Part shown: one piece after another, positions 1 through 64,000 of the stretch | How positions within the stretch are numbered: position 1 is the stretch's first letter | Layout of the letters: each line of letters starts with the position of its first letter | Origin: Acidobacteriota bacterium | GTDB lineage: Bacteria > Acidobacteriota > Blastocatellia > UBA7656 | NCBI GenBank assembly: GCA_040754075.1 | Contig: JBFMDH010000018.1 | Span: 1 to 64,000 of the forward strand | Direction of reading: 5' to 3' | Length of the DNA: 64,000 bases | Program-made: the position numbers and the translations under genes | The notes under the pieces: model-generated | Seen by the model: the letters and a program-made list of their open reading frames with translations, nothing else | The model's database searches: none | Told to the model about the DNA's origin: nothing

Positions 1-1
1 G

Positions 2-115
2 GAAGAAAAACAGATAAAAATAGATTGGCAATTTTCCATAGAGTCTGCAAGAAGCAAATTGAACAGGCATTATGAGAAGGTCAATGCAGACAATCAGAAA
101 TATAACAAAACTTAA
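2..115 (+). CDS. C-terminal end of a probable IS630-family transposase (cut by window edge)
   Basis: An open frame enters from the left edge and stops at 113-115. Its last 37 residues include IDWQFSIESARSKLNRHYEK. This resembles the C-terminal tail of IS630/Tc1-type transposases, which usually ends with a W-x-F segment, an A-R-x-K-L block and a tyrosine shortly before the stop. Only the tail is visible, so the DDE catalytic core cannot be checked, and neither can whether the element is intact. No terminal inverted repeat was identified between the stop and the next gene. The match rests on a short motif, so the family is tentative. Confidence 0.45.
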   Translation, partial: EEKQIKIDWQFSIESARSKLNRHYEKVNADNQKYNKT

Positions 116-260
116 AAAACGGTGTACAAGTCTGTTTAAACAAATCTTTTGCCAACTTTTTGCTGTTAAATTTCCCATTCAATGATTTATGCCAGGGGTT
201 CTTGAATTGAGGCAGATACAAAAATTTAATTGTTTGGTTTTGTTGGGTTGTCGAACGAAC

Positions 261-289
261 TTGACACTATTGAAATTGAAAAGTATTTT
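261..289 (+). promoter_or_regulatory. Candidate sigma70-type promoter for the TetR gene
   Basis: TTGACA at 261-266 is followed by a 17-bp spacer and TATTTT at 284-289. This is a near-consensus -35/-10 pair about 120 bp upstream of the regulator's ATG. The rest of 116-411 is AT-rich, and I see no other feature in it. Confidence 0.45.
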
Positions 290-411
290 TTGGTCTTAAA
301 AACAGAACCGTTAGATTGGTTGCAAAGAATCTGTGGGAAATAATATTAACTGATCAGGAGACATCCTTAAACGATTAAATTTGCTCCTGATGAAACGATA
401 GTAACTAAATT

Positions 412-1041
412 ATGAGCACCCACAAAAACCCCTTCACTCTCCCTGATAAAATTGAGCCTGACCGATTAGATAAAATTTTCCACGCGGCGGCGCAAATCAT
501 TTGCGAAAAAGGCTACGATGCAACCTCAATGAATGACATCGCCGATGCCGTTGGATTAACCAAGTCTGGCCTTTATCACCATATTTCAGGAAAACGCGAT
601 CTACTTTTTCGCATTATGAATTTTGGCATGGATGCCCTGGAAGAAAAGGTCATCACCCCGGCAAGACAAATTCCCGATGCCGAACAACGACTTAGAATCA
701 TCATCTCTAACCATGTTCAGTTAATCACCAATCGCAGCACTGCCCAAGGTACGAATCCGGTCACCATCGTTGTTGAAGAGGTCGCCGGATTAACTTTGCC
801 TCAGCGACGTAAAATTGATCGCCGGAAACGCGCTTATATGGAATTGATCAGAGATACGATCTATCAATTGCGTGATGAAGATAAGTTGCGCGATATTGAC
901 CCGACCGCTGCCACCTTTAGTTTGCTCGGAATGATTCTCTGGGCTTCGCGATGGTACATTCCAGGTGGTCGTTTATCTCCTGAACAGGTCGCTGTAGAAG
1001 TTTCCAAAATGGCGTTAGGCGGTTTGCTACGCCACTCCTGA
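412..1041 (+). CDS. TetR/AcrR-family transcriptional regulator
   Basis: This is a 209-residue one-component repressor. The N-terminal helix-turn-helix spans about residues 18-65, with the TetR pattern of an A-A-x-x-I-I-C-E-K-G-Y-D-A-T-S start, a recognition segment GLTKSGLYHHISGKRDLL, and then an all-helical ligand-binding and dimer domain to the end. Length is typical for the family. The next gene downstream is an esterase whose promoter holds a 24-bp palindrome (1101-1124), so I infer that this regulator represses the esterase operon and is released by an ester or product ligand. Ligand identity cannot be read from sequence. The ATG at 412 lacks a strong ribosome-binding site, but the HTH begins shortly after it. 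Confidence 0.9.
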   Translation: MSTHKNPFTLPDKIEPDRLDKIFHAAAQIICEKGYDATSMNDIADAVGLTKSGLYHHISGKRDLLFRIMNFGMDALEEKVITPARQIPDAEQRLRIIISNHVQLITNRSTAQGTNPVTIVVEEVAGLTLPQRRKIDRRKRAYMELIRDTIYQLRDEDKLRDIDPTAATFSLLGMILWASRWYIPGGRLSPEQVAVEVSKMALGGLLRHS

Positions 1042-1073
1042 ATCTCAGCCCTTCACATTTTTTTAGAAACTCA

Positions 1074-1124
1074 TTGACAATATTTTCGACTCCATATATT
1101 ATCCGACCGTCTGGTCGGTCGGAT
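1074..1124 (+). promoter_or_regulatory. Esterase promoter with TetR-type operator
   Basis: TTGACA (1074-1079), a 17-bp spacer and TATTAT (1097-1102) form a strong promoter. A perfect 9-bp inverted repeat, ATCCGACCG at 1101-1109 and CGGTCGGAT at 1116-1124 with a 6-bp centre, overlaps the end of the -10 box and the start-site region. Size and position fit TetR repressor operators, and a TetR gene lies directly upstream. Binding is inferred. Confidence 0.65.
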
Positions 1125-1271
1125 TCAGATAAAGGCTCTCTCAAACAAAAAATTGTAGCCGACGATGTAAAACAAATTTACCAAATTCGATTGGCTTACA
1201 AGCGTTTTAATCAAGGTTGATTTACATTTCCTTTTTTGATTGGTAAGTGATTCCATCCTCAGGGAGGTTAT

Positions 1272-2864
1272 ATGTCTCGCTATTTTCTGGCATTCATCTT
1301 AACCATTGGGTTGATTGGGTCAATCTACCTCGTGCCGCAGGCTTCTCCTTCCTCTACAGATAATTTCAACGGAATCATAAAGGTTGAAGATGGGCTAATT
1401 TCCGGTTCAACCCTTGAAGGCGTGCGCATTTTTAAAGGAATTCCCTATGCAGCGCCTCCGATTGGCAATCTTCGATGGAAACCGCCGCAACCGGCTTTAC
1501 CCTGGAACGGGGTACGTGAATGTACTGAATATGGTCCGGATTGTCCGCAAGCCCCGTATGCACAAACATCCTTGTACTATGCACAACCCAGGAGACAGAG
1601 TGAGGATTGTCTCTATTTAAATATCTGGTCATCTGCCAAACCGGGGGAAGCGCAACCGGTAATGGTTTGGATTCACGGAGGAGCGTTGACGCGCGGGTCG
1701 GGCGCAACCAAAACTTATGATGGCACGAGCTTTGCCAAAAAAGGCGTCGTACTAGTTACTATCAACTACCGGTTAGGACCGCTTGGATACTTAGCCCATC
1801 CTGAATTAACCGCTGAATCGCCGAACCAATCCTCCGGCAATTATGGCATTCTCGATCAAATCACCGCCTTAAAATGGGTGCAAAAAAATATCCGCGCCTT
1901 TGGTGGCGACCCGAATCGCGTCACCATTTTCGGCGAATCGGCAGGCTCATGGAGTGTGAATGCGCTGGTCGCTTCCCCGTTAGCGAAAGGGCTTTTTCAT
2001 CGCGCCATTGGTCAAAGTGGCGGGTCGTTTGGACCGATGACCTCCTTGAAGGAAGACAAAAAAGGCTTCATTTCAGCCGAAAAAATTGGTGCGGCATTTG
2101 GCAAAGCGATAGGCGCAGAATCATTGCAAGCGATGCGAACGGTTCCCGTAGAAAAAATTATCGAGGTTTTTAATAACGATATTGAAGGAAGGAAATTTCG
2201 CACTTCGCCGAATGTCGATGGCTGGGTCTTACCGGATGAGATTCGCAATATTTTCGCGAAAGGTAAACAAAATGCGGTGCCGGTTATCATCGGGTCGAAT
2301 GCCAACGAAATGACCTCGCTTACGACACCGGCAATTCTCCCAAAAACAATGGCTGATTATCGCAAACGTGTAAAGTCGCAATATGGGGCGATGATAAAAG
2401 AATTCGATGCGATTTATCCGGTTCAAAACGAAGCGGACATCGCCGGAGCTATTCTGGGAAGTATGCGCGATGTAGCTTTCACATTACCGATGCGTACCTG
2501 GGCAAAGATGACCGGAACCGGAAAATCAAAAGCCTATCTCTACTATTTCAGTCACGTGCCCCCGAATCCGAATAGTAAATATCTTGGTGCTTATCACGCA
2601 GCAGAGATTGCCTATGTCTTTAACAATCTCAATCGACAAAATCTGCTTTTACAGGAAGCAGATTTTCAACTTGCCCAACTCATGATGAATTATTGGGTGA
2701 ATTTTGCGAAAACCGGTAACCCGAATGGAAAAGGATTGCCGCAATGGACGGCGTATAATCAAAAAGAGGAGCCTTATCTCGAATTTGGAAATCCGGTTCG
2801 GTCTGGTAATCATTTATTAAAACCTCAACTTGATTTCATTGAGAAGTTTCAAAATCAACCTTAA
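1272..2864 (+). CDS. Secreted type-B carboxylesterase
   Basis: This is a 530-residue alpha/beta hydrolase of the carboxylesterase/para-nitrobenzyl-esterase family, predicted to cleave carboxylic esters outside the cytoplasm. Residues 1-25 form a signal peptide. Family landmarks follow in order: the F-K-G-I-P-Y-A-A-P-P block, EDCLYLNIW, the oxyanion segment WIHGGA, the nucleophile elbow GESAGS, and a C-terminal catalytic His in AYHAAEIAYVF. Length is normal. An AGGGAGG-type ribosome-binding site precedes the ATG. The gene is followed after 37 bp by a second hydrolase and is probably co-transcribed with it from the palindrome-bearing promoter at 1074. Substrate is unknown. Confidence 0.93.
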   Translation: MSRYFLAFILTIGLIGSIYLVPQASPSSTDNFNGIIKVEDGLISGSTLEGVRIFKGIPYAAPPIGNLRWKPPQPALPWNGVRECTEYGPDCPQAPYAQTSLYYAQPRRQSEDCLYLNIWSSAKPGEAQPVMVWIHGGALTRGSGATKTYDGTSFAKKGVVLVTINYRLGPLGYLAHPELTAESPNQSSGNYGILDQITALKWVQKNIRAFGGDPNRVTIFGESAGSWSVNALVASPLAKGLFHRAIGQSGGSFGPMTSLKEDKKGFISAEKIGAAFGKAIGAESLQAMRTVPVEKIIEVFNNDIEGRKFRTSPNVDGWVLPDEIRNIFAKGKQNAVPVIIGSNANEMTSLTTPAILPKTMADYRKRVKSQYGAMIKEFDAIYPVQNEADIAGAILGSMRDVAFTLPMRTWAKMTGTGKSKAYLYYFSHVPPNPNSKYLGAYHAAEIAYVFNNLNRQNLLLQEADFQLAQLMMNYWVNFAKTGNPNGKGLPQWTAYNQKEEPYLEFGNPVRSGNHLLKPQLDFIEKFQNQP

Positions 2865-2901
2865 CGGTAGCATTTTTCGTTTGTATTTCTGAGGAAAATT
2901 A

Positions 2902-3924
2902 ATGCGGCAACACAACCTGAAAATAACCGGATTCCTAACCATAATGTTGGTCTTAACCGGCATCACCATTTCGGCGCAACAGAATCAAACTCGTCCGCCC
3001 GACCCGGCAGCCGTTCGTCAATCTGCGGCTTCAACGTTTAAAGCGCCTGAAAATCTTGATTTTCGCACTGCCAATATTATCAGCGAAGGGGTGCGCCTAC
3101 AGGCTGAACTATTCTCCTTAAAATCAATGGCAGGCAAATCCTTGCCAACCATTATTATGGCTCACGGTTGGGGCGGGACAGCGGCTAACTTTCGTTGGGA
3201 TGCCGTTCAACTTGCTAATGCCGGGTATCTGGTTATTACCTTCGATTATCGCGGCTGGGGACAAAGCGATGGGCGACTGATTCTGGTTTCCCCTCCCGAT
3301 AAAAAAGAGGGTCGAAAATTTACCGCACTGGTCGAAGAACTCCGCGAATATGTTGACCCCATCGAACAGACAACCGATTGGTTCAATGTCATCAATTGGG
3401 CAATGGGCGAACCCACCGTAGATAAAAACCGCATTGGGCTGCGTGGTTCCAGCTATTCCGGTGGGCATGTCTTTTATGTTGCGGCGCGCGACCCGCGCGT
3501 CAAAGCCATTGTCAGTCAGGTCGGCGCATTTGATTCTCGCTTGGTGGTAGCCGATGCCGAACAACTCAAAATTACTCAAACCGAAGCCACTCGGCGAGCG
3601 CGCGCTGAACTCGGCTACCCTGAACCACGCGCCAAAGTGATTGGCAATTTAATCGGTGCGCCCATTCGCGACAAATTGATGCATTACGCGCCAATCGAGG
3701 AAGCTTCAAAGGTCAAAGATTGCGCAGCACTTTTCATTGTCGCCGATAAAGAGGAGCTTTTCGATAACAAAGACCACGCAAAACTGGCTTATGAGCGAAT
3801 GCCCGGAACCAAGAAAAAATATGTTTCGGTTCCCAATATCACGCACTATGGAATCTACAGAGAATCCAGAGAATTGGCGATTAAATTGGCAATCGAATGG
3901 TTCGATCAATATTTGAAAAAATAA
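2902..3924 (+). CDS. Secreted alpha/beta hydrolase (dienelactone hydrolase/S15-like)
   Basis: This 340-residue protein has a signal peptide of about 25 residues. The fold signature includes an oxyanion segment AHGWGGTAANF, the strand DYRGWGQSDG, and a nucleophile elbow GSSYSGG in which Ser is expected to be catalytic. A late acid in the ADKEELFDN region and the terminal His of ITHYGIY complete a plausible triad. The family includes X-Pro dipeptidyl peptidases, acetylxylan esterases and dienelactone hydrolases, so the substrate is open. It lies 37 bp after the type-B esterase on the same strand, suggesting one operon of two exported ester- or peptide-cleaving enzymes under TetR control. Confidence 0.88.
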   Translation: MRQHNLKITGFLTIMLVLTGITISAQQNQTRPPDPAAVRQSAASTFKAPENLDFRTANIISEGVRLQAELFSLKSMAGKSLPTIIMAHGWGGTAANFRWDAVQLANAGYLVITFDYRGWGQSDGRLILVSPPDKKEGRKFTALVEELREYVDPIEQTTDWFNVINWAMGEPTVDKNRIGLRGSSYSGGHVFYVAARDPRVKAIVSQVGAFDSRLVVADAEQLKITQTEATRRARAELGYPEPRAKVIGNLIGAPIRDKLMHYAPIEEASKVKDCAALFIVADKEELFDNKDHAKLAYERMPGTKKKYVSVPNITHYGIYRESRELAIKLAIEWFDQYLKK

Positions 3925-4763
3925 ATTATTGATTAAGCAATTTTCTCAAGAATAGATTATCAGATAACCGAATACTGGATTAATTGTGGCGCAAACCAAA
4001 ATATAGATGAATTGCACAAATCAAGTTTGCGCCTCGAATTTGAAGCAAAACGGATGGCAGGCTGGTTAGACGGTTACGATTTAGTGTTCGTTCATTGAAC
4101 CACATTCCGTCACCCGGTTCCATTCGTTACCGGCTTCAGTCAGTTTGGCGGGAGTATCATTATATGCAATCCCACAGAAGTTGTTCGCCAAAAGTCATGA
4201 TGCTCTCGCCAACGTTCAATACCACCTCAACCTTACAGGGTTGAGAACGACTAATACTTTTGGCGTCATCAGTCGATTTCATACTGGATGGAAGCCGGCT
4301 TGATAAAAACATTCATTGTTTATGTTGTATTCCGGTCGATACGCCTGGATTCATATGGTTGTTGTTTTTTATTTCAGTTCATAAATTGGAAAATCAGGTA
4401 AGGCTCTCGATTCTCCAATCACCCTCGGACTCAAACAACTTCTGAAAGAAGATTCGGAATCTAGGTGTTTCATCACTCTCTACTGTAGAAAACTCCGTAT
4501 CTTTATGTCATCAGCGTTTCGCTCCCCCTAAAACCTAGGGGTCGGGAATCGTCTATGACAAAGCCAATCGCTCAATTAAAACTCTGAGGATTTTGAAAAT
4601 CCTAAAACCGGATATCCGCTCGCCGTTCCGGTTTACGCTACAAGGTTGTTCCTAAGGTAAGTGCTCTTTTCTTACCTTGATTGAAAACATGCGAGGAGGC
4701 AAAAGCCTGCTGCTCAAAACCCGCCGCATCCATAAAAGCGATGCGGACACAGGAGGATATTGT
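3925..4763 (+). promoter_or_regulatory. Long non-coding leader with a series of hairpins before the TonB receptor
   Basis: About 840 bp contain no convincing gene. The right half carries several inverted repeats in series. These are CCCCTA/TAGGGG (4525-4541), an imperfect GGATTTT/AAAATCC near 4590, a perfect 8-bp AAGGTAAG/CTTACCTT (4654-4678), AGGC/GCCT with an AAAA loop (4697-4708), and a perfect 7-bp CCGCATC/GATGCGG (4724-4746). The last one ends just before the AGGAGG ribosome-binding site at 4751. I infer a structured 5' untranslated region that may control the receptor gene. It does not match a riboswitch class I know. The left half (3925-4500) shows nothing recognisable. Confidence 0.4.
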
Positions 4764-7700
4764 ATGCAGTCTAAGCTAAGCTTTTTCATCCGTCTGCTTA
4801 CCATTCTGACACTTTCCACACAAACAAATTTCCTGGCTCTCGCTCAGAATGCGACTGGTTCAATTAATGGCTCAGTGAAAGACCAAAGCGAAGCGATTAT
4901 CACCAACGCCAACATCATCGCTAAAAATAAAGCAACCAACGCCACCAGAAGAGTCAAAGCCGGTGAAGATGGTGCCTTCACCTTTGATAATCTGCAACCC
5001 GGTCAATATGAAGTGAAAGCCGAAGCCGAAGGATTCACCACGCAAATCATTTCGCTCACCGTTGAAGTCGGAACCACCACCACGCAAAACTTTTCAATGA
5101 GTGTCGGCGCAGTTACCGATGTCATCGAAGTAACCGGAACTTCAACACCGATTATCAACAAAACCGATTCCAGTATTGGCGGGGTGGTCAACCGCAAACA
5201 GGTTGAAGAATTGCCTTTAAACGGGCGCAGTTTCCTATCGGTTGCGGGGTTGGAACCCGGCGTAACCGTAACCTATCAGGCAACCTCAGGGGTTTTAAAT
5301 CAAAATGATTTTTTTCAAGTCGGCGTTGGCGGCGCACCGTCTTATATGACGACGATTTCGGTCGATGGGGCGCGGGTCAATGACCGAATCACTGGCGGCA
5401 CTTCGCAGAATTTCTCATCGGAAACCGTGCAGGAATTTCAAATCAGCACCATCGGTTTCGACCTTTCAGCCGGTACGGTTTCATCAGGGGCAGTAAATGT
5501 CATTTCACGAAGCGGCGGAAATAATTTTCACGGCAGTGTCTTCTATTTTTATCGCGACCATAATCTCGCAGCCTTTTCCGGGCTTAGACGACCTTGCGAC
5601 CCGATTGCCCGCAGCCCGCTTTGCAACAATACGGAATCTCGAAAACGCATTGAAGACCCGTTCTTCGTTCGACGCCAATACGGCGGGACATTTGGCGGAC
5701 CCGTAAAAAAAGACCGCTTATTCTTTTTCGCCAATTATGAACGCAGCGACCAGGTCGGCGCGCAAACCGTCGCTTTCACAGACCCGCTGCTTTTTGGTTT
5801 CAATCACACCGCCAAAGTTCCTTTTGACCAACATCTGGTAGGCGGGCGCGTCGATTATCGCATCAGCGATAAACACACAGCATTTTTGCGAGGAAATATC
5901 GATAAAAACGACAGCATTTCAGGAACCGGTCTGGCATCAAACTGGATTGCATCGAGCAATTTTTCGTATCAGACCCAACTCAGCTTAACCAGTGTGCTGA
6001 CCTCGAAACTCGTCAATGATTTTCGATTCTCTTATTCCTATTTCAGAAACCGTCTATTCCCGCCATCACAATCAGACTGCGAACAGCTTGCCGGTGATCC
6101 GGGTTTTTGTTTTGGTGTTGGCAGCACTTTAATTTCCTTCTTTGGTGGATTGTCGATTGGCAACAATGCCAACGTTCCGCAAGACAGACACCCGCGCACC
6201 TATCAATACACGGAAAATCTCAGTTGGACAAAAGGCGCACACCGTTTGCGTTTCGGTGGCAACTATGAACACGTCTACAGTCACGGAAGTTGGAACCGAA
6301 ATTTCGCAGGGACACTCGCGACCTTTAACCCAACTACCATTTCAACAACCAACCCGGCTTTATACGCCACCTTACCGGCAAGTTTGAAGCTTGGTTATAC
6401 GGGCCCAAGACCTACGTTTGCAGAACTGCTGCAACTTCCGGTGACGGGATCGCTGACCATCGGTATCGGCGACCCTAGCCAACCGGTTGCCTATCTTTAC
6501 GACAAATTGAACACCAATAATCACCTCAGGTTTTATGCTCAGGACGCCTGGCAAATCCGCCAAAACTTTACTTTGAATTACGGACTTGCCTGGTCTTGGG
6601 AAGATAATGTGGTCTATCACGAACTCGATAAACCACAATACCTGAAACCGCTGGGAATCAGCCTTGGCAAGATTCCCCAGGATTTAAATAATTTTGATCC
6701 GGCATTGGGGTTTGCCTGGTCGGTTAATGATAAAACCGTCATTCGCACAAGCCTTTCCCTTCACCATATGTCTGCCAACCGCAGTTACCTCAAATTGCAA
6801 GACCAGATTTTAAGTGGTCCTGCCGGTAGCGGCTTAACCAGCGCCAGTTCGGCGGCGGTTCCCAATCCGAAATTCGGACAACCCGGTCAACCGGCATTTT
6901 TGACATTCAGCACCACCTCGCCGGTCGCTTTCTCGGCGCAAGAATTAATCAACTACATTCCAACCATCCTCAGTGTAGTAAATTCAAGAGCCTATACCGG
7001 AGAGGATATTTCCATTCGCAACATCGAGGTTCGTAAACAGGCGCCAACCTTTTTAACTGAAGGATTCTTTGATGAGAATTTTCACACGCCTTATACCATT
7101 CACCTGAACGCGGGTGTTCAGCGTGAAATCATGCGCAACCTTTCGGTGTCAGCCGATTTCGTCATGCGTCGAGGTGTGAAATTCGGCGCCTACGAAGGCT
7201 ATATGGTGGATGTGAATCGCTGGAACCGCTTCAGCACCTACAACCTGCTGCCGAGTGGCACAGCGATTCCGGTGCGTAACCCGGTGATTCCTGCCTGTAC
7301 AGGAACGCAGGCATCTGACCCCAAAGCTCAATGTTCAACGGGGGTCATTTATTACGGCAAACCGGGCATTTTGTCCCGCTATAGCGCGTTGAACGTTAAA
7401 GTCGATAAGCGATTCAGCAGTGGTTTCCAATTAACCGGCGCTTACGCGCTCGCTCGTTACACAACTTATGTTCCCCTGGGAATCGTCAATCCCAACAGCT
7501 TCGATGATGAATCGAAGAATTTCGGACTCAGTGGGGCGGTTCCCAAACATCAATTCACCTTCAGCGGCATCTGGGATTTGCCCGATTTTAAAGGCGACAA
7601 TCGCTTCTTGCAGGGCGCTTTGAATGGCTGGCAACTTTCATCCATCATTCAAATGCGCAGCAAAGATTTCACTTCAGTTCAACTTGGCACCCTAGACCCG

Positions 7701-8201
7701 GAGGGTGATGGAACCTTTGTCTTTATGCTGCCGGGAACCACCATCAATGGGTTTGGTCGAGGGTTTGACGCTGATGATATTCGTCGATTGGTGAATGAAT
7801 ATAACGCCAGATACCCGGCACCTCAGACCGCCTTGCTCTCACAGATTACCCGCGCCCAACGCGATGCAGTGGGAACGCCTTTTCCTTATATCGTGTTACC
7901 GGAAAAATTTGATTCAGGCGACACCTTTATCACTCACGATTTACGATTGACGAGAGTGATTGCACTCACCGAAAAACTGCGATTGAATGTAATTGCTGAA
8001 GGTTTCAACATCTTCAATATCGCAAATTTAACCGGATTCAGCGGGTCGCTCGCCAGTGCTGCCTATATTCGCCCCACAGCGACTGTGCCGGGTCGCCCGA
8101 ATCCCAACAATATTTTCGGACAACCGACCAACCGCGTCAGCCCGATTTTTGGAACGGGCGGACCACGCGCTTTTCAAATCGCCGCCAGATTACAGTTCTA
8201 A
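4764..8201 (+). CDS. Oar-like TonB-dependent outer-membrane receptor
   Basis: This is a large outer-membrane beta-barrel of 1145 residues from the chosen start. The ATG at 4764 follows AGGAGG at 4751 and opens a clear signal peptide ([20 protein letters not shown]). An upstream in-frame TTG at 4677 lacks these features and would run through the leader hairpins. After the signal comes a carboxypeptidase-regulatory-like Ig fold (about residues 28-110, [20 protein letters not shown]), then a plug region with [11 protein letters not shown] and a long barrel ending in an aromatic C-terminus (AARLQF). Such receptors are abundant in Acidobacteriota and are thought to import large nutrients or export peptides. 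It is monocistronic, with a strong terminator at 8225. Substrate is unknown. Confidence 0.9.
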
Positions 8202-8224
8202 AAATTTTCAAAATGAACATTTCG

Positions 8225-8256
8225 AGGCTGATGGAATTATCCATCAGCCTTTTTTA
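8225..8256 (+). terminator. Rho-independent terminator after the TonB receptor
   Basis: A perfect 10-bp stem, AGGCTGATGG (8225-8234) with CCATCAGCCT (8241-8250) and a 6-nt loop, is followed by a run of T residues. It sits 23 bp after the stop codon. Confidence 0.9.
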
Positions 8257-8539
8257 TTTATCGAAATATCTTCTTTTCAAGTTTTTTTAAATTGTCACGA
8301 TTTACTGGATTTTTTATCCGACTGAACAAACCATTGATGGATAAAACTATTGCGCCAGACCACGCGCTATCCTAATATCCGATTGAGTTATCCTGAGAAT
8401 TCACAATCGATGTTTGCATTGTGAGAATTCAGCCTGCCCCTAATCAGCTAATCGAAACATCATTCTCACTACGATTTTAAATCACAATTTTTCATCGGGC
8501 TGGTCTCGATGAATTGAATGTTTTTGAGAGGGTTGGTTT
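8257..8539 (+). other. Intergenic spacer before the third hydrolase
   Basis: No gene is seen. A 7-bp inverted repeat, TCACAAT (8401-8407) with ATTGTGA (8418-8424), lies inside a wider imperfect palindrome that also holds two GAATTC sites. It may be an operator or a promoter-proximal hairpin for the gene at 8540. No clear -35/-10 pair was found. Confidence 0.3.
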
Positions 8540-9694
8540 ATGAAAATAACTTCACGCCTGATTACCTTGACCATTTCTGTATTTATTTTTGCCTTGATTG
8601 CAACCGGGCAAGATATGCCGGTAAGAACTACCTCGGTTCAAACCGAATATGAATGCATTCGTTTGATGAGTTCCAATAGAACCTTACCGCCGGGACCACC
8701 TGAACCATTCGTTACCTATCACCATGTCTGGAGTCCCAACCTTCACACCTACCGGTTTGCTTCCGGGGGCTTGAATCTGGCTTATAACGTTGAAGGTAAA
8801 GGCAAGGAATTAGCCATCGTCGTCGCTGGCGGGCCCGGGCTTCCGCGTGAATATTTTCAACCCGCGCTTGCGCCTCTCGGACAATATATGACGCTGGTTT
8901 ATTATGACCGCCGCGCCGATGTGTTAAGCACTAAAACCAATCAATTCGTCTCGGTTTCCGAACTCGCGGATGATGTCAATGAACTGAGGAAAACTCTGGG
9001 TTATCGCCGGGTCACACTCATCGCTCATAGTTTCGGGGGGGCTATCGCACTCAATTACGCCTTGCGCTATCCTGAAAATGTCAAACGCTTGATACTGGTC
9101 AACACCTCTGCCTTTGTCGAAGACCAACGTGAGGTTGAAAAACGCTTGACCCAATCATTAAACACCGAAGAAATGGCGACCCTCAATCGCAATGATTTGC
9201 CTGGTCGAACCACGGTTTCCTGTGACACTGTGCGAAACCGCTATCGGGTATTTTTCCCGCATTACTTCAGAAAACCGCTCGAAGAATATTTAGCCGAAAG
9301 CAATCTTTACGCCGCCTATTTTGATGCGCTCGCCCGTAAGCTTTCATTCGTTACTCCCGAAGGAAAATTTGACGTTCGCTCAAGACTTGGAGAAATTAAG
9401 GTTCCGACTTTAGTCATCGCGGGTAAATATGATCTGGTTACGCCTATTCGTCACGCGGATGAATTGGCTCAGGGAATTCCCAATTCGCGTCTGGCAGTTT
9501 TCAAACACAGCGGTCACTTCGCTTTTATCGAAGAGAATTTTCTATTTACCGAATGGGTTCGCCAGTTCGTTACCTCAACCGTTGATTTGCAGGAGGATTT
9601 GGATATTCGCATCGAAATCGCTACACCCGGAAACGAAAAACCGGCTGATAAAACCAGCACCACGGATGGCGCAAAAGATCCAAACAATCGATAA
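8540..9694 (+). CDS. Secreted alpha/beta hydrolase, proline-iminopeptidase-like
   Basis: This 384-residue exported protein has a signal peptide of about 22 residues. The core shows an oxyanion segment VVAGGPGLPREYF, resembling the GGPG signature of prolyl aminopeptidases. The nucleophile elbow is AHSFGGAIALNYALRYPE, the acid is in GKYDLVTP, and the catalytic His is in HSGHFAFIEE. The last 45 residues are hydrophilic and low-complexity. The family covers proline iminopeptidases and other small-substrate hydrolases, so peptidase activity is only likely. It is a single-gene unit with terminators on both sides. Confidence 0.87.
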   Translation: MKITSRLITLTISVFIFALIATGQDMPVRTTSVQTEYECIRLMSSNRTLPPGPPEPFVTYHHVWSPNLHTYRFASGGLNLAYNVEGKGKELAIVVAGGPGLPREYFQPALAPLGQYMTLVYYDRRADVLSTKTNQFVSVSELADDVNELRKTLGYRRVTLIAHSFGGAIALNYALRYPENVKRLILVNTSAFVEDQREVEKRLTQSLNTEEMATLNRNDLPGRTTVSCDTVRNRYRVFFPHYFRKPLEEYLAESNLYAAYFDALARKLSFVTPEGKFDVRSRLGEIKVPTLVIAGKYDLVTPIRHADELAQGIPNSRLAVFKHSGHFAFIEENFLFTEWVRQFVTSTVDLQEDLDIRIEIATPGNEKPADKTSTTDGAKDPNNR

Positions 9695-9715
9695 ATAAAA
9701 TTTTATTGATTGATG

Positions 9716-9754
9716 AAAGCGCGGTGTTGATAATTCAACCCGCGCTTTTGTTTT
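9716..9754 (+). terminator. Rho-independent terminator
   Basis: AAAGCGCGG (9716-9724) pairs with CCGCGCTTT (9740-9748). The inner stem is extended by TTGA/TCAA, and T residues follow. It ends the hydrolase transcript 22 bp past its stop. Confidence 0.85.
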
Positions 9755-9793
9755 GAACGAAAGCCAAAATAGCCGAGAAGAGTTGGCTCAATT

Positions 9794-10147
9794 ATGAAAA
9801 AATCACTGGTAGTTATCTCAACCGTTCCCAATCTGGAAACCGCTTATGCAATTTCCGAATCTCTGGTTCGCGAACATCTGGCAGCCTGCGTAAATGTGAT
9901 TCAAGGTATTCAATCGATTTACTGGTGGGAAGAAAAAGTCAATAAAGACGATGAATTACTCCTCTTCATTAAAACCACCAAAAAAGCCTATAAACGATTG
10001 GAAAAGCGCGTAAAGGAAATGCACCCGTACACCACCCCTGAAATCATTGCGCTGGAGATTAAGAAAGGCTCGAAGTCCTATTTAGACTGGTTAAATCAAT
10101 CGGTTCTCTCGAAAACCAAAAAGAAAAAATCTAACGCATCGGTTTAA
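9794..10147 (+). CDS. cutA: CutA-family divalent-cation tolerance protein
   Basis: This 117-residue protein matches CutA1 end to end. The N-terminal strand VVISTVPNLETA is followed by the ISESLVREHLAACVNVI block, IQSIYWWEEKVNKDDE, and the C-terminal YTTPEIIALEI. The family forms very stable trimers and was linked to copper tolerance in Escherichia coli, but its biochemical role is unsettled. It ends 17 bp inside the 3' end of the convergent amidohydrolase gene. No operon partner is visible. Confidence 0.95.
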   Translation: MKKSLVVISTVPNLETAYAISESLVREHLAACVNVIQGIQSIYWWEEKVNKDDELLLFIKTTKKAYKRLEKRVKEMHPYTTPEIIALEIKKGSKSYLDWLNQSVLSKTKKKKSNASV

Positions 10148-11879
10148 TCTCCATTTTTTTATTCGATTTTCTATTCAGACTTTCTTGCCGGTAAATTTCT
10201 TTACCGCCTAGAAACGTCCGTATAACTTTCACTTGATGAATTTCAGTTTTGGGAATGGCAAACAGATTTTTATCAAGCACGATTAAATCGGCATTTTTTC
10301 CAACGGCAATTGAACCCGTCTCTTTCTCTTCAAAATTCACATACGCGCCATTGATGGTGTAACCGGCAAGGGTCGCCGGTAAATCAATGAGTTCTTCCGC
10401 GTGCCAGGCATCACCTTCACCAGCCGTCAGTCCTCGGCGAGTAACCGCAACCTGCATGGCATCCAAAGGGTTCATAGAGGTCACTGACCAATCACTGCCC
10501 ATCGCGACAACCGCTCCCGAGCGCATCGCACTACCAATCGGGTACAACCAGCGTGAACGTTCCGCGCCTAAAAACGGTTCGGTGAGTTGTGTGATGTAGG
10601 GGTCTGCATAAGCCCACAAGGGTTGAAAGTTGGCTATCACATTCAGTTCGCGAAATCTGGGAATATCCTGCGGGTGAATCAATTCAAGGTGAGCGATGTG
10701 ATGGCGAGAATCGCGTGAACCATTGATTTTCCGGGCATATTCGTAAGCATCCAGCGCCATTCGTACAGCCCGGTCACCGATGGCGTGTACGTGTATTTGA
10801 AAACCTTCGCGGTCTAAAGCCGCAACCATTTTATTTAAGGCATCGGGTTGCCAATTCGGTTTCCCGCGTTCGCCATTCATCCCAAGGTAGGGTTCCAGTA
10901 GCGCCGCCGTATGCGGTTCGATGACCCCATCCGCAAAAATTTTCACCGCAGTGGCGCGTAAATTTTTTCCCTGGTATTGCCGGCGCAATGATTTGAATCT
11001 GGCAATCTGCTGCAAACCATCATCCGGGTCTGCGTACAAAGCTGCAACTACGCGAGCCGTGAGTTCGCCGCGTCGATCCAATTCCTGATAGATTTCCAGT
11101 TCATCTTCATCAACGCTGGCGTCCTGCAAAGAAGTGATGCCGAAACCGGCAGCCATTTTCAATGCCCGCCGTAATCCTTCAAGCCGATCCGCTCTGGAAT
11201 ATTGGGGTAAAAATTTGCCGACCAACCCGGAAGCATCTTCACGCAAAGTGCCTGTGGGTTCGCCGGTCTCAGGGTCGCGTTCGATTCTGCCATTGGTTGG
11301 ATTCGGTGTCTCTTTGGTGATCCCGGCAATTTCCAAGGCTTTTGAATTCACCCACGCTGAATGCCCATCGGCAGCAGTTAAATAAATCGGTCTATCGTTG
11401 GCAATTTTATCGAGCAGTGATTTGTGTGGATTGGCGTCTTTAAAAATAAATAATTGCCAGCCGCCGCCGCGAATCCATTTCGCCTGCGGGTGGGCGTCAA
11501 CGAATTTACGAATGGTTTCTAAAACCTGATCTTCAGTTGTCGCTTCGTTGAGATTGCATTCGCCGAGTTCGACGCCTCCGCTGATGGGATGAACGTGAGA
11601 ATCGTGAAATCCCGGCAATACAAACTTGCCCTGTAAATCAAGGACGCGAGTTTGCCTGCCTTGAAATTTTTTTGCGCCATTTGTGGAGCCGACATAAATG
11701 AATCGACCGTCTTTTATAGCAACCGCTTCTGCCCAGGTTCGCGCGCCATCAACCGTATAAATTGCACCGTTGCGCAATATCAAATCGGCAAAGGTGGGTG
11801 AACCGTTTTGGGCATTGAGAGATGTTGAAAATAAAAAACCGGTGAGAACGAAGATTAACAGGCGATTGATTTTTTTCAT
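10131..11879 (-). CDS. Exported YtcJ-like amidohydrolase (amidohydrolase family 3)
   Basis: This is a 582-residue metal-dependent hydrolase of the amidohydrolase superfamily. An N-terminal signal peptide (about residues 1-23) is followed by a small beta domain, then the TIM-barrel metal motif GFHDSHVHP, a mid-barrel IHVHAIGDRAV and the late GSDWSV aspartate. YtcJ-like enzymes act on amides or N-formyl compounds, and the true substrate cannot be assigned here. The gene starts 9 bp after the ptuB stop on the same strand and could be read through from the Septu module, but it also looks like a typical stand-alone secreted hydrolase. Its 3' end overlaps cutA by 17 bp in convergent orientation. 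Confidence 0.9.
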   Translation of the reverse strand: MKKINRLLIFVLTGFLFSTSLNAQNGSPTFADLILRNGAIYTVDGARTWAEAVAIKDGRFIYVGSTNGAKKFQGRQTRVLDLQGKFVLPGFHDSHVHPISGGVELGECNLNEATTEDQVLETIRKFVDAHPQAKWIRGGGWQLFIFKDANPHKSLLDKIANDRPIYLTAADGHSAWVNSKALEIAGITKETPNPTNGRIERDPETGEPTGTLREDASGLVGKFLPQYSRADRLEGLRRALKMAAGFGITSLQDASVDEDELEIYQELDRRGELTARVVAALYADPDDGLQQIARFKSLRRQYQGKNLRATAVKIFADGVIEPHTAALLEPYLGMNGERGKPNWQPDALNKMVAALDREGFQIHVHAIGDRAVRMALDAYEYARKINGSRDSRHHIAHLELIHPQDIPRFRELNVIANFQPLWAYADPYITQLTEPFLGAERSRWLYPIGSAMRSGAVVAMGSDWSVTSMNPLDAMQVAVTRRGLTAGEGDAWHAEELIDLPATLAGYTINGAYVNFEEKETGSIAVGKNADLIVLDKNLFAIPKTEIHQVKVIRTFLGGKEIYRQESLNRKSNKKMEIKPMR

Positions 11880-11887
11880 GAAGCTTT

Positions 11888-12778
11888 TTAGAACCCTTTG
11901 CTTTTCAGGTAGGTGACTGCTGCCTGGTAATACTGCTGGGCAAGCTGAATATCTTTTTCACAAACTGCATAAAAGGAACGGGCGCAATTCGTATGTGGCG
12001 AAGTTTCCGATAGCGCCAGATCAATGGTTAATTGCGCGTCATCCCGAAACAACGGATTCGGGTTGTCTTTGTTGAGAAAGGCGATATAGAGCGATTTAAT
12101 AATCAACGCCCGCTCTCTCAGTAAATCTTCGCGGGTAACCGCTAAACGGAAAAAGTCGATAGTGACTTGAGCGCGCAGATAATTTTCAGAACCGGGATTG
12201 CCTTTTGGAATCGGCAGAATCCCTTGAAAGGTGATGATTTTTTCGGGGTCGGTATCAAGGCTGCCAATCGGATAGAGCAGGCAAGGCTTTTCGGTTTTCA
12301 GTTGTATGAAATTATCGCTGTCAACAAACCTTGCCGTCCCGAAAATCGGAAAGTAATCCGATTTACAGGTCGAATTGCAAACCTTACAGGTCGTCGCATA
12401 ATTTCGGATATTGTAAGACAGCAAATAATAACCGACATCAGCTTTGTTGCCGGTGGTGAATGAATAATTGAGTTGCAAATCCTGTTTGATTTTCGCCGTG
12501 GGCCAGGCTCTCACTTTGCTCTTTGGGCGAAAATGTTCAACATCATGCTCGATTTTTCCCAACTCGCCGCCTTCAAGTTTGCGTTCACAATAGGCGCATT
12601 TTCCGCGTTGCAAAACCATATAAACATTTTTGATTTCGCTCCAGGTCCCTTGCGCTTCCTCGTATTTTTGCAATTGGCGAAATTTTTCGACTTTGGTTTT
12701 TGCAGCATTCAACCACCCGGCGGCTTCCGCTTCAACCAATTGTTCGAGTTTGGCTTTGGTAACTTTATAGCGAATCAT
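11888..12778 (-). CDS. ptuB: Septu-like HNH nuclease subunit PtuB
   Basis: This 296-residue protein has the PtuB/TIGR02646-type HNH arrangement. A zinc knuckle half CAYCERKL (C61, C64) is followed by the nuclease segment EHFRPKSK (H82), and then by CKVCNSTCKSDYFP (C131, C134). In described Septu systems this subunit is the DNA-cutting effector and pairs with an ABC-type ATPase. Here that ATPase (ptuA) lies 71 bp upstream on the same strand. The C-terminal half is helical and lacks recognisable motifs. Identification rests on the HNH/zinc pattern plus the neighbour. Anti-phage function is family knowledge, not shown here. Confidence 0.85.
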   Translation of the reverse strand: MIRYKVTKAKLEQLVEAEAAGWLNAAKTKVEKFRQLQKYEEAQGTWSEIKNVYMVLQRGKCAYCERKLEGGELGKIEHDVEHFRPKSKVRAWPTAKIKQDLQLNYSFTTGNKADVGYYLLSYNIRNYATTCKVCNSTCKSDYFPIFGTARFVDSDNFIQLKTEKPCLLYPIGSLDTDPEKIITFQGILPIPKGNPGSENYLRAQVTIDFFRLAVTREDLLRERALIIKSLYIAFLNKDNPNPLFRDDAQLTIDLALSETSPHTNCARSFYAVCEKDIQLAQQYYQAAVTYLKSKGF

Positions 12779-12849
12779 TTCTTTGTCAGGTGAAATCCCA
12801 AGTTGGTTTATTAACAGTCTGGTGAATGCCTATTTTTTCTTTGAAAAAC

Positions 12850-14229
12850 TTATAACTTTTTCTTAGTTGTTCCCTTTACCTTTGCCGAAATTTTTTTGCG
12901 GCTTCTGCGGTTATCAACTGACCTTTTCCGATTTACCTTTTCGACAAGCCCATGCGCTTGCGAATTATCGGCGCGAACCACTTCGTTTTGCCCGGCGAGC
13001 TTTCGCATGATTTCCAGTGCGGCTCTGGGGTCTTTTTCCGTCGCCTGTTTCGACAGGCTCTGCAATTCATCAACAAAACCGGGAGCGCGCGTGGTGGTCA
13101 GATTGAAATAGGAACTTAAAAGCACCTGCTCGGCATCCAGTCCATAAATCCGCTCGTCATATTTATGAACCTGCGACGCGCCGGTCGTATCGGTTTCCAT
13201 AACGAAAATATTTTCTTTATGCAGGGAACCGGCAACAATCGGGCTATGAGTGGAAAAGACGAATTGCAGATTGGGAAGCGCTTTTGAAACCCTGGAAATT
13301 ACCGACCGCTGCCATTCCGGGTGCAGGTGCAAATCAATTTCATCAACCAGCACGACGCCATAATTATCAACCAGTTTTGCGCCGCTCGGCGCTCCCATAC
13401 AGATGTGATATAGCAAATCGGCAATCCAACCGATATAGGCGCGATAACCGTCAGACAGCGCGCCGAACGGAATTTTTATGCGTTCAAATTCAAAATGGTA
13501 TTCGCCATTTTCAAATACACCGGAAAATTTCGCCTCATCGGGCAACAGCCGATTAATCAAATTGACTACCTGTTTATAGCGTCCGGGATTTTTGGTTTTA
13601 AATTCCGGCAACCAGACCGGAAGCGGCGTCAGCGGCACATCGCTCTCAAAAAGCCCCGCGACTCTTTGATAGCGAAGTAATCTCGATTTGGCGCGCGCGC
13701 TCGCATCGAATCTTCCGGTGTCTTCTACGCGACGGGTTGCGCCATAACCAACCACCAGAAACGCCGGGTTATTCTCATAAAACATATTGTGCCAGACCGC
13801 GCCTTTTTGCTGACCGGCAGACATGGCGCTTTCCGATTCAAGCCGCTCGGTTTCTCCGATGCGCAGGATTCGCGTAGTCATGTGCTCAACCCGCGTCACA
13901 CCGCGTTTGGCAGTTCCATCAGCGTTCACATCCTGTGAGTGTAATAAAACTTCTGCGGTAACTCTGGCTTCCTGAATTTGTGTAGCTTTGCTGCCGGTTC
14001 GCCTGACCAGACGATAGGGCACATATCCCGATTGCGTAATCACCGGCGCAAGCGTCGCCAGGGCTATCGCTTTCAATGTGGTGGTTTTTCCTGCGCCGTT
14101 CATTCCCAGCAACAGATTGATGTTTTGTAAATCCGGTGCAGCCGCTTTCAGATTGCCGGGATACTGAAACTGCAACGCGGTATCTTTGAAACAACGCAGG
14201 TTTTCGATTTTTAATGAGGTTACATACAA
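12850..14229 (-). CDS. ptuA: Septu-like ABC-type ATPase subunit PtuA
   Basis: This 459-residue AAA/ABC-type ATPase has Walker A at residues 42-49 (GMNGAGKT), a signature-like segment GALSDGYRAYIGW, Walker B around 291-297 (VVLVDEIDLHLHPEW) and an H-loop in FSTHSP. The arrangement matches PtuA and related OLD/RecF-like ATPases that form rings bound to PtuB. The C-terminal tail of about 60 residues is Lys/Arg-rich. It is the first gene of a ptuA-ptuB pair and lies 66 bp after purH on the same strand, so this is a defence module set between housekeeping genes. No reverse transcriptase or extra toxin gene is adjacent, which argues against a retron-linked form. Confidence 0.87.
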   Translation of the reverse strand: MYVTSLKIENLRCFKDTALQFQYPGNLKAAAPDLQNINLLLGMNGAGKTTTLKAIALATLAPVITQSGYVPYRLVRRTGSKATQIQEARVTAEVLLHSQDVNADGTAKRGVTRVEHMTTRILRIGETERLESESAMSAGQQKGAVWHNMFYENNPAFLVVGYGATRRVEDTGRFDASARAKSRLLRYQRVAGLFESDVPLTPLPVWLPEFKTKNPGRYKQVVNLINRLLPDEAKFSGVFENGEYHFEFERIKIPFGALSDGYRAYIGWIADLLYHICMGAPSGAKLVDNYGVVLVDEIDLHLHPEWQRSVISRVSKALPNLQFVFSTHSPIVAGSLHKENIFVMETDTTGASQVHKYDERIYGLDAEQVLLSSYFNLTTTRAPGFVDELQSLSKQATEKDPRAALEIMRKLAGQNEVVRADNSQAHGLVEKVNRKRSVDNRRSRKKISAKVKGTTKKKL

Positions 14230-14295
14230 TTCGTTTAAACCTCTCTTAATGGTTAATTGTGTTTAATCCGTTTGGCGAAGTTTATAACAAAACCT

Positions 14296-15873
14296 TCAAT
14301 GTTTGAAGTGCCGCATACCGGTTAAGACCATCGCCAGATTATGTTCGTTGGCTGCCTGAATAACCTCTTCATCACGCACAGAACCACCAGGTTGAATAAT
14401 CGCTGTGATTCCGGCTTTAGCGGCTTCATCAACCCCGTCGCGAAAGGGGAAGAAAGCATCCGAAGCCAGCACGGTTCCGGTTAAAGGCAACTGGGCTTTC
14501 ATTGCGCCGAATTTTACAGAATCCACGCGGCTCATCTGCCCCGCGCCGACGCCGACGAGTTGTCCTTCGTTCGCATACACGATGGCGTTGGATTTTACGT
14601 GTTTACAAAGCACCCAGGCGAATCGCAAGGCGCGCATTTCAGCTTCATCAGGTTGTCTAGATGAAACGACTCTTAATTTACCTTCATCAATCACGCCGCG
14701 ATCTTTATCCTGAACCAATAGCCCGCCGCTAATCGAGCGGATATCGTATTGCGAGTTTTTTGAAGTGCGGGTTTTGATGAGGCGGAGATTTTTTTTGGCT
14801 TTGAATATATCAAGCGCCGAATCTTCATAATCCGGCGCGACTATCGCTTCAAAAAAAGTTCCGGCAATGGCGCGCGCGGCGGCTTCGGTAACTGTGCGGT
14901 TAAATCCGATAATTCCGCCGAAAGCCGAGACCGGGTCGGTGGCTTTGGCTTTTTCAAATGCTTCCTGAACATCAGCGCCGAGAGCCGCGCCGCAAGGGTT
15001 AGTGTGTTTAATAATGCAACAGGCGGTATCGGAAAAATCCGAGACCAATGACCACGCGGCTTCCAAATCAATCAGGTTATTGAATGAAAGTTCCTTGCCT
15101 TGCAATTTATCGGCGCGGGCAATTCCCTGCTCTTCAGAATCGGTGACATAAAGCGCGGCGCGTTGATGGGGGTTTTCACCATAACGCAGGTTCATCTCTT
15201 TGTTACCGAAAAACGTAAACGTCGCGGGCAATTCATCAATAGGTTTTTCGATGGTCAAAGTCTCGTTGGCGTCATTCAAGAACATCGAGTCATTTAAAAA
15301 GCTGGCGATTGCGGTGTCATATTTTGCAGTCGTGGCAAAGGCTTTTTTGGCTAAACCGAAACGGGTTTGCAAACTCAGGCTGCCATCCTGTTTATCCAAT
15401 TCGTCGGCAATCGCATTGTAATCTTCGGATGAAGTGACGACCGCAACATCGTGAAAATTTTTCGCCGCCGAACGAATCATCGACGGTCCGCCGATGTCTA
15501 TATTTTCGATGGCTTCTTCGGCGGTGACACCGGCTTTCGCAACCGTTTCGCGAAACGGATACAGGTTGACCACCACCATATCGATATATTCAATGGCGTT
15601 TTCGCTGACCTGCTTTTGATGTTCCGCATCTTCACGAATCGAAAGAATACCGCCGTGAACTTTGGGATGAAGGGTTTTCACCCGCCCGCCTAATATTTCA
15701 GGAAATCCGGTTAAATCCGCAATATCCCGCACAGCAATACCCGATTGTCTGAGCAGGTTGGCGGTTCCGCCTGTTGAGATAATTTCAACCGAATGATTTT
15801 TTAATCGACCTGCAAATTCGACGATGCCGCTCTTATCGGAAACACTAATCAATGCGCGTTTGACTTTATTCAA
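14296..15873 (-). CDS. purH: Bifunctional AICAR transformylase / IMP cyclohydrolase
   Basis: This 525-residue enzyme catalyses the last two steps of purine synthesis: formyl transfer to AICAR, then ring closure to IMP. The N-terminal MGS-like cyclohydrolase domain shows ALISVSDKSGIVEFA, STGGTA and GGRVKTLHPKVHGGIL. The C-terminal transformylase shows NLRYGENPHQ, IIKHTNPCGAA and a terminal QPGGSVRDEEVI with a catalytic-type His near the end (LTGMRHFKH). Length is standard. An AGGAGAG ribosome-binding site lies just upstream of the ATG. It is the first gene of a minus-strand run leading into ptuA. Confidence 0.98.
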   Translation of the reverse strand: MNKVKRALISVSDKSGIVEFAGRLKNHSVEIISTGGTANLLRQSGIAVRDIADLTGFPEILGGRVKTLHPKVHGGILSIREDAEHQKQVSENAIEYIDMVVVNLYPFRETVAKAGVTAEEAIENIDIGGPSMIRSAAKNFHDVAVVTSSEDYNAIADELDKQDGSLSLQTRFGLAKKAFATTAKYDTAIASFLNDSMFLNDANETLTIEKPIDELPATFTFFGNKEMNLRYGENPHQRAALYVTDSEEQGIARADKLQGKELSFNNLIDLEAAWSLVSDFSDTACCIIKHTNPCGAALGADVQEAFEKAKATDPVSAFGGIIGFNRTVTEAAARAIAGTFFEAIVAPDYEDSALDIFKAKKNLRLIKTRTSKNSQYDIRSISGGLLVQDKDRGVIDEGKLRVVSSRQPDEAEMRALRFAWVLCKHVKSNAIVYANEGQLVGVGAGQMSRVDSVKFGAMKAQLPLTGTVLASDAFFPFRDGVDEAAKAGITAIIQPGGSVRDEEVIQAANEHNLAMVLTGMRHFKH

Positions 15874-16061
15874 GGTGATCTCTCCTCTAAATAAAAAATG
15901 AAAAGTTGATAAGAATTCTGAGGCGAAACTTTATCACAACAGGGGAGATGCAATAAAATGTCTGCCTGTCAAAATTGTGTATTTGCCCAGTCAACGAATG
16001 ATGATATGCAGTCTTTTGAGAATTTCATTCTCGCATTTTCCTAACTGATAAGGAGCAACTG

Positions 16062-17426
16062 TTGATGAAATTTTTTTGTAGCGGTCTGTTGAGTTTGTGT
16101 CTCATTGCCGGCAATGCCATCGCGCAATCGAACACCGTTGTTCGCATAAGCGATGACAAAGCCATTCAACCTGCCGAAGTCTCTATCGCCATCAATCCAA
16201 CCAACCCTGACAACCTCATCGGTGTTTCATTCCAGTATGGCAGACCGGGCGGCACCAGCAATTTTGCCTACGTGACCAAGGATGGCGGCAAGACCTGGAA
16301 AACCATTGAGACCAAAAATGTCAAAGGCATCACTCAGGGCGATGATGTCATCACCTTTGATAGCCAAGGCGCGGCGCATCACGCTTTCATCGCCTTCACG
16401 GGGATTCGCGTGGTGAAGCCTAAACGCGCCGTGACCGGCATCATTGTCAACAGCAGCCGTGATGGCGGACTGAATTGGGATGAACCGGTTCCGGCAATTG
16501 ACCACATCAACAGCGTCACCCCGTTTGAAGACAAACCGGCGATTTCAACCGACCGGTCTGCGACCTCTAAATTCAAAAATAATATTTATCTGGCGTGGAC
16601 GCGATTTGATGAATACCAGGGGAAAGACCCGGATTGTAAATCACATATCTTTTTCACAGGTTCATCGGATGGCGGTAGAACTTTTGCCATGCCTTTCAAA
16701 ATTTCCGATACCACGGGCGATTGCGCCGATGGCGACAACACCCTGGAAGGCGCGGTTCCGGCTGTCGGCATCAATGGCGAAGTCTATGTCGTCTGGGCGG
16801 GAGCGCAAGGTTTGTATTTCGATAAATCGATGGACGGCGGATTGAATTTCGGAAAAGATAAAATCATCAGCGATATGCCCGGCGGTTGGGATATTGAAAT
16901 GGAAGGCATCAGCCGGGCTAACGGCATGCCGGTTACCAAAGTTGACACCAGCAACAGCCCGCATCGCGGCACCATTTATGTCAACTGGGTGGATACACGC
17001 AACGGCGACACAGACGTTTTTTTAATCTCATCAAAAGATGGTGGCGCGAGTTGGACAAAACCGTTGCGGGTTAATGATGACCCGGTGAAAAACGGCAAAG
17101 CGCAATTTTTTACCTGGATGGCGGTTGACCCTGTGGATGGTTCCATCAACATTATTTTTTATGACCGTCGGGATTTAAGCGGAACCAAGACCGGACTGAC
17201 GATGGCGCGAAGCGTTGACGGCGGGAAAACCTTTGTCAATCACAAAGTGAATATCGAGCCGTTTGAATGCAATCAGGCAGTATTTTTCGGCGATTACAGC
17301 GGCATAGATGCTTATGGCGGATTGGTGACACCGATTTTTATGCACTTCGTTGAGGCAAGAAAACTGGCGGTATCGGCAGCGATTTTCAGATTCAAACCGG
17401 GGACACAGGAAACGGTTATTAAGTGA
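16062..17426 (+). CDS. Secreted sialidase-like BNR-repeat protein
   Basis: This 454-residue exported protein has a signal peptide of about 21 residues. It contains at least five Asp-box/BNR motifs spaced along a beta-propeller: TKDGGKTW, SRDGGLNW, SSDGGRTF, SKDGGASW and SVDGGKTF. The fold is that of sialidases, but BNR propellers also occur in non-enzymatic exoproteins, and I cannot point to the full catalytic Arg triad. Hydrolysis of glycans is therefore only possible. Its stop codon (TGA at 17424-17426) lies inside a heptamer repeat tract that begins at 17423. Confidence 0.82.
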   Translation: MMKFFCSGLLSLCLIAGNAIAQSNTVVRISDDKAIQPAEVSIAINPTNPDNLIGVSFQYGRPGGTSNFAYVTKDGGKTWKTIETKNVKGITQGDDVITFDSQGAAHHAFIAFTGIRVVKPKRAVTGIIVNSSRDGGLNWDEPVPAIDHINSVTPFEDKPAISTDRSATSKFKNNIYLAWTRFDEYQGKDPDCKSHIFFTGSSDGGRTFAMPFKISDTTGDCADGDNTLEGAVPAVGINGEVYVVWAGAQGLYFDKSMDGGLNFGKDKIISDMPGGWDIEMEGISRANGMPVTKVDTSNSPHRGTIYVNWVDTRNGDTDVFLISSKDGGASWTKPLRVNDDPVKNGKAQFFTWMAVDPVDGSINIIFYDRRDLSGTKTGLTMARSVDGGKTFVNHKVNIEPFECNQAVFFGDYSGIDAYGGLVTPIFMHFVEARKLAVSAAIFRFKPGTQETVIK

Positions 17427-17569
17427 TAAGTGATAAGTGATGAGTGATGAGTGATGAGCCGGAGGATTTAGAGTTACCTGACCGGTGTGTCACAGAAGCC
17501 CATTATCAATAATGAATTCTTGCAATAATATCTCTACTTTTCACTTTTCCTCATCACTCATCACTCATC
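17423..17569. repeat. Heptamer tandem repeat arranged as an inverted pair (locus A)
   Basis: The left arm (17423-17457) is five tandem copies of GTGATRA. The right arm (17550-17569) is the reverse complement of 17439-17458, a perfect 20-bp inverted repeat, with about 91 bp between the arms. It fills the space between two convergent genes and overlaps the stop codon of the left one. It could act as a bidirectional terminator, but there are no T tracts. The same architecture with other heptamers recurs at 34816, 44211 and 45251. Confidence 0.85.
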
Positions 17570-17573
17570 CTCA

Positions 17574-18632
17574 TTACTTAATCATGCCCGGTTGGAGCGT
17601 GCTCAAGCGGATTTTTCGTTGAATGTTGATGTCGCCATCTTCATCGAGGATTCTCAGAGCGATAACCGGATCGGGTTTCGACCAATCTATAGCAATCATG
17701 CCGAAATTATTTCCCCAGTTCATAGTGCCGATGCGATGACGGTTGGTTTCATATTTTCGCCAGTTCGGTGAAGCGTTATTCAACCCACTCGCGGTTAAAT
17801 CATAAATCGGGTAGCCGACACCTGCATCAATCATCGAGAGTTCTGCCAGGTGGCGGTCGCCGCTGATGACGATGACGCCGCTCGCTTTGGTGTCACGAAC
17901 CAGATTGAAAAATCGTTGACGTTCGAGCGGCAGGTTGCCCCATTTCTCCCAGCCGTGATCTTCGGCTATCAATTGAATGCTCGAGGCGATGATGCGCACT
18001 TCAGCGGGAACGCGCAACTGTTCTTCGAGCCATTTCCATTGCGCGTCACCGAGCATGGTTTTGGTCGAGTCATTATCGGGTTCATAACGACCTTGATTGG
18101 GCGCGCACGATGTGCAGCGTTTCAAGGGAGAACGAAAATAGCGGGTGTCCAGGAGAATGATTTGCACGCGCTTGCCCTCCGTGCCAAATACTTTGGCATC
18201 ATAAACGCCTTCACGTCCGCGACGCGGCGAATCTTTCGGCTCGCCCCAAAAATCCAGGAATACTTTTTGTGATTCGACTCGCGCAGGGTAATTTGCGCCG
18301 CCATCATTCAATCCATAATCGTGATCATCCCAGGTCGCTAAAATCGGCGCGGTTTTTTTGAATTTTTGAAAGCCTTTTTCCCCGGCAAGCATTTCGTATT
18401 TCTGTTTTAAAACATTCATATCTTCGGTGTCGCCGTAAATATTATCGCCGATGAGTAAACTGAGTTGCGGTTTTTGCTCGACCATTTTTTCCCAGATGGG
18501 TTGCGCTTTGCCTTGCTGAACGCAGGACCCGATAACCATACGACTAACCGGTTGATCAGTTTTTTGCTTTTGAGCATATGAAGGTGGCAAAACACTGGCG
18601 ATGATAAAAATAATGAATAAAATTTTTTTCAC
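17574..18632 (-). CDS. Secreted PhoD-like phosphatase/phosphodiesterase
   Basis: This 352-residue exported protein has a signal peptide of about 20 residues. Metal-site motifs of the PhoD-like metallophosphatase family are present: a GSCVQQG start, [23 protein letters not shown], and GDRHLAEL near residue 265. PhoD-type enzymes release phosphate from phosphodiesters or monoesters outside the cytoplasm. It is shorter than classical PhoD (about 550 residues) and belongs to the short bacterial group. It is convergent with the sialidase-like gene and monocistronic. Confidence 0.88.
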
Positions 18633-18855
18633 GAAATTTTCTCCTTGAGCAAAACTAAATTTTGATGCAACAAAACCATTTCATTTTCGGGTTAATAAAG
18701 CGCGGCAATCTTAGCATAGAGACAAAGGCACAACCAATTTACCAATTTGTTAATGTGTTGGTTTGTCATCCGCTTTTTTTATGATAAATTTTCAAAGTCA
18801 AATTGGATTCACTTCACCGGCAGTTGTCTCAATCAATAAATTTAGGAGAGTCTGA

Positions 18856-19218
18856 ATGGAAGCTACAGCGGTAGTCGAAGGGTTGGTAAAACGTGAGCCT
18901 ATGTCGCACGGTCGACCTGACCTCAGAAAAAAGAAGCCTAAAATCATTGCCGTGATTATGGACAATTGCACGGGTTGTGCAGGGTCGCCTGCATGCGCCG
19001 AATATTGCCCGGTAGAAGCCTGTATGTTCTGGGTTCCCGACGCCGATTATTTTCCGCTCGGACGCATCGAAGTTGACCCCAACCTCTGCATCGGCTGCAA
19101 GCTCTGTACCAGCAAAGGACCCGATGGCACTTTCCTTGAAGGCTGCCCCTGGGACGCCATTCAAATGATGGACACTTCCGAATGGGAAAACCGCACAGGC
19201 GTTGCTTTAAATCCGTAG
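18856..19218 (+). CDS. Two-cluster 4Fe-4S ferredoxin-type protein
   Basis: This 120-residue cytoplasmic iron-sulfur protein has one Cys set at 38, 41, 47 and 51 (CTGCAGSPACAEYCP) and a second at 78, 81, 84 and 97 (CIGCKLC, then GCPWD). This fits two [4Fe-4S] clusters in a bacterial ferredoxin fold with an N-terminal extension of about 30 residues. A good AGGAG ribosome-binding site precedes the ATG. It probably shuttles electrons, but no partner oxidoreductase is adjacent. The next gene on the strand is a racemase-family enzyme that needs no electrons, so co-transcription may not mean shared function. Confidence 0.9.
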   Translation: MEATAVVEGLVKREPMSHGRPDLRKKKPKIIAVIMDNCTGCAGSPACAEYCPVEACMFWVPDADYFPLGRIEVDPNLCIGCKLCTSKGPDGTFLEGCPWDAIQMMDTSEWENRTGVALNP

Positions 19219-19219
19219 T

Positions 19220-19242
19220 CGGTTATCGGCTACCGATGACCG
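19220..19242 (+). other. Compact hairpin between ferredoxin stop and next start
   Basis: CGGTTATCGG (19220-19229) pairs over all 10 bases with CCGATGACCG (19233-19242), with one G-U pair and a 3-nt loop. It fills the whole gap between the ferredoxin stop (19218) and the next ATG (19244), where a ribosome-binding site would be expected. It may limit translation of the second gene or end some transcripts. The role is inferred. Confidence 0.45.
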
Positions 19243-19243
19243 T

Positions 19244-20266
19244 ATGAACTGGAATCCTCCCGAACATTGGCAGCGCATCACCGCAATAGACGCGCACACC
19301 GCAGGCGAACCGTTTCGCGTCATCACCGGCGGCTTTCCCGAACTCAAGGGTGACACCATTCTCGAACGCCGTCGTTATGCCAAAGAAAATTTCGACCATC
19401 TCAGAACCGCGTTGATGTGGGAACCGCGCGGTCACGCCGATATGTACGGATGCCTGATTACGCCTCCGGTATCTGAACATGCAGACCTCGGCATTCTCTT
19501 CATTCATAACGAAGGCTTTTCCACCATGTGCGGTCACGGCATCATCGGCATCACTACGGTTGCGCTTGAAACCGGCATGCTGGCGATGCGTGAACCCGAA
19601 ACGACTATTCGGATTGATACGCCCGCAGGGTTAGTGACTTCACACGCGAGAGTGAAAGACGGGCGGGTGCGCAGCGTCCATTTTCATAATGTCCCGTCAT
19701 TTGTGCTGGCGTTGGATGAATGGGTCGAAGTGCCTGAGCTTGGTCGCGTGCGTTATGATTTAGCATTTGGCGGCGCGTTTTATGCGTTCGTTCAAGCCGC
19801 AGAGGTTGGATTGACTTGCGCGCCCAAAGATTTTCGCGCCCTGATTGAAAAGGGCATGCAGATTAAACGCGCAGTGATGGCAACGCGCGCCATCACTCAT
19901 CCGTTTGAAGCGGATTTGAGTTTTTTATACGGCACGATTTTCATTGATAAACCACATTCACCGGATGCTCACAGCAGCAATGTCTGTGTGTTTGCCGAAG
20001 GCGAAGTTGACCGCTCGCCCACAGGAACAGGCGTCAGCGCCCGACTGGCGATTCATCATGCGAGGGGTGAAATCAAATCGGGTGAATCCATCAAAATCGA
20101 AAGTATAATCGGCAGCCGTTTCACCGGACGAGTTGTTAAAGAAACGACGTTTGGCAATCATGCGGCTATCATTCCCGAAGTCGAAGGCACAGCGAACCTC
20201 ACCGGACGCCTTGAATTTTTCATCGACCCCGAAGACCCGTTAAGACATGGCTTTTTGCTGAGATAA
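19244..20266 (+). CDS. Proline racemase superfamily, trans-3-hydroxy-L-proline dehydratase type
   Basis: This 340-residue enzyme has the proline racemase fold. The first catalytic Cys is conserved (C96 in STMCGHG). The position of the second catalytic Cys is Thr (T260 in DRSPTGTGVSA). In this superfamily, Cys/Cys pairs mark racemases and epimerases, while a Cys/Thr pair marks dehydratases that turn trans-3-hydroxy-L-proline into pyrroline-2-carboxylate. I therefore call it a dehydratase rather than a racemase. This would let the cell use hydroxyproline from collagen-like or plant-wall protein. No pyrroline-carboxylate reductase gene is next to it. Confidence 0.85.
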   Translation: MNWNPPEHWQRITAIDAHTAGEPFRVITGGFPELKGDTILERRRYAKENFDHLRTALMWEPRGHADMYGCLITPPVSEHADLGILFIHNEGFSTMCGHGIIGITTVALETGMLAMREPETTIRIDTPAGLVTSHARVKDGRVRSVHFHNVPSFVLALDEWVEVPELGRVRYDLAFGGAFYAFVQAAEVGLTCAPKDFRALIEKGMQIKRAVMATRAITHPFEADLSFLYGTIFIDKPHSPDAHSSNVCVFAEGEVDRSPTGTGVSARLAIHHARGEIKSGESIKIESIIGSRFTGRVVKETTFGNHAAIIPEVEGTANLTGRLEFFIDPEDPLRHGFLLR

Positions 20267-20460
20267 GATAACCGTTAAACCGCAGTGATACATCTCTAAT
20301 GAATTCACAAGCCCAAAAAAAGATTGCTTGTCATTCCATAAACCCAGGTCTGTTCGGTTCGATAGCCATAGTGTCGCGTTCGCATCAAATTACGAACCTC
20401 ATCCAATAATTTAGAGATAATGGTTGACCTTCGATTAACAATGGTTCGGACAATTTTTTT
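20267..20460 (-). pseudogene. Decayed integron-type tyrosine recombinase (N-terminal remnant)
   Basis: No start-to-stop gene exists here, but the minus strand from 20460 reads IVRTIVNRRSTIISK, then LLDEVRNLMRTRHYGYRTEQ and TWVY, before running to a stop at 20305-20307. The block L-L-D-x-V-R, R-H-Y, Y-R-T-E-x-x-Y/W-V-Y is the core-binding start of IntI/XerC-like integrases. A single-base deletion just after VY would restore a Trp-led continuation (WNDKQSFFGL), so a frameshift is likely. The catalytic R-H-R-Y domain is absent because the remnant abuts the dehydratase gene. It marks an old integration event beside the AT-rich gene at 20744. Confidence 0.6.
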
Positions 20461-20498
20461 TATCAGTTGTCGCGTGCTTCAGCGCGTGGCAATTGATA
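20461..20498 (+). repeat. 17-bp hairpin fully paired only as plus-strand RNA
   Basis: The arm at 20461-20477 pairs with 20482-20498 across a TTCA loop. All 17 positions pair on the plus strand, but four of them are G-U type. On the minus strand those would be A-C mismatches. A T-rich stretch follows (20499-20510). It may be a terminator for the dehydratase transcript or a dispersed palindromic repeat. The remaining 20511-20743 is AT-rich, and I see no gene there. A weak AGGAG site (20730-20734) precedes the ATG at 20744. Confidence 0.6.
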
Positions 20499-20743
20499 TT
20501 TCTATTTTTCAAAAGCTGTCCTGAGTATTGATTAAATAAACTTGACGGTTCTCAGGCAATAGCCTATAAATCGATGCGGAATTGCTCACAAAACTCAATT
20601 GATTTAATGGAAACATGAAAACGATATGCGGTTATTGATTAATAGCAAGTCGGAATTAGATGCAGGTGCGTCTATATCATGTTAGTCCCAGAATATGAGT
20701 TGATCACGTATTAATATCTAAAAGATGATTCAGGAGATTTCCT

Positions 20744-22981
20744 ATGTCTCAAGCGCCTTTGCCTCGCGAATTGGTATCATTGGTCCATTATGTAGAGCTT
20801 AACAAGGCTGGCTGGTGGGATAAGGCTATCCAGCGGCTCATTGTTGCCTCTGTTTGGTTATCTAGCAACAATCCGACCTACGACGAGATTTTAAGTGGTA
20901 TACACACGTACTTTCAAATAGACATAGACAGAGCCAGGGCTAGAAGTCAGTTGAGCACATTGCTTTCAACTGGGGTTCTAGTGTCTTTACCTGGCGAACT
21001 TTTCAAAATATCAGAAAGTTTTATTACTCAATTCGAAAAAGATCTGGCAGAGGCAGAGAGAATTGAGTACGAGGCAAAAAAGATTTTCACAGCGGCTATT
21101 CAGCAGCATTGCTCCTCTCTTGACCCTCAAGACGCTTGGCAAAAGTTTAATGAACAATTCCTTCTACCATTGGTTCGTGATATTGGGGCCAACACTTACA
21201 ATTTGATATCGGGAACACATACAAACCTTCATACAATCAAATTTGAGGATTTTCTCCAGAACTATCCTCCTGAGTTTCATAAACCCTTTCGCGCTGCTCT
21301 TAACATATTCTTGAATCCGAAGAACCCCGATGTTCGCTCATATATACTGCGGTCTTTAAATGCTTGGTTTTTTCTCGAAGCCAGTAACCTTCGCGAAGAA
21401 ACTTTAAGCTCGTTGACAAAAATGGCCAACCTGAGACCTTCATTTACATTCTTCATTGACACAAATTTCTTATTCTCAGTACTAGGTCTTCACGAGAATC
21501 CTTCTAATGAAGCCGCTCTTCTATTGACTCAAACGGTTAAGCATCTTACGGGTAAAGTTTCAGTAAAACTATTTGTGCTGCCACCGACTTTAGACGAAAC
21601 AAGACGCGTATTGACAGCGGTGGAGTTGAACATTAAAGATTTGAGACTGACACCGAATCTGGCCGAAGCCGCTTTAGAAACACCCCTTAGCGGAATGGCA
21701 CAAAAGTTCATTCGTGACTCGTTAAAGGATAATGCCCCACCAAGCGCAGAACTATACATCAATCCCTATGTTAGAGACTTAATCACTATCATTAGATCAA
21801 GAGGAGCTGATCTTTATAATGAAAGACTTGATAATTACAAAACTGATCAGCGTGTAATTGATGACATCAACGTAGCCTTGAATCATCAAAAAAATTTGAA
21901 AGGCAAGACCAAGACTTACGAACAACTGGAGCACGATATTATCCTCTGGCACTTTGTACAAGACAAACGCCCTACTAGGATAGAGTCACCACTTGATGCT
22001 CATTATTGGATTGTAACAGTTGATTACCGTTTCATGGGTTACGACGAGTTCAAACGACGTGGTTCGGAAGAGAACATTCCAATTTGTATTCATCCGACAA
22101 CCCTCATAAACTTGCTTCAATTCTGGATAGCTAGAACACCAGAGTTTGAAGAAGCATTGCTCAGTAGTATGCGGCTACCATTTCTCTTCCAAGAGTTTGA
22201 TCCACAAGCAGAGCGAGTTACGATTCGTATTCTTGAGGCATTGGGAAGATTTGAAAACGTTGGTGATATCCCGAAAGAAACCGTGACCGCTATCTTAATT
22301 AACGAGGCACTTCGTCAAAAACTATCAAGAGAGGCAGATGCAGAGAAGGATATTGAACTTGTAAGAGAGGCGCTGGTTGAGGAATATCAGAAAGCCTCTC
22401 AGAGACTAAAGGAATTATCTGAAGAATCTGAACACCATAAGAGAGAAGCTCTACATTTTAAGACAGACGCAGATCAGAAACAGGCAGCAATTGGATCCCT
22501 CCAAGAGATGATACAAACACAAGAAGAAAAACTTTTGAGTACCGATCAGCGATTGCAAGAAGAACAGAAAGTACGCGAATCCTTACAAGAAAAAGTTAAT
22601 CAGCTTGGTGAGGTTTTGCATTTAACTAGGGAAGAGTATAAAAGGAGAAAAGTCATATTGGATCTCAAGGCTGAGAAACAAGCGCGTCGAAGGTTATGGA
22701 TATATCTTTCTTTTTTGGGTTTGGTATATTTGGGCTTAGCTATTTCAATTTACATTTTCACTTGGAATGTGATGGAGCCTTGGACATACCTCATAGGCTT
22801 GGGGGTCTTGTTGGTTAGTTACGCATACTTTGCTGTTACTCTTCAAGAAGCATCTCCTACAGGGATATATCAACAAATTGTCATAAGGAGAAAACGCAAG
22901 ATATATAAGGAGACAGGATTTGACTTGGAAGAATATGAGGGACTTGTGAGCCGAATGGCATCTTCAGACACGACCTTTTAA
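20744..22981 (+). CDS. Large PIN-like domain protein with coiled coil and two C-terminal membrane helices
   Basis: I do not recognise this 745-residue protein as a named family. Residues 1-230 are mostly helical. A PIN-like nuclease core seems to follow: a strand ending FFIDTNFLF (D239), E285 in PPTLDETRR, D398 in EHDIILWHFV, and a late strand WIVTVDYRF with D427, then IPICIHPTTLINLL. These four acids match the PIN metal site in order, with a long helical insert of about 110 residues. Residues about 545-645 form a heptad-rich coiled coil. Two hydrophobic helices lie at about 651-673 and 680-698, with a basic tail. It is AT-rich with many AGA, AGG and ATA codons, unlike its neighbours, and sits beside an integrase remnant. 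I infer horizontal acquisition, perhaps as a defence or RNA-cleaving effector. Confidence 0.6.
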   Translation: MSQAPLPRELVSLVHYVELNKAGWWDKAIQRLIVASVWLSSNNPTYDEILSGIHTYFQIDIDRARARSQLSTLLSTGVLVSLPGELFKISESFITQFEKDLAEAERIEYEAKKIFTAAIQQHCSSLDPQDAWQKFNEQFLLPLVRDIGANTYNLISGTHTNLHTIKFEDFLQNYPPEFHKPFRAALNIFLNPKNPDVRSYILRSLNAWFFLEASNLREETLSSLTKMANLRPSFTFFIDTNFLFSVLGLHENPSNEAALLLTQTVKHLTGKVSVKLFVLPPTLDETRRVLTAVELNIKDLRLTPNLAEAALETPLSGMAQKFIRDSLKDNAPPSAELYINPYVRDLITIIRSRGADLYNERLDNYKTDQRVIDDINVALNHQKNLKGKTKTYEQLEHDIILWHFVQDKRPTRIESPLDAHYWIVTVDYRFMGYDEFKRRGSEENIPICIHPTTLINLLQFWIARTPEFEEALLSSMRLPFLFQEFDPQAERVTIRILEALGRFENVGDIPKETVTAILINEALRQKLSREADAEKDIELVREALVEEYQKASQRLKELSEESEHHKREALHFKTDADQKQAAIGSLQEMIQTQEEKLLSTDQRLQEEQKVRESLQEKVNQLGEVLHLTREEYKRRKVILDLKAEKQARRRLWIYLSFLGLVYLGLAISIYIFTWNVMEPWTYLIGLGVLLVSYAYFAVTLQEASPTGIYQQIVIRRKRKIYKETGFDLEEYEGLVSRMASSDTTF

Positions 22982-23132
22982 TTCTAATGTGATATTCGCA
23001 ACTGGGACTAAAGATGACATCCAGCGGAGGACGCGAAGCGAATTTCTTATCGTATTTTGAGTGCTCCGCGCAGTCTCGCCGATGCGAGGCGCTGGTTGGC
23101 TTTTGTGATTTATCGCCGAAAAGCTAAAACTT

Positions 23133-23462
23133 TTATGGTTTCTTTTGTACTTCGATTTCGTATTGCAGTTCTTCCACTTGTTTGAGAATTTCAAGTAATT
23201 TTTTTCCGATTCCCGTGAGCTTGTATTCGACTCGCGGCGGAACTTCGGAAAAACTGAGTCGCTCGATGATGCCGAAACCGGTCATTCTTCGCAGACAATC
23301 AGTCTGAACTTTCGTCGTCAACCCTTCGATGGCTCTGGTCATCGCGCCGGGACGATCAACCCCTTGGGCAATCGAAAATAAAATCTGCCGCGACCATTTG
23401 CAACCGATGACGCTTTCGTAAATCGTCGTTGTCGATAACTTTTTTTCTTCTGTGTTTGCCAT
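23133..23462 (-). CDS. HxlR-family winged-helix regulator
   Basis: This 109-residue DNA-binding protein has the HxlR/MarR-like winged helix: IGCKWSRQILFSIAQG, MTRAIEGLTTKVQTDCLRRM, and the wing SEVPPRVEYKLTGIGKKL. The ATG at 23462 is chosen over an upstream GTG at 23471. HxlR proteins often sense electrophiles or redox stress and control a divergent oxidoreductase. Here an SDR gene starts 109 bp away on the other strand, with an inverted repeat between them, so autoregulation plus control of the SDR is the likely arrangement. The short region after its stop (22982-23132) holds only small hairpins. Confidence 0.9.
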   Translation of the reverse strand: MANTEEKKLSTTTIYESVIGCKWSRQILFSIAQGVDRPGAMTRAIEGLTTKVQTDCLRRMTGFGIIERLSFSEVPPRVEYKLTGIGKKLLEILKQVEELQYEIEVQKKP

Positions 23463-23485
23463 AATATACACCGCAAAGTGCCTAC

Positions 23486-23512
23486 CTCACCAAAAAGTGC
23501 AGACTGTTGGTG
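23486..23512. promoter_or_regulatory. Inverted repeat in the hxlR-SDR divergent region, candidate operator
   Basis: CACCAA (23488-23493) and TTGGTG (23507-23512) form an inverted repeat with a 13-bp centre. Flanking bases extend the symmetry imperfectly (CCTACCT on the left, TGAGGCA on the right). It is placed between the divergent HxlR and SDR genes, where an HxlR operator is expected. Confidence 0.4.
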
Positions 23513-23570
23513 TGAGGCAGTAACGATTATAGTTCTCCGGTTTTAAATCGAAAACAACCAGGAGAACATT

Positions 23571-24341
23571 ATGAATGATTTTGAAAATAAAACGGCGTTG
23601 ATCATTGGCGGCAATAGCGGCATCGGACGCGAAACCGCGCGACTCTTGCTCGAAGGCAATGCAAAAGTTACGGTTGTCGGACGCCATCAACAAAAACTTG
23701 CGGCGACAGTTGCCGCGTTACAGCATCTTGGCGACATCACCGCCTGGCAAAGCGATTTGGCGAACCGCGACGAAAGCGCCAATCTGGTACAGCGCATTGC
23801 CGAAGAATTGCCCAGGGTCAATTTGCTGGTTAATTCGGCTGGCGTTTTTCTGCCCAAATCGTTTCTCGAACACACGCCAAACGATTACGACAGCTATTTG
23901 GAGATTAATCGCAGCAGTTTCTTTGTCACTCAGCAAGCCGCAAAAAATATGACCGCAGAGAAACAAGGCGGCGCAATCGTCAATGTCGGCTCAATGTGGG
24001 CGCATCAAGCGGTTAAAGCCACACCCAGTTCGGCTTATTCAATGGCAAAAGCCGGACTTCATTCTTTAACGCAACACCTGGCAATGGAACTTGCCGACGC
24101 CAACATTCGCGTAAACGCGGTTGCCCCCGCCGTCGTCGAAACGACGATTTATGAGGCATTCATTGAACCGTCGAAAGTTCACGAAACCTTGCAGGGCTTT
24201 AATGCTTTTCACCCCATCGGGCGCATTGGGACAGCCCAAGACGTAGCCGAAACCATTGTCTTTTTGCTCTCGGACAAAGCCTCCTGGGTAACCGGAGCGG
24301 TGTGGAATGTTGACGGCGGTGTAATGTCCGGCAGAAATTGA
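23571..24341 (+). CDS. Short-chain dehydrogenase/reductase
   Basis: This is a 256-residue classical SDR oxidoreductase. The NAD(P)-binding motif GGNSGIGRE is near the start, followed by [16 protein letters not shown] with the catalytic Ser region, the YSMAKAG catalytic Tyr/Lys pair, and the C-terminal [12 protein letters not shown]. Length and motifs are complete. An AGGAGAA ribosome-binding site precedes the ATG. It is divergent from an HxlR regulator that probably controls it. Substrate is unknown. Such HxlR-SDR pairs often act on reactive carbonyls or quinones. Confidence 0.93.
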
Positions 24342-24458
24342 TGATGCCTTTTAGCCGATGGCGATTGACATTAAAATGCTTGAGGTCGAATCCGGTTTCG
24401 GGAAATGCCCGTTTGCAAGACGGGGTTTTATCATTGATAAACGCTTGCAGGCAGAAAT

Positions 24459-24487
24459 AAAGGGCGAGGACAAATCCTTCGCCCTTT
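24459..24487. terminator. Hairpin terminator between convergent SDR and outer-membrane protein genes
   Basis: AAAGGGCGA (24459-24467) pairs with TCGCCCTTT (24479-24487), and inner GGA/TCC extends it. T-rich sequence follows on the plus strand. It lies 118 bp after the SDR stop and 73 bp before the convergent gene's stop, and could serve both. Confidence 0.75.
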
Positions 24488-24559
24488 CAATTTCATTCAT
24501 CCCGAACAGGTTCGCGCATGGTGATGATTTTGAATTATTGCCCGATGCGCCAAATCGAA

Positions 24560-25342
24560 TCAGTGAATCACGATACCGAAACTGAATGTTATATTATCGC
24601 TTCGTCTTCCCGTCGATGAAATTGGGTTGAATGGTCCCGAAATCACTTTCCAATTGCGGTCACCTGCAAATATCGGATGGTAGTCAATCTCGAATACCCG
24701 AACATCAATCCGCTTTCCGGCGCGAATATCAATTCCGCCGCCGAGTTTCATGGCAAAACTCGTCTCACGATCCTGCCCGTCAAAATTGAATTGTGGAAAC
24801 AGGTCTAACACCTGCGCCTGTCGGTCTGTGTAACGCGCCGCGCCGATGAGCGCGTGAGCGAACGGTTTGATTTGCGCCTCCTTGCTGTTGTTTTTGACCT
24901 GCACGCCGACAAGAAAATTGTAAAGCCGTTCTCTGGTCGTGATGGTTTGGGTTACGCCCGGCGGTGTGAAGTTATCATCAAATCGGTCGTCTTTGAAATG
25001 TCCCGTGAAATCGCCTTTGATGCCAAAGTATTTCGACAGATTGAAAGTAATCGAAGCATCAAATCCGTTGAAGCTGCGCCGGTCGCAGAAGAATTTCTGG
25101 AGGTTTCCGCCAATCATCTCGCCGGTTGCGCTACTGCACAGGTCGCTAAAAGTCTGGCTTCCGCCCGGACTGGTAAAGGTCACGCTTTCAGTGATGGTTT
25201 TGGTTGCAGCCAGTGAATAACCGCCGAAAATTTCCACCTTGTGATAATCACCCGCGCTTTGTCCGAAACCGTGTATAACGAAAACGACCAACAACAAGGT
25301 GAGGGATTGCAAAATTGATAACCAAATTTTTTTAATATTCAT
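24560..25342 (-). CDS. Outer-membrane beta-barrel protein
   Basis: This 260-residue exported protein has a signal peptide of about 27 residues (ending near HGFGQSAG). The body alternates hydrophobic and polar residues with recurring aromatic pairs, for example VEIFGGYSLAAT, DASITFNLSKYFGIKGDFTGHF and YNFLVGVQVKNNS. It ends in a strand with an aliphatic terminus (ITFSFGIVIH). This is typical of small OmpA-type or porin-like barrels. There is no peptidoglycan-binding domain. Function beyond an outer-membrane location cannot be assigned. It is convergent with the SDR and followed upstream by a small CxxC gene on the same strand. Confidence 0.75.
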   Translation of the reverse strand: MNIKKIWLSILQSLTLLLVVFVIHGFGQSAGDYHKVEIFGGYSLAATKTITESVTFTSPGGSQTFSDLCSSATGEMIGGNLQKFFCDRRSFNGFDASITFNLSKYFGIKGDFTGHFKDDRFDDNFTPPGVTQTITTRERLYNFLVGVQVKNNSKEAQIKPFAHALIGAARYTDRQAQVLDLFPQFNFDGQDRETSFAMKLGGGIDIRAGKRIDVRVFEIDYHPIFAGDRNWKVISGPFNPISSTGRRSDNITFSFGIVIH

Positions 25343-25377
25343 AAACTCTCCTAATCAGTTTGATGTTGCGTCCGAGG

Positions 25378-25647
25378 TCATTCACACCCGAAAAAGTTTT
25401 GCCTGAGCGATGCGAGGCAAATCAACAGAGTGCCATCGGCATTTTCGGCAAAATGAAGCGAGCCGTTTTCGACGCGGCGGAATAGTTCGCGCTGGCTGGC
25501 TTTGGCAATCGCGGCGGCTTCTTGCAGGTCAACCATTTTGACTTCAACTTGGCATAACTGACAGCGGATGCCTGGCGACGGTCTGCGGCTGATGAGCCAA
25601 AGACGCTCTTTTTCAATGGTGATTTTTGCTCTTCTGGTTTTCTTCAT
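25378..25647 (-). CDS. Small CxxC protein with helix-turn-helix-like segment
   Basis: This 89-residue protein begins MKKTRRAKITIEKERLWLI and carries CQLC at residues 30-33. The segment VDLQEAAAIAKASQRELFRR, followed by VENGSLHFAENADG, resembles an excisionase/MerR-like DNA-binding turn (pick an element, then V-E-x-G-x-L-H-F). It lies head to head with the winged-helix/PD40 regulator gene (144 bp between starts). I infer a small regulatory role, perhaps redox-linked through the Cys pair. I know of no named family. Confidence 0.6.
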   Translation of the reverse strand: MKKTRRAKITIEKERLWLISRRPSPGIRCQLCQVEVKMVDLQEAAAIAKASQRELFRRVENGSLHFAENADGTLLICLASLRQNFFGCE

Positions 25648-25791
25648 AACCGTTTTCCTATGCTTTTTTGCCGAAAACTTTTCGTGCTAGAATGACTCGC
25701 TTTTCAAGCGTGGAGGCGATTATCGGCGAAACGCGAAATAAAAATCTTCAACGGCGTTTCAATTTTTTATCAACTGTTTCTCAACCGCTTT

Positions 25792-28011
25792 ATGGGTAAA
25801 CAAATCAAGCGTTTCTATGAGTTTGGCGATTTTCGGATTGATTCAGTCAACCGCCGTCTGCTGCGCGACGGAGAGGTTGTGGCGCTCAAGGCAAAGGCGG
25901 TTGAGACGTTGTTGATTTTGCTTGAACACCGGGGCGATGTGGTGGAGAAGGATGATTTGATGAATCGCCTTTGGGCAAACAACTTTGTCGAAGAAGCAAA
26001 TCTCACGCAAAATATCTACACGCTTCGCAAAGCTCTCGGCGGCGAGTATATCGAAACCATTCCGCGACGCGGCTATCGGTTTACGGCGGAAGTCAAAGAA
26101 TGGGAAGACGGGTTTTCGGATGAACTGATTCTCGTGCGTGAAAAAACCAAAATGAACGTCAGCTACAAGGAAGAGGTTGACGACACACCGGAAGAACGCG
26201 AACAACCAACCGCCGCCGAAAAACCAATAACCGAATCGCTCAGTCAGCGCCTAAAACCGCAATGGCTTACCGTCGGGTTAATCATCATCGCAACCGCGCT
26301 CGCGGCTCTGTTTTTTTTCTGGATGCGCCCTGCAAAAATTGCTTTTGAAAAGGTGAATCTGGCAAAGTTGACAACCACAGGGAACGTCTGGAAAGTCGCG
26401 GTTTCGCCGGACGGAAAATATCTGGCGTTTGTGGTGAACCAAGCCAATCAGCAAAGCCTGTGGCTGCGGCAACTCGGCACGGGCAAAGATTTGCAACTCA
26501 CGTCACCGACACAGACGCAGTTTTACGGTCTGACTTTTACACACGATGGAAATTATCTTTATTACACCAGTCGGGGAAAGAATCGTCCGGGAACGCTTTA
26601 TCGACTGGCGGCTTTGGGCGGAGAGCCATTGAAAATTTCCGAAGGCGTGGATTCGCCTCCTGCGCTAGCGCCTGATGATGCGCATATCGCTTTCCTGCGA
26701 TTCAGCGCGCAAGACCGCGCCCTCATCGTTGCCAACGCGGATGGCACACAGGAAAAAAAACTCGCTGCCTCGCCTCAAGCCGACACCTCAATTCAACCGG
26801 ATTCTTTCGTGTTAGCGCCCGAATGGGATGTGCCTCCGCCCGCCTGGTCGCCGGATGGTAAAACCATCGCCTGCACGGTCGGCATTCCGGCATCGGATGG
26901 CAGGTACGAAACCATTTGGGGATTTGATACAGACAGTGGCGCGTCGCGCCCATTGACTTCTGAACGCTTTGAAGAGGTCGGACGCCCCGAATGGTTGTCG
27001 GATGGGAGCGGCTTGATTGCGGCAGCGGCTAAACAGGGAACCGGATTCGTCTATCAAATCTGGCACATTGACTTTCCGTCGGGCGCGGCGCGAAAAATCA
27101 CCAATGATTTAAACGACTACCGCGATATGAGCGTCACCCGCGATGGCAAAACGGTGATTGCCGTGCAAGCCGAACGGAAAGCCAACATCAACATCGCCTC
27201 AATGGATGACCTAAACAGCGTCAGGCAAATTACCTTTTCCAATTACGACGGCATTAACGGTTTGTCGTGGACACCGGACGATAAAATCGTTTTCACGCGG
27301 CTTGCGCCCGGTGAACAGAATTTGTGGATAACCGATTTGGATGGCAGTGAACCGCGCGCCTTAACCACGCATCAGGGCTTTATCATTCAACCGGTGGGGT
27401 CACCCGACGGACGTTATGTGGTTTTCGCATCCAACCGCGCCGGACGTGCGCATATCTGGAGAATTGATGTTGACGGCAGAAATCCTTTGGAATTAACCGG
27501 CGGCTTTGAAGACATCCAGCCAAGCATCACACCGGACGGTCAGCAGGTTGTCTTTAAATCTTCATCGGCACAGCTTTTCCGCGTCGGAATCGGTGGCGGT
27601 GAGGCTGAACGGATATTCGGTAATCTGCCCGATAGCTTGCTTACCTATCCAACGGTTTCGCCCAACGGGAAAGCGCTTGCCTTTTATTATCGTGCCAATT
27701 CAACCGCGCCGATTAAATGGGCGGTCATGCCGATTGGCGGTGGCGAACCCCGCGTGATTGGCGATTTGCCGACGATGGGCGCACGGTACGCCTGGACACC
27801 TGACGGGCAAGGGTTGGCGTTTGCGCCATTGCAAAACCCTGCGGGAAATATCTGGATTCAACCTCTTGATGGCAGCCCGCCGAAACAACTGACCTTCTGG
27901 AAACCCGAACGAATTTTTTCATTTGGCTGGTCGAAAGACGGCAAAAAACTGGCATTCGCCACCGGCACGCAAAGCAGCGACGTCGTATCAATCAGCGACG
28001 CTCAGGATTAG
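25792..28011 (+). CDS. Winged-helix DNA-binding protein with TM helix and PD40 beta-propeller
   Basis: This is a 739-residue CadC-like one-component regulator. Residues about 8-105 are an OmpR/PhoB-type winged helix (FYEFGDFRID, ETLLILLEHRGDVV, and TIPRRGYRF at its end). A linker precedes one membrane helix at about 162-182 (LTVGLIIIATALAALFFFW). The remainder is an extracytoplasmic TolB-like propeller with repeated SPDGKYLAF, TPDDKIVF, SPDGRYVVF and TPDGQQVVF motifs. Such proteins are very common in Acidobacteriota. The propeller is thought to sense a ligand or protein outside and signal to the DNA-binding domain. The target gene is unknown and may be its own region or the adjacent CxxC gene. 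Confidence 0.9.
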   Translation: MGKQIKRFYEFGDFRIDSVNRRLLRDGEVVALKAKAVETLLILLEHRGDVVEKDDLMNRLWANNFVEEANLTQNIYTLRKALGGEYIETIPRRGYRFTAEVKEWEDGFSDELILVREKTKMNVSYKEEVDDTPEEREQPTAAEKPITESLSQRLKPQWLTVGLIIIATALAALFFFWMRPAKIAFEKVNLAKLTTTGNVWKVAVSPDGKYLAFVVNQANQQSLWLRQLGTGKDLQLTSPTQTQFYGLTFTHDGNYLYYTSRGKNRPGTLYRLAALGGEPLKISEGVDSPPALAPDDAHIAFLRFSAQDRALIVANADGTQEKKLAASPQADTSIQPDSFVLAPEWDVPPPAWSPDGKTIACTVGIPASDGRYETIWGFDTDSGASRPLTSERFEEVGRPEWLSDGSGLIAAAAKQGTGFVYQIWHIDFPSGAARKITNDLNDYRDMSVTRDGKTVIAVQAERKANINIASMDDLNSVRQITFSNYDGINGLSWTPDDKIVFTRLAPGEQNLWITDLDGSEPRALTTHQGFIIQPVGSPDGRYVVFASNRAGRAHIWRIDVDGRNPLELTGGFEDIQPSITPDGQQVVFKSSSAQLFRVGIGGGEAERIFGNLPDSLLTYPTVSPNGKALAFYYRANSTAPIKWAVMPIGGGEPRVIGDLPTMGARYAWTPDGQGLAFAPLQNPAGNIWIQPLDGSPPKQLTFWKPERIFSFGWSKDGKKLAFATGTQSSDVVSISDAQD

Positions 28012-28149
28012 ATTTCATTTTGTTTCAAAAGCAAATTAAAACCTAAAGCTGAATTGTTTCCTTTGAAATCCGGGAGTAAAGTATTTTTCAATTCTGAAAC
28101 TAACGCCATGACGTCGCGGGAAATTAGCCTGAAAAAAGGAGAGTTACCA

Positions 28150-28578
28150 ATGACCCAAAACGACACCTTATTGCATCGTTGGTTTGAAACGGTCTGGAAT
28201 CAGGGGCGAGCCGAAGCGATTGACGAAATGTTTGATTGTGAGGGCATTGCTCATGGACTCACAGACCAACAAGGCAATGAGCTTTGCGGGCCCCAAGGCT
28301 ATAAACCTTTCTATGAAAGCTTTCGCAATGCCTTTCCGGACATCCGGGTGATGGTCGAAGATACCGTGGAAGAAGGCGATAAAATCGCCGCTCGTTGTAA
28401 AGTAATCGCCACTCATACCGGCGAAGGATTAGGCATTTCACCAACCGGCAAGCCCGTCGAATTTACCGGCATGACGATTGTTCGCGTGAAGGATGGAAAA
28501 ATTATCGAAGCCTGGAACAATTTCGATTTTATGACGATGTTTCAGCAGCTTGGCGCAATCGCACTCCCAGTCGATTAG
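28150..28578 (+). CDS. SnoaL-like ester-cyclase-family protein
   Basis: This is a 142-residue NTF2-like fold protein. The ATG at 28150 is chosen because AAGGAGAG lies just upstream. An earlier in-frame start at 28054 has no such site. Family landmarks are LLHRWFETVWNQGR, HGLTDQQG, FRNAFPDIRVMVED and VEFTGMTIVRVKDGKIIEAWNNFD. SnoaL-like proteins include polyketide cyclases, but most bacterial members have unknown small-molecule roles. It is followed after 134 bp by a RidA-like gene. Confidence 0.85.
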   Translation: MTQNDTLLHRWFETVWNQGRAEAIDEMFDCEGIAHGLTDQQGNELCGPQGYKPFYESFRNAFPDIRVMVEDTVEEGDKIAARCKVIATHTGEGLGISPTGKPVEFTGMTIVRVKDGKIIEAWNNFDFMTMFQQLGAIALPVD

Positions 28579-28712
28579 AATATTGAAAGCCTTGCAGGGG
28601 TGAATAATTCAACGAAAATGTTTGCGACTCCTCGTGAAATAACTATGGTTTGCTTTACAAGCATTGCCAATTCAGCAGGCAAATTTATTTAAAATGAAAA
28701 AGGTTAATAACC

Positions 28713-29198
28713 ATGTCTAAAATCGAAGACCGACTGAATGAACTTGGATTGGTTTTACCGCCACCACTGACTCCGCCTCCGGGCATCGTTTTGCCATTTG
28801 AATTTGTCAGACTCAACGGCAAGCGGGCAATTATTTCAGGACACGGGCCACAAAATCCTGATGGCTCGCTGGCTGAACCGCTCGGCAAAGTGGGGCGCGA
28901 ATTAACCGTTGAACAAGGTTACCGGGCAGCGCGGCTTACGGCGCTTTCCATACTTGGCAGCCTTAAACGCGCGCTTGGCGACCTCGACCGCGTCACCGCC
29001 TGGGTAAGAATTTTCGGCATGGTTAATTCTGCACCCGGTTTCAATCGACAACCGAACGTCATCAATGGCTTTTCGGATTTGATACTTGAACTTTACGGTT
29101 TGGTGATTGGCGCACACGCGCGTAGCGCCGTCGGACTTGCCGAACTTCCTTTCGACATTCCGGTTGAGATTGAAGGCGAGGTTGAAATTAGCGATTGA
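28713..29198 (+). CDS. RidA/YjgF-like protein
   Basis: This 161-residue protein is of the RidA/YjgF/YER057c superfamily, in the longer subgroup with the N-terminal segment IEDRLNELGLVLPPPLTPPPG. Other landmarks are ISGHGPQNPDG, AARLTALSILGSLKRALGDLDRV, WVRIFGMVNSAPGF and a final AHARSAVGLAELPFDIPVEIE. RidA proteins hydrolyse reactive enamines and imines from PLP enzymes. The key Arg of RidA (here AHARSAVG) is present. It ends convergently with the flavin monooxygenase gene. Confidence 0.9.
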   Translation: MSKIEDRLNELGLVLPPPLTPPPGIVLPFEFVRLNGKRAIISGHGPQNPDGSLAEPLGKVGRELTVEQGYRAARLTALSILGSLKRALGDLDRVTAWVRIFGMVNSAPGFNRQPNVINGFSDLILELYGLVIGAHARSAVGLAELPFDIPVEIEGEVEISD

Positions 29199-29214
29199 AT
29201 TGAAGCGACCCGGT

Positions 29215-30351
29215 TCAACCGTTCTGCCGCAGCCAGTTTTCGTAAGCTGCGATGAAATTCGGGTCGCGCCGACGCAGGCGTTCGTGATTGATTTTTTTAC
29301 TCCGCGTCATGAATTTATAAGCAAAAGGTATCGGTTCAAGCTTGAGTTCGTCTTTGGCGTTTTCAAATAAAATCAGACTGGCATAAGCCGCGTCCTGTAA
29401 ATCATCAACAAATGGTTTACGAGTATTCTCGAAATCAACCAGGGTTTCCGGCACCTCTTTGCCAGGCGCGAATGATTGCGCGAGGGCGATGGCATCTTCG
29501 AGCGCGAGTTTCGTGCCCGACCCGATAGAAAAATGCGCCGTATGCAAAGCGTCCCCAAGCAGCACGATATTCCGATGATGCCAGTGTTGATTTTTCACCA
29601 GTAAAAAATTGAGCCATTTGACGAAGTTGTTGGTTAGCAAACGGTGTCCCTGCAAGTCGTCTTTAAAAACCGCTTCCAGATAGTTGCAGGTTTGCGCTTC
29701 ATTCATTTCATTCAACCCGGCCTGTTGCCATACGGCTTCACTGCATTCAACGATAAACGTGCTGGTCGTTTTATTGAATTTATAAGAATGGGCAATGAAA
29801 AGCCCGGCTTGGTTTTCCCGGAAGGTCAGCGTCAAGCCATGAAAAAGTTGATGCGTGCCAAGCCAGATATATTTATTATGGCGCACTGCAATTGACGGCT
29901 GAAAGGCATCGCTATAGGTGCGACGAACCAAACTGTTCGCGCCGTCTGCGCCAACGATTAAATCGGCATCCTTGATGGTTTCGACATCAGTAATATTCGT
30001 GCTGAACCTGAGATTAACGCCGAGTTCCGCGCACCGGCGTTGCAAAATATTTAAAAAAGTAATTCGCGCAATGCCTGAGAAGTGATTGCCATAGACGCTG
30101 ATTTTTTCTCCGCGATGAACAATGTCAACGTTGTCCCAGATTTCACAGTTGGCGAGAATTTCTTTAAACGAAGGCTCATCACTTTCTTCAAGATATGAAA
30201 ATGTGCGGTCGGAAAAAACGATTCCCCACCCGAAGGTGTCACTGGCTTTATCGCGCTCAAAAATGGTGATGTCGCGCCCAGGGTCTTGTCGCTTCATCAA
30301 AATCGCAAAATACAATCCTGCGGGACCACCACCAACAATATTTATTTTCAT
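29215..30351 (-). CDS. FAD-dependent aromatic monooxygenase, salicylyl/anthraniloyl-CoA hydroxylase-like
   Basis: This is a 378-residue group-A flavoprotein monooxygenase. The N-terminal dinucleotide fold has VGGGPAGLY, with a family-type WGIVFSDRT segment. The middle DG motif is DADLIVGADGANSLVRR. The GD motif is LGDALHTAHFSIGSGTKL. The last two, with HTAHFSIGSG, recall the oxygenase half of salicylyl-CoA 5-hydroxylase and 2-aminobenzoyl-CoA monooxygenase. The C-terminal Old-Yellow-Enzyme-like half found in the larger fused enzymes is absent. It starts 9 bp after the HEAT-repeat gene at the distal end of the respiratory cluster, so it may be transcribed with it. No CoA ligase is nearby, so the substrate is uncertain. 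Confidence 0.85.
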   Translation of the reverse strand: MKINIVGGGPAGLYFAILMKRQDPGRDITIFERDKASDTFGWGIVFSDRTFSYLEESDEPSFKEILANCEIWDNVDIVHRGEKISVYGNHFSGIARITFLNILQRRCAELGVNLRFSTNITDVETIKDADLIVGADGANSLVRRTYSDAFQPSIAVRHNKYIWLGTHQLFHGLTLTFRENQAGLFIAHSYKFNKTTSTFIVECSEAVWQQAGLNEMNEAQTCNYLEAVFKDDLQGHRLLTNNFVKWLNFLLVKNQHWHHRNIVLLGDALHTAHFSIGSGTKLALEDAIALAQSFAPGKEVPETLVDFENTRKPFVDDLQDAAYASLILFENAKDELKLEPIPFAYKFMTRSKKINHERLRRRDPNFIAAYENWLRQNG

Positions 30352-30360
30352 CTTCTCACT

Positions 30361-31260
30361 TTATCTTCCGTTTCGTTTACGAATCGCTTCCAGCGTGTTC
30401 AAAGCCTGTTGTCGCACCGCATCAGACATTCCGGTCATCTGTCCGGTGTAGCGTTGAATTGCGGGAATATCTTCCGTTTGTCCGACAAGGTATAACGCCT
30501 TCAAGGTTTCAAATGCCTGTTCGACAGACGGCGCGATGGTAATCAACTCATCGCCGATTTTAACCGTTGATTTATCGGCAACGAGTATCGCTTGAATGCG
30601 CGCATCGTCAGTCGAGCGAACTTCGACGATTTGCCCATCGGCTTTTTTAATTCTGGCAAGCGGGGTGTTTTCGGAAATGGCGCGACCTTCTTCGGAGATC
30701 AGGAGTTCAATCTCGCCATCGGTTTCTGCTCTGAGAGTTTGCGATTCAAGCATGGCAAGCAATTCTTTGCGCCCCGATGGGTCATTGAAACGAACCAGTT
30801 GTAAAGCGGCGTTATGGCGAACCCCGGCGTTGGCATCCTGCAACAACTCAAGCAGCGATTGATGAAACTCCTGAGATTGATTGTCCTGTCCCATCGTCCA
30901 CGCTGCCATTTTACGAACCTGCGGCGCTTCATTTTTTGCGGTCGCTACAATCAACGGATACCATCGCTGCACTGACTGATCGCCCTCGATAATTTTGTTG
31001 CCGATGTAAGAAAGCGCGTGTTGCACATTGCGGGGTTTTTCTTTGTCGGTTAGATATTGCTGAATTTTTTCATCTGAAAGCGGACGACCAAACCATGAAC
31101 CATACCACGACAGAAAAGGGATGAAGATAAACAGAAAAATCACCACAATCATCGCCCAGGGGTATCGCCGTTTGGCATTGGTCACCGGTATGGCGTCGAG
31201 CAATTCAATATCTCGATCAACCGATGATGAATCATTATTTTGCTTATTCTCGCTATTCAC
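30361..31260 (-). CDS. Membrane-anchored HEAT-repeat protein with a small beta-barrel insert
   Basis: This 299-residue protein has a single N-terminal membrane helix (about residues 36-55, AMIVVIFLFIFIPFLSWYG). HEAT-like helical repeats follow, for example EAPQVRKMAAWTMGQ and DANAGVRHNAALQLVRF. At about residues 180-240 the sequence TDGEIELLISEEGRAISENT and IGDELITIAP resembles a barrel-sandwich (lipoyl/biotinyl-like) hairpin without an attachment Lys motif. It is in the same direction and downstream of the oxidase genes, so a role in assembly or stability of the oxidase is plausible. No named family is recognised. Confidence 0.65.
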   Translation of the reverse strand: MNSENKQNNDSSSVDRDIELLDAIPVTNAKRRYPWAMIVVIFLFIFIPFLSWYGSWFGRPLSDEKIQQYLTDKEKPRNVQHALSYIGNKIIEGDQSVQRWYPLIVATAKNEAPQVRKMAAWTMGQDNQSQEFHQSLLELLQDANAGVRHNAALQLVRFNDPSGRKELLAMLESQTLRAETDGEIELLISEEGRAISENTPLARIKKADGQIVEVRSTDDARIQAILVADKSTVKIGDELITIAPSVEQAFETLKALYLVGQTEDIPAIQRYTGQMTGMSDAVRQQALNTLEAIRKRNGR

Positions 31261-31379
31261 AACGAATTCTCTTTGAATGAATTTATTCTCGTTTCGGTTT
31301 TCCGATTCTAGATTTTACCTGCTGTTTAAGCAACCTGTCGAAATCGGATTAAAAAGGGAAAGTTTTATTGGTTGTTTTA

Positions 31380-31952
31380 TCATCGTTGATGTTGGTAAAC
31401 CGTTTTCGTCCGGTTATTCCTCACCGTGCAAGCGCCCGCCATGAAAGATTGAATAAATAATGATTCACTTGACGCCAACGCTTTGCGAAACGAGGCGTTC
31501 ATGAGCGAACTCGAAGCCCGCACTGCCGCAAACGTAAGTCCCGCGTAAGCCACCAGGGTTGCGGCAATCGGCATATCATTTAATAAGAGATTGAAGAAGA
31601 AAATCAGCGACACAACCCCGCCAACCGTCACCCATAATCTGATGGCTGAATTTGCATTGGCAAGATAAAACACCACAATTTGAATCGGTACAGCAAGCAG
31701 TAACCGGAACTCTCTGGTTACCAATGCCACAAGGATTGCCGCAAGCGCCGCGAGAATTAACAGCACGGATAGCGATGAGATAAAAATTTTATTTACTCTG
31801 GAATTGTAAACGGCTGACCATTCTGCCGCCGCCAGCGGGTCTACGCCAAAGCTGACTTTTTTATCTTTAAGCGATTGTTGTAACTCGGCAAAAGTTTGAA
31901 AAGGCAATGCATCGGCGAGCTTTTTAAATTCAACCTGCTTTTCTATTGGCAT
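31380..31952 (-). CDS. Uncharacterised polytopic membrane protein of the oxidase cluster
   Basis: This 190-residue protein has four hydrophobic helices between about residues 55 and 145 (ISSLSVLLILAALAAILVAL, LLLAVPIQIVVFYL, LWVTVGGVVSLIFFFNLLL, AATLVAYAGLTFAAVR). The N-terminus is soluble and the C-terminal tail is basic. I do not recognise a family. It starts 26 bp after DUF420 and is probably part of the same transcript. Confidence 0.6.
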   Translation of the reverse strand: MPIEKQVEFKKLADALPFQTFAELQQSLKDKKVSFGVDPLAAAEWSAVYNSRVNKIFISSLSVLLILAALAAILVALVTREFRLLLAVPIQIVVFYLANANSAIRLWVTVGGVVSLIFFFNLLLNDMPIAATLVAYAGLTFAAVRASSSLMNASFRKALASSESLFIQSFMAGACTVRNNRTKTVYQHQR

Positions 31953-31977
31953 TGGTAATTCGATTGAGGCTAAAAAA

Positions 31978-32400
31978 TCAACGCGATGGAAACAGATGGT
32001 AAAGCATCAGGTAAACAATCACCCCGGTTACTGATACAAACAGCCATATCGGATAGGTCCAGCGCGCCACCCGACGATGTCTCTGAAATTGATTACGCAA
32101 AGCGCGAACCAGCGTGGTGATGACAAACGGCACCATGACTGCCGCAAGAATGGTATGCGGAATCAAAATCGAAAGATAGGTGATACGCGCCCAACCGGGA
32201 CCTTGAAAGCGAACCGAACCAACGTTGTAGTGATAAATCAGATAGCAGATTAAAAACAGTATCGAAGCGGTCACTGCGCCAAGCATGCACAGACGATGAG
32301 TGTTCATATTGCGGCGACGAATCATCAAATATCCGGCGATTAAAAATACCGCGCTGGTGGCATTCAAACAGGCATTAAGGGTTGGAAAAAATTGAATCAT
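31978..32400 (-). CDS. DUF420 (CtaM-like) membrane protein
   Basis: This 140-residue four-helix membrane protein contains conserved His and Arg positions of the DUF420 family: FPTLNACLNATSAVFLIAGY, RRRNMNTHRLCML, LIYHYNVGSVRFQGPGW, and the C-terminal RRVARWTYPIWLFVSVTGV. DUF420/CtaM proteins are needed for heme A-type oxidase maturation in Firmicutes and usually sit near cta/cox genes, as here. Confidence 0.85.
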   Translation of the reverse strand: MIQFFPTLNACLNATSAVFLIAGYLMIRRRNMNTHRLCMLGAVTASILFLICYLIYHYNVGSVRFQGPGWARITYLSILIPHTILAAVMVPFVITTLVRALRNQFQRHRRVARWTYPIWLFVSVTGVIVYLMLYHLFPSR

Positions 32401-32498
32401 ATGGTTTTTAGTGTACCCACTTTTCGACAGACAAAAAGCACGAACGTTCGCTTTGAAATTTTCTGAAACGATGTTCGTGCCTTCAAAAATATTTAAAA

Positions 32499-32762
32499 TT
32501 ATTTTCCGTCACTGAGGAATTCCCGGTTTTGGTAGCCCTGAAAATTTCGATAGCGATAAATCAAACCGAAAATCCCGACAAACATCGCCACCGGCGGAAT
32601 GAATAAAACCAGAATCGCCAGGTTCATGGTGCTGGCTGCCTGTTTTGCCCCCGCAGCATTTTCTAAAGTTTGCCGGCACATCGCGCATTGCGCAAAGTTC
32701 GGCTCGGCAATAAAAAGCACAATGGCGACCGCCAGAAGCAGAATCCAAAATCGACTACGCAT
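32499..32762 (-). CDS. Small exported CxxC membrane protein of the oxidase cluster
   Basis: This 87-residue protein has an N-terminal signal or membrane helix (LLLAVAIVLFIAEPNFAQ), then CAMC (C26, C29) followed by RQTLENAAGA. A second membrane helix follows (LAILVLFIPPVAMFVGIFGLI). Only 20 bp separate it from the subunit IV gene upstream. The CAMC pair is on the periplasmic side if the first helix is a signal sequence. I infer a possible copper, heme or disulfide role in oxidase assembly. No family name is known to me. Confidence 0.6.
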   Translation of the reverse strand: MRSRFWILLLAVAIVLFIAEPNFAQCAMCRQTLENAAGAKQAASTMNLAILVLFIPPVAMFVGIFGLIYRYRNFQGYQNREFLSDGK

Positions 32763-32782
32763 ACTTCACCTTACTTTTATCT

Positions 32783-33370
32783 TTACTCTTCCGCATGAAC
32801 CTTTTGAATCGCCGGGTCAGGGCGGTTATTAAACAAGCGATTCCCATCCGGGAATAAAATCGCAAATAAACAGAGCAACACAATCATCACCGGAATCACC
32901 GTCAGGATGAATGGTTTGGTTTCAAATTTCATGTGCATGAAATACGCCACAATCATTGCCGCTTTAATCAAAGACAGTCCAATGAGAATGATTAACATGG
33001 TAATCACGCCGACTTTGTAATAACCGAGCACCACTTCAATTCCCGTCAGTAACAGCAAGCCGCCCCAGATAAAGATATTTTCCCGGTTGGAACCGCCATG
33101 ATGGTCATCGTGAGCGTCTTCGACCGGGGTAATGTCTTCGGGAAACGGTTGCGCGACCAAACCTTTTTTCTTCGCCCAGAGATAGGGTGGCACGGCAAAT
33201 AACAGAGCTAATAACAGGCTCACTAAAATCAAAAACAGGTCATCGGTTCCAGACCTCAGCATATTGGCTCCGGTTGCTGCGGCAATCACCACACAAATAC
33301 CCGACAGCCCCAGTAATACCAGATTCAATATTTTCGATTCTCGCTCTTGTTTTTCTTGGGTGTGCTCCAT
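32783..33370 (-). CDS. Cytochrome c oxidase subunit IV-like protein
   Basis: This 195-residue membrane protein has a C-terminal half that matches prokaryotic oxidase subunit IV/CoxD: three helices with ITMLIILIGLSLIKAAMIVAYFMHMKFE, where the F-M-H-M-K-F signature is typical. Two extra helices occupy residues about 12-65, making it longer than usual (about 100 residues). A His/Asp-rich loop DAHDDHHGGSN lies between the halves. It is downstream of the two subunit III genes in the oxidase operon. Confidence 0.88.
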   Translation of the reverse strand: MEHTQEKQERESKILNLVLLGLSGICVVIAAATGANMLRSGTDDLFLILVSLLLALLFAVPPYLWAKKKGLVAQPFPEDITPVEDAHDDHHGGSNRENIFIWGGLLLLTGIEVVLGYYKVGVITMLIILIGLSLIKAAMIVAYFMHMKFETKPFILTVIPVMIVLLCLFAILFPDGNRLFNNRPDPAIQKVHAEE

Positions 33371-33407
33371 AACTTTTTCCTTTGCCCTTGAAATTCATCC
33401 TCACATA

Positions 33408-34082
33408 TTAATGCGGCAGGTTGGTCAGTTTGTGATCCATATCTACGGACATGATGTAAATCAACGGGAAGACAAACATCCAAACCAAATCAACGAAGTG
33501 CCAATACAAACCGCAGGTTTCTATGTCTTCGGGAGTCATCTTACGAATGCGCGTGGCAATCAATCCCAGATAAATCACCCCCGTGAAGACGTGAAACATA
33601 TGCAGTCCGGTGATGCCGAAAAATGCCGAACCGAACAGGATTGACGCATTTGGCCAAACCTTCAGCCATTCCTGCGGCAAGCTGTTGAAGTAGAGTCCTT
33701 CGCTCATTAAATGGTTCCATTCCGTCATGTGCAGGATGATGAACATCGAGCCGAAAAACATCGTCGCCCAAATCCAATAACGCGCCAGTCTTTTCTTGCC
33801 GCGCTTTCCGGCATCAACGGCAAAAACCATAGTCAAACTCGAAGACAGCAGCACTAAGGTCATCACGGTTGAAAAGATGATGCTCGGATTAAACGGAAAA
33901 GGTGTGGGCCAATCCTGACTTGAAAACCGCGCATAGCTATAGGCAATCAACAATGCCGCAAAAGTCAGGGCATCCGACATGATGAACAACCACATTCCCA
34001 GTTTTCTATGCCCGATGCGGTACGGTAACGCGCCGCCATCCCATTCACCCGTTAAGACTCCGACTTCCGGTGCGTCAGACAT
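33408..34082 (-). CDS. Heme-copper oxidase subunit III (second copy)
   Basis: This 224-residue protein is a five-helix heme-copper oxidase subunit III. Landmarks are KLGMWLFIMSDALTFAALLIAYSYARF, MTEWNHLMSEG, FGITGLHMFHVFTGVIYLG and CGLYWHFVDLVWMFVFPLIYI. It lies 21 bp downstream of another subunit III gene. The two are clearly different in sequence, so this is a tandem pair of paralogs rather than a recent duplication. This subunit contains no cofactor. It supports proton uptake and stability. Confidence 0.92.
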   Translation of the reverse strand: MSDAPEVGVLTGEWDGGALPYRIGHRKLGMWLFIMSDALTFAALLIAYSYARFSSQDWPTPFPFNPSIIFSTVMTLVLLSSSLTMVFAVDAGKRGKKRLARYWIWATMFFGSMFIILHMTEWNHLMSEGLYFNSLPQEWLKVWPNASILFGSAFFGITGLHMFHVFTGVIYLGLIATRIRKMTPEDIETCGLYWHFVDLVWMFVFPLIYIMSVDMDHKLTNLPH

Positions 34083-34103
34083 CCATTCACCTCCAAAATG
34101 TTT

Positions 34104-34808
34104 TTAGAAGAAAAACAACAATACAAATAAATAAATCCACAAGCCATCCATGAAATGCCAGTACAGAGAGGTCACTTCAACGGCATTGCGTTTTCGCTCG
34201 GTTATTCTGAGTTTAAGCGCAGCCAGGGTCACATACGAGAGCGCCATCACCCCGCCGATTAAATGCACAGCGTGCAACCCGGAGAGGATATAAAAAAATG
34301 AACTGTGGGGATGGCTGCTCAGATAAATTCCCTGCCCCGCAAGCTGTCGCCACGCAATCACCTGCCCGATAAGAAAGATCGCGCCGAGCGCCGTGGTGAT
34401 AACCAGCCAATTTTTGAATTGTTCATATTGATTTTTCTTTAAGGCGCGCCGGGCAAATTCAAAAGTGATGCTGCTGATTAAAATCACCCCTGTGGTAATC
34501 CACAACGCCGAAGGGATTTGCAAAGGAAACCAGTCTTTCGCCAAGCCCCCGCTATCTTTATCGATTTGCCGGATGATGTAGGCGCTGGTTAATGCCACAA
34601 AGAGCATGGCAACACTGATAATTCCCAGCCACATACCGATTTTATACTTCTTCGGCTCGATAGCATCATCGCGCGAAAAGCCCGGCGGCCAATCCGGGTG
34701 ATTGGGGTCATTGCCTTGCGGCCCGCCGCCATCTCCACCCATGTGTTGTCCACCACCTGCGCCGATTCCCGGCTTAACATTGATTCCTGAAACTGCCATC
34801 ATTTCCAT
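34104..34808 (-). CDS. Heme-copper oxidase subunit III (first copy)
   Basis: This 234-residue subunit III has a Gly-rich soluble N-terminal extension of about 50 residues (GGGQHMGGDGGGPQGND). Five helices follow, including KIGMWLGIISVAMLFVALTSA, GLHAVHLIGGVMALSYV and SLYWHFMDGLWIYLFVLLFFF. The start region offers three ATGs (34808, 34802, 34799). The first follows an AAAGAG site. The heptamer inverted repeat of locus B lies immediately upstream, between this gene and subunit I. Confidence 0.92.
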   Translation of the reverse strand: MEMMAVSGINVKPGIGAGGGQHMGGDGGGPQGNDPNHPDWPPGFSRDDAIEPKKYKIGMWLGIISVAMLFVALTSAYIIRQIDKDSGGLAKDWFPLQIPSALWITTGVILISSITFEFARRALKKNQYEQFKNWLVITTALGAIFLIGQVIAWRQLAGQGIYLSSHPHSSFFYILSGLHAVHLIGGVMALSYVTLAALKLRITERKRNAVEVTSLYWHFMDGLWIYLFVLLFFF

Positions 34809-34815
34809 CTCTTTA

Positions 34816-34964
34816 ATTGCGGATTGCGAAATGCGGATTGCGGATTGATTAGTGCCCGCCAGTTATAATTAAATCGCAATTGGTAATTGCCTCCGTATTA
34901 GAAGCGGATCAAGCAAATCTGCCAGTGATTAGCACCGGGCAATCCGCATTTCGCAATCCGCAAT
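34816..34964. repeat. Heptamer inverted-repeat pair (locus B)
   Basis: Positions 34816-34840 and 34940-34964 form a perfect 25-bp inverted repeat built from ATTGCGG-type heptamers, with one variant unit (GCGAAAT). About 99 bp separate the arms. It fills the gap between oxidase subunits I and III. The right arm shares the word CAATCCGCATTTCGCAATCC with the right arm of locus C at 45435, 10 kb away. Confidence 0.9.
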
Positions 34965-34974
34965 CCACAATTGT

Positions 34975-36789
34975 TTAATCTCCATGAACCTTTGCGCCCG
35001 GCGGTTCGGTTTGCATCGAGTAATCCTTGGCTTCACCGGGTACGCTGAATTCATAAGGTCCCCGATACACCACAGGTTCCACGCCCCCGAAATTATCGAA
35101 CGGCGGCGGCGAAGGAATATCCCATTCCAGCGTAGTCGCTTCCCACGGGTTGACCTCGGCTTTCTTACCCTTGGCGAGACTCCAGAACACGTTGAATAGA
35201 AACACAAATTGCGCGGCGATGGTAATAATTACCATTATTGTTATGAACCGGTGTAAAGGCATCACACTCTTTAGAAAATTTAATTCGTCATGGGTCGAAT
35301 AACGCCGAGGCGCGCCGACCAGTCCCATTACATGAAATGGAATGAATATCGCATTGACGCCAATGAAAGAGATAAAGAAATGCAGTTTCCCCAAACCTTC
35401 ATTCATCTTGCGACCAAACATTTTCGGGAACCAGAAATAGGTTCCGGTGAAGATGCCGAAGATCGCCGCCACCCCCATAATCAAATGAAAATGCCCCACC
35501 GGGAAATAGGTGTCGTGAAGCGAGATGTCAACCGTTGTCTGTCCCAGGAAAAGCCCTGTGATACCGCCCGAAACGAAAAGCGAGACAAACCCCAACGAAA
35601 ACAGCATCGGCGTATCAAAACGGATTTGACTGTTCCAGAGGGTTCCCAGCCAGTTAAAGGTTTTAATTGCCGAAGGCACGCCAATCGTCAGCGTGATGAG
35701 TGAAAAGGCGATGGCGGTTCGCGGATCCATCCCACTCATAAACATATGGTGTCCCCAGACGAAAAAGCCTAATAAGCCAATCGCAAAAATTGCATAGACC
35801 ATCGCTTTGTAACCGAATACCGGTTTGCGCGCGAAGGTTGACAGCACATGGGAAGTCAGCCCCATACCCGGAAGGATGGCGATGTAGACTTCCGGGTGTC
35901 CAAAAAACCAGAACAGATGCTGCCACAAAATCGGCGACCCGCCCGATTGTTCGGTCTCCGATGAAATCAATTTACCGCTGACATAGGTTCCGGTTGGAAT
36001 GAAGAAACTGGTGCCGCCCAGTTGATCGAATAACAGCAGCACGCCTGCGGCTAAAAGCACCGGGAATGAAAGCAGCGAAAGCACCGCAGTGGTAAACCAT
36101 GCCCAGCAAGTCAGCGGCAAGCGCATTAGCGATAACCCTTTGGTTCGCATATTGAGCATCGTGGTGATGAAATTTAACGAACCCAGCAACGACGCGACAC
36201 AGAAGAAAGCAATACTCGTCACCCATAGCTGAACGCCAAGCCCTTGCCCGGGTCCTGCAATATCGCCAAGCGCACTGAGCGGCGCATAACCTGTCCAGCC
36301 TCCGATGGGTCCCAAGGTCGTCGCCGTACAAAAGAGCGCGGCAATCGCAAAGGCTAACGCAATAAAGGTTGTCCAGAAAGACAACATATTGAGAAGCGGA
36401 AATGCCATGTCAGCCGCGCCGATTTGAATCGGCAGAAAATAATTTCCGAATCCTCCCTGCGGCGCAGTCGTCAATACGAAAAACACCATGATGGTGCCGT
36501 GCATCGTAACCAGTGACAGGTACATCTCCGGGGTGATGACCCCGTTTGGCGCGGCTTCTGGAAACAGCGTCTTCAAAAACCCGAACGCCTGTCCAGGATA
36601 GGCGAGTTGTAAGCGCATCAAAAGAGAAAGTCCCATTCCGACAAATGCCGAAAATAGCGCCAGAAAGAAATACTGAATACCGATTACCTTATGGTCTAAA
36701 CTGAAAACATATTTCCGCCACCAGGTCGTCGGGGGGGCATGATGATGCGCGCCGCCAGACTCATGGGTTGGATGTATGACTTCTGCCAT
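34975..36789 (-). CDS. ctaD: Cytochrome c oxidase subunit I (aa3 type, A family)
   Basis: This is the 604-residue catalytic subunit that reduces oxygen and pumps protons. Twelve or more helices are present. Heme and copper ligands are visible: MHGTIMVFF (low-spin heme His), FGHPEVYIAILPG (CuB His and cross-linked Tyr, with the A-family Glu), the WGHHMFMSG His pair, and HDTYFPVGHFHLIMG (heme a3 and heme a His). The K-channel Lys is in VPSAIKTFNWL. A His-rich N-terminus (HESGGAHHHAPP) precedes the first helix. No extra cytochrome or subunit III domain is fused at the C-terminus. The oxidase operon order is II, I, III, III', IV. Confidence 0.97.
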   Translation of the reverse strand: MAEVIHPTHESGGAHHHAPPTTWWRKYVFSLDHKVIGIQYFFLALFSAFVGMGLSLLMRLQLAYPGQAFGFLKTLFPEAAPNGVITPEMYLSLVTMHGTIMVFFVLTTAPQGGFGNYFLPIQIGAADMAFPLLNMLSFWTTFIALAFAIAALFCTATTLGPIGGWTGYAPLSALGDIAGPGQGLGVQLWVTSIAFFCVASLLGSLNFITTMLNMRTKGLSLMRLPLTCWAWFTTAVLSLLSFPVLLAAGVLLLFDQLGGTSFFIPTGTYVSGKLISSETEQSGGSPILWQHLFWFFGHPEVYIAILPGMGLTSHVLSTFARKPVFGYKAMVYAIFAIGLLGFFVWGHHMFMSGMDPRTAIAFSLITLTIGVPSAIKTFNWLGTLWNSQIRFDTPMLFSLGFVSLFVSGGITGLFLGQTTVDISLHDTYFPVGHFHLIMGVAAIFGIFTGTYFWFPKMFGRKMNEGLGKLHFFISFIGVNAIFIPFHVMGLVGAPRRYSTHDELNFLKSVMPLHRFITIMVIITIAAQFVFLFNVFWSLAKGKKAEVNPWEATTLEWDIPSPPPFDNFGGVEPVVYRGPYEFSVPGEAKDYSMQTEPPGAKVHGD

Positions 36790-36890
36790 CGCTTCCTCCT
36801 AAAGGATTCAGGGGTTGACTGCAAATAAAAATTAAGCCTGAAAAGATGATTGAAATTTGTGCTGCCAGTTGAAATTTAAACCAGCTGAAA

Positions 36891-37757
36891 TCAATTCGCC
36901 GCGATTACTTTTGAACTATTGACTTCGTATCGTTCCATCAATTGTCCCAAGCGCTCTTTGTATTTTTCGGGAGTCATCGCGGTTAAAGCGTCATAATCTT
37001 CCTGCGGCAAAACCAATAAAAAAGTTTTCATATTGAAATGCAGCGAGCCGCAGAGTTCGGCACAGGCGATTTCATATTTGCCCACTTCCGTTGCTTTGAA
37101 ATGAATGCGGACATTCATTCCCGGAACCGCGTCCTGTTTGATTCTAAGCGCAGGAACGAAGAGACTGTGAATCACATCTTTGGAACGGATGCGCAACGCG
37201 ACCGGACGTTTTTCTGGAACCACAAGCGTTGAAATCTGAATATCGTCTTTGCCGTTGGGGTCGTCAGGGTCTACGCCGACGAAATTCAAAGACCCGTCAT
37301 TGATGAATTTGGTATTGGTTTTACCGGTGACGCCATCGGCTCCGGGGTAATGAAAATTCCATTGGAATTGTTGCGCCACAACTTCGATATTGGTGGCTTC
37401 GGCATCGCTCGGTTGATTGAGGTGAATGCCTGCCCAGACGATTTGTCCATACACGGCGACGACGACGAAAACCACAGCCGTAATTACTGTCCAGACGGCT
37501 TCGAGTTTATTATTGCCGTGGGTATATTTTGACCGCTCATTGCCTTTTCTTCCGTAGCGAAAAACTGCCCATGCCAATGCCAGTTGACAGGTAATAAAGG
37601 CAAAGCCGACCACCACAAGGGTGCGGTTAAATTGGTCATCAACCTTAGGCCCGTGCTCCGAGATGGGATGAACGAACCACCAGTTTCCGCTCCAGAATGT
37701 CCATGCCGAACCGACCGTTAAAGCGACAAGTAATAATGCCAATAGGATTTTGCTCAT
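36891..37757 (-). CDS. ctaC: Cytochrome c oxidase subunit II with Cu-A site
   Basis: This 288-residue protein has two N-terminal membrane helices (residues about 4-20 and 47-66) and a periplasmic cupredoxin domain. The Cu-A ligands appear in HSLFVPALRIKQDAVPGM and CAELCGSLHFNM. No CxxCH motif follows, so this is an aa3-type rather than a caa3-type subunit II. An outside carrier must therefore deliver electrons. Candidates are the octaheme cytochrome or the cupredoxin-like lipoprotein encoded upstream in the same cluster. Confidence 0.96.
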   Translation of the reverse strand: MSKILLALLLVALTVGSAWTFWSGNWWFVHPISEHGPKVDDQFNRTLVVVGFAFITCQLALAWAVFRYGRKGNERSKYTHGNNKLEAVWTVITAVVFVVVAVYGQIVWAGIHLNQPSDAEATNIEVVAQQFQWNFHYPGADGVTGKTNTKFINDGSLNFVGVDPDDPNGKDDIQISTLVVPEKRPVALRIRSKDVIHSLFVPALRIKQDAVPGMNVRIHFKATEVGKYEIACAELCGSLHFNMKTFLLVLPQEDYDALTAMTPEKYKERLGQLMERYEVNSSKVIAAN

Positions 37758-37839
37758 AAACCCCTCTAAGAGAAGATGTGATGCCAGAGGCTGATGAGCC
37801 GGAAAACCATCAATTCATTGCTGCATCAACAACTGACAC

Positions 37840-38742
37840 CTAACGGTTAATCACCATCAATCCGAAAAGAATTGGCAAATAGAGAACTGAAGCCAACAGC
37901 AACTGCCGGGCTTGCCATTTGGTTCTCTGCATTGCAGTGCGAATGCTGACGAATAAAAACGCCAGTCCAAGCGCGCACGCGCCAGCGAAATAAATTTTCC
38001 CCGAAATATTTACTAGAGTCGGCAATAAACTCACAGGCAAAAGCAACAACGTATACGTGACGATTTGTTGCCCTGTGACTTTGCCTTCGGGTTCAACGAC
38101 CGGCAACATTTTGATTCCGGCTTTGGCGTAATCTTCGCGATACATCCAGGCAATCGCCAAAAAATGCGGGAACTGCCACAAAAACAAAATCGCAAACAAT
38201 ATCCAGCCTTCGATGCTCAGATAACCGCGCGCTGCAACCCAACCGACAAGCGGCGGCATCGCCCCCGGAAACGCGCCCCAAAATGTTGAAAGCGTCGTGC
38301 GGGTTTTGAGCGGCGTGTAAATCAACAAATAAGTCGCCGCGGTGATGACTCCGAGAAGCGCGGTCAGCGAATTCACTGTCCATGCCAGATAAACATTCGC
38401 CAGAACGATTAATCCCATGCCAAAGATAAACGCCTGTCTGGCATTCAATTTTCCGGTCGGCAACGGTCTCGCTTTGGTGCGTAACATCAACGCATCGAGG
38501 TCACGTTCCATCCATTGATTGATGGTCGCAATTCCCGATGAGAGAACGCTCACGCCTAAAATGAGATTAAAGAGTTTCAACCAGTCAATTCCCTGCTCAA
38601 CTCCCAGACAAAAGCCCGCGATGGTCGTCAGCACAACTAAAAACGTGATGCGCGGTTTGGTGAGTTCAACAAAGGCGCGCAGCTTTTCCCGCACCGGCAA
38701 TTCGGCGACATCGTCGTTTAGAATTCTATTTACGGATTCCAT
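37840..38742 (-). CDS. ctaB: Heme O synthase (protoheme IX farnesyltransferase)
   Basis: This is a 300-residue UbiA-type membrane prenyltransferase. It adds a farnesyl chain to protoheme IX, the first step to heme A. The prenyl-diphosphate site is INQWMERDLDALMLRTKARP, with the second Asp-rich loop YREDYAKAGIKMLPVV. Nine helices are predicted. It starts 5 bp after heme A synthase and precedes the oxidase genes, so cofactor synthesis and apoenzyme are co-expressed. Confidence 0.96.
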   Translation of the reverse strand: MESVNRILNDDVAELPVREKLRAFVELTKPRITFLVVLTTIAGFCLGVEQGIDWLKLFNLILGVSVLSSGIATINQWMERDLDALMLRTKARPLPTGKLNARQAFIFGMGLIVLANVYLAWTVNSLTALLGVITAATYLLIYTPLKTRTTLSTFWGAFPGAMPPLVGWVAARGYLSIEGWILFAILFLWQFPHFLAIAWMYREDYAKAGIKMLPVVEPEGKVTGQQIVTYTLLLLPVSLLPTLVNISGKIYFAGACALGLAFLFVSIRTAMQRTKWQARQLLLASVLYLPILFGLMVINR

Positions 38743-38747
38743 TTCGA

Positions 38748-39698
38748 TTACACCGTCGCCTTTCTTGCCGAAGACATAGCCTTCTCATTCACACCGGCGT
38801 TTTGCGGAGCCAGCACCTTGTAGCAACGCGCGGTCAATACCACCATCGCCGCCAAAGTTAATGCCCCAACCACGACGTGGGATGCGGTCAGTGAAATCAT
38901 CGGTTCAAGCGGTTGCGGGTCATCTTTTGAAGCCACCCGCGCAAAGTAAGCCGCGATTCCGAGTCCCACCTGCAATATCATTAAGCCCAAGACTGCCCAA
39001 GCCGGACGGCGAATCCATCGCTCATCGTGCCTGGTTAGCACTGCTGATGCTGTCCAGATAATCAAACCTGCAACCAAACCGGCTCCGACAATGTGCGGGA
39101 TGATGCCCCACGCGCCATGTCGAAACCCCGCGCCTAAAACCAGTTGCAATAAAACCGCGCCGATGGTTGCCACCGTCAAGGTTCTAAGCGCCACCCCACC
39201 TTCATCTTTTATGGTCTGACGTTCAACAAACCAACCGCGTGAAGTGAAGACCGCAAGCGCCACGATCAAACCGAAAAAGCTCTGTGCGATGAGCGCGTGC
39301 GGCACAGCGATTTGCGGTTTATAAGCCGGAAACCAAACTCGTATGCCGCCGATTGCCGCTTGTGCAACGACGCCAACAAAAGCCAGCAGCGCGAGGGTTT
39401 TCACCCATTTGCGTTTTTCGGAAAACCAGATTGAAAGAGCCAGTAAAAAAGTGGTGAAACCCACGACACCTGCAATGAACCGGTGCGAATATTCATAGCG
39501 CACATTTGCAATGAAATTGTCAGAATGAATCAACCAGCGTCCGAATGACAGGGGCCAATCAGGAACCGAATCCCCGGCTTCGTTACTGGTAACGAGCGCA
39601 CCGGCAACCAGCAAAATAATAATTAAAAAAGCTAAGAAAATTGCGAAATAATGGAGCCAGATTTTAGGCTCGAAACCTACATCTACTTGCTTACTCAA
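38748..39698 (-). CDS. ctaA: Heme A synthase
   Basis: This is a COX15/CtaA-type membrane protein that oxidises heme O to heme A. The frame opens at 39812, but a TTG at 39698 with a GAGG site about ten bases upstream gives a 316-residue product of normal size beginning SKQVDVGFEPKIWLHYF. The extra 38 codons upstream would run through a strong hairpin (39777-39804). Family features include VTSNEAGDSVPDWPLSFG, YSHRFIAGVVGF with a heme-ligand His, GGIRVWFPAYKPQIAVPHALIAQ, FRHGAWGIIPHIVGAG and SLTASHVVVGALTLA. Confidence 0.9.
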   Translation of the reverse strand: MSKQVDVGFEPKIWLHYFAIFLAFLIIILLVAGALVTSNEAGDSVPDWPLSFGRWLIHSDNFIANVRYEYSHRFIAGVVGFTTFLLALSIWFSEKRKWVKTLALLAFVGVVAQAAIGGIRVWFPAYKPQIAVPHALIAQSFFGLIVALAVFTSRGWFVERQTIKDEGGVALRTLTVATIGAVLLQLVLGAGFRHGAWGIIPHIVGAGLVAGLIIWTASAVLTRHDERWIRRPAWAVLGLMILQVGLGIAAYFARVASKDDPQPLEPMISLTASHVVVGALTLAAMVVLTARCYKVLAPQNAGVNEKAMSSARKATV

Positions 39699-39776
39699 AA
39701 CTACAAACCTCGATTCGTTAATTTGATAAACGACAAGTAAAGCATAGAACTCATCATTCAACAAATCTGATAACGA

Positions 39777-39804
39777 ACGACGCGCCCCCATCAGAGCGCG
39801 TCGT
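39777..39804 (-). terminator. Strong hairpin between the cupredoxin gene and ctaA
   Basis: A perfect 9-bp stem, ACGACGCGC (39777-39785) with GCGCGTCGT (39796-39804), lies just beyond the upstream gene's stop on the minus strand. The following bases are only moderately T-rich, so it may slow or partly end transcription, splitting the b/c part from the oxidase part. Confidence 0.5.
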
Positions 39805-39811
39805 AAAATCA

Positions 39812-40636
39812 TTAAGGAACAATCAACGCCGGTTCAACCGTGAGCGATGTCGGAATGAATGCGGCTTTCGGCGAGAAGGTGAGATCCTGCACCTTCGATT
39901 CTTTCGCCGTAACTTCGATGCTCATCTGTTTTTCGCCCAACTTTTCGTGAAAGGCAATCAACGTATATTTGCCCGGCGGCACATTTTTAATTGAGAAAGA
40001 GCCGTCTTTGCCGCTCACTGCATAAAACGGATGACCGAGAACGCCGATATGCGCAACCATCCAGGGGTGTTGATTACATTTCACCGGAATCAGAGTTTCA
40101 GCTTTTTTAAAAACCTCTTTAAACGGCGCTTGCCCGGCGGATTGCACTTTGTTCCATTCGGGATTATTTTTCGGCGATGGGTGAACGTTATGCGTTGTCT
40201 GGTCACTGTTGCGAATTTCCAAAGTTTGCCCGACCTGAACGCCTAAAACGCGCGGCGTGTAACGACAACCATGCTGGTCGAGAACCACGACCTCTGACGG
40301 AGCGCCGAATTCAAATTTATCGGCGTTGCCGCCTTTCAAATAGACGAAGACGTTTTGCAAATTGCCGTTTTCTACCAGCACATCATCATTGAGTTTATCG
40401 CCTTCGGCGCGAACACAATTGGCGTCCTGACTCATATCAATTTTCGCGCGTTCGGGAGCCGTGCCATCGAATTTAATCACGCCTTTGATTTCTCCTTCAT
40501 CGGCTTTCGATTCGTATTTGGCTTTTTTAGGAGTATCTAAATTCTCCTCCAGGTTTTTCTTCTTAGGCTTACAATTGGCAACCATCATCGCCAGGACGAC
40601 AATTGCCAGCAGTAAAATTGCAGACTTCTTGAACAT
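39812..40636 (-). CDS. Cupredoxin-like copper lipoprotein
   Basis: This 274-residue lipoprotein has lipobox Cys at residue 22 (MVANC) after a hydrophobic signal. A charged linker leads to a beta domain with a type-1 copper set: H149 in TTHNVHP, and C187, H190 and M193 in KCNQHPWM. The C-terminal part (about 195-260, GSFSIKNVPPGKYTLIAFHEKLG) is a carboxypeptidase-regulatory-like fold. Similar proteins are annotated as methylamine-utilisation or plastocyanin-like. Lying between the octaheme cytochrome and heme A synthase, it is a good candidate for carrying electrons to Cu-A, though this is inferred. Confidence 0.75.
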   Translation of the reverse strand: MFKKSAILLLAIVVLAMMVANCKPKKKNLEENLDTPKKAKYESKADEGEIKGVIKFDGTAPERAKIDMSQDANCVRAEGDKLNDDVLVENGNLQNVFVYLKGGNADKFEFGAPSEVVVLDQHGCRYTPRVLGVQVGQTLEIRNSDQTTHNVHPSPKNNPEWNKVQSAGQAPFKEVFKKAETLIPVKCNQHPWMVAHIGVLGHPFYAVSGKDGSFSIKNVPPGKYTLIAFHEKLGEKQMSIEVTAKESKVQDLTFSPKAAFIPTSLTVEPALIVP

Positions 40637-40715
40637 TACCTTTCCTCCTTTTCGTGAATACCAGATTGCTTTGCATCAATGCCTGATGCCTTAGAAAAAA
40701 TCGCAAATTGGTATT

Positions 40716-43700
40716 CTAACGACCCGCTCCCGTCTGAGAAAGTTTATCCGTCTTGCGCTTGCCGGTTGCTGCTGTCTTATTCGCCTCAGCAGGTTTTTGT
40801 CCGGCTGGCGCAGGTGCAGGCGCGGCTCCGCTTGCGGCTCCCGCTTTCAATCTTCCCTGTTCATCAGGGGTAATCTGGAACATATACCGTACCAGTAAAT
40901 CCGCATGGTCTTTGGTATAGGTTTGAATTTGCGGCGAGGTCACGCCTTTCATAATCCAGCGGTCGTGCTCAGGAATGGTGTCGCGTTCAAACAGCCCCGA
41001 AGGCATAGCGGTTCCGGGACTGATGATTTGCGGTTCCAGCATCCAACGCCTTGTCCATTCGGGTTTCAATCGCTCTTTGGCAATCAGGAAATTCGGCGCG
41101 GTGGCTTTGGCATCGTGCGCCGCATCGCCAGTCATATGACATTTCAAACAAGGTGCCGCCTGTGAACTGAACATGGCGCGCGCCATGGTCTGTTCATCCG
41201 GCGTCAACTGCTCCATCGGCTCAGGCATATAAGGCATCTGTTGCGAAGATGCGCCCATAAAGAAATTGACCAACGCCTGCAATTCATTCTGCGAGAAATT
41301 AAATGTCGGCATCCTGACTTTCAAGTAAGAACGCACACCGTTTCGACTTACGCCCCACTGCCGCCCCAATGTCCAGGCTTGCTCGATGGCTCCGTTTGCC
41401 TGCGCGGGTTGCGCAGTTGCGAGCGGCGGACCGGGTTTGGCGGGAGCCGCAGCCGCAGGTTTCGCCTGCGCGGGTTGTCCCGTCAAATGGGCTGCCATAG
41501 CCTGTTTCACGGCATTCGCATCACCCGAACTGAGCGATGGGTCTTTCAAAAATTTCAACAACCATTCGGGATTGACGCGCGCCCCCTGGGTGGTCAGGCG
41601 CGGCGGCAACATTTCCGCTTGCCCCTGATAAATCGGCACCGTGCTGATTGCCGTTTCGGGTTGTCCGATTAACACATTGTGACAACCCATGCAGTTATAT
41701 TTCTGTACGACCCACCAACCGTCCTGCACGGCTTTCTTTTGACCTGTAGGGGTGTAACGCATCGAAGCCGGGAGCGGGGTTTCAACACTGCCTAATAAAA
41801 ACGTGGTCAAGGCATCAATATCCGGTTTTTCCAGATAGATATTGGGCATCTTCAAACGCTCTTCGGGCGGCTTCTCTTTGCCTTTATCGTAGATTCCCGG
41901 ATTGCGCAGTTTATTCTCAAAAAATCCTTTATGGTCGTACCACTTGCGACCTTCGCCATTGGTGTAGGGGTCTTCTCCGCGTTTTGCCGGTTCGGTAAGC
42001 AAGGCAAAGTCGAGGCGTTCAATCGGCTTGCTGCCTTCGGGCGTGAGTTCCGTGCCGATGCGTTGCTCTTCTTCAAGACCGCTGATTTCATGACAACCGG
42101 CGCATCCGTAAGTTTTCGCGAGTTTTTCGCCTTTTGCCGCAAGTTCTTTGTCATCCATAAAGGATGCCGCCGGGTAGCCTTCATTCTTTTTCAAAGAGAA
42201 TAAGAATGTCGCAACATCGCGGGCTTCTGATTCGGTTAAGCGGAAATTCGGCATCACGGTCATATTGTGAATTTGTAATTCACGACCATCAACCGGACTC
42301 TTTGAATGCTCATCATCAAACAGGAACGGTTTGCCAACCTTCTTATAATCATCGGGCAGCAAATCTTTTTTGGCGAATGGCGAAAAGGGAGTCAGGCGTT
42401 TGCGCGGATTATAAATCCAGCGCACGATGTAATCGTAGTTGGCTTTCTCGCCAACCCTTGAAAGGTTCGCGGCAAAATGTCCGCCAACGATACCTTTTCC
42501 TGTGCCAATGGCTTCTCCGTCAATGGCGTGACAAGCCAGACAGCCAATGGATTTGAAAATCTCTCTGCCATTGTTGGCATCGCCCATCGTTTGAGTTTGA
42601 ACTTTGACATCCAACGCCTTCTGCCAGATGAACGCCGAGATGGCTTGAATTTCATCATCATCCAAACGGAAAGACGGCATCTTGGTTCCCGGTCGAAATG
42701 CCTGCGGGTCTTTGAGCCAACCCGGGATCCAATCCTTCACCAATTTCGCTTTAATCTCTTTCAGATTGGGTCCGACTTTTTTGGCGTCCTGCATTAAATA
42801 CTTCGATTGTCTTTCATATTCGGCGATTTTGGCGTCGAGTTGACTGATGAGTTGCGGAATTTCAACGCCGGCGCGATTGCGCAGTCGTCGCGTTTCATCT
42901 TCGTCTGTAGCATTATCGGCAGCCGCGTTGGTCTCTTTAATTTCTCGCAACCGAACTTCGCGTTCGAGTTCCAGAAGGCGAATTTGTTGCCGGGCATTGG
43001 CAAGCGCATCGGTTTCGCGGTCATACCCTTCATAACGGTGACATCCTGTGCAACCGCGAACCTGGAAAAGTTGTTTACCATCATTGAGCGTGGTCGCCAT
43101 TTGCGTCACACGGTCAGCTTTGTGGCATTGATTACAACCAGCCTGCACATTCTCTTTGTAATAGAGCGGCCAGAGCCAGTGTTTATAACGACCGTGCCCT
43201 TTTTCAACCGAAACGGTTCCGCGACCATTGCCACCATGACAGAGCGAACACCCGAAGCGTTCGGGGTCATGAGTTTTTAAGAGGTCTTGATTGGGATGCG
43301 AAGCAAAGGCGATGGATTTTTCATCCACCTCGCGCTCATCGTTTGCCATGTTGACCGGCTTGATTGGCAACGGTTCGCGAATTCCCAGATGGCAGGATTC
43401 ACAACGGTCAACAACATCGCCTTCTTTGACATGAATCTGTTTAATTTTGAATTCAAACTTTTCGACCTTATCTTCAAGCTGGCTGATTTGCTGGCTGCTT
43501 AAACCAATCACGTTATCCTGCAAATAGGTATCGTAATTTTTCTTAGCTTGGGAAACCGGTTTATTCAATACCACGACTTCGGCGGCAAGCGCAGCTTTGC
43601 GGTCGTTCAACTCATTATATTTTTTCTCCAGTTCATAAAAGTCCATCGAGACTTTCTGTTCATTGCCGGCGTTGTCATGGAGTTTGATGGTATCTTTCTC

Positions 43701-44192
43701 TTTTTTCTTGTTGGCGATTTCGTCACGGTATTTTTGGCGTCCGCTTTCCGGCGCATTTTCGAGGTTGAAGGTTTTTGCAGCAACCCAGGCGCGGGTATCT
43801 TGAAATTTAGGCGTAATGTCATCGAGTTGCTGGTTGATGGCGCGGGTTTCTGCCTCAATCTCTTTTAATCGCGGTGTCGCCTTTTTAGTTTCATCATCCA
43901 ATTTTTCTTTGAAATCGACATATTCGGGAGTGGCTCTCACTTCGGCTTCGGTTCTCCCCTGGCGAGCTTTCACGCGTTCGAGATAATCGGCGTAGCGTGT
44001 GACAAATTCCTGCTGATAGGTTTTCCAGGGTCTTTGCGTGATGATTTCGTCATACATCGACCAGAGCATGACGGCAACCAGCGCCAACGCAGAAAGCAGG
44101 ATTGGAAAACTCAATGATTTTTCAGCAATCGGATCCGGTTTAGGGGTTTCAGTTGTTTTTTTCTCCAATGCCTCATTCACATTATCAGCCAT
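40716..44192 (-). CDS. Giant membrane-anchored octaheme c-type cytochrome
   Basis: This is a 1158-residue protein with eight CxxCH heme sites at Cys 264, 315, 353, 381, 551, 697, 834 and 1015. One N-terminal membrane helix (about 28-46) precedes a long coiled-coil stretch (about 95-250). The first three hemes are closely spaced (CESCH, CSLCH, CNQCH). The later ones sit in class-I cytochrome modules with probable Met ligands (PGTKMPSF, VMPNF, KMPNIY, VRMPTF, GTAMPSG). An Ala/Pro-rich linker lies at 905-935, and the C-terminus is again Ala/Pro-rich. It follows the cytochrome b genes where cytochrome c1 or f would be encoded, so I infer it takes electrons from the Rieske protein and passes them on. 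No close named family is known to me. Confidence 0.85.
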   Translation of the reverse strand: MADNVNEALEKKTTETPKPDPIAEKSLSFPILLSALALVAVMLWSMYDEIITQRPWKTYQQEFVTRYADYLERVKARQGRTEAEVRATPEYVDFKEKLDDETKKATPRLKEIEAETRAINQQLDDITPKFQDTRAWVAAKTFNLENAPESGRQKYRDEIANKKKEKDTIKLHDNAGNEQKVSMDFYELEKKYNELNDRKAALAAEVVVLNKPVSQAKKNYDTYLQDNVIGLSSQQISQLEDKVEKFEFKIKQIHVKEGDVVDRCESCHLGIREPLPIKPVNMANDEREVDEKSIAFASHPNQDLLKTHDPERFGCSLCHGGNGRGTVSVEKGHGRYKHWLWPLYYKENVQAGCNQCHKADRVTQMATTLNDGKQLFQVRGCTGCHRYEGYDRETDALANARQQIRLLELEREVRLREIKETNAAADNATDEDETRRLRNRAGVEIPQLISQLDAKIAEYERQSKYLMQDAKKVGPNLKEIKAKLVKDWIPGWLKDPQAFRPGTKMPSFRLDDDEIQAISAFIWQKALDVKVQTQTMGDANNGREIFKSIGCLACHAIDGEAIGTGKGIVGGHFAANLSRVGEKANYDYIVRWIYNPRKRLTPFSPFAKKDLLPDDYKKVGKPFLFDDEHSKSPVDGRELQIHNMTVMPNFRLTESEARDVATFLFSLKKNEGYPAASFMDDKELAAKGEKLAKTYGCAGCHEISGLEEEQRIGTELTPEGSKPIERLDFALLTEPAKRGEDPYTNGEGRKWYDHKGFFENKLRNPGIYDKGKEKPPEERLKMPNIYLEKPDIDALTTFLLGSVETPLPASMRYTPTGQKKAVQDGWWVVQKYNCMGCHNVLIGQPETAISTVPIYQGQAEMLPPRLTTQGARVNPEWLLKFLKDPSLSSGDANAVKQAMAAHLTGQPAQAKPAAAAPAKPGPPLATAQPAQANGAIEQAWTLGRQWGVSRNGVRSYLKVRMPTFNFSQNELQALVNFFMGASSQQMPYMPEPMEQLTPDEQTMARAMFSSQAAPCLKCHMTGDAAHDAKATAPNFLIAKERLKPEWTRRWMLEPQIISPGTAMPSGLFERDTIPEHDRWIMKGVTSPQIQTYTKDHADLLVRYMFQITPDEQGRLKAGAASGAAPAPAPAGQKPAEANKTAATGKRKTDKLSQTGAGR

Positions 44193-44210
44193 TTTAAAAC
44201 CTCCAATTTA

Positions 44211-44287
44211 GTCATTGGTCGTTCGTCATTGGCAAAACTTTGGTTATGTTGACGCGCTTCAACCAATGACACCTGACGAAGGACGAA
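44211..44287. repeat. Heptamer inverted-repeat pair (locus D)
   Basis: The left part, 44211-44232, reads as GTCATTG-type heptamers with one variant unit. The right part, 44263-44287, carries CCAATGAC and related units in reverse. The longest perfect pairing is 8 bp (44225-44232 with 44263-44270). It fills the gap between the octaheme gene and the cytochrome b C-terminal gene. It has the same design as loci A-C, but with a different heptamer and poorer symmetry. Confidence 0.55.
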
Positions 44288-45241
44288 TCAGATATTGAAC
44301 CAGGGAGTCACCATTACATATTTGATTCTGAATAACTGGCGAGCGAGTAATTTCACCGGCATCGCCCACAATACAGTGATTGCAAAAAACTGAAATATCG
44401 AATACTGCAAGAAGGTGGTGCGCTCGAAAATTTTCTTATCGAATTGCGTGCGGGTAACGATTTTGTGAGTTAAAAAACCCGCCACGGCAAAGAAAATTCC
44501 GACCACTACCGCGCCAATCAATCCTTTCCAGGGTTGTTGTCCGGCAAACGTCAGCCCCCAATTCACCAGAATATCCGGCAAATCGCGGTTGACTTCGTAA
44601 GGCACGGTGTTGTGATCCCAGGTTTGTCCGGGCCAAAACCACACCCATCCGGGACCGCGCATAAAAGTGCCGATGATAATCAACGCCACCCAGGTCGCAA
44701 AGCCGATTAAAAAAGCGCCGACCGCAATCTTTCGCTGCTTCCAGGTGTAATAACCGGAGCCGAGCGGGTTGGCGTCAACATACGGAAACACCATCAAACC
44801 GATGAGAATCAAGGTTGGCATCACCACCCCGGCAATCCACGGGTCGAAATAAACCAACATTTCTTGAAGCCCCAGAAAGTACCAGGGCGCTTTCGATGGA
44901 TTCATCGTCAGGTTGGGATTCGATGGCTCTTCGAGCGGCGCATTAAGTCCTATCGACCAGACATACAGAATAATCGTGACAATGACCGCTGCCAGGAATT
45001 CCACACGCAGCAGATAAGGCCAGACGTGCAATTCTTTCGCCCATCCGCTTTGAAAGGGCAAGGTTTTGCGATGATGGGTTTTCGCCATCTGCGGGTTTTG
45101 TTCCAACTCGCCAACCAGCCGGTCATTCGCCAGTGCCTGTTTGAATCCGAGCCAGGTAAAAAACGGTATCAGAAACAGCATTGCGACAATCGGAATATTG
45201 TCCGGCAAGGTGGTGATTTCCCATAATTGATGCCAATCCAT
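44288..45241 (-). CDS. Cytochrome b C-terminal (subunit IV-type) protein, extended
   Basis: This 317-residue membrane protein is encoded from the ATG at 45241, which has GGAGG just upstream. A longer frame opens at 45364, but its extra 41 codons are only translated heptamer repeat. The Qo-site region reads KAPWYFLGLQEM instead of the mitochondrial PEWY, a form seen in menaquinol-type bc complexes. Helices follow at PWIAGVVMPTLILIGLMVFPYV and later. It is about twice the length of chloroplast subunit IV, with extra C-terminal helices. It partners with the cytochrome b6-type gene upstream to make a split cytochrome b. Confidence 0.88.
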   Translation of the reverse strand: MDWHQLWEITTLPDNIPIVAMLFLIPFFTWLGFKQALANDRLVGELEQNPQMAKTHHRKTLPFQSGWAKELHVWPYLLRVEFLAAVIVTIILYVWSIGLNAPLEEPSNPNLTMNPSKAPWYFLGLQEMLVYFDPWIAGVVMPTLILIGLMVFPYVDANPLGSGYYTWKQRKIAVGAFLIGFATWVALIIIGTFMRGPGWVWFWPGQTWDHNTVPYEVNRDLPDILVNWGLTFAGQQPWKGLIGAVVVGIFFAVAGFLTHKIVTRTQFDKKIFERTTFLQYSIFQFFAITVLWAMPVKLLARQLFRIKYVMVTPWFNI

Positions 45242-45250
45242 ATTTCCTCC

Positions 45251-45466
45251 ATTGCGGATTGCGGATTGCGGATTGCGGATTTTCAGATTCGCTTTCCGAT
45301 TCCAGATTGATGGTTGCGAAATACTAAGTAGGTAGGAAGTAGTTCTTTTACACGAAACACGCAAAAAAGCCTGAAAAATAGCTGATTCTTGTCAAATAAC
45401 TTTTTTCCACCTACTTAATTGATCAACTTTTTGTCAATCCGCATTTCGCAATCCGCAATCCGCAAT
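45251..45466. repeat. Heptamer inverted-repeat pair (locus C)
   Basis: The left arm (45251-45278) is four exact tandem copies of ATTGCGG. The right arm (45435-45466) is built of the reverse-complement units. Positions 45251-45270 and 45447-45466 are perfectly inverted over 20 bp. The 176 bp between the arms has no gene. It lies between the two cytochrome b genes. The right arm nearly repeats that of locus B. Confidence 0.9.
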
Positions 45467-45470
45467 TGAA

Positions 45471-46433
45471 TTACTTTCCTGCGGCTCCTTTAACCGAACG
45501 CGCGCCAGCCGCTTTCATTTCGGATTCGAGCATAACCGGTGCGGGACCTGAAATGCCGCCATCTTTACGGACACGCCAGAAATGCACAGCAAGCAAGACA
45601 CTGACGATGGTCGGAATCGCGATGCAGTGCCAGATGTAACTGCGCAGCAAGGCATTGGCATCAACGATTGACCCGCCAAGCAAAGCGAAGCGCACATCGT
45701 TATATTGCGTCATGCCCATCTGCACGCCGAACGGACCTTCATTGCCGAGCATTGGCGAAGCTTTTGCCATATTGGTGCCGACGGTTACCGCCCAGAATCC
45801 CAACTGGTCATCGGGTAACAGATAGCCTGTAAAACTGAGCAACAAGGTTAAGGTCAATAGCACCACACCGACCGCCCAGTTAAATTCTCTCGGCGTTTTG
45901 TATGAACCGGTGAGCACCACGCGAAACATATGCAGCCAGGTGGTAATGACCATCAAATGCGCTCCCCAGCGGTGCATATTGCGCAGCAGTTTGCCGAAAG
46001 GCACATCGTTTTCAAGATAAATAATGTCCTGATACGCCATGCCTTTGCTCGGATGGTAATAAAACATCAGCAAGATGCCGGTGAAGGTCAACACGATAAA
46101 CAGATAAAAAGTTATACCGCCCATTCCCCAGGTATAACTGAAGCGCACCGCGTCACGATTAACCTTTGCCGGGTGCAGGTGCAAAAAGACGTTGGTTAAA
46201 ACGCCCAGTGAGCGCGCGCGCGGGGTCGGTTCGTGTTTGACGCGAAAGATGGATTTATAGAGCTGAGTTTTCGTCGGGTCTTTGAGATTTTCCAGTTCGG
46301 ATTGTAAATTCTCTTTACTGGTTTTGGTCTTCATTAAGGCGATGTCTTCTTTGATTCCTTCGCGAAGTTTATCGACCAACCCGACACTAGACTCAGGTCG
46401 CTTTTGCAGTAGCTCAGGCTTTTCAGGTTCCAT
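45471..46433 (-). CDS. Cytochrome b6-type protein (N-terminal cytochrome b)
   Basis: This 320-residue protein carries the two b hemes. The His pairs are in NMHRWGAHLMVITTWLH (14 apart) and WHCIAIPTIVSVLLAVH (15 apart). The 14/15 spacing is the cytochrome b6 pattern, as against 14/14 in mitochondrial-type cytochrome b, and fits the split gene arrangement. A hydrophilic N-terminal extension of about 90 residues precedes the first helix. Quinol oxidation takes place with the subunit IV-type protein and the Rieske protein encoded on either side. Confidence 0.93.
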   Translation of the reverse strand: MEPEKPELLQKRPESSVGLVDKLREGIKEDIALMKTKTSKENLQSELENLKDPTKTQLYKSIFRVKHEPTPRARSLGVLTNVFLHLHPAKVNRDAVRFSYTWGMGGITFYLFIVLTFTGILLMFYYHPSKGMAYQDIIYLENDVPFGKLLRNMHRWGAHLMVITTWLHMFRVVLTGSYKTPREFNWAVGVVLLTLTLLLSFTGYLLPDDQLGFWAVTVGTNMAKASPMLGNEGPFGVQMGMTQYNDVRFALLGGSIVDANALLRSYIWHCIAIPTIVSVLLAVHFWRVRKDGGISGPAPVMLESEMKAAGARSVKGAAGK

Positions 46434-46556
46434 ACAAACTCTCCTAAGTGAGCAGGGTTGTCACACGATTACCCGCCCGTGTGACAAAGAAATGTTCAAT
46501 CTGTGACTGAACCGAAAAATGATTCATAGGTTATCAATGAGAAAAGTTGCAAAGAA

Positions 46557-47315
46557 TCAGACCTGTAAGAACGCCCCCGGGTCATCAAATTGGCTCTTCT
46601 CGCCTTTTGGAAACGAATAAAGTTTCGCCGTATCAACCACGATTTGTCCGGTCGGGTCGAGCGCCACTTGTGCTCTATCCATCGGACGCGGCGCGGGACC
46701 TTCAAAGTTGATACCTTCAAAGGTATAGCCGCTGCCGTGGCACGGACATTTGAATTTATTTTCACTGGGTTTCCAATCAGGCGTGCATCCCAGATGCGTA
46801 CAACGAGCGTAAATCACGAACAGCTTTTCAGAATTACGGACTACCCAGATGCGGTATTGTTGTTGAAATTTGGTATCCACCCCAAACCCGAAGTCTGACG
46901 GGTAGCCGATGCGAAAAGCTGTGGGCGGTTCAAACAGGGTTCTCGGAAGGAAGAACCTCAGGAACATGAAGAAACAGGTAGTTAAAAAGCCAATCAATGA
47001 AGTCCATACGATAACCCGGCGCATGGCATTGACCGGCGTATCGCTGTCTGTGCCCTCGACCACCGCTTTGCTTTTCGCGGCAGCCGATGACCCGACCGTT
47101 GACGGTTTGGCGGGTGCGGCGGCAGTCGGTTTCGGTGGCGCAGGTTTAGCAGGAGCAACCGGTTTAGGCGGAGGAGTAGGTTTATCACCTGCGGGTGTTT
47201 CAGGTGAAGCTGTTTTTCCGTTTGTGGCTGTTTCAAGCGCCGGTGGCGCTTCCGTTTTAACCTCAACTTCAGACGTAGGAGTCGCGTCTTGTTTGCTGTC
47301 TTGCTCTGTGTTCAT
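46557..47315 (-). CDS. Rieske iron-sulfur protein with Pro/Ala-rich N-terminus
   Basis: This 252-residue protein is the first gene of the respiratory cluster. The Rieske [2Fe-2S] ligands are in CTHLGC and CPCHGSGY, the full two-box set. One membrane helix lies at about 105-125 (WTSLIGFLTTCFFMFLRFFL). The first 90 residues are disordered and rich in Pro, Ala, Lys and Thr, which is unusual for this family. The soluble domain is on the periplasmic side. It would pass electrons from quinol at cytochrome b to the octaheme cytochrome, as no cytochrome c1 or f is encoded here. Confidence 0.95.
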   Translation of the reverse strand: MNTEQDSKQDATPTSEVEVKTEAPPALETATNGKTASPETPAGDKPTPPPKPVAPAKPAPPKPTAAAPAKPSTVGSSAAAKSKAVVEGTDSDTPVNAMRRVIVWTSLIGFLTTCFFMFLRFFLPRTLFEPPTAFRIGYPSDFGFGVDTKFQQQYRIWVVRNSEKLFVIYARCTHLGCTPDWKPSENKFKCPCHGSGYTFEGINFEGPAPRPMDRAQVALDPTGQIVVDTAKLYSFPKGEKSQFDDPGAFLQV

Positions 47316-47567
47316 ACTGAAGGGTCTCCATAACTGCTGTTAATGAATAAATATGAAAGTAAAATGCCTGAGTGAAAATCCCGGACAAGCCTTCCCCCAA
47401 AACTCCGTATGAATATTACTGAGCTATCTTATTTTTTTCCCAAACAACTTTTGAAAATGATTATACAAAGACTATCTTTTGAAGCGGCACTTTTATAGCA
47501 TGAGCGTTCTTTGAGTGTCAAAGCGATTGATGAAAATTTCTAATCCATTGAATCAAAACTTTTCATT

Positions 47568-47840
47568 ATGAAGAACACAAACCCACCAGCTAAAGCCATT
47601 GTCACCATCTACACGCGCCCCGGTTGTCACCTCTGCGAAGATGCCAAAGCCAACATTTTGGCTTCCGGTTATGCATCCTGTTTCACCATTGAGGAAATAA
47701 ATATTGACGAAGATGAAACCCTGAAACAACAGTTTCAATACGATATTCCGGTCATCCGAATAAACGGCATCAAAGTTTTCAAACACTTCGTTGACCCGAA
47801 AGCATTCGCCCGCAAATTCAAACGAATTGCCGGCATCTAA
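47568..47840 (+). CDS. Glutaredoxin-like thiol protein
   Basis: This 90-residue protein of the glutaredoxin/DUF836 type has the active-site pair in YTRPGCHLCEDA (C-H-L-C), a cis-Pro in YDIPVIRINGIKVF and the C-terminal helix. It belongs to a small thioredoxin-fold group often called glutaredoxin-like protein. It is divergent from the Rieske gene, with 252 bp between starts, and may support cofactor or cytochrome maturation, but no direct link is shown. Confidence 0.88.
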   Translation: MKNTNPPAKAIVTIYTRPGCHLCEDAKANILASGYASCFTIEEINIDEDETLKQQFQYDIPVIRINGIKVFKHFVDPKAFARKFKRIAGI

Positions 47841-47889
47841 AATTACCACGCTTGCTTTGGTTTACTCTTTAGAGCGGTTTGCGATTGAG

Positions 47890-47974
47890 TTTACTCAGCC
47901 GCTGTTGAGGAAGCGGTCTTTGACCGCGAATGACGGAAAACGCGGTCAAAGACCGCTTCCTCAACTTGAGTAAA
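47890..47974. repeat. Long palindromic element with 25-bp perfect arms
   Basis: Arms at 47904-47928 and 47941-47965 are perfect reverse complements over 25 bp with a 12-bp loop. An outer 8-bp stem (TTTACTCA 47890-47897 with TGAGTAAA 47967-47974) extends it, and weaker symmetry reaches about 47872-47992. The core word GCGGTCTTTGACCGC is itself nearly symmetric. It has no coding capacity. It resembles a small MITE or REP-type palindrome. It could also act as a terminator for the glutaredoxin-like gene that ends at 47840. Confidence 0.8.
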
Positions 47975-48059
47975 TCGTTTTGCAAACGGCTATAAGTGCT
48001 GGCTTGAGGTTATGAAAGGTCTCAACCATAGCGGTTTGCAAATGCATGTAAGCATAAAT

Positions 48060-48103
48060 GTAGGGGCAGCCCTGGTGGCTGCCCGGATTTTGCGAAGCAA
48101 AAT
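48060..48103 (+). repeat. REP-like hairpin pair in the glutaredoxin-subtilase gap
   Basis: GTAG at 48060-48063 is followed directly by an 8-bp stem, GGGCAGCC (48064-48071) with GGCTGCCC (48077-48084), and then a second stem ATTTTGC (48087-48093) with GCAAAAT (48097-48103). A GTAG tetranucleotide at the foot of a hairpin is the hallmark of REP sequences handled by RAYT transposases. No RAYT gene is in the window. The rest of 48104-48262 contains no gene I can support, though its Cys/His-rich minus-strand reading looks like another dispersed repeat. Confidence 0.5.
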
Positions 48104-48262
48104 GATAGTCATCACTTGCAGGCAATGCCCCGAAAAGGCAAAGGAAATTAGCCTGTTGTGCAGCCACAGGTCAATGAAGTTCTTCACATCCCACCGGCTG
48201 CACCGCTGGCTAATCTCCGCTACGCCTGTGGCGCAGTTCAATGAACGAGCATCTTGGATCAA

Positions 48263-51200
48263 TTACTCCAACGCTGCCGGGGTGCAAGTGACGCGCTCGC
48301 CGCGAAGCATCACATCATCAATAAACCAGCCTGCGCCTTTGCCGATGGTGTCCGCGCCGATGCGGAAGCGAATAATCACAGACTTCCCGGCATAGCTGCT
48401 TAAATCCACCACCACCTGCTTGAACGCTCCGAGTTGTCCGTCTACCCAGGCGGGGCGGTCTGCCAACGGATTATCCAAAAAGCTATTGATTTCACCGGTA
48501 TATTTCCCTTGCAGGATTTTTGCGCCGAGGTCTTCAAACGCGCCCCCGGCAACCGAAATTTCCAACACCCCGCCATCATAACTGCCAAACTCGAATTCAT
48601 AGGTGTGATAGAAAACCAGTTGCAGATTCTTTAAATCCGTCGGTAAAGCAATCGCTATGGTGTCGAGATGGGCGTCCGATTGAATATTGGGATTCGATGA
48701 AAACCACGACCTTGCTCCGGTGCGGAAGCGCTTGGTTGATACTGACCAGGTGTCAATGGCGAGTCCTTTCTTTTTCTTCTTTTTATTGGTAATCCCTGTG
48801 TCATGCGTCCATTTCGATTCGTCGATTTCAACGCTATCGCTGAAAACTTCGATAGTCTGAAAATTGCCGACACGCAAAGTGATGGGGATTTTAGAAACCG
48901 CAGCGTTCGGCGCATTCACCTCAAGCGTGAATTGCAAAGTTGTGCCACAGGCTACGCTGCGATTGATATTGAATATAAATGGCGTGGTGTTTTCACCCGT
49001 TGCATTGGGCGCAATGTTGCCAAAATTGGCGGTCGCGGTTGAAACCGTAATGCCGGTTGTCGAGCTTGAAAGCGTTCCGGTTGCGCCGTTCATCGCCACC
49101 AGCGAAACGTTCTTTAAATTCACCTGCAACGAAATATCTTCACCGGGATCGAGATGGCTGTCGGCTCCGCCCGATACGTTGACGGTGGAAAGCGTCGCTA
49201 CCGGCACATCTTTTTTCTCGCCGTTATAAATCACCAGCGCAAAATCCTGGTCAGATAAATCCGCATTATTCGGCACCCCATCACCCGCGATATTGGCGGC
49301 GCGAATGCGCACAGCGAAGGTCCCGGTGGTTCCAGCCGGAAGCCAGACCGCTTCGACATTATCTTTAGAATTCGCCTGCCCGTCGGGTTGAGATTTGTCT
49401 TCAATGAAATTATTGCCGCGAAAGGTCTGCCCATTAATCGTAACTTCCAAATCGAGGTCATTGACCCACGAAGCGAAGGCTGAAAATCCCGGCGCATCCG
49501 AATACGCCAGCGTCACGCGAAACGGTTGCGTAGCATCTTTGATTTCACCTGAGAAGACGAATTCCTGTCCGCTGTCGGAAAAGGTGTGCGTTTGATTGAT
49601 GAAAATTTTCGCGGCGCTATCGAATGCCCGTCCGAGATTTAAAAGCCCCCAGCCCTGCAACGGATGCGGCAGATTACCTTTCACCTCGGCGCTGGTCATA
49701 TAAGTTGTGGTGTTCAGCATCAATGCTTTAATCAACGCGACACTTGGTTCTTCGCCACGATTCAACAAATGCTGACGAACCAACGCTGCTGCGCCGGCAA
49801 CTATCGGGGTTGAATGGCTGGTGCCCGACGACCAGGTGTAGAGTTTCTGATTGGTTGGAAACCAGAAGTCTTCTGCGCCTGTACCCCCACAGATGCCGTT
49901 ACCGGCAAAGTCCGGGTGCTGTGAAGCCGCGCCTTGAATATGCGTACCCGGCGCAACAATGTCCGGTTTAATGCGTCCGTCGTCCAGGGGGCCGCCCGAT
50001 GAAAAAAAGGCGATTTCATTGGCATTATCCGAATCCGTATCCCGCACGCCGCAACCATCTATGCCGCCGCCTCTGGCGCTTTCACTGGCGCCAACCGAAA
50101 TTAAATTTTTTCCGCTGCCGGGCGAATCGATGCGTGTGAGCGAACCGCCATTGCCAGCCGCAAAACATAAAACCATCTCCTGATTGCCAGCTTGACTGGT
50201 CACCGCGTCGCGCGACCTTGAATCATATTCCTGGGCGTCGAGTGTATAGGAGTTCGTCCCCGCCCCCCAACTGTTTGAGGAAATGCGCGCGCCATCTGTG
50301 TAAGCTTCCGCAATCAATTTTGAAAACGGTTCGCTCAAGCCAAACCGGCCATCGGATTTAAATATTTTTGAAGAACCGAGTGAAGCAAACGGCGCGATGC
50401 CTAAACCGTAGTTGTAATTTGCCGAATCACGAAATGCCGATTCGGTCGCGGTGTTGTAGCCCCCGGCAATCGACAGATTAATCGTTCCGTGTCCTGCTAA
50501 ATCCGAAGCATCGAGTTCGTTAGTATATTCGCGCGCGTAAATCACCCGGCTTTGATTTGCGGCGTCGAGAAAATCGCGATGCAGATTGGCAGTCGCCGTT
50601 GAACCGCGATCAATGCCGGAATCGGTCACATCAATCGCGAAATTGAAGCGCGAAGCCAAGCCATTCGTTTGTAACCAATTCATATAACCGGGACCTTCGG
50701 GTTCTTTGCCGTCGTTTTTTAAACGACCGGTGATGATTTGATTGGCGCGTTCATCGCGCAACACGGGCACTGTCCACCCCTCTATGTTGACGACGTTTTT
50801 CAAAGCGGCAATCTCGGCAATGCGATTGGCAGCAACCGAGATTTTAATGTTGGTTAAATTCAAAACCGCATAGGGCTTGAAAATAATTGACTGCGCTATT
50901 TTTTGAATCTTCTTGAGGTCTTTCGCATCGCTTTTATCTCTGGCGCGCGCCACTTGAATGCTGATGGAAAGTTCTTCCGCTTCGTTCAATTTTTCAACCA
51001 GCGCCGGATGAATTTTATACTCGCTTTTAAATTCGCCTTCCCATTGAATAAAGGCTTGGTTGCGCCTTGCAAAATCGTTTATGGCGCTGGCGATTAACAA
51101 ACTCGAATCGGCATTTTCGCGAATCAAATAGGCATTGTTCGGCACATAACCGATGATTTCCACGCCGGTCGATTGCAACCTGTCTAACCAGTCTTGTTTA

Positions 51201-51775
51201 ATCGGGCCGGCGAATTGAATGAGCCGCAATCGCGCTTCACCGGCAATCTCTTTTCGATGCAGCGGCAGGGTCAGATTGTCTGTATCAGCGTTTGCCGACT
51301 GCTCCACACCCATAAAATTTTCATCCTGGGTGGTGTCAATTTTTCCTGCACGCAAAAACAGGATGTTGTAATCATCGCGTAAATCGAATTGCGCGCCTGT
51401 TGATTGGCTTTCCAGTTGAGCAGTTTCGAGTCCCTGCGCGCGCGCGCGCCGGTTTGCTTGATGGCTTTCAATTTGAGTTAAGGAATTTTGATTGGCGATA
51501 AAAAGTTTGTAAGAACCATAATCGGCGATTTCCATACCACCTGAACTTTTAATCCCATTGATGGATGCGAGGTCGTGGCTGGCGACTACGATTTTATGGA
51601 TATTCCCGACGCTGCGGTAAGCCACATTTTTGTCGGGCGTAGCGGATGCAAAGGTTTTTGCCGATTTTTTTACCCTGGTTGCATCAAGGTCAAAATTTTT
51701 TGACTGAAAATCGGCATCAACGATGGAGATGGTCAAGAACAAGGCAATAATGAAAAACAAAAACCCTCTTTTCAT
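48263..51775 (-). CDS. Large secreted S8 (subtilisin-like) peptidase
   Basis: This is a 1170-residue exported serine protease. The ATG at 51775 follows AAAGGGAG and starts a signal peptide (MKRGFLFFIIALFLTISIVDA). An in-frame start 18 bp upstream is less likely. Residues to about 370 form a long pro-region. The catalytic domain shows Asp in FAIDVTDSGIDRG, His in DLAGHGTINLS, the oxyanion Asn region CFAAGNGG and the Ser in GTSHSTPIVAGAAAL. Beyond it lie a P-domain-like jelly roll (FRVTLAYSDAPG), a CARDB/Ig-like repeat region and a C-terminal MAM-like domain (GARSWFSSNPN, GAGWFIDDVMLRG). A KKKKKK run lies before the last domain. It likely digests extracellular protein. Confidence 0.92.
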   Translation of the reverse strand: MKRGFLFFIIALFLTISIVDADFQSKNFDLDATRVKKSAKTFASATPDKNVAYRSVGNIHKIVVASHDLASINGIKSSGGMEIADYGSYKLFIANQNSLTQIESHQANRRARAQGLETAQLESQSTGAQFDLRDDYNILFLRAGKIDTTQDENFMGVEQSANADTDNLTLPLHRKEIAGEARLRLIQFAGPIKQDWLDRLQSTGVEIIGYVPNNAYLIRENADSSLLIASAINDFARRNQAFIQWEGEFKSEYKIHPALVEKLNEAEELSISIQVARARDKSDAKDLKKIQKIAQSIIFKPYAVLNLTNIKISVAANRIAEIAALKNVVNIEGWTVPVLRDERANQIITGRLKNDGKEPEGPGYMNWLQTNGLASRFNFAIDVTDSGIDRGSTATANLHRDFLDAANQSRVIYAREYTNELDASDLAGHGTINLSIAGGYNTATESAFRDSANYNYGLGIAPFASLGSSKIFKSDGRFGLSEPFSKLIAEAYTDGARISSNSWGAGTNSYTLDAQEYDSRSRDAVTSQAGNQEMVLCFAAGNGGSLTRIDSPGSGKNLISVGASESARGGGIDGCGVRDTDSDNANEIAFFSSGGPLDDGRIKPDIVAPGTHIQGAASQHPDFAGNGICGGTGAEDFWFPTNQKLYTWSSGTSHSTPIVAGAAALVRQHLLNRGEEPSVALIKALMLNTTTYMTSAEVKGNLPHPLQGWGLLNLGRAFDSAAKIFINQTHTFSDSGQEFVFSGEIKDATQPFRVTLAYSDAPGFSAFASWVNDLDLEVTINGQTFRGNNFIEDKSQPDGQANSKDNVEAVWLPAGTTGTFAVRIRAANIAGDGVPNNADLSDQDFALVIYNGEKKDVPVATLSTVNVSGGADSHLDPGEDISLQVNLKNVSLVAMNGATGTLSSSTTGITVSTATANFGNIAPNATGENTTPFIFNINRSVACGTTLQFTLEVNAPNAAVSKIPITLRVGNFQTIEVFSDSVEIDESKWTHDTGITNKKKKKKGLAIDTWSVSTKRFRTGARSWFSSNPNIQSDAHLDTIAIALPTDLKNLQLVFYHTYEFEFGSYDGGVLEISVAGGAFEDLGAKILQGKYTGEINSFLDNPLADRPAWVDGQLGAFKQVVVDLSSYAGKSVIIRFRIGADTIGKGAGWFIDDVMLRGERVTCTPAALE

Positions 51776-51931
51776 AGGTTCTCCCTTTATCAAATGGTCT
51801 GGCGCACGGACGCTTTCTGCTGTTGCAGGAAAGTTACTCGAAACGAAGCTTATTTTTGACTTGTGAGCGGCGCAATTATAGCTTATCGAGTTAAGCAGTA
51901 AAAGTTTACTATAAGTAAATTTCTATTTTAT

Positions 51932-52546
51932 TTAAGGACTATCTCTTAGAATCCGCTGTGCGAATCTCCACAGGGTTTCACCTATTGTTATAATGAGCAT
52001 CAAAAATCCCCATAGAATTATTAGTCCACCCAAAATTTTAAAATAGTCATTGAAATACATTGTCATGACCCAGCCCAAAAGACCCATCAAAGGAAGGTAT
52101 AGCCAAAACAAAGTTCTAAAGATAAGTAGATATTTCGGGCTTCTGTCGGGTATTTGATGTCGTGCCATCAAGGCTTTCATTGAGAAGAATGCGGGAGGGG
52201 GAATTAAATAATGAATAGGAAAACGAATTACTTTATGAATCAATTGACTGCCAATTTTGATTTCCACTTTGATTTGCGCTGGACAACTGGAGGGAAAACC
52301 CGGATCAGCCTGAAAGCCACATATCTCAGTAAACTTGAACTCTTCGGATAGGGAGCCCGAAATGTTGGTTATTCCATTATTAGTTGCACGAAAAAGAAAG
52401 AAGGGAAACCCAAAGCTAAAAGAATTCAGTGGATTTGATATTGAATGTTGACGAAACTTAATTGACTCATCGGTGAAGTCAGTTTCCGAAGCGAGATAAG
52501 TTCCTCGTAAATCATTTTCGATTCTCTGATAAAGGTCAGGCACCAT
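51932..52546 (-). CDS. Uncharacterised protein with two C-terminal membrane helices
   Basis: This is a 204-residue protein without a recognised family. A soluble N-terminal domain of about 130 residues (with a single CGFQADPGFPSSC Cys pair) is followed by two hydrophobic helices (LIFRTLFWLYLPLMGLLGWVM and LGGLIILWGFLMLIITIGE). It is more AT-rich than its neighbours. It stands alone between the subtilase and the NrdD-like gene, and function cannot be assigned. Confidence 0.55.
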   Translation of the reverse strand: MVPDLYQRIENDLRGTYLASETDFTDESIKFRQHSISNPLNSFSFGFPFFLFRATNNGITNISGSLSEEFKFTEICGFQADPGFPSSCPAQIKVEIKIGSQLIHKVIRFPIHYLIPPPAFFSMKALMARHQIPDRSPKYLLIFRTLFWLYLPLMGLLGWVMTMYFNDYFKILGGLIILWGFLMLIITIGETLWRFAQRILRDSP

Positions 52547-52690
52547 GCAATTTAATGTTTAAAGAAGTTTTCCGGTTTATGCAATATACAATTGGAAAAT
52601 TCAAGTCAATCAAAGTTTCAGCTTGGAAATAAGCTTTTGAATTTTCCAATCCTTGCTTCCCCTCTCTAAAACCAGTATCTTACCTCAGCG

Positions 52691-54787
52691 ATGGAGCCAA
52701 GCGATTTTCAAACCGAAACCAAAGACCTGATAGCCACCGAAGACATCGGCGAACTCGAACTGCTCGTCCGCCGTTCGGATGAAGAGGTCGCGATTTTTGA
52801 TTCGCAACGCATCGCCGACGCTCTGGTTCGCGAAGCCGGTATCGACCCTGACCTTGCCAATCACATCAGCCTCGAAGTCAAACAGTTCATTCATAAACTC
52901 GGTTTTCGTTCGCTCAGTTCCTCGCTGATTCGCGGTCTGGTTGACGCCAAACTCCTTGAACTCGGACTTGAAGACGCGCACCGTTCGCACACGCGCCTCG
53001 GTGTGCCGCTTTATGATGTTGACCGCATCATTCATAGCACCGCCCGCGAAAATGCTACGCAACCATACGGGCCTGAAGGCACCAGTTTGATTCTCGCCGA
53101 AGCCATCAAACGCGAATACGCCATTTTAAATGTCTTTTCCGAACCCATCGCTAATGCCCACGCGGTCGGCGATATACATATTCACGGCATCGGCGCGATT
53201 GACCGCCCACATTCATTAATCTCAACCGTCGATTATCTGAAACAATTCGGCATCGCTTTGCCGAGAGGGTTTGCGAGTTCGCGCCCGGCACGTCGCGCAG
53301 AGGTGTTGGTCGCCCATCTCATCAAATTTTCCGCGTCTTTACAGGGTTTTTTGGCTGGTCCGGTCATCTGGGATTCGTTGAATTTCGCCATCGCGCCGTT
53401 TTTATCCGACCTCAGCGAAGCGCAAATCAAACAACTGGCGCAAAATCTGGTGTTTGAATTTTCGGCTCCGGCGGTGGCGCGCGGCGGTCAGGTGATTGCC
53501 GCCGATTTACATCTGGATTGGGACGCCCCTGCCTATTTGAAACAGCGCAAAGCCATCGGCGCAGGCGGGCAGGAATTGCAAAAAACTTATGGCGAGTTCA
53601 ATGACGAGGCGCATCGTTTTGCAACGGCATTGCTTGAAGCCTTTCTCGAAGGCGATGGGTCGGGTCGGGCTTTCCTGACGCCGCGTTTGATTTTGCACAT
53701 CAACCAGCATTTCAATGCCATTCCGGGCTATCGCGCCGTTTTAGATATTGCCAGTCGTATAGCGGTAGAACGCGGTGGATTGGTGATTGCTTTTGACCGC
53801 GAAGATGAAACCGCCTTTTATAGACGCTATGGCATCAATGATGAAAAGGGATTGGAACGCGCCGCCAATCACGCGCTGCGCGCCGTCCAATTTCAAACCG
53901 TTTCCCTGAATTTGCCGCGCGTCGGATTTCTTGCTGCCGATAATCACGTTCGGGTGTTTGAAGAACTCAGCCGGGTGATGGAAATCGCTGCACAGGCGCA
54001 TCTGGAAAAGCGTGTCTTTCTGGAAAAGCTCCTGGCGCTCGGTGACAGCGGGCCACTTGCGGGATTGACGACCAGAGCCAGCGGCGCGCCGTTTATTAAA
54101 CTCAACTGGTCAACCCACGGCATCGCCATCGTCGGACTCAATGAACTCTGCCGAACGCTTTATGACGCCAATCTCGACACCTCAACCGAAGCAATGGAAT
54201 TTGCGCTTAAAGTATTGACCCATCTCAAACGCGAAACCGAAAGACTGTCGAATAAACACAAGGTGAAATTCGTGTTGACCGGTCAAACCTCGGAAATGAC
54301 TGCCAGTCGGTTGGCGCGTTTGGATTGGCGGTTTTTCGGGGATGCGGCGGCAAAAGTGGTTTGCGGCGATCTGGAATCGGGCGCGATTTATTACACCGAT
54401 GGCGCGCGGTTGATTTCAAGTTCACATTATTCCATCCTCGACCGCATCAAAGCCGAAGGCGCTTTTCACGAATTCGGCTTTCTCGATGCCGCAACCGAAG
54501 TCTGGTTTGGTGAGCAATCGCCACAATCCGAAGATATGGCGCGCATGATTTCTCAAGCTTTCTATCAATCCAATTGTTCCGGTCTGGTGTTTTGCCCGGA
54601 ATTTACCGTCTGTTCAAACTGTTCGCACATTGCCAAAGGCTTACTCGCCGTATGCCCCAATTGCCAGTCCGAAAAAGTCGCGGGACTTGCTTTTGCAGGC
54701 GACCACTACGGCATCACTTCGACCTGGGACGGCGGACGACTGGCTGAGTTGAGAGATAGAAGAAGAGTTGACCCGGCGGAAATTTAA
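52691..54787 (+). CDS. NrdD-like (class III ribonucleotide reductase) protein lacking the catalytic cysteine
   Basis: This 698-residue protein is of the anaerobic ribonucleoside-triphosphate reductase family. An ATP-cone lies at about residues 22-110. NrdD-like blocks follow: IHIHGIGAIDRPHS, FEFSAPAVARGGQVIAADLHL, FQTVSLNLPRVGF, STHGIAIVGLNELC, and a zinc ribbon at C641, C644, C655 and C658. The thiyl-radical Cys expected before the SLNLPR strand is absent. The first Cys in the whole chain is C487. The glycyl-radical motif RxxGY near the C-terminus is replaced by KVAGLAF (G665). No NrdG activase gene is adjacent. It may be an inactive or repurposed relative. Confidence 0.75.
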   Translation: MEPSDFQTETKDLIATEDIGELELLVRRSDEEVAIFDSQRIADALVREAGIDPDLANHISLEVKQFIHKLGFRSLSSSLIRGLVDAKLLELGLEDAHRSHTRLGVPLYDVDRIIHSTARENATQPYGPEGTSLILAEAIKREYAILNVFSEPIANAHAVGDIHIHGIGAIDRPHSLISTVDYLKQFGIALPRGFASSRPARRAEVLVAHLIKFSASLQGFLAGPVIWDSLNFAIAPFLSDLSEAQIKQLAQNLVFEFSAPAVARGGQVIAADLHLDWDAPAYLKQRKAIGAGGQELQKTYGEFNDEAHRFATALLEAFLEGDGSGRAFLTPRLILHINQHFNAIPGYRAVLDIASRIAVERGGLVIAFDREDETAFYRRYGINDEKGLERAANHALRAVQFQTVSLNLPRVGFLAADNHVRVFEELSRVMEIAAQAHLEKRVFLEKLLALGDSGPLAGLTTRASGAPFIKLNWSTHGIAIVGLNELCRTLYDANLDTSTEAMEFALKVLTHLKRETERLSNKHKVKFVLTGQTSEMTASRLARLDWRFFGDAAAKVVCGDLESGAIYYTDGARLISSSHYSILDRIKAEGAFHEFGFLDAATEVWFGEQSPQSEDMARMISQAFYQSNCSGLVFCPEFTVCSNCSHIAKGLLAVCPNCQSEKVAGLAFAGDHYGITSTWDGGRLAELRDRRRVDPAEI

Positions 54788-54872
54788 TTCGCTTACCCAA
54801 GCCCCGCCATTCATCAGGTTGAAATGAACCTGCATTAAACCCGCATCGTAAGCCAGGGCGGAGGAAAAAATC

Positions 54873-55334
54873 ATGTACTGTTCAACTTGTGGCAATCGCC
54901 TGATTCAAGGGTTGAAATATTGCAACCAATGTGGCGCAAAAATCGAAAATAATCCTGAAGATAAATCTTCGGGAAACACCGATAAAATTGTCGGACGTTT
55001 ATCATTTGCCATGATTTGGGTGGCGTTATTCGGGTTCATCGCGACTTTTCTGGTGGTCGAGAATCTGGTGAAAACCGGTTCGCCTGCCGGGATGTTGGCG
55101 TCGGTTTTATTTTTTCTCCTTGGCACCGTTTTCGGCATTTCTTATCTGTTAATCAGAGAAATTTCCAAAACCCTCGAATTCAACCGGCAAATGATTTTGA
55201 GAGCGCGCGATAAACCTGTAGCCGTTCGCGACACTGCGCCTCAGCAAATCGAGGCTCCCAAAGAAGTCATTTCGGTAACCGAAAACACCACACGCAATTT
55301 TGAGCCGGCTTATGGAGAGAAAAATTCGCCTTAA
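54873..55334 (+). CDS. Zinc-ribbon membrane protein
   Basis: This 153-residue protein has an N-terminal zinc ribbon (CSTCGNRLIQGLKYCNQCG) and two membrane helices at about 48-66 and 76-96 (FAMIWVALFGFIATFLV, GMLASVLFFLLGTVFGISYLL). A hydrophilic tail follows. Many bacteria carry such zinc-ribbon plus membrane proteins with unknown roles. A good GGAGG site precedes the ATG. It follows the NrdD-like gene by 85 bp. Confidence 0.75.
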   Translation: MYCSTCGNRLIQGLKYCNQCGAKIENNPEDKSSGNTDKIVGRLSFAMIWVALFGFIATFLVVENLVKTGSPAGMLASVLFFLLGTVFGISYLLIREISKTLEFNRQMILRARDKPVAVRDTAPQQIEAPKEVISVTENTTRNFEPAYGEKNSP

Positions 55335-55399
55335 CGCCCGGTTTAATGGGTTGATTTATTTTCATCCACAGATTGGTTTTATTGACTGAATAACCCCAT

Positions 55400-55924
55400 A
55401 TGCCATCAGGTCGAACCCACGATAAAATCACAATTTTTTTAACCTTGCCTATCGCGGCGGCAACCTACTATTTCACCCGCGATTGGCTACTCACAACCAT
55501 CGTCACCGTCGGGTTATTATTCGGCGGGTTGATGTTCGGACCCGACCTCGATACCCAAAGCGTTCATTACACACGCTGGGGACCGCTAAGATTCATCTGG
55601 TGGCCCTATAAAGTTGCCTTTTCGCATCGTTCGAGATTTTCACACGGCATTCTTTTCGGCACTATTATTCGCATCATCTATTTTTTACTGGTGGTGACGA
55701 TTTTGGTGGCGCTCACGCTTTATGCGCGGGATTGGTACAATCAGGAAAATACCAGAAGTGTGGCTCAGGTTCACGATGCCTTCACTCGCGTCCTTGAAAT
55801 CATCAAACCGATTAAACGCGAATATCTGCTGGCGGCATTTGCCGGTCTTTGGATTGGCGCGGCGAGTCACACGGCAAGCGATGTGCTCGGCTCATTTTTT
55901 AAGAGCGTAAAAAAATCGCTTTAA
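55400..55924 (+). CDS. DUF2227 putative metal-binding membrane protein
   Basis: This 174-residue protein matches the DUF2227 family. It has SGRTHDKITIFLTLPIAA, GGLMFGPDLDTQSVHYTRWGPLRFIWWPYK, SHRSRFSHG and a C-terminal AASHTASDV, with conserved His and Asp residues likely to bind a metal, and three membrane helices. Function is unknown. It sits 66 bp after the zinc-ribbon gene and is convergent with the next. Confidence 0.85.
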   Translation: MPSGRTHDKITIFLTLPIAAATYYFTRDWLLTTIVTVGLLFGGLMFGPDLDTQSVHYTRWGPLRFIWWPYKVAFSHRSRFSHGILFGTIIRIIYFLLVVTILVALTLYARDWYNQENTRSVAQVHDAFTRVLEIIKPIKREYLLAAFAGLWIGAASHTASDVLGSFFKSVKKSL

Positions 55925-55939
55925 ACAACCACCAAAAAT

Positions 55940-56887
55940 TTATTCGGCTAAAATTGCAGCGGCGAGCAAGGGAATCATGATTTCGTGGTGCCCCGTGAAA
56001 GAAAAGCCGCGCCCGACACCTGCAACCGGACGCTTCACGACATTGGTAAGCGGGCGATAATGTTGAATGAAATCGAAATTCGCGGTGGTGAAATTTTTCA
56101 GTTCATATCCGAGGTTGCGAACCACCGTCACGGTTTTTAAAAAGACTTCCGGTAACAGCACCGCCGAACCGAGATTCAAATAAACCCCACCGTCATGCAA
56201 ATCGCGAACGATGGAACAGAGCAGGCGAAAATCCTGTAAAGAGGTTTTGCCGATGCTCGCGCCATCGGCGTTGCGATGAATGTGCGTGATGTCCGTGCCA
56301 ACCGCGACGTGAACGGTCAGCGGAATTTGCGCCGCATATGATGCGCAGAGCAATGAATATTTCGCAAAGGGTGGATTCATCGAATGAATTCGTTTGGCAA
56401 CGCTTTCACCCATTCCGAGATTGACGAGGCTTCCTTGAGTAATCGCCTCGTTAATTAGCGTGCCGGTCTCTTCAGCCATGCCGAAGGTGCCGGTGCCGAG
56501 CGTGGCGTCTACGTCTTCGGAAGTTTGCCCGACCAAAGCGATTTCAAAATCGTGAATGACCGCTGAACCATTTAACACCAAGGCTGAGATAAACCCTTGC
56601 TTCATCAACTCAATCAATATTGGCGCAAGTCCGGTTTTTATAACGTGACCGCCAAGACCAACGATGATGGCGCGTTTGCCAAGTTTGGCTTGGCGAATCA
56701 GCCGCGCCAGTTCTCTGAGGTCTTTCGCCGCGAGAATATTGGGAATTGAATCGAGTAGCGGTTTAGCGTTTGCGGCATCATTCAAAGGGTTGGCGAAATC
56801 TTCGACGGTGACCTTGCTTGAACGTGACGCCAGCGGGTAGGTCGACAGTGCTGAAATATCTAACGGCTCGTATTTATAATGCGACAT
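55940..56887 (-). CDS. Deoxyhypusine-synthase-like Rossmann protein
   Basis: This 315-residue cytoplasmic protein has Rossmann-type motifs: AIIVGLGGHVIKTGLAP, LVLNGSAVIHDFEIALVG, TSEDVDATLGTGTFGMAEETG, VAVGTDITHIHRNADGASIG and YLNLGSAVLLPEVFLKTV. The series T-S-E-D-V, T-D-I-T-H-I-H and L-N-L-G-S-A-V resembles the deoxyhypusine/homospermidine synthase fold. Bacteria have no eIF5A, so true deoxyhypusine synthesis is unlikely. It lies upstream of nothing else on this strand and downstream of a cupin and GmhA, so a role in sugar metabolism is possible. The family call is tentative. Confidence 0.5.
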   Translation of the reverse strand: MSHYKYEPLDISALSTYPLASRSSKVTVEDFANPLNDAANAKPLLDSIPNILAAKDLRELARLIRQAKLGKRAIIVGLGGHVIKTGLAPILIELMKQGFISALVLNGSAVIHDFEIALVGQTSEDVDATLGTGTFGMAEETGTLINEAITQGSLVNLGMGESVAKRIHSMNPPFAKYSLLCASYAAQIPLTVHVAVGTDITHIHRNADGASIGKTSLQDFRLLCSIVRDLHDGGVYLNLGSAVLLPEVFLKTVTVVRNLGYELKNFTTANFDFIQHYRPLTNVVKRPVAGVGRGFSFTGHHEIMIPLLAAAILAE

Positions 56888-56954
56888 TGTTGGCTCAACA
56901 GATTAAGCGATTGGTAAACCAATCAAACGGCAAATTCTAAAATTTAATCTTCGT

Positions 56955-57329
56955 TCAATCGAGCATCGGTAACGGTTCACTGGCGTTGCGTTCGCCGCCC
57001 TCTGGCCCGTAAAACAATACCCAGACCACCAGATCATCGGAAAAATTTTCAAAGCGATGCACTTCCCCGGCGGCGGCAAATAAAAAATCGCCCGGCTCAA
57101 AAGTCAAGCGATGCTCTTCACACACATATTCGCCTCGACCTTGCGCGACAATGTAAACCTCATCGCGGGTATGCGGGGTTTGCAAATCGGTTTTATGCGG
57201 CACATAAATTTTTACCAGCATACTCCCGTGTTCAAATAAGGCGACCGATAGTTCGCCCTGTGGTCCAGGCAATTGCGCCATCGCTTCTTCAATGGTGGCT
57301 TTGCGTTTGCTATCAAATTTCAGGCTCAT
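56955..57329 (-). CDS. Cupin-domain protein
   Basis: This is a 124-residue single-domain cupin. Motif 1 spans TPHTRDEVYIVAQGRGEYVC and motif 2 is GDFLFAAAGEVHRFEN. Together they supply the His, Glu and His metal ligands. Such small cupins may be isomerases or sensors. It lies 22 bp after gmhA on the same strand and is probably co-transcribed with it, so a sugar-phosphate substrate is possible. Confidence 0.85.
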   Translation of the reverse strand: MSLKFDSKRKATIEEAMAQLPGPQGELSVALFEHGSMLVKIYVPHKTDLQTPHTRDEVYIVAQGRGEYVCEEHRLTFEPGDFLFAAAGEVHRFENFSDDLVVWVLFYGPEGGERNASEPLPMLD

Positions 57330-57351
57330 TTCATTGCTCCCTTATTCTCAA

Positions 57352-57930
57352 TCAATCAGGATTGGGAAAAACGGCTTCCTGCACGAGTTCACATAGAATG
57401 TGACCGATGGTGATATGGGTTTCTTGAATATGTTGTGTATTATCCGCTTCAACCACCAACGCACAATCGGCAAGCGGGGCAAGCGTTCCGCCATTGCGTC
57501 CGGCGAAGGCAATCACTTTCATCTTGATATTTTTTGCCGCGTGAACGGCGCGGATGACATTGGGTGAATTGCCGCTGGTTGAAATGGCAATCAACACATC
57601 GCCCGGTCTTCCCAACGCTTTTACCTGCCGTTCAAAGAGTTCGGCAAATGACGCATCATTGCCAACCGAAGTTAAAATCGACGAGTCGGTGGTCAAGGCA
57701 ATCGCAGCGATTGGTGGGCGGTCATAAGTTAAGCGATTGACCAACTCCGCCGCGATATGTTGGGCGTCTGCGGCAGAGCCGCCGTTGCCAATCAGCAGAA
57801 TTTTCTCGCCTCTCTGGATAGCTTCAATCAATATATTCGCTGCCTCAATGAGCTTATCCGTCTGCGAATCGAAGAATTTTTTTTTGGTTTGAATGCTTTC
57901 GTGGGCGTATTGTTCGATGCGTTCTTTCAT
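57352..57930 (-). CDS. gmhA: Sedoheptulose-7-phosphate isomerase
   Basis: This 192-residue SIS-domain isomerase makes D-glycero-D-manno-heptose 7-phosphate, the entry to heptose for LPS core or other surface glycans. Motifs are ILLIGNGGSAADAQHIAAELV, STSGNSPNVI and the metal/base segment ETHITIGHILCELVQ near the C-terminus. Length is standard. It is the first gene of a minus-strand set with a cupin and the deoxyhypusine-synthase-like protein, and divergent from the glycosyltransferase operon. Confidence 0.93.
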   Translation of the reverse strand: MKERIEQYAHESIQTKKKFFDSQTDKLIEAANILIEAIQRGEKILLIGNGGSAADAQHIAAELVNRLTYDRPPIAAIALTTDSSILTSVGNDASFAELFERQVKALGRPGDVLIAISTSGNSPNVIRAVHAAKNIKMKVIAFAGRNGGTLAPLADCALVVEADNTQHIQETHITIGHILCELVQEAVFPNPD

Positions 57931-58194
57931 TAATTTGCTATCAGCTTTCTTTTAAAACGTCCTGTAGTTTAACAGAAAACCTCGCGCTCGCTAAAACGCC
58001 GAATGAAGCGCCAAAAAATTTATCCCTAATGTATTTTTCTGCACCGATGCATCACTGTTACGGGTAGGAACAGCATTAAGATAACCATAATAAAATCGTT
58101 CCGCCCGCTTGACCTGTTGGTTTACCTGAATTTTTCGTTGTGGGAAAAAAATTTGAAAGGTATCCGAGCCTTCCTTACAGGCAATTCAATAATC

Positions 58195-59487
58195 ATGAGT
58201 TCACCAAGCAGGAATTCCGGCGTATTACGACAATATCGACCACCGAATCAGATGGAGTGGCATCCGGCGCAGGTCGCTTATCACCCGCACGCCCAGGCAC
58301 TCGGTAATCATAAAGAGCCTGATACGCAAGCCTATAAAATCATTCTCTATTCGCATGACACCTTCGGGTTGGGCAACATTCGCAGAACTTTATTGCTCAC
58401 ACAGGAGTTGAAAGAATCCTATCCGCAATCGGCAATTCTGATTGTCACCGGTTCACCAATGATTCACGCTTTTCGCATTCCCGATGGCGTCGATTACATC
58501 AAGTTGCCTTGCCTGGATCGCATAGAAGCCGAGCGTTACGAACCGCGTTTTTTAACCGATTGTTCGGAAGAGATAAAAAAAACCCGCAAAGCGATTTTGA
58601 AAAAATCCATTCTGGCGTTTGCTCCTGATTTGATGATTGTTGATAAACGCCCGTCCGGTGTGGATGGCGAGTTATTGGAAACGCTTGCGGCCTTAAAAAA
58701 TAAAAAGCATAAAACCAAACTCGTCCTCGGCATTCGCGATATTCTCGATGCGCCCGAACGCACGCGCGAAGTTCTGAAACGCAATGGCTCGTTTGAATTG
58801 ATTGACCGATTCTATGATGAAGTCTGGATTTATGGTTCAAAAGAAATTTTTGATACCGCAGAAGAATACGGATTTCCTGAAACCGTCAAACAAAAGACCG
58901 TCTATTGCGGTTACTTGAAACGCCCGACAACACATTCATCAAGATTGGGTGGACCACCAAGGGTTTTGGTTACCACAGGCGGCGGCGGCGACGGCAGCCG
59001 GATGATTGAAGCGTATCTGGAAGGCTTGTCCATGTTGCCCCGCAACATCGCTATCGAAACCACAGTGGTTTTCGGGCCACAGATGGCAAAATCTGTCCGC
59101 GATCAATTGCACGAAAGGTTTCGCTATCTGGCTGATGTCAACTTCGTCGATTTTGAAGCTGACCTGACCAAACGTTATGCCGATGCCGATGTCATCGTTT
59201 CGATGGCAGGTTATAACACGGTTTGTGAAATGTTATCTTTTGCGCGGCGCGCCATTCTGGTTCCGCGCGCCGAACCCGTGATGGAACAATTGATTCGGGC
59301 GCGTTTGCTTGCCTCACAAGGTTATTTCGATTTGCTCGAACCGGAAAAACTCACCGCCAGTGATTTGATGCAAAAAGTTCTGGATGCTTTTAAGCCTGCA
59401 ACCCTGAACCCATCCATGCTCGACTTAGATGGATTGCCTCGTATTCGCCAACGTGTGAAATCCCTGCTTGAGAGGGACAGGTTATGA
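58195..59487 (+). CDS. Predicted glycosyltransferase (GT28-like, COG4671 type)
   Basis: This 430-residue GT-B protein starts at the ATG at 58195. An upstream in-frame TTG at 58117 is possible but neither has a strong ribosome-binding site. The N-domain shows IILYSHDTFGLGNIRRTLLL and VTGSPMIHAFRIP. The C-domain has the nucleotide-sugar region VSMAGYNTVCEMLSF, then RRAILVPRAEPVMEQLIRA. This is typical of MurG-like and COG4671 transferases. The stop overlaps the next ATG by 4 bp (ATGA), indicating coupled translation in a glycan operon. Confidence 0.85.
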   Translation: MSSPSRNSGVLRQYRPPNQMEWHPAQVAYHPHAQALGNHKEPDTQAYKIILYSHDTFGLGNIRRTLLLTQELKESYPQSAILIVTGSPMIHAFRIPDGVDYIKLPCLDRIEAERYEPRFLTDCSEEIKKTRKAILKKSILAFAPDLMIVDKRPSGVDGELLETLAALKNKKHKTKLVLGIRDILDAPERTREVLKRNGSFELIDRFYDEVWIYGSKEIFDTAEEYGFPETVKQKTVYCGYLKRPTTHSSRLGGPPRVLVTTGGGGDGSRMIEAYLEGLSMLPRNIAIETTVVFGPQMAKSVRDQLHERFRYLADVNFVDFEADLTKRYADADVIVSMAGYNTVCEMLSFARRAILVPRAEPVMEQLIRARLLASQGYFDLLEPEKLTASDLMQKVLDAFKPATLNPSMLDLDGLPRIRQRVKSLLERDRL

Positions 59488-60557
59488 ATACAGGTAAACT
59501 TGCTGTGGTGATGAGCGGCTTTCCCAGATGCTCTGAAACCTTTGCCATTGGCGAATTACTGGCGCTCAAAAACCGGGGTCTATTAGGCGCTATCTTTTCA
59601 ACCAAGGCGGGCGACGGCGTAAGGCAACCGGGAGTCGAACATTTACTTCCCCTGCTTCATCCGCTTCCTGATGCGGATGAAAATTCGCAAGCCGCAAGTC
59701 TGGCGAAAGTTTTGAAAGATAAAAACCTCAAAGGCATTCACGGCTACTTCGCACATCGCCCGACGACGGTGGCGATGAAAGCCGCAAAGCGTCTCTGCCT
59801 GCCATACAGTTTCAGCACCCACGCGCGAGATGCGCGAAAACTGGCTCCGCAGGAATTAAACCGTCGCGTAGAAAATGCTGCCTGTGTGATTGCCTGTAAT
59901 CAGGATGTCGCAAACCAAATCAATCGCATCAATGCAAATGTTTACCTGCTGCCACACGGCGTCAATCTTGACCGCTTCACCCCAACGACGGAACCTGAAA
60001 GCGATACCTTTCAAATGTTAGCGGTCGGCAGATTGGTTGAGAAAAAGGGCTTCGATGTATTAATCCGCGCGGTTGCCAATCTCAAATTTAATTTCCGGTT
60101 ACGCATCATCGGTGAAGGCGCAGAACGAGAAAAACTCTCGGCTTTGATTCGCCAGATGAACCTCAGCAATCGCGTTAAACTTTGCGGCGCGCTCACTCAT
60201 AACCAACTCCCGGAAGAATTTCGCAAAGCCAGCGTGGTCATCGTCCCATCGGTCATCGATTCAACCGGCGATAGAGATGGATTGCCAAATGTCATTCTCG
60301 AAGCGATGGCAAGTGCGCGCGCGGTTATTGCATCCGATGTCAGCGCCATCCGAACCGCCATCATTCACCAACAAACCGGATTGTTGGTACGGGAAAAAGA
60401 TGTCAATCATTTGCGCGAAACCATTGAATCGCTCGCACCAAATCGCGCCATTCGTCAATCGCTTGGCAATAAAGCCAGAGAATATATAACCGCCAATTTT
60501 GCTTTGCAGCGATGTAGTGAAAAATTTTGTGACCTGTTGGAGCGAATTTATGGATAA
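59484..60557 (+). CDS. Glycosyltransferase family 4 (first)
   Basis: This is a 357-residue GT-B retaining transferase of the group-1/GT4 type. It begins with VVMSGFPRCSETFAIGELL and has FSTHARDARKL and LLPHGVNLDRF. The donor site includes VGRLVEKKGFDVLIRA and the C-terminal GLPNVILEAMASARAVIASDV. The N-terminal FPRxSETF-x-x-x-E block is shared with the next gene, suggesting related acceptors. It overlaps the genes on both sides (4 bp and 8 bp). Confidence 0.92.
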   Translation: MNTGKLAVVMSGFPRCSETFAIGELLALKNRGLLGAIFSTKAGDGVRQPGVEHLLPLLHPLPDADENSQAASLAKVLKDKNLKGIHGYFAHRPTTVAMKAAKRLCLPYSFSTHARDARKLAPQELNRRVENAACVIACNQDVANQINRINANVYLLPHGVNLDRFTPTTEPESDTFQMLAVGRLVEKKGFDVLIRAVANLKFNFRLRIIGEGAEREKLSALIRQMNLSNRVKLCGALTHNQLPEEFRKASVVIVPSVIDSTGDRDGLPNVILEAMASARAVIASDVSAIRTAIIHQQTGLLVREKDVNHLRETIESLAPNRAIRQSLGNKAREYITANFALQRCSEKFCDLLERIYG

Positions 60558-61878
60558 ACATCCATCGAACAATTTAACCGAATCCGTCACCCTTGCTTAC
60601 GTGTTAAAAGGCTTTCCCAGGCTGTCGGAAATATTTATTGCCAGCGAAATATATCGGTTGGAACAACTGGGCATTAAAATCAAACTTCTGGTTATCAAAC
60701 CCGCAGACGAACCGGTAACCCATGAAATCATCGAAAGCATTCAGGCAAAACCGGTCTATCTACCGGCAACCACTTCGCTTTCCGGGACTTTTTTATTGAT
60801 TTGGCTGGCTCGCCACCTTGGCGCATTTCTTCCGGCATTGCTGCGCGTATTTTTTCATCACCCTGTCAAAACCATTTATGCGTTTTGTCTGGCGCTGGCA
60901 CAGGCAATCAGAGCGCGGAAAACTTTCTGGTCGCCACCGCGAAAAGTTTATTTCAAAGAATTTTTACAGGCGGCATTCATCGCCGATAACCTTTTACGCT
61001 CAAACGAAGCCGTACATCTGCACGCCCATTTCTGCCACGGCGCAACGACAGTTACCTGGCTGGCTTCGATAATCACCGGCATTCAATTTTCGTTCACCGC
61101 GCATGCGAAAGACATTTATTGCGATACGCTCAACCCTGCGGGTTTACTCAAACGAAAAATGGATGCCGCAAAATTTGTCGTGACCTGCACGGATGCGAAT
61201 CGTGAATACCTGCAACCACTCAGTTCTACAAAAGTCCATTGCATCTATCACGGATTGAATGCCGATTTCACACGGTTATTACAGGCAACCACAGAAAACC
61301 CCAGTAAAAATGGGCGAATTCGCCTGCTTTCAGTCGGTCGTCTGGTGCGTAAAAAAGGCTTTGATACCTTGATCGATGCCTGCAATATTTTGAATCAACG
61401 TGGCGTCGATTTTGAAACCTTAATCATCGGACAACCCGATGAGCAGGAAAGTGAACTCAAAAACCGTATCGCGAATTATTCGCTTAGCCATCGGATTCGA
61501 TTGGTCGAGGCGATGACTCAGAAACAACTATTCGACGAATACCGCAAAGCAACCACCTTTTGTTTGCCCTGTCGAGTTTTGGAAAACGGCGACCGTGATG
61601 GAATCCCCAATGTTTTGGTAGAAGCGATGGCTTGCGGGTTGCCCATCATCACAACCGGCATCAGTGGTATACCGGAAATCGTTCACCACGGAGTGAATGG
61701 ATGGCTCATTCCACCGGACAACCCGGAAGCCCTGGCAGAAGCTTTGTTGCACCTCAGTTTTGATAAACCACTGGCTCAAGCGGTGGCGTTGGGCGCGCAA
61801 CAAACCGTTCACCAACGATTCGATGGCGACCGTTTTGCCGCCCATCTTGCAGGTATATTCAAGGAGGCTATCGCGTGA
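60550..61878 (+). CDS. Glycosyltransferase family 4 (second)
   Basis: This 442-residue GT4 enzyme has its start taken at the ATG at 60550, preceded by GGAG (60539-60542) and overlapping the previous stop by 8 bp. A longer frame opens at 60499 inside the upstream gene. Motifs are YVLKGFPRLSEIFIASEIYRL, HAHFCHGATTVTWL, FTAHAKDIY, SVGRLVRKKGFDTLIDAC and GIPNVLVEAMACGLPIITTGI. A longer middle segment than in the previous gene includes a hydrophobic helix (residues about 75-115) that may touch the membrane. Confidence 0.92.
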   Translation: MDKHPSNNLTESVTLAYVLKGFPRLSEIFIASEIYRLEQLGIKIKLLVIKPADEPVTHEIIESIQAKPVYLPATTSLSGTFLLIWLARHLGAFLPALLRVFFHHPVKTIYAFCLALAQAIRARKTFWSPPRKVYFKEFLQAAFIADNLLRSNEAVHLHAHFCHGATTVTWLASIITGIQFSFTAHAKDIYCDTLNPAGLLKRKMDAAKFVVTCTDANREYLQPLSSTKVHCIYHGLNADFTRLLQATTENPSKNGRIRLLSVGRLVRKKGFDTLIDACNILNQRGVDFETLIIGQPDEQESELKNRIANYSLSHRIRLVEAMTQKQLFDEYRKATTFCLPCRVLENGDRDGIPNVLVEAMACGLPIITTGISGIPEIVHHGVNGWLIPPDNPEALAEALLHLSFDKPLAQAVALGAQQTVHQRFDGDRFAAHLAGIFKEAIA

Positions 61879-63884
61879 TTGCCCGACTTAAAAATCCACT
61901 TCCCGAACGCCCGCGTCCGGTTTTCTGCATCATCGAAAATGGCTATCAGGATACAGCGATTGCCAATCAGGTTTGCCGTGGACTGTTCACGCATGCCGGA
62001 ATGACTTTGCATTTAGGATTACCGCCCAACTGGTTTTCCGAATTGCTTCCCGAAGATGATGAATACCGAATTGAGTGGAGTAAATTTTATTACGGGTTGA
62101 ACCTTGCGAATGCCTATGAAAAAACCGGCGACTCGAAATATTTAGACACCTGGAAAACCCTGATTGATTCATGGGTCGAGCAGGTTCCGGTGGGATTTGA
62201 TTCAAGCGATGTGACGGCGCGGCGTATTCAAAACTGGATTTATACCTGGAACCGCTTTGCGGATGCCTCACGATTTCCGGGATTTTCTTATAAAACCGCC
62301 GAAAAAATATACACCAGTCTTTATCACCAAATTGATTATCTAAAACAAAACCTGACAACCGAACGCAACCATCGAACCCTTGAACTCTATGCCTTGTTTA
62401 TCGCGTCGCTGGCATTCCCAACGCTTGATCAGGATAGCGGTCTATTAAGATTCGCTGTTGAAAATCTGGAAGAAAATATTCAAACCGATATTCTCGCCGA
62501 CGGTGTTCACCGTGAACAGTCCACCCATTACCACATGACGGTGTTGCGAAGTTTTATAGGAGCATTGGCAAATGGTCGCCGCTTGGGTATCGAATTTTCA
62601 TCCGCCTACAAAGAGCGATTAGTCAGCGCCTGCGAATTTGCCCTGCATTGTCACCGCCCGGATGGATGGATTCCGGCGCTCTCCGATAGCGATACCGGAA
62701 GTTATCTGGATTTGCTTGGCTTAGCTGGCCAGTTACTCAACCGTTCGGATTTTATTTATGTTGCGAGCAAGGGGCGGAAAGGCGTTGCGCCGGTTTCAAA
62801 ATTTGCCAGCTTTCACAAAGGTGGCTATTTCTTTCAACGAAGCGGGTGGGGTGAAGAGGTTGAACATTTTGACGAGGAAAAATTTCTGGTATTCGATTGC
62901 GGACCTCTCGGTGATGGGGGTCACGGGCATTATGATTCGCTCAACGTCGAAATTTTTGCGAACCGCAATCCGTTAATCATTGACCCCGGTCGTTTCACTT
63001 ACAATGAAGGAGAACCCAACCTGCGTCACTGGTTTAAAGGGACAAAAGCACATAATACAGTTTGTGTGGATGGACTCGACCAAACCGCTTATCGTCGCGG
63101 TAAAGCATTGAAGGGTTCGGTCGCACGCAGTCAGTTATCCGCAAGACTCACCGCACCCGATTTCGATGTGCTGATTGGCACGGTGGAAAGCAGGCAATAT
63201 GAAGTTGTTCATACCCGACGAATTTTTTTTGTCAACCGCGAATACTGGTTGATCAACGACCAGCTTATCGGGCAACAACCGCATCATTACGATTTGCGCT
63301 TTCATCTATCGCCGGATGCGCAGAATGATTTGCGCATGTTTACTCATCGCAATAATCAAATCCTGCAATCATCAAAATTCCAGCTCATTTCCGCGCCGAT
63401 TTATCAAACTGAAATCGCCCAGGGTTGGTACGCGCCGGAGTATGGCGTTAAATACCCTGCGCCGGTCGTCAGCATTTCCACACAGGGACAAACGGAGGCG
63501 CGTTTCTTTACATTAATTTACCCTTATCAGCAAAACCGGATTCCGAAAATAACCGTGTTGGAAAACGGGCAATCCTCATTATTTCGTATTCAAATTTCCG
63601 GTTTGGGGAAAGAAACCAATCTCATAGACCACTTGGTCATCAGCGCCGAGGCAATCGTTCAACCGCAAAAATTTCATCTTGGAAATTTCCAACTCACGGC
63701 TTCTGCCGGATGGCTGCGAACCACCGAAAGCGGTGAGGAGTTGATGTTACAAGCCTGTCAGGTTCAGGAAATCCACAACGAAATAAAATTCACGGAAAAA
63801 TTTAATTTTGCCGATAAGCCAATCCGTTGGCTGACGTGGGATATGAAAGTAGGCTTGCACATTGACGACGGGAGGGGGTTATGA
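61875..63884 (+). CDS. Heparinase II/III-family polysaccharide lyase
   Basis: This is a 669-residue protein with an N-terminal alpha/alpha toroid and C-terminal beta-sandwich. The GTG at 61875 overlaps the previous stop (GTGA). Toroid landmarks are ARRIQNWIYTWNRF, NHRTLELYALFIASLAFP and HREQSTHYHMTVLR. The sandwich begins at about GDGGHGHYDSLNVEIFANR, with FKGTKAHNTVCVDGLDQ. The His and Tyr sites match PL12/PL15-type uronate lyases. No signal peptide is seen, so it may process a glycan intermediate inside the cell or work with the biosynthetic transferases encoded upstream. Confidence 0.9.
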   Translation: MIARLKNPLPERPRPVFCIIENGYQDTAIANQVCRGLFTHAGMTLHLGLPPNWFSELLPEDDEYRIEWSKFYYGLNLANAYEKTGDSKYLDTWKTLIDSWVEQVPVGFDSSDVTARRIQNWIYTWNRFADASRFPGFSYKTAEKIYTSLYHQIDYLKQNLTTERNHRTLELYALFIASLAFPTLDQDSGLLRFAVENLEENIQTDILADGVHREQSTHYHMTVLRSFIGALANGRRLGIEFSSAYKERLVSACEFALHCHRPDGWIPALSDSDTGSYLDLLGLAGQLLNRSDFIYVASKGRKGVAPVSKFASFHKGGYFFQRSGWGEEVEHFDEEKFLVFDCGPLGDGGHGHYDSLNVEIFANRNPLIIDPGRFTYNEGEPNLRHWFKGTKAHNTVCVDGLDQTAYRRGKALKGSVARSQLSARLTAPDFDVLIGTVESRQYEVVHTRRIFFVNREYWLINDQLIGQQPHHYDLRFHLSPDAQNDLRMFTHRNNQILQSSKFQLISAPIYQTEIAQGWYAPEYGVKYPAPVVSISTQGQTEARFFTLIYPYQQNRIPKITVLENGQSSLFRIQISGLGKETNLIDHLVISAEAIVQPQKFHLGNFQLTASAGWLRTTESGEELMLQACQVQEIHNEIKFTEKFNFADKPIRWLTWDMKVGLHIDDGRGL

Positions 63885-64000
63885 CAAATACCGCGAAAGC
63901 GGCTCTGATAGCCGATCCTGCGTTTCCACATAGAGATTTTCTGGTTTGTCCTGAAAAGCTTGGCAAACGGTTTTCATCACGATTCGGAAATTCAACCGGC
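63881..64000 (+). CDS. Start of an unidentified gene (cut by window edge)
   Basis: An ATG at 63881 overlaps the lyase stop as ATGA, after a GGAGGGGG site at 63871-63878. Forty codons are visible, reading MTNTAKAALIADPAFPHRDF and then a basic Ser-rich stretch. There are no diagnostic motifs. Position and coupling place it in the surface-glycan operon. Confidence 0.7.
   Translation, partial: MTNTAKAALIADPAFPHRDFLVCPEKLGKRFSSRFGNSTG

Follow-up and report, generated by a model that had tools for sequence, protein, structure and literature searches.

The window analysed here, a 64,000 nucleotide stretch of an Acidobacteriota genome, holds genes for a b6-type cytochrome core and for an aa3-type oxidase, and between them a gene for a large cytochrome with eight heme-binding sites. 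This arrangement raises the question of how electrons would leave the core and reach the oxidase, that is, whether the large protein stands in place of cytochrome c1 or f, and whether it alone would carry electrons onwards. The genes are as follows.

46557..47315, minus strand: Rieske [2Fe-2S] protein (Pfam PF00355; one TM helix; CTHLGC...CPCHGSGY)
45471..46433, minus strand: b6-type cytochrome b (PF00033; His154/168 and His269/284, 14 and 15 apart)
44288..45241, minus strand: subunit IV-type protein (PF00032; weak ExtQ/cytb6_f_IV matches; about six hydrophobic segments)
40716..44192, minus strand: octaheme c-type cytochrome (1158 aa; in the c-type subunit position after the subunit IV gene)
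39812..40636, minus strand: lipoprotein (Cys22) with an amicyanin-like cupredoxin domain at about residues 105-205 (profile match; H149, C187, H190, M193)
38748..39812, minus strand: heme A synthase CtaA (sequence reading and conserved order; start probably internal)
37840..38742, minus strand: heme O synthase CtaB (sequence reading and conserved order)
36891..37757, minus strand: oxidase subunit II (TIGR02866 above cut-off; Cu-A site CAELCGSLHFNM; without heme c)
34975..36789, minus strand: aa3-type oxidase subunit I (PF00115, E 1e-136)
34104..34808, minus strand: oxidase subunit III-like protein (sequence reading and position)
33408..34082, minus strand: second oxidase subunit III-like protein (sequence reading and position)
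32783..33370, minus strand: oxidase subunit IV-like protein (sequence reading and position)
31978..32400, minus strand: putative small membrane protein, DUF420/CtaM-like, oxidase assembly (sequence reading; conserved in the cassette of several genomes)

The octaheme protein and its presumed ligand set

The octaheme gene opens with an ATG codon preceded by GGAGG (ORF reading), and the CxxCH sites of its product lie at residues 264, 315, 353, 381, 551, 697, 834 and 1015, accounting for all 16 of its cysteines. A single strong hydrophobic segment, residues 26-44, constitutes one membrane anchor. The first-pass annotation had described just such a membrane-anchored octaheme protein, and had named its neighbours as Rieske protein, b6-type cytochrome, subunit IV-type protein and aa3 oxidase, assignments now confirmed by Pfam/TIGR profiles and histidine spacing. 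In 20,000 shuffles of the protein sequence the number of CxxCH motifs never exceeded one, ruling out a chance origin of the sites, and a frameshift fusion of separate cytochromes is rejected by the single open frame and the identical eight-heme layout in 31 homologues.

In Pfam the protein matches class-I cytochrome c domains (E 6e-21) and, across residues 260-358, gives a cytochrome-c7-like match. The predicted structure, built from a four-sequence alignment with a mean pLDDT of 39 overall, is unusable except for two helical hairpins, at about 56-227 and 388-473, where pLDDT is mostly 65-85. In place of the one long coiled-coil stalk first read, these two hairpins are predicted, the second of them lying within the heme-4 module, between CxxCH 381 and Met505.

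The 31 octaheme homologues, the window’s own protein counted, were collected from two sources, public genome contigs and whole genomes of the phylum. Their pairwise identity falls as low as 26% (mean 51%), and every one carries exactly eight CxxCH motifs. The only histidines and methionines invariant across the set are the eight proximal histidines together with H299, H308, H333, M505, M647, M782, M961 and M1063. The simplest reading of this conservation is that hemes 1-3 would be bis-His (H299, H308, H333) and hemes 4-8 class-I His/Met (M505, M647, M782, M961, M1063). The invariant ligand set thus points to three bis-His hemes and five class-I modules, upholding the earlier division of the protein into three multiheme-type hemes and five later ones of class I.

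Of 297 sampled genomes of the phylum, 19 reached E 1e-40 or better against the octaheme protein in a single-protein search. Those full-length relatives that bear a name come from metagenome-assembled genomes labelled Acidobacteria, Terriglobia and Bacillota, the last label being probably a misassignment. Searches of IMG/VR viral contigs and of plasmids gave no relatives. An octaheme protein in place of the usual small one-heme cytochrome is seen in the soil-type bacterium of the window and at least 30 relatives.

Conserved cassette and the position of the probable c subunit

The Rieske cluster motif is kept in 27 of 27 homologues, and the b6-type 14/15 histidine spacing in all 26 cytochrome b homologues with both pairs measurable. 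At the position of the heme-cn cysteine of cytochrome b6 the cassette homologues have glycine (TWGMGGIT here), cysteine being present only at the divergent locus L155. The Qo motif of subunit IV is APWY(F) instead of the usual PEWY(F) in 29/29 homologues, so the quinol chemistry could be altered. Neither cytochrome f nor cytochrome c1 was found by Pfam among the core cassette proteins, and the search of the window’s genome gave no match to cytochrome c1, by which a c1 encoded elsewhere in the genome is rejected.

Many distant proteins, with four to eight hemes each, share the N-terminal module of the octaheme protein (residues about 240-395). Of about 30 more distant loci, among them a second, small genome group reached through L014, nearly all have the gene for such a protein immediately after cytochrome b/subunit IV. 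Because the module holds this place and the genome has no c1, the octaheme protein is very probably the c subunit of a b6-type menaquinol-oxidising complex, in place of cytochrome c1/f. The original proposal of such a replacement is strengthened by the genome-wide absence of c1, the conservation of the cassette and the position of the module after cytochrome b, but not as a novelty: an octaheme c subunit in place of cytochrome f has already been published for Kuenenia, Nitrospina and Methylomirabilis (PMC3578206, PMC12954380). Some relatives of the N-terminal module have no oxidase gene in view, or adjoin a molybdopterin enzyme.

Gene order, as judged by tblastn, is preserved as Rieske, cytochrome b6, subunit IV, octaheme protein, cupredoxin lipoprotein, CtaA, CtaB at nearly all loci with a contig long enough, and this collinearity, the search for which the first-pass annotation had suggested, extends over several families of the phylum. 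The aa3 oxidase operon lies downstream and collinear in the window and, where the contig allows, at L113-L120; it is in opposite orientation to the cassette at L121-L124 and L126, upstream of it at L148, L149 and L151-L153, and none is seen nearby at L143, L144, L146 and L147. In the f16 lineage the oxidase genes are away from the cassette. CtaA and CtaB, needed for heme a, have kept their place in the cassette at loci where the oxidase genes lie elsewhere. CtaM, which the small DUF420-like protein resembles, has a role in oxidase assembly (PMC8239418). Neither the window cassette nor the conserved cassette includes an NAD(P) oxidoreductase gene. Such gene order denotes linkage only, not physical contact, for the association of octaheme protein, core and aa3.

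The genome holds further electron-transfer genes, among them five for cytochrome b and four for COX1. Many class-I cytochromes c are encoded outside the window cluster, several of 120-170 aa (e.g. C6:107712, 142 aa, and C31:11241, 168 aa), and the earlier remark that no small soluble cytochrome c is present therefore holds for the cluster but not for the genome. In another cluster of the same genome (L112), genes for a Rieske protein, a fused b/IV protein and a heptaheme relative stand with those for ccoN- and ccoO-type subunits; a cupredoxin gene was not seen at this locus. A further one (L127), with NrfD-like, FeS/molybdopterin-like and monoheme c proteins and an adjoining oxidase bearing a heme on subunit II, may be read as ACIII-caa3. 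This plurality of cytochromes b, COX1 genes and class-I c proteins indicates that the organism is not limited to the octaheme route.

The probable cupredoxin lipoprotein and possible routes to the oxidase

To frame the octaheme protein as the only c-type protein of the cluster, as was done at first, is to overlook the probable cupredoxin lipoprotein at 39812-40636, the gene for which comes next after the octaheme gene wherever the contig continues, with the exception of the divergent L155. Searched as a profile, residues 105-205 align with solved amicyanins (E 5e-4 to 1e-3) and with a solved blue (type-1) copper protein (E 3e-4), a weak match that spans nearly all of the domain. No copper family of Pfam rises above its cut-off, and the fold model (pLDDT 42, from a three-sequence alignment) is unusable. 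H149, H152, C187, H190 and M193 are invariant in 28/28 complete homologues, and the C-terminal part of the lipoprotein is a carboxypeptidase-regulatory-like domain. The product is a probable type-1 cupredoxin, for which the profile match is weak but independent evidence, and it would bind copper at its conserved His/Cys/His/Met site.

The cupredoxin family is present in 157/297 sampled genomes of the phylum, compared with 19/297 for the octaheme protein, and is rejected as an exclusive marker of the octaheme cassette. In twelve loci without an octaheme gene, it adjoins oxidase subunit genes at L173, L174 and L183, an oxidase together with genes resembling the genome’s own ACIII-like cluster at L181, and CtaA/CtaB/DUF420-like genes at L175 and L177; at L176, L178, L180, L182 and L184 it adjoins diheme proteins, of which the one tested is MauG/MbnH-type, and at L179 it has no evident partner gene. 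These neighbourhoods suggest that the lipoprotein may serve in electron transfer with the oxidase.

The reading that we favour, and consider probable, is that a b6-type quinol-oxidising complex with an octaheme c subunit passes electrons to the co-encoded aa3 oxidase via the cupredoxin or a class-I domain. Quinol, probably menaquinol by analogy with the phylum, would be oxidised at Qo, sending one electron into the Rieske cluster and the other over the b hemes. From the head of the Rieske protein the electron would go on to the N-terminal four-heme domain of the octaheme protein and then outward from the core through the class-I domains, the last hop to Cu-A being made by the tethered cupredoxin lipoprotein or directly from a class-I domain. 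The amicyanin-like site, and the family's occurrence next to oxidase or heme-A genes even where no octaheme protein is encoded, make a tethered copper relay at least as likely as direct contact, and we lean slightly towards it. The genes, the eight heme sites, the ligand set, the gene order, the missing c1 and the oxidase type are observed; from these we infer a physical complex, the order of the hemes, the direction of flow, the binding of copper and the last hop. Against this reading stand the unusable 3D models (pLDDT 39 for the octaheme protein, 42 for the cupredoxin), the APWY rather than PEWY motif in 29/29 homologues, and the several other class-I c proteins and other oxidases of the genome.

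A permanent supercomplex of b/Rieske core, octaheme protein and Cu-A, as first proposed, is possible, and conserved linkage to the aa3 operon favours some coupling of octaheme protein and oxidase. That the octaheme protein alone bridges the core and Cu-A in such a supercomplex, with no other carrier, we consider doubtful. In its favour, linkage to the aa3 operon is conserved in many families, subunit II carries Cu-A but no heme of its own, the same genome pairs its heptaheme relative directly with a ccoN/ccoO-type oxidase where no cupredoxin gene is seen, and in Corynebacterium an obligate III-IV supercomplex is known that has its own dedicated c subunit (PMC5040959; review PMC8361435). Against it, every octaheme gene on a contig that runs on, save at one divergent locus, has the cupredoxin gene behind it; the oxidase operon is divergent or upstream in some lineages and away from the cassette in the f16 lineage; cupredoxins of this family adjoin oxidase genes at loci that have no octaheme gene; and the genome encodes small cytochromes c elsewhere. 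The lipoprotein could instead donate copper for the assembly of Cu-A or Cu-B, consistent with the several genomes in which it adjoins CtaA/CtaB and a DUF420-like gene, at times with no oxidase subunit genes there; this too seems rather unlikely, as its His-Cys-His-Met site with amicyanin spacing is typical of electron-transfer cupredoxins, relatives adjoin diheme proteins (the one tested being MauG/MbnH-type), and the genome has four SCO1/SenC matches.

It is improbable that the octaheme protein feeds soluble cytochromes c or other periplasmic acceptors and that its linkage to aa3 reflects incidental co-regulation of aerobic genes. That view would accord with the small class-I c proteins encoded elsewhere in the genome, with the one lineage in which oxidase genes and cassette are apart, and with those relatives of the N-terminal module that have a molybdopterin enzyme nearby or no oxidase gene in view, but CtaA and CtaB are kept in the cassette even after the oxidase has moved. 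The complex might instead bifurcate or run in reverse, on the model suggested for Kuenenia, and not work as an ordinary complex III. This would fit the atypical APWY motif and the missing heme-cn cysteine, and NAD(P)H synthesis has been suggested as the task of similar anammox multiheme complexes (PMC12954380); yet the cassette contains no NAD(P) oxidoreductase gene and is strongly associated with an oxygen-reducing aa3 oxidase, which makes this reading very improbable.

The favoured reading, transfer to aa3 via the cupredoxin or a class-I domain, admits a bolder extension, which we advance only tentatively: octaheme protein and lipid-tethered blue copper protein might form a fixed wire from the b6-type complex to aa3 throughout a whole clade of the phylum, a menaquinol:oxygen assembly without a diffusible carrier. 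The copper protein within the cassette would make quinol-to-oxygen transfer without the usual soluble cytochrome c testable.

Relation to known complexes

Among 4- to 8-heme c subunits elsewhere, such as those of L010 (six hemes), L014/L162 (five), L112 (seven) and L128 (eight), the module DRCxxCH ... H ... H ... GCxxCH ... H ... CxxCH ... CxxCH is likewise encoded directly after cytochrome b/subunit IV. These proteins are shorter than the octaheme protein (320-671 aa, save divergent 734 and 944 aa forms) and mostly have fewer class-I modules, while their loci often have b and IV fused and, over the stretches read, mostly lack genes for a cupredoxin or aa3. If our reading holds, the c subunit is a modular chain built on a fixed base of four hemes, its total ranging from four or five up to eight. 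The lipoprotein shares with amicyanin and auracyanin-type blue copper carriers the His-(x37)-Cys-x2-His-x2-Met site, here the putative copper site of a probable cupredoxin domain, but differs in being a lipoprotein with an extra carboxypeptidase-regulatory-like domain.

The actinobacterial bcc-aa3 supercomplex is comparable in that a dedicated, membrane-bound multi-domain c subunit replaces soluble cytochrome c (PMC5040959, PMC8361435). There, however, the c subunit is diheme, with two class-I hemes, the core is bc1-type and the supercomplex is proven, whereas the c subunit of the cassette would have eight hemes and a supercomplex is no more than a possibility. From the b6f complex proper the cassette departs in a cytochrome b6 without the heme-cn cysteine and, by Pfam, in having no cytochrome f in its core.

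The cassette was further compared by description with the complexes of Kuenenia (Kustd1480-1485, Kuste4569-4574), Nitrospina gracilis and Methylomirabilis oxyfera (PMC12954380, PMC3578206). In Nitrospina an atypical octaheme c is the only c subunit adjoining a split b6-type operon, a structure found also in Kuenenia and Methylomirabilis (Lucker et al. 2013, PMC3578206). In the b6-like complexes of Kuenenia a hexa- or octaheme c replaces cytochrome f, subunit IV is enlarged, and the large Kustd1485 wraps the complex in long helices (2025 study, PMC12954380). A split b6-like cytochrome b, an enlarged subunit IV, a Rieske protein and a hexa-/octaheme c for cytochrome f are common to these systems and the cassette. 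The cassette nonetheless differs from the published kind in its linkage to heme A synthesis and aa3, its cupredoxin lipoprotein, its lack of the heme-cn cysteine, and the absence of the NAD(P) oxidoreductase subunit present in Kuenenia only. If our reading is correct it would represent an aerobic, widespread case of octaheme b6-type complexes, which have so far been discussed mainly for nitrogen-cycle and anammox bacteria.

Related clusters in this and other genomes

The window's own genome (G000) contains a second cassette, at locus L112 (~67.0-73.0 kb of contig C14), in which the 7-heme c protein is a relative of the octaheme protein, and two other cytochrome b/Rieske clusters, L109 and L110, which have 9- to 11-heme proteins close by. 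The oxidase adjoining its ACIII-like cluster, L127, carries a heme on subunit II.

L112:5506-11458 (G000:C14), Rieske, fused b/IV, 7-heme c, ccoN/ccoO-type oxidase subunits
L109:7887-13248 (G000:C15), cytochrome b/Rieske cluster
L110:8242-15125 (G000:C14), cytochrome b/Rieske cluster
L127:7143-19900 (G000:C7), ACIII-like cluster: NrfD, FeS/molybdopterin-like, monoheme c
L128:4837-11845 (G003:C95), b/Rieske cluster with eight-heme relative (671 aa)

The eight-heme relative at L128, in another genome, adjoins a molybdopterin oxidoreductase of 1166 aa. The divergent cassette L155:6512-7315 (G242:C18) is alone among the cassette cytochromes b compared in having Cys (TWCMGG) at the heme-cn position.

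Further features of the window operon

Inverted copies of GGATTGCGGATTG occupy two operon gaps (window 34835-34966 and 45256-45461), with six matches observed against 0.24 expected. A small ORF, glutaredoxin-like as read by eye, is divergent in orientation from the Rieske gene, and the HEAT-repeat protein gene at the operon end is kept alongside the cassette in several genomes.

~47566-47840, plus, small putatively glutaredoxin-like ORF (YTRPGCHLCEDA)
30361-31260, HEAT-repeat protein that also contains a lipoyl-like stretch

Diheme neighbours of the cupredoxin lipoprotein family

Relatives of the cupredoxin lipoprotein are adjoined by diheme proteins at five loci (L176, L178, L180, L182 and L184), and the one diheme protein tested among these is of the MauG/MbnH type.
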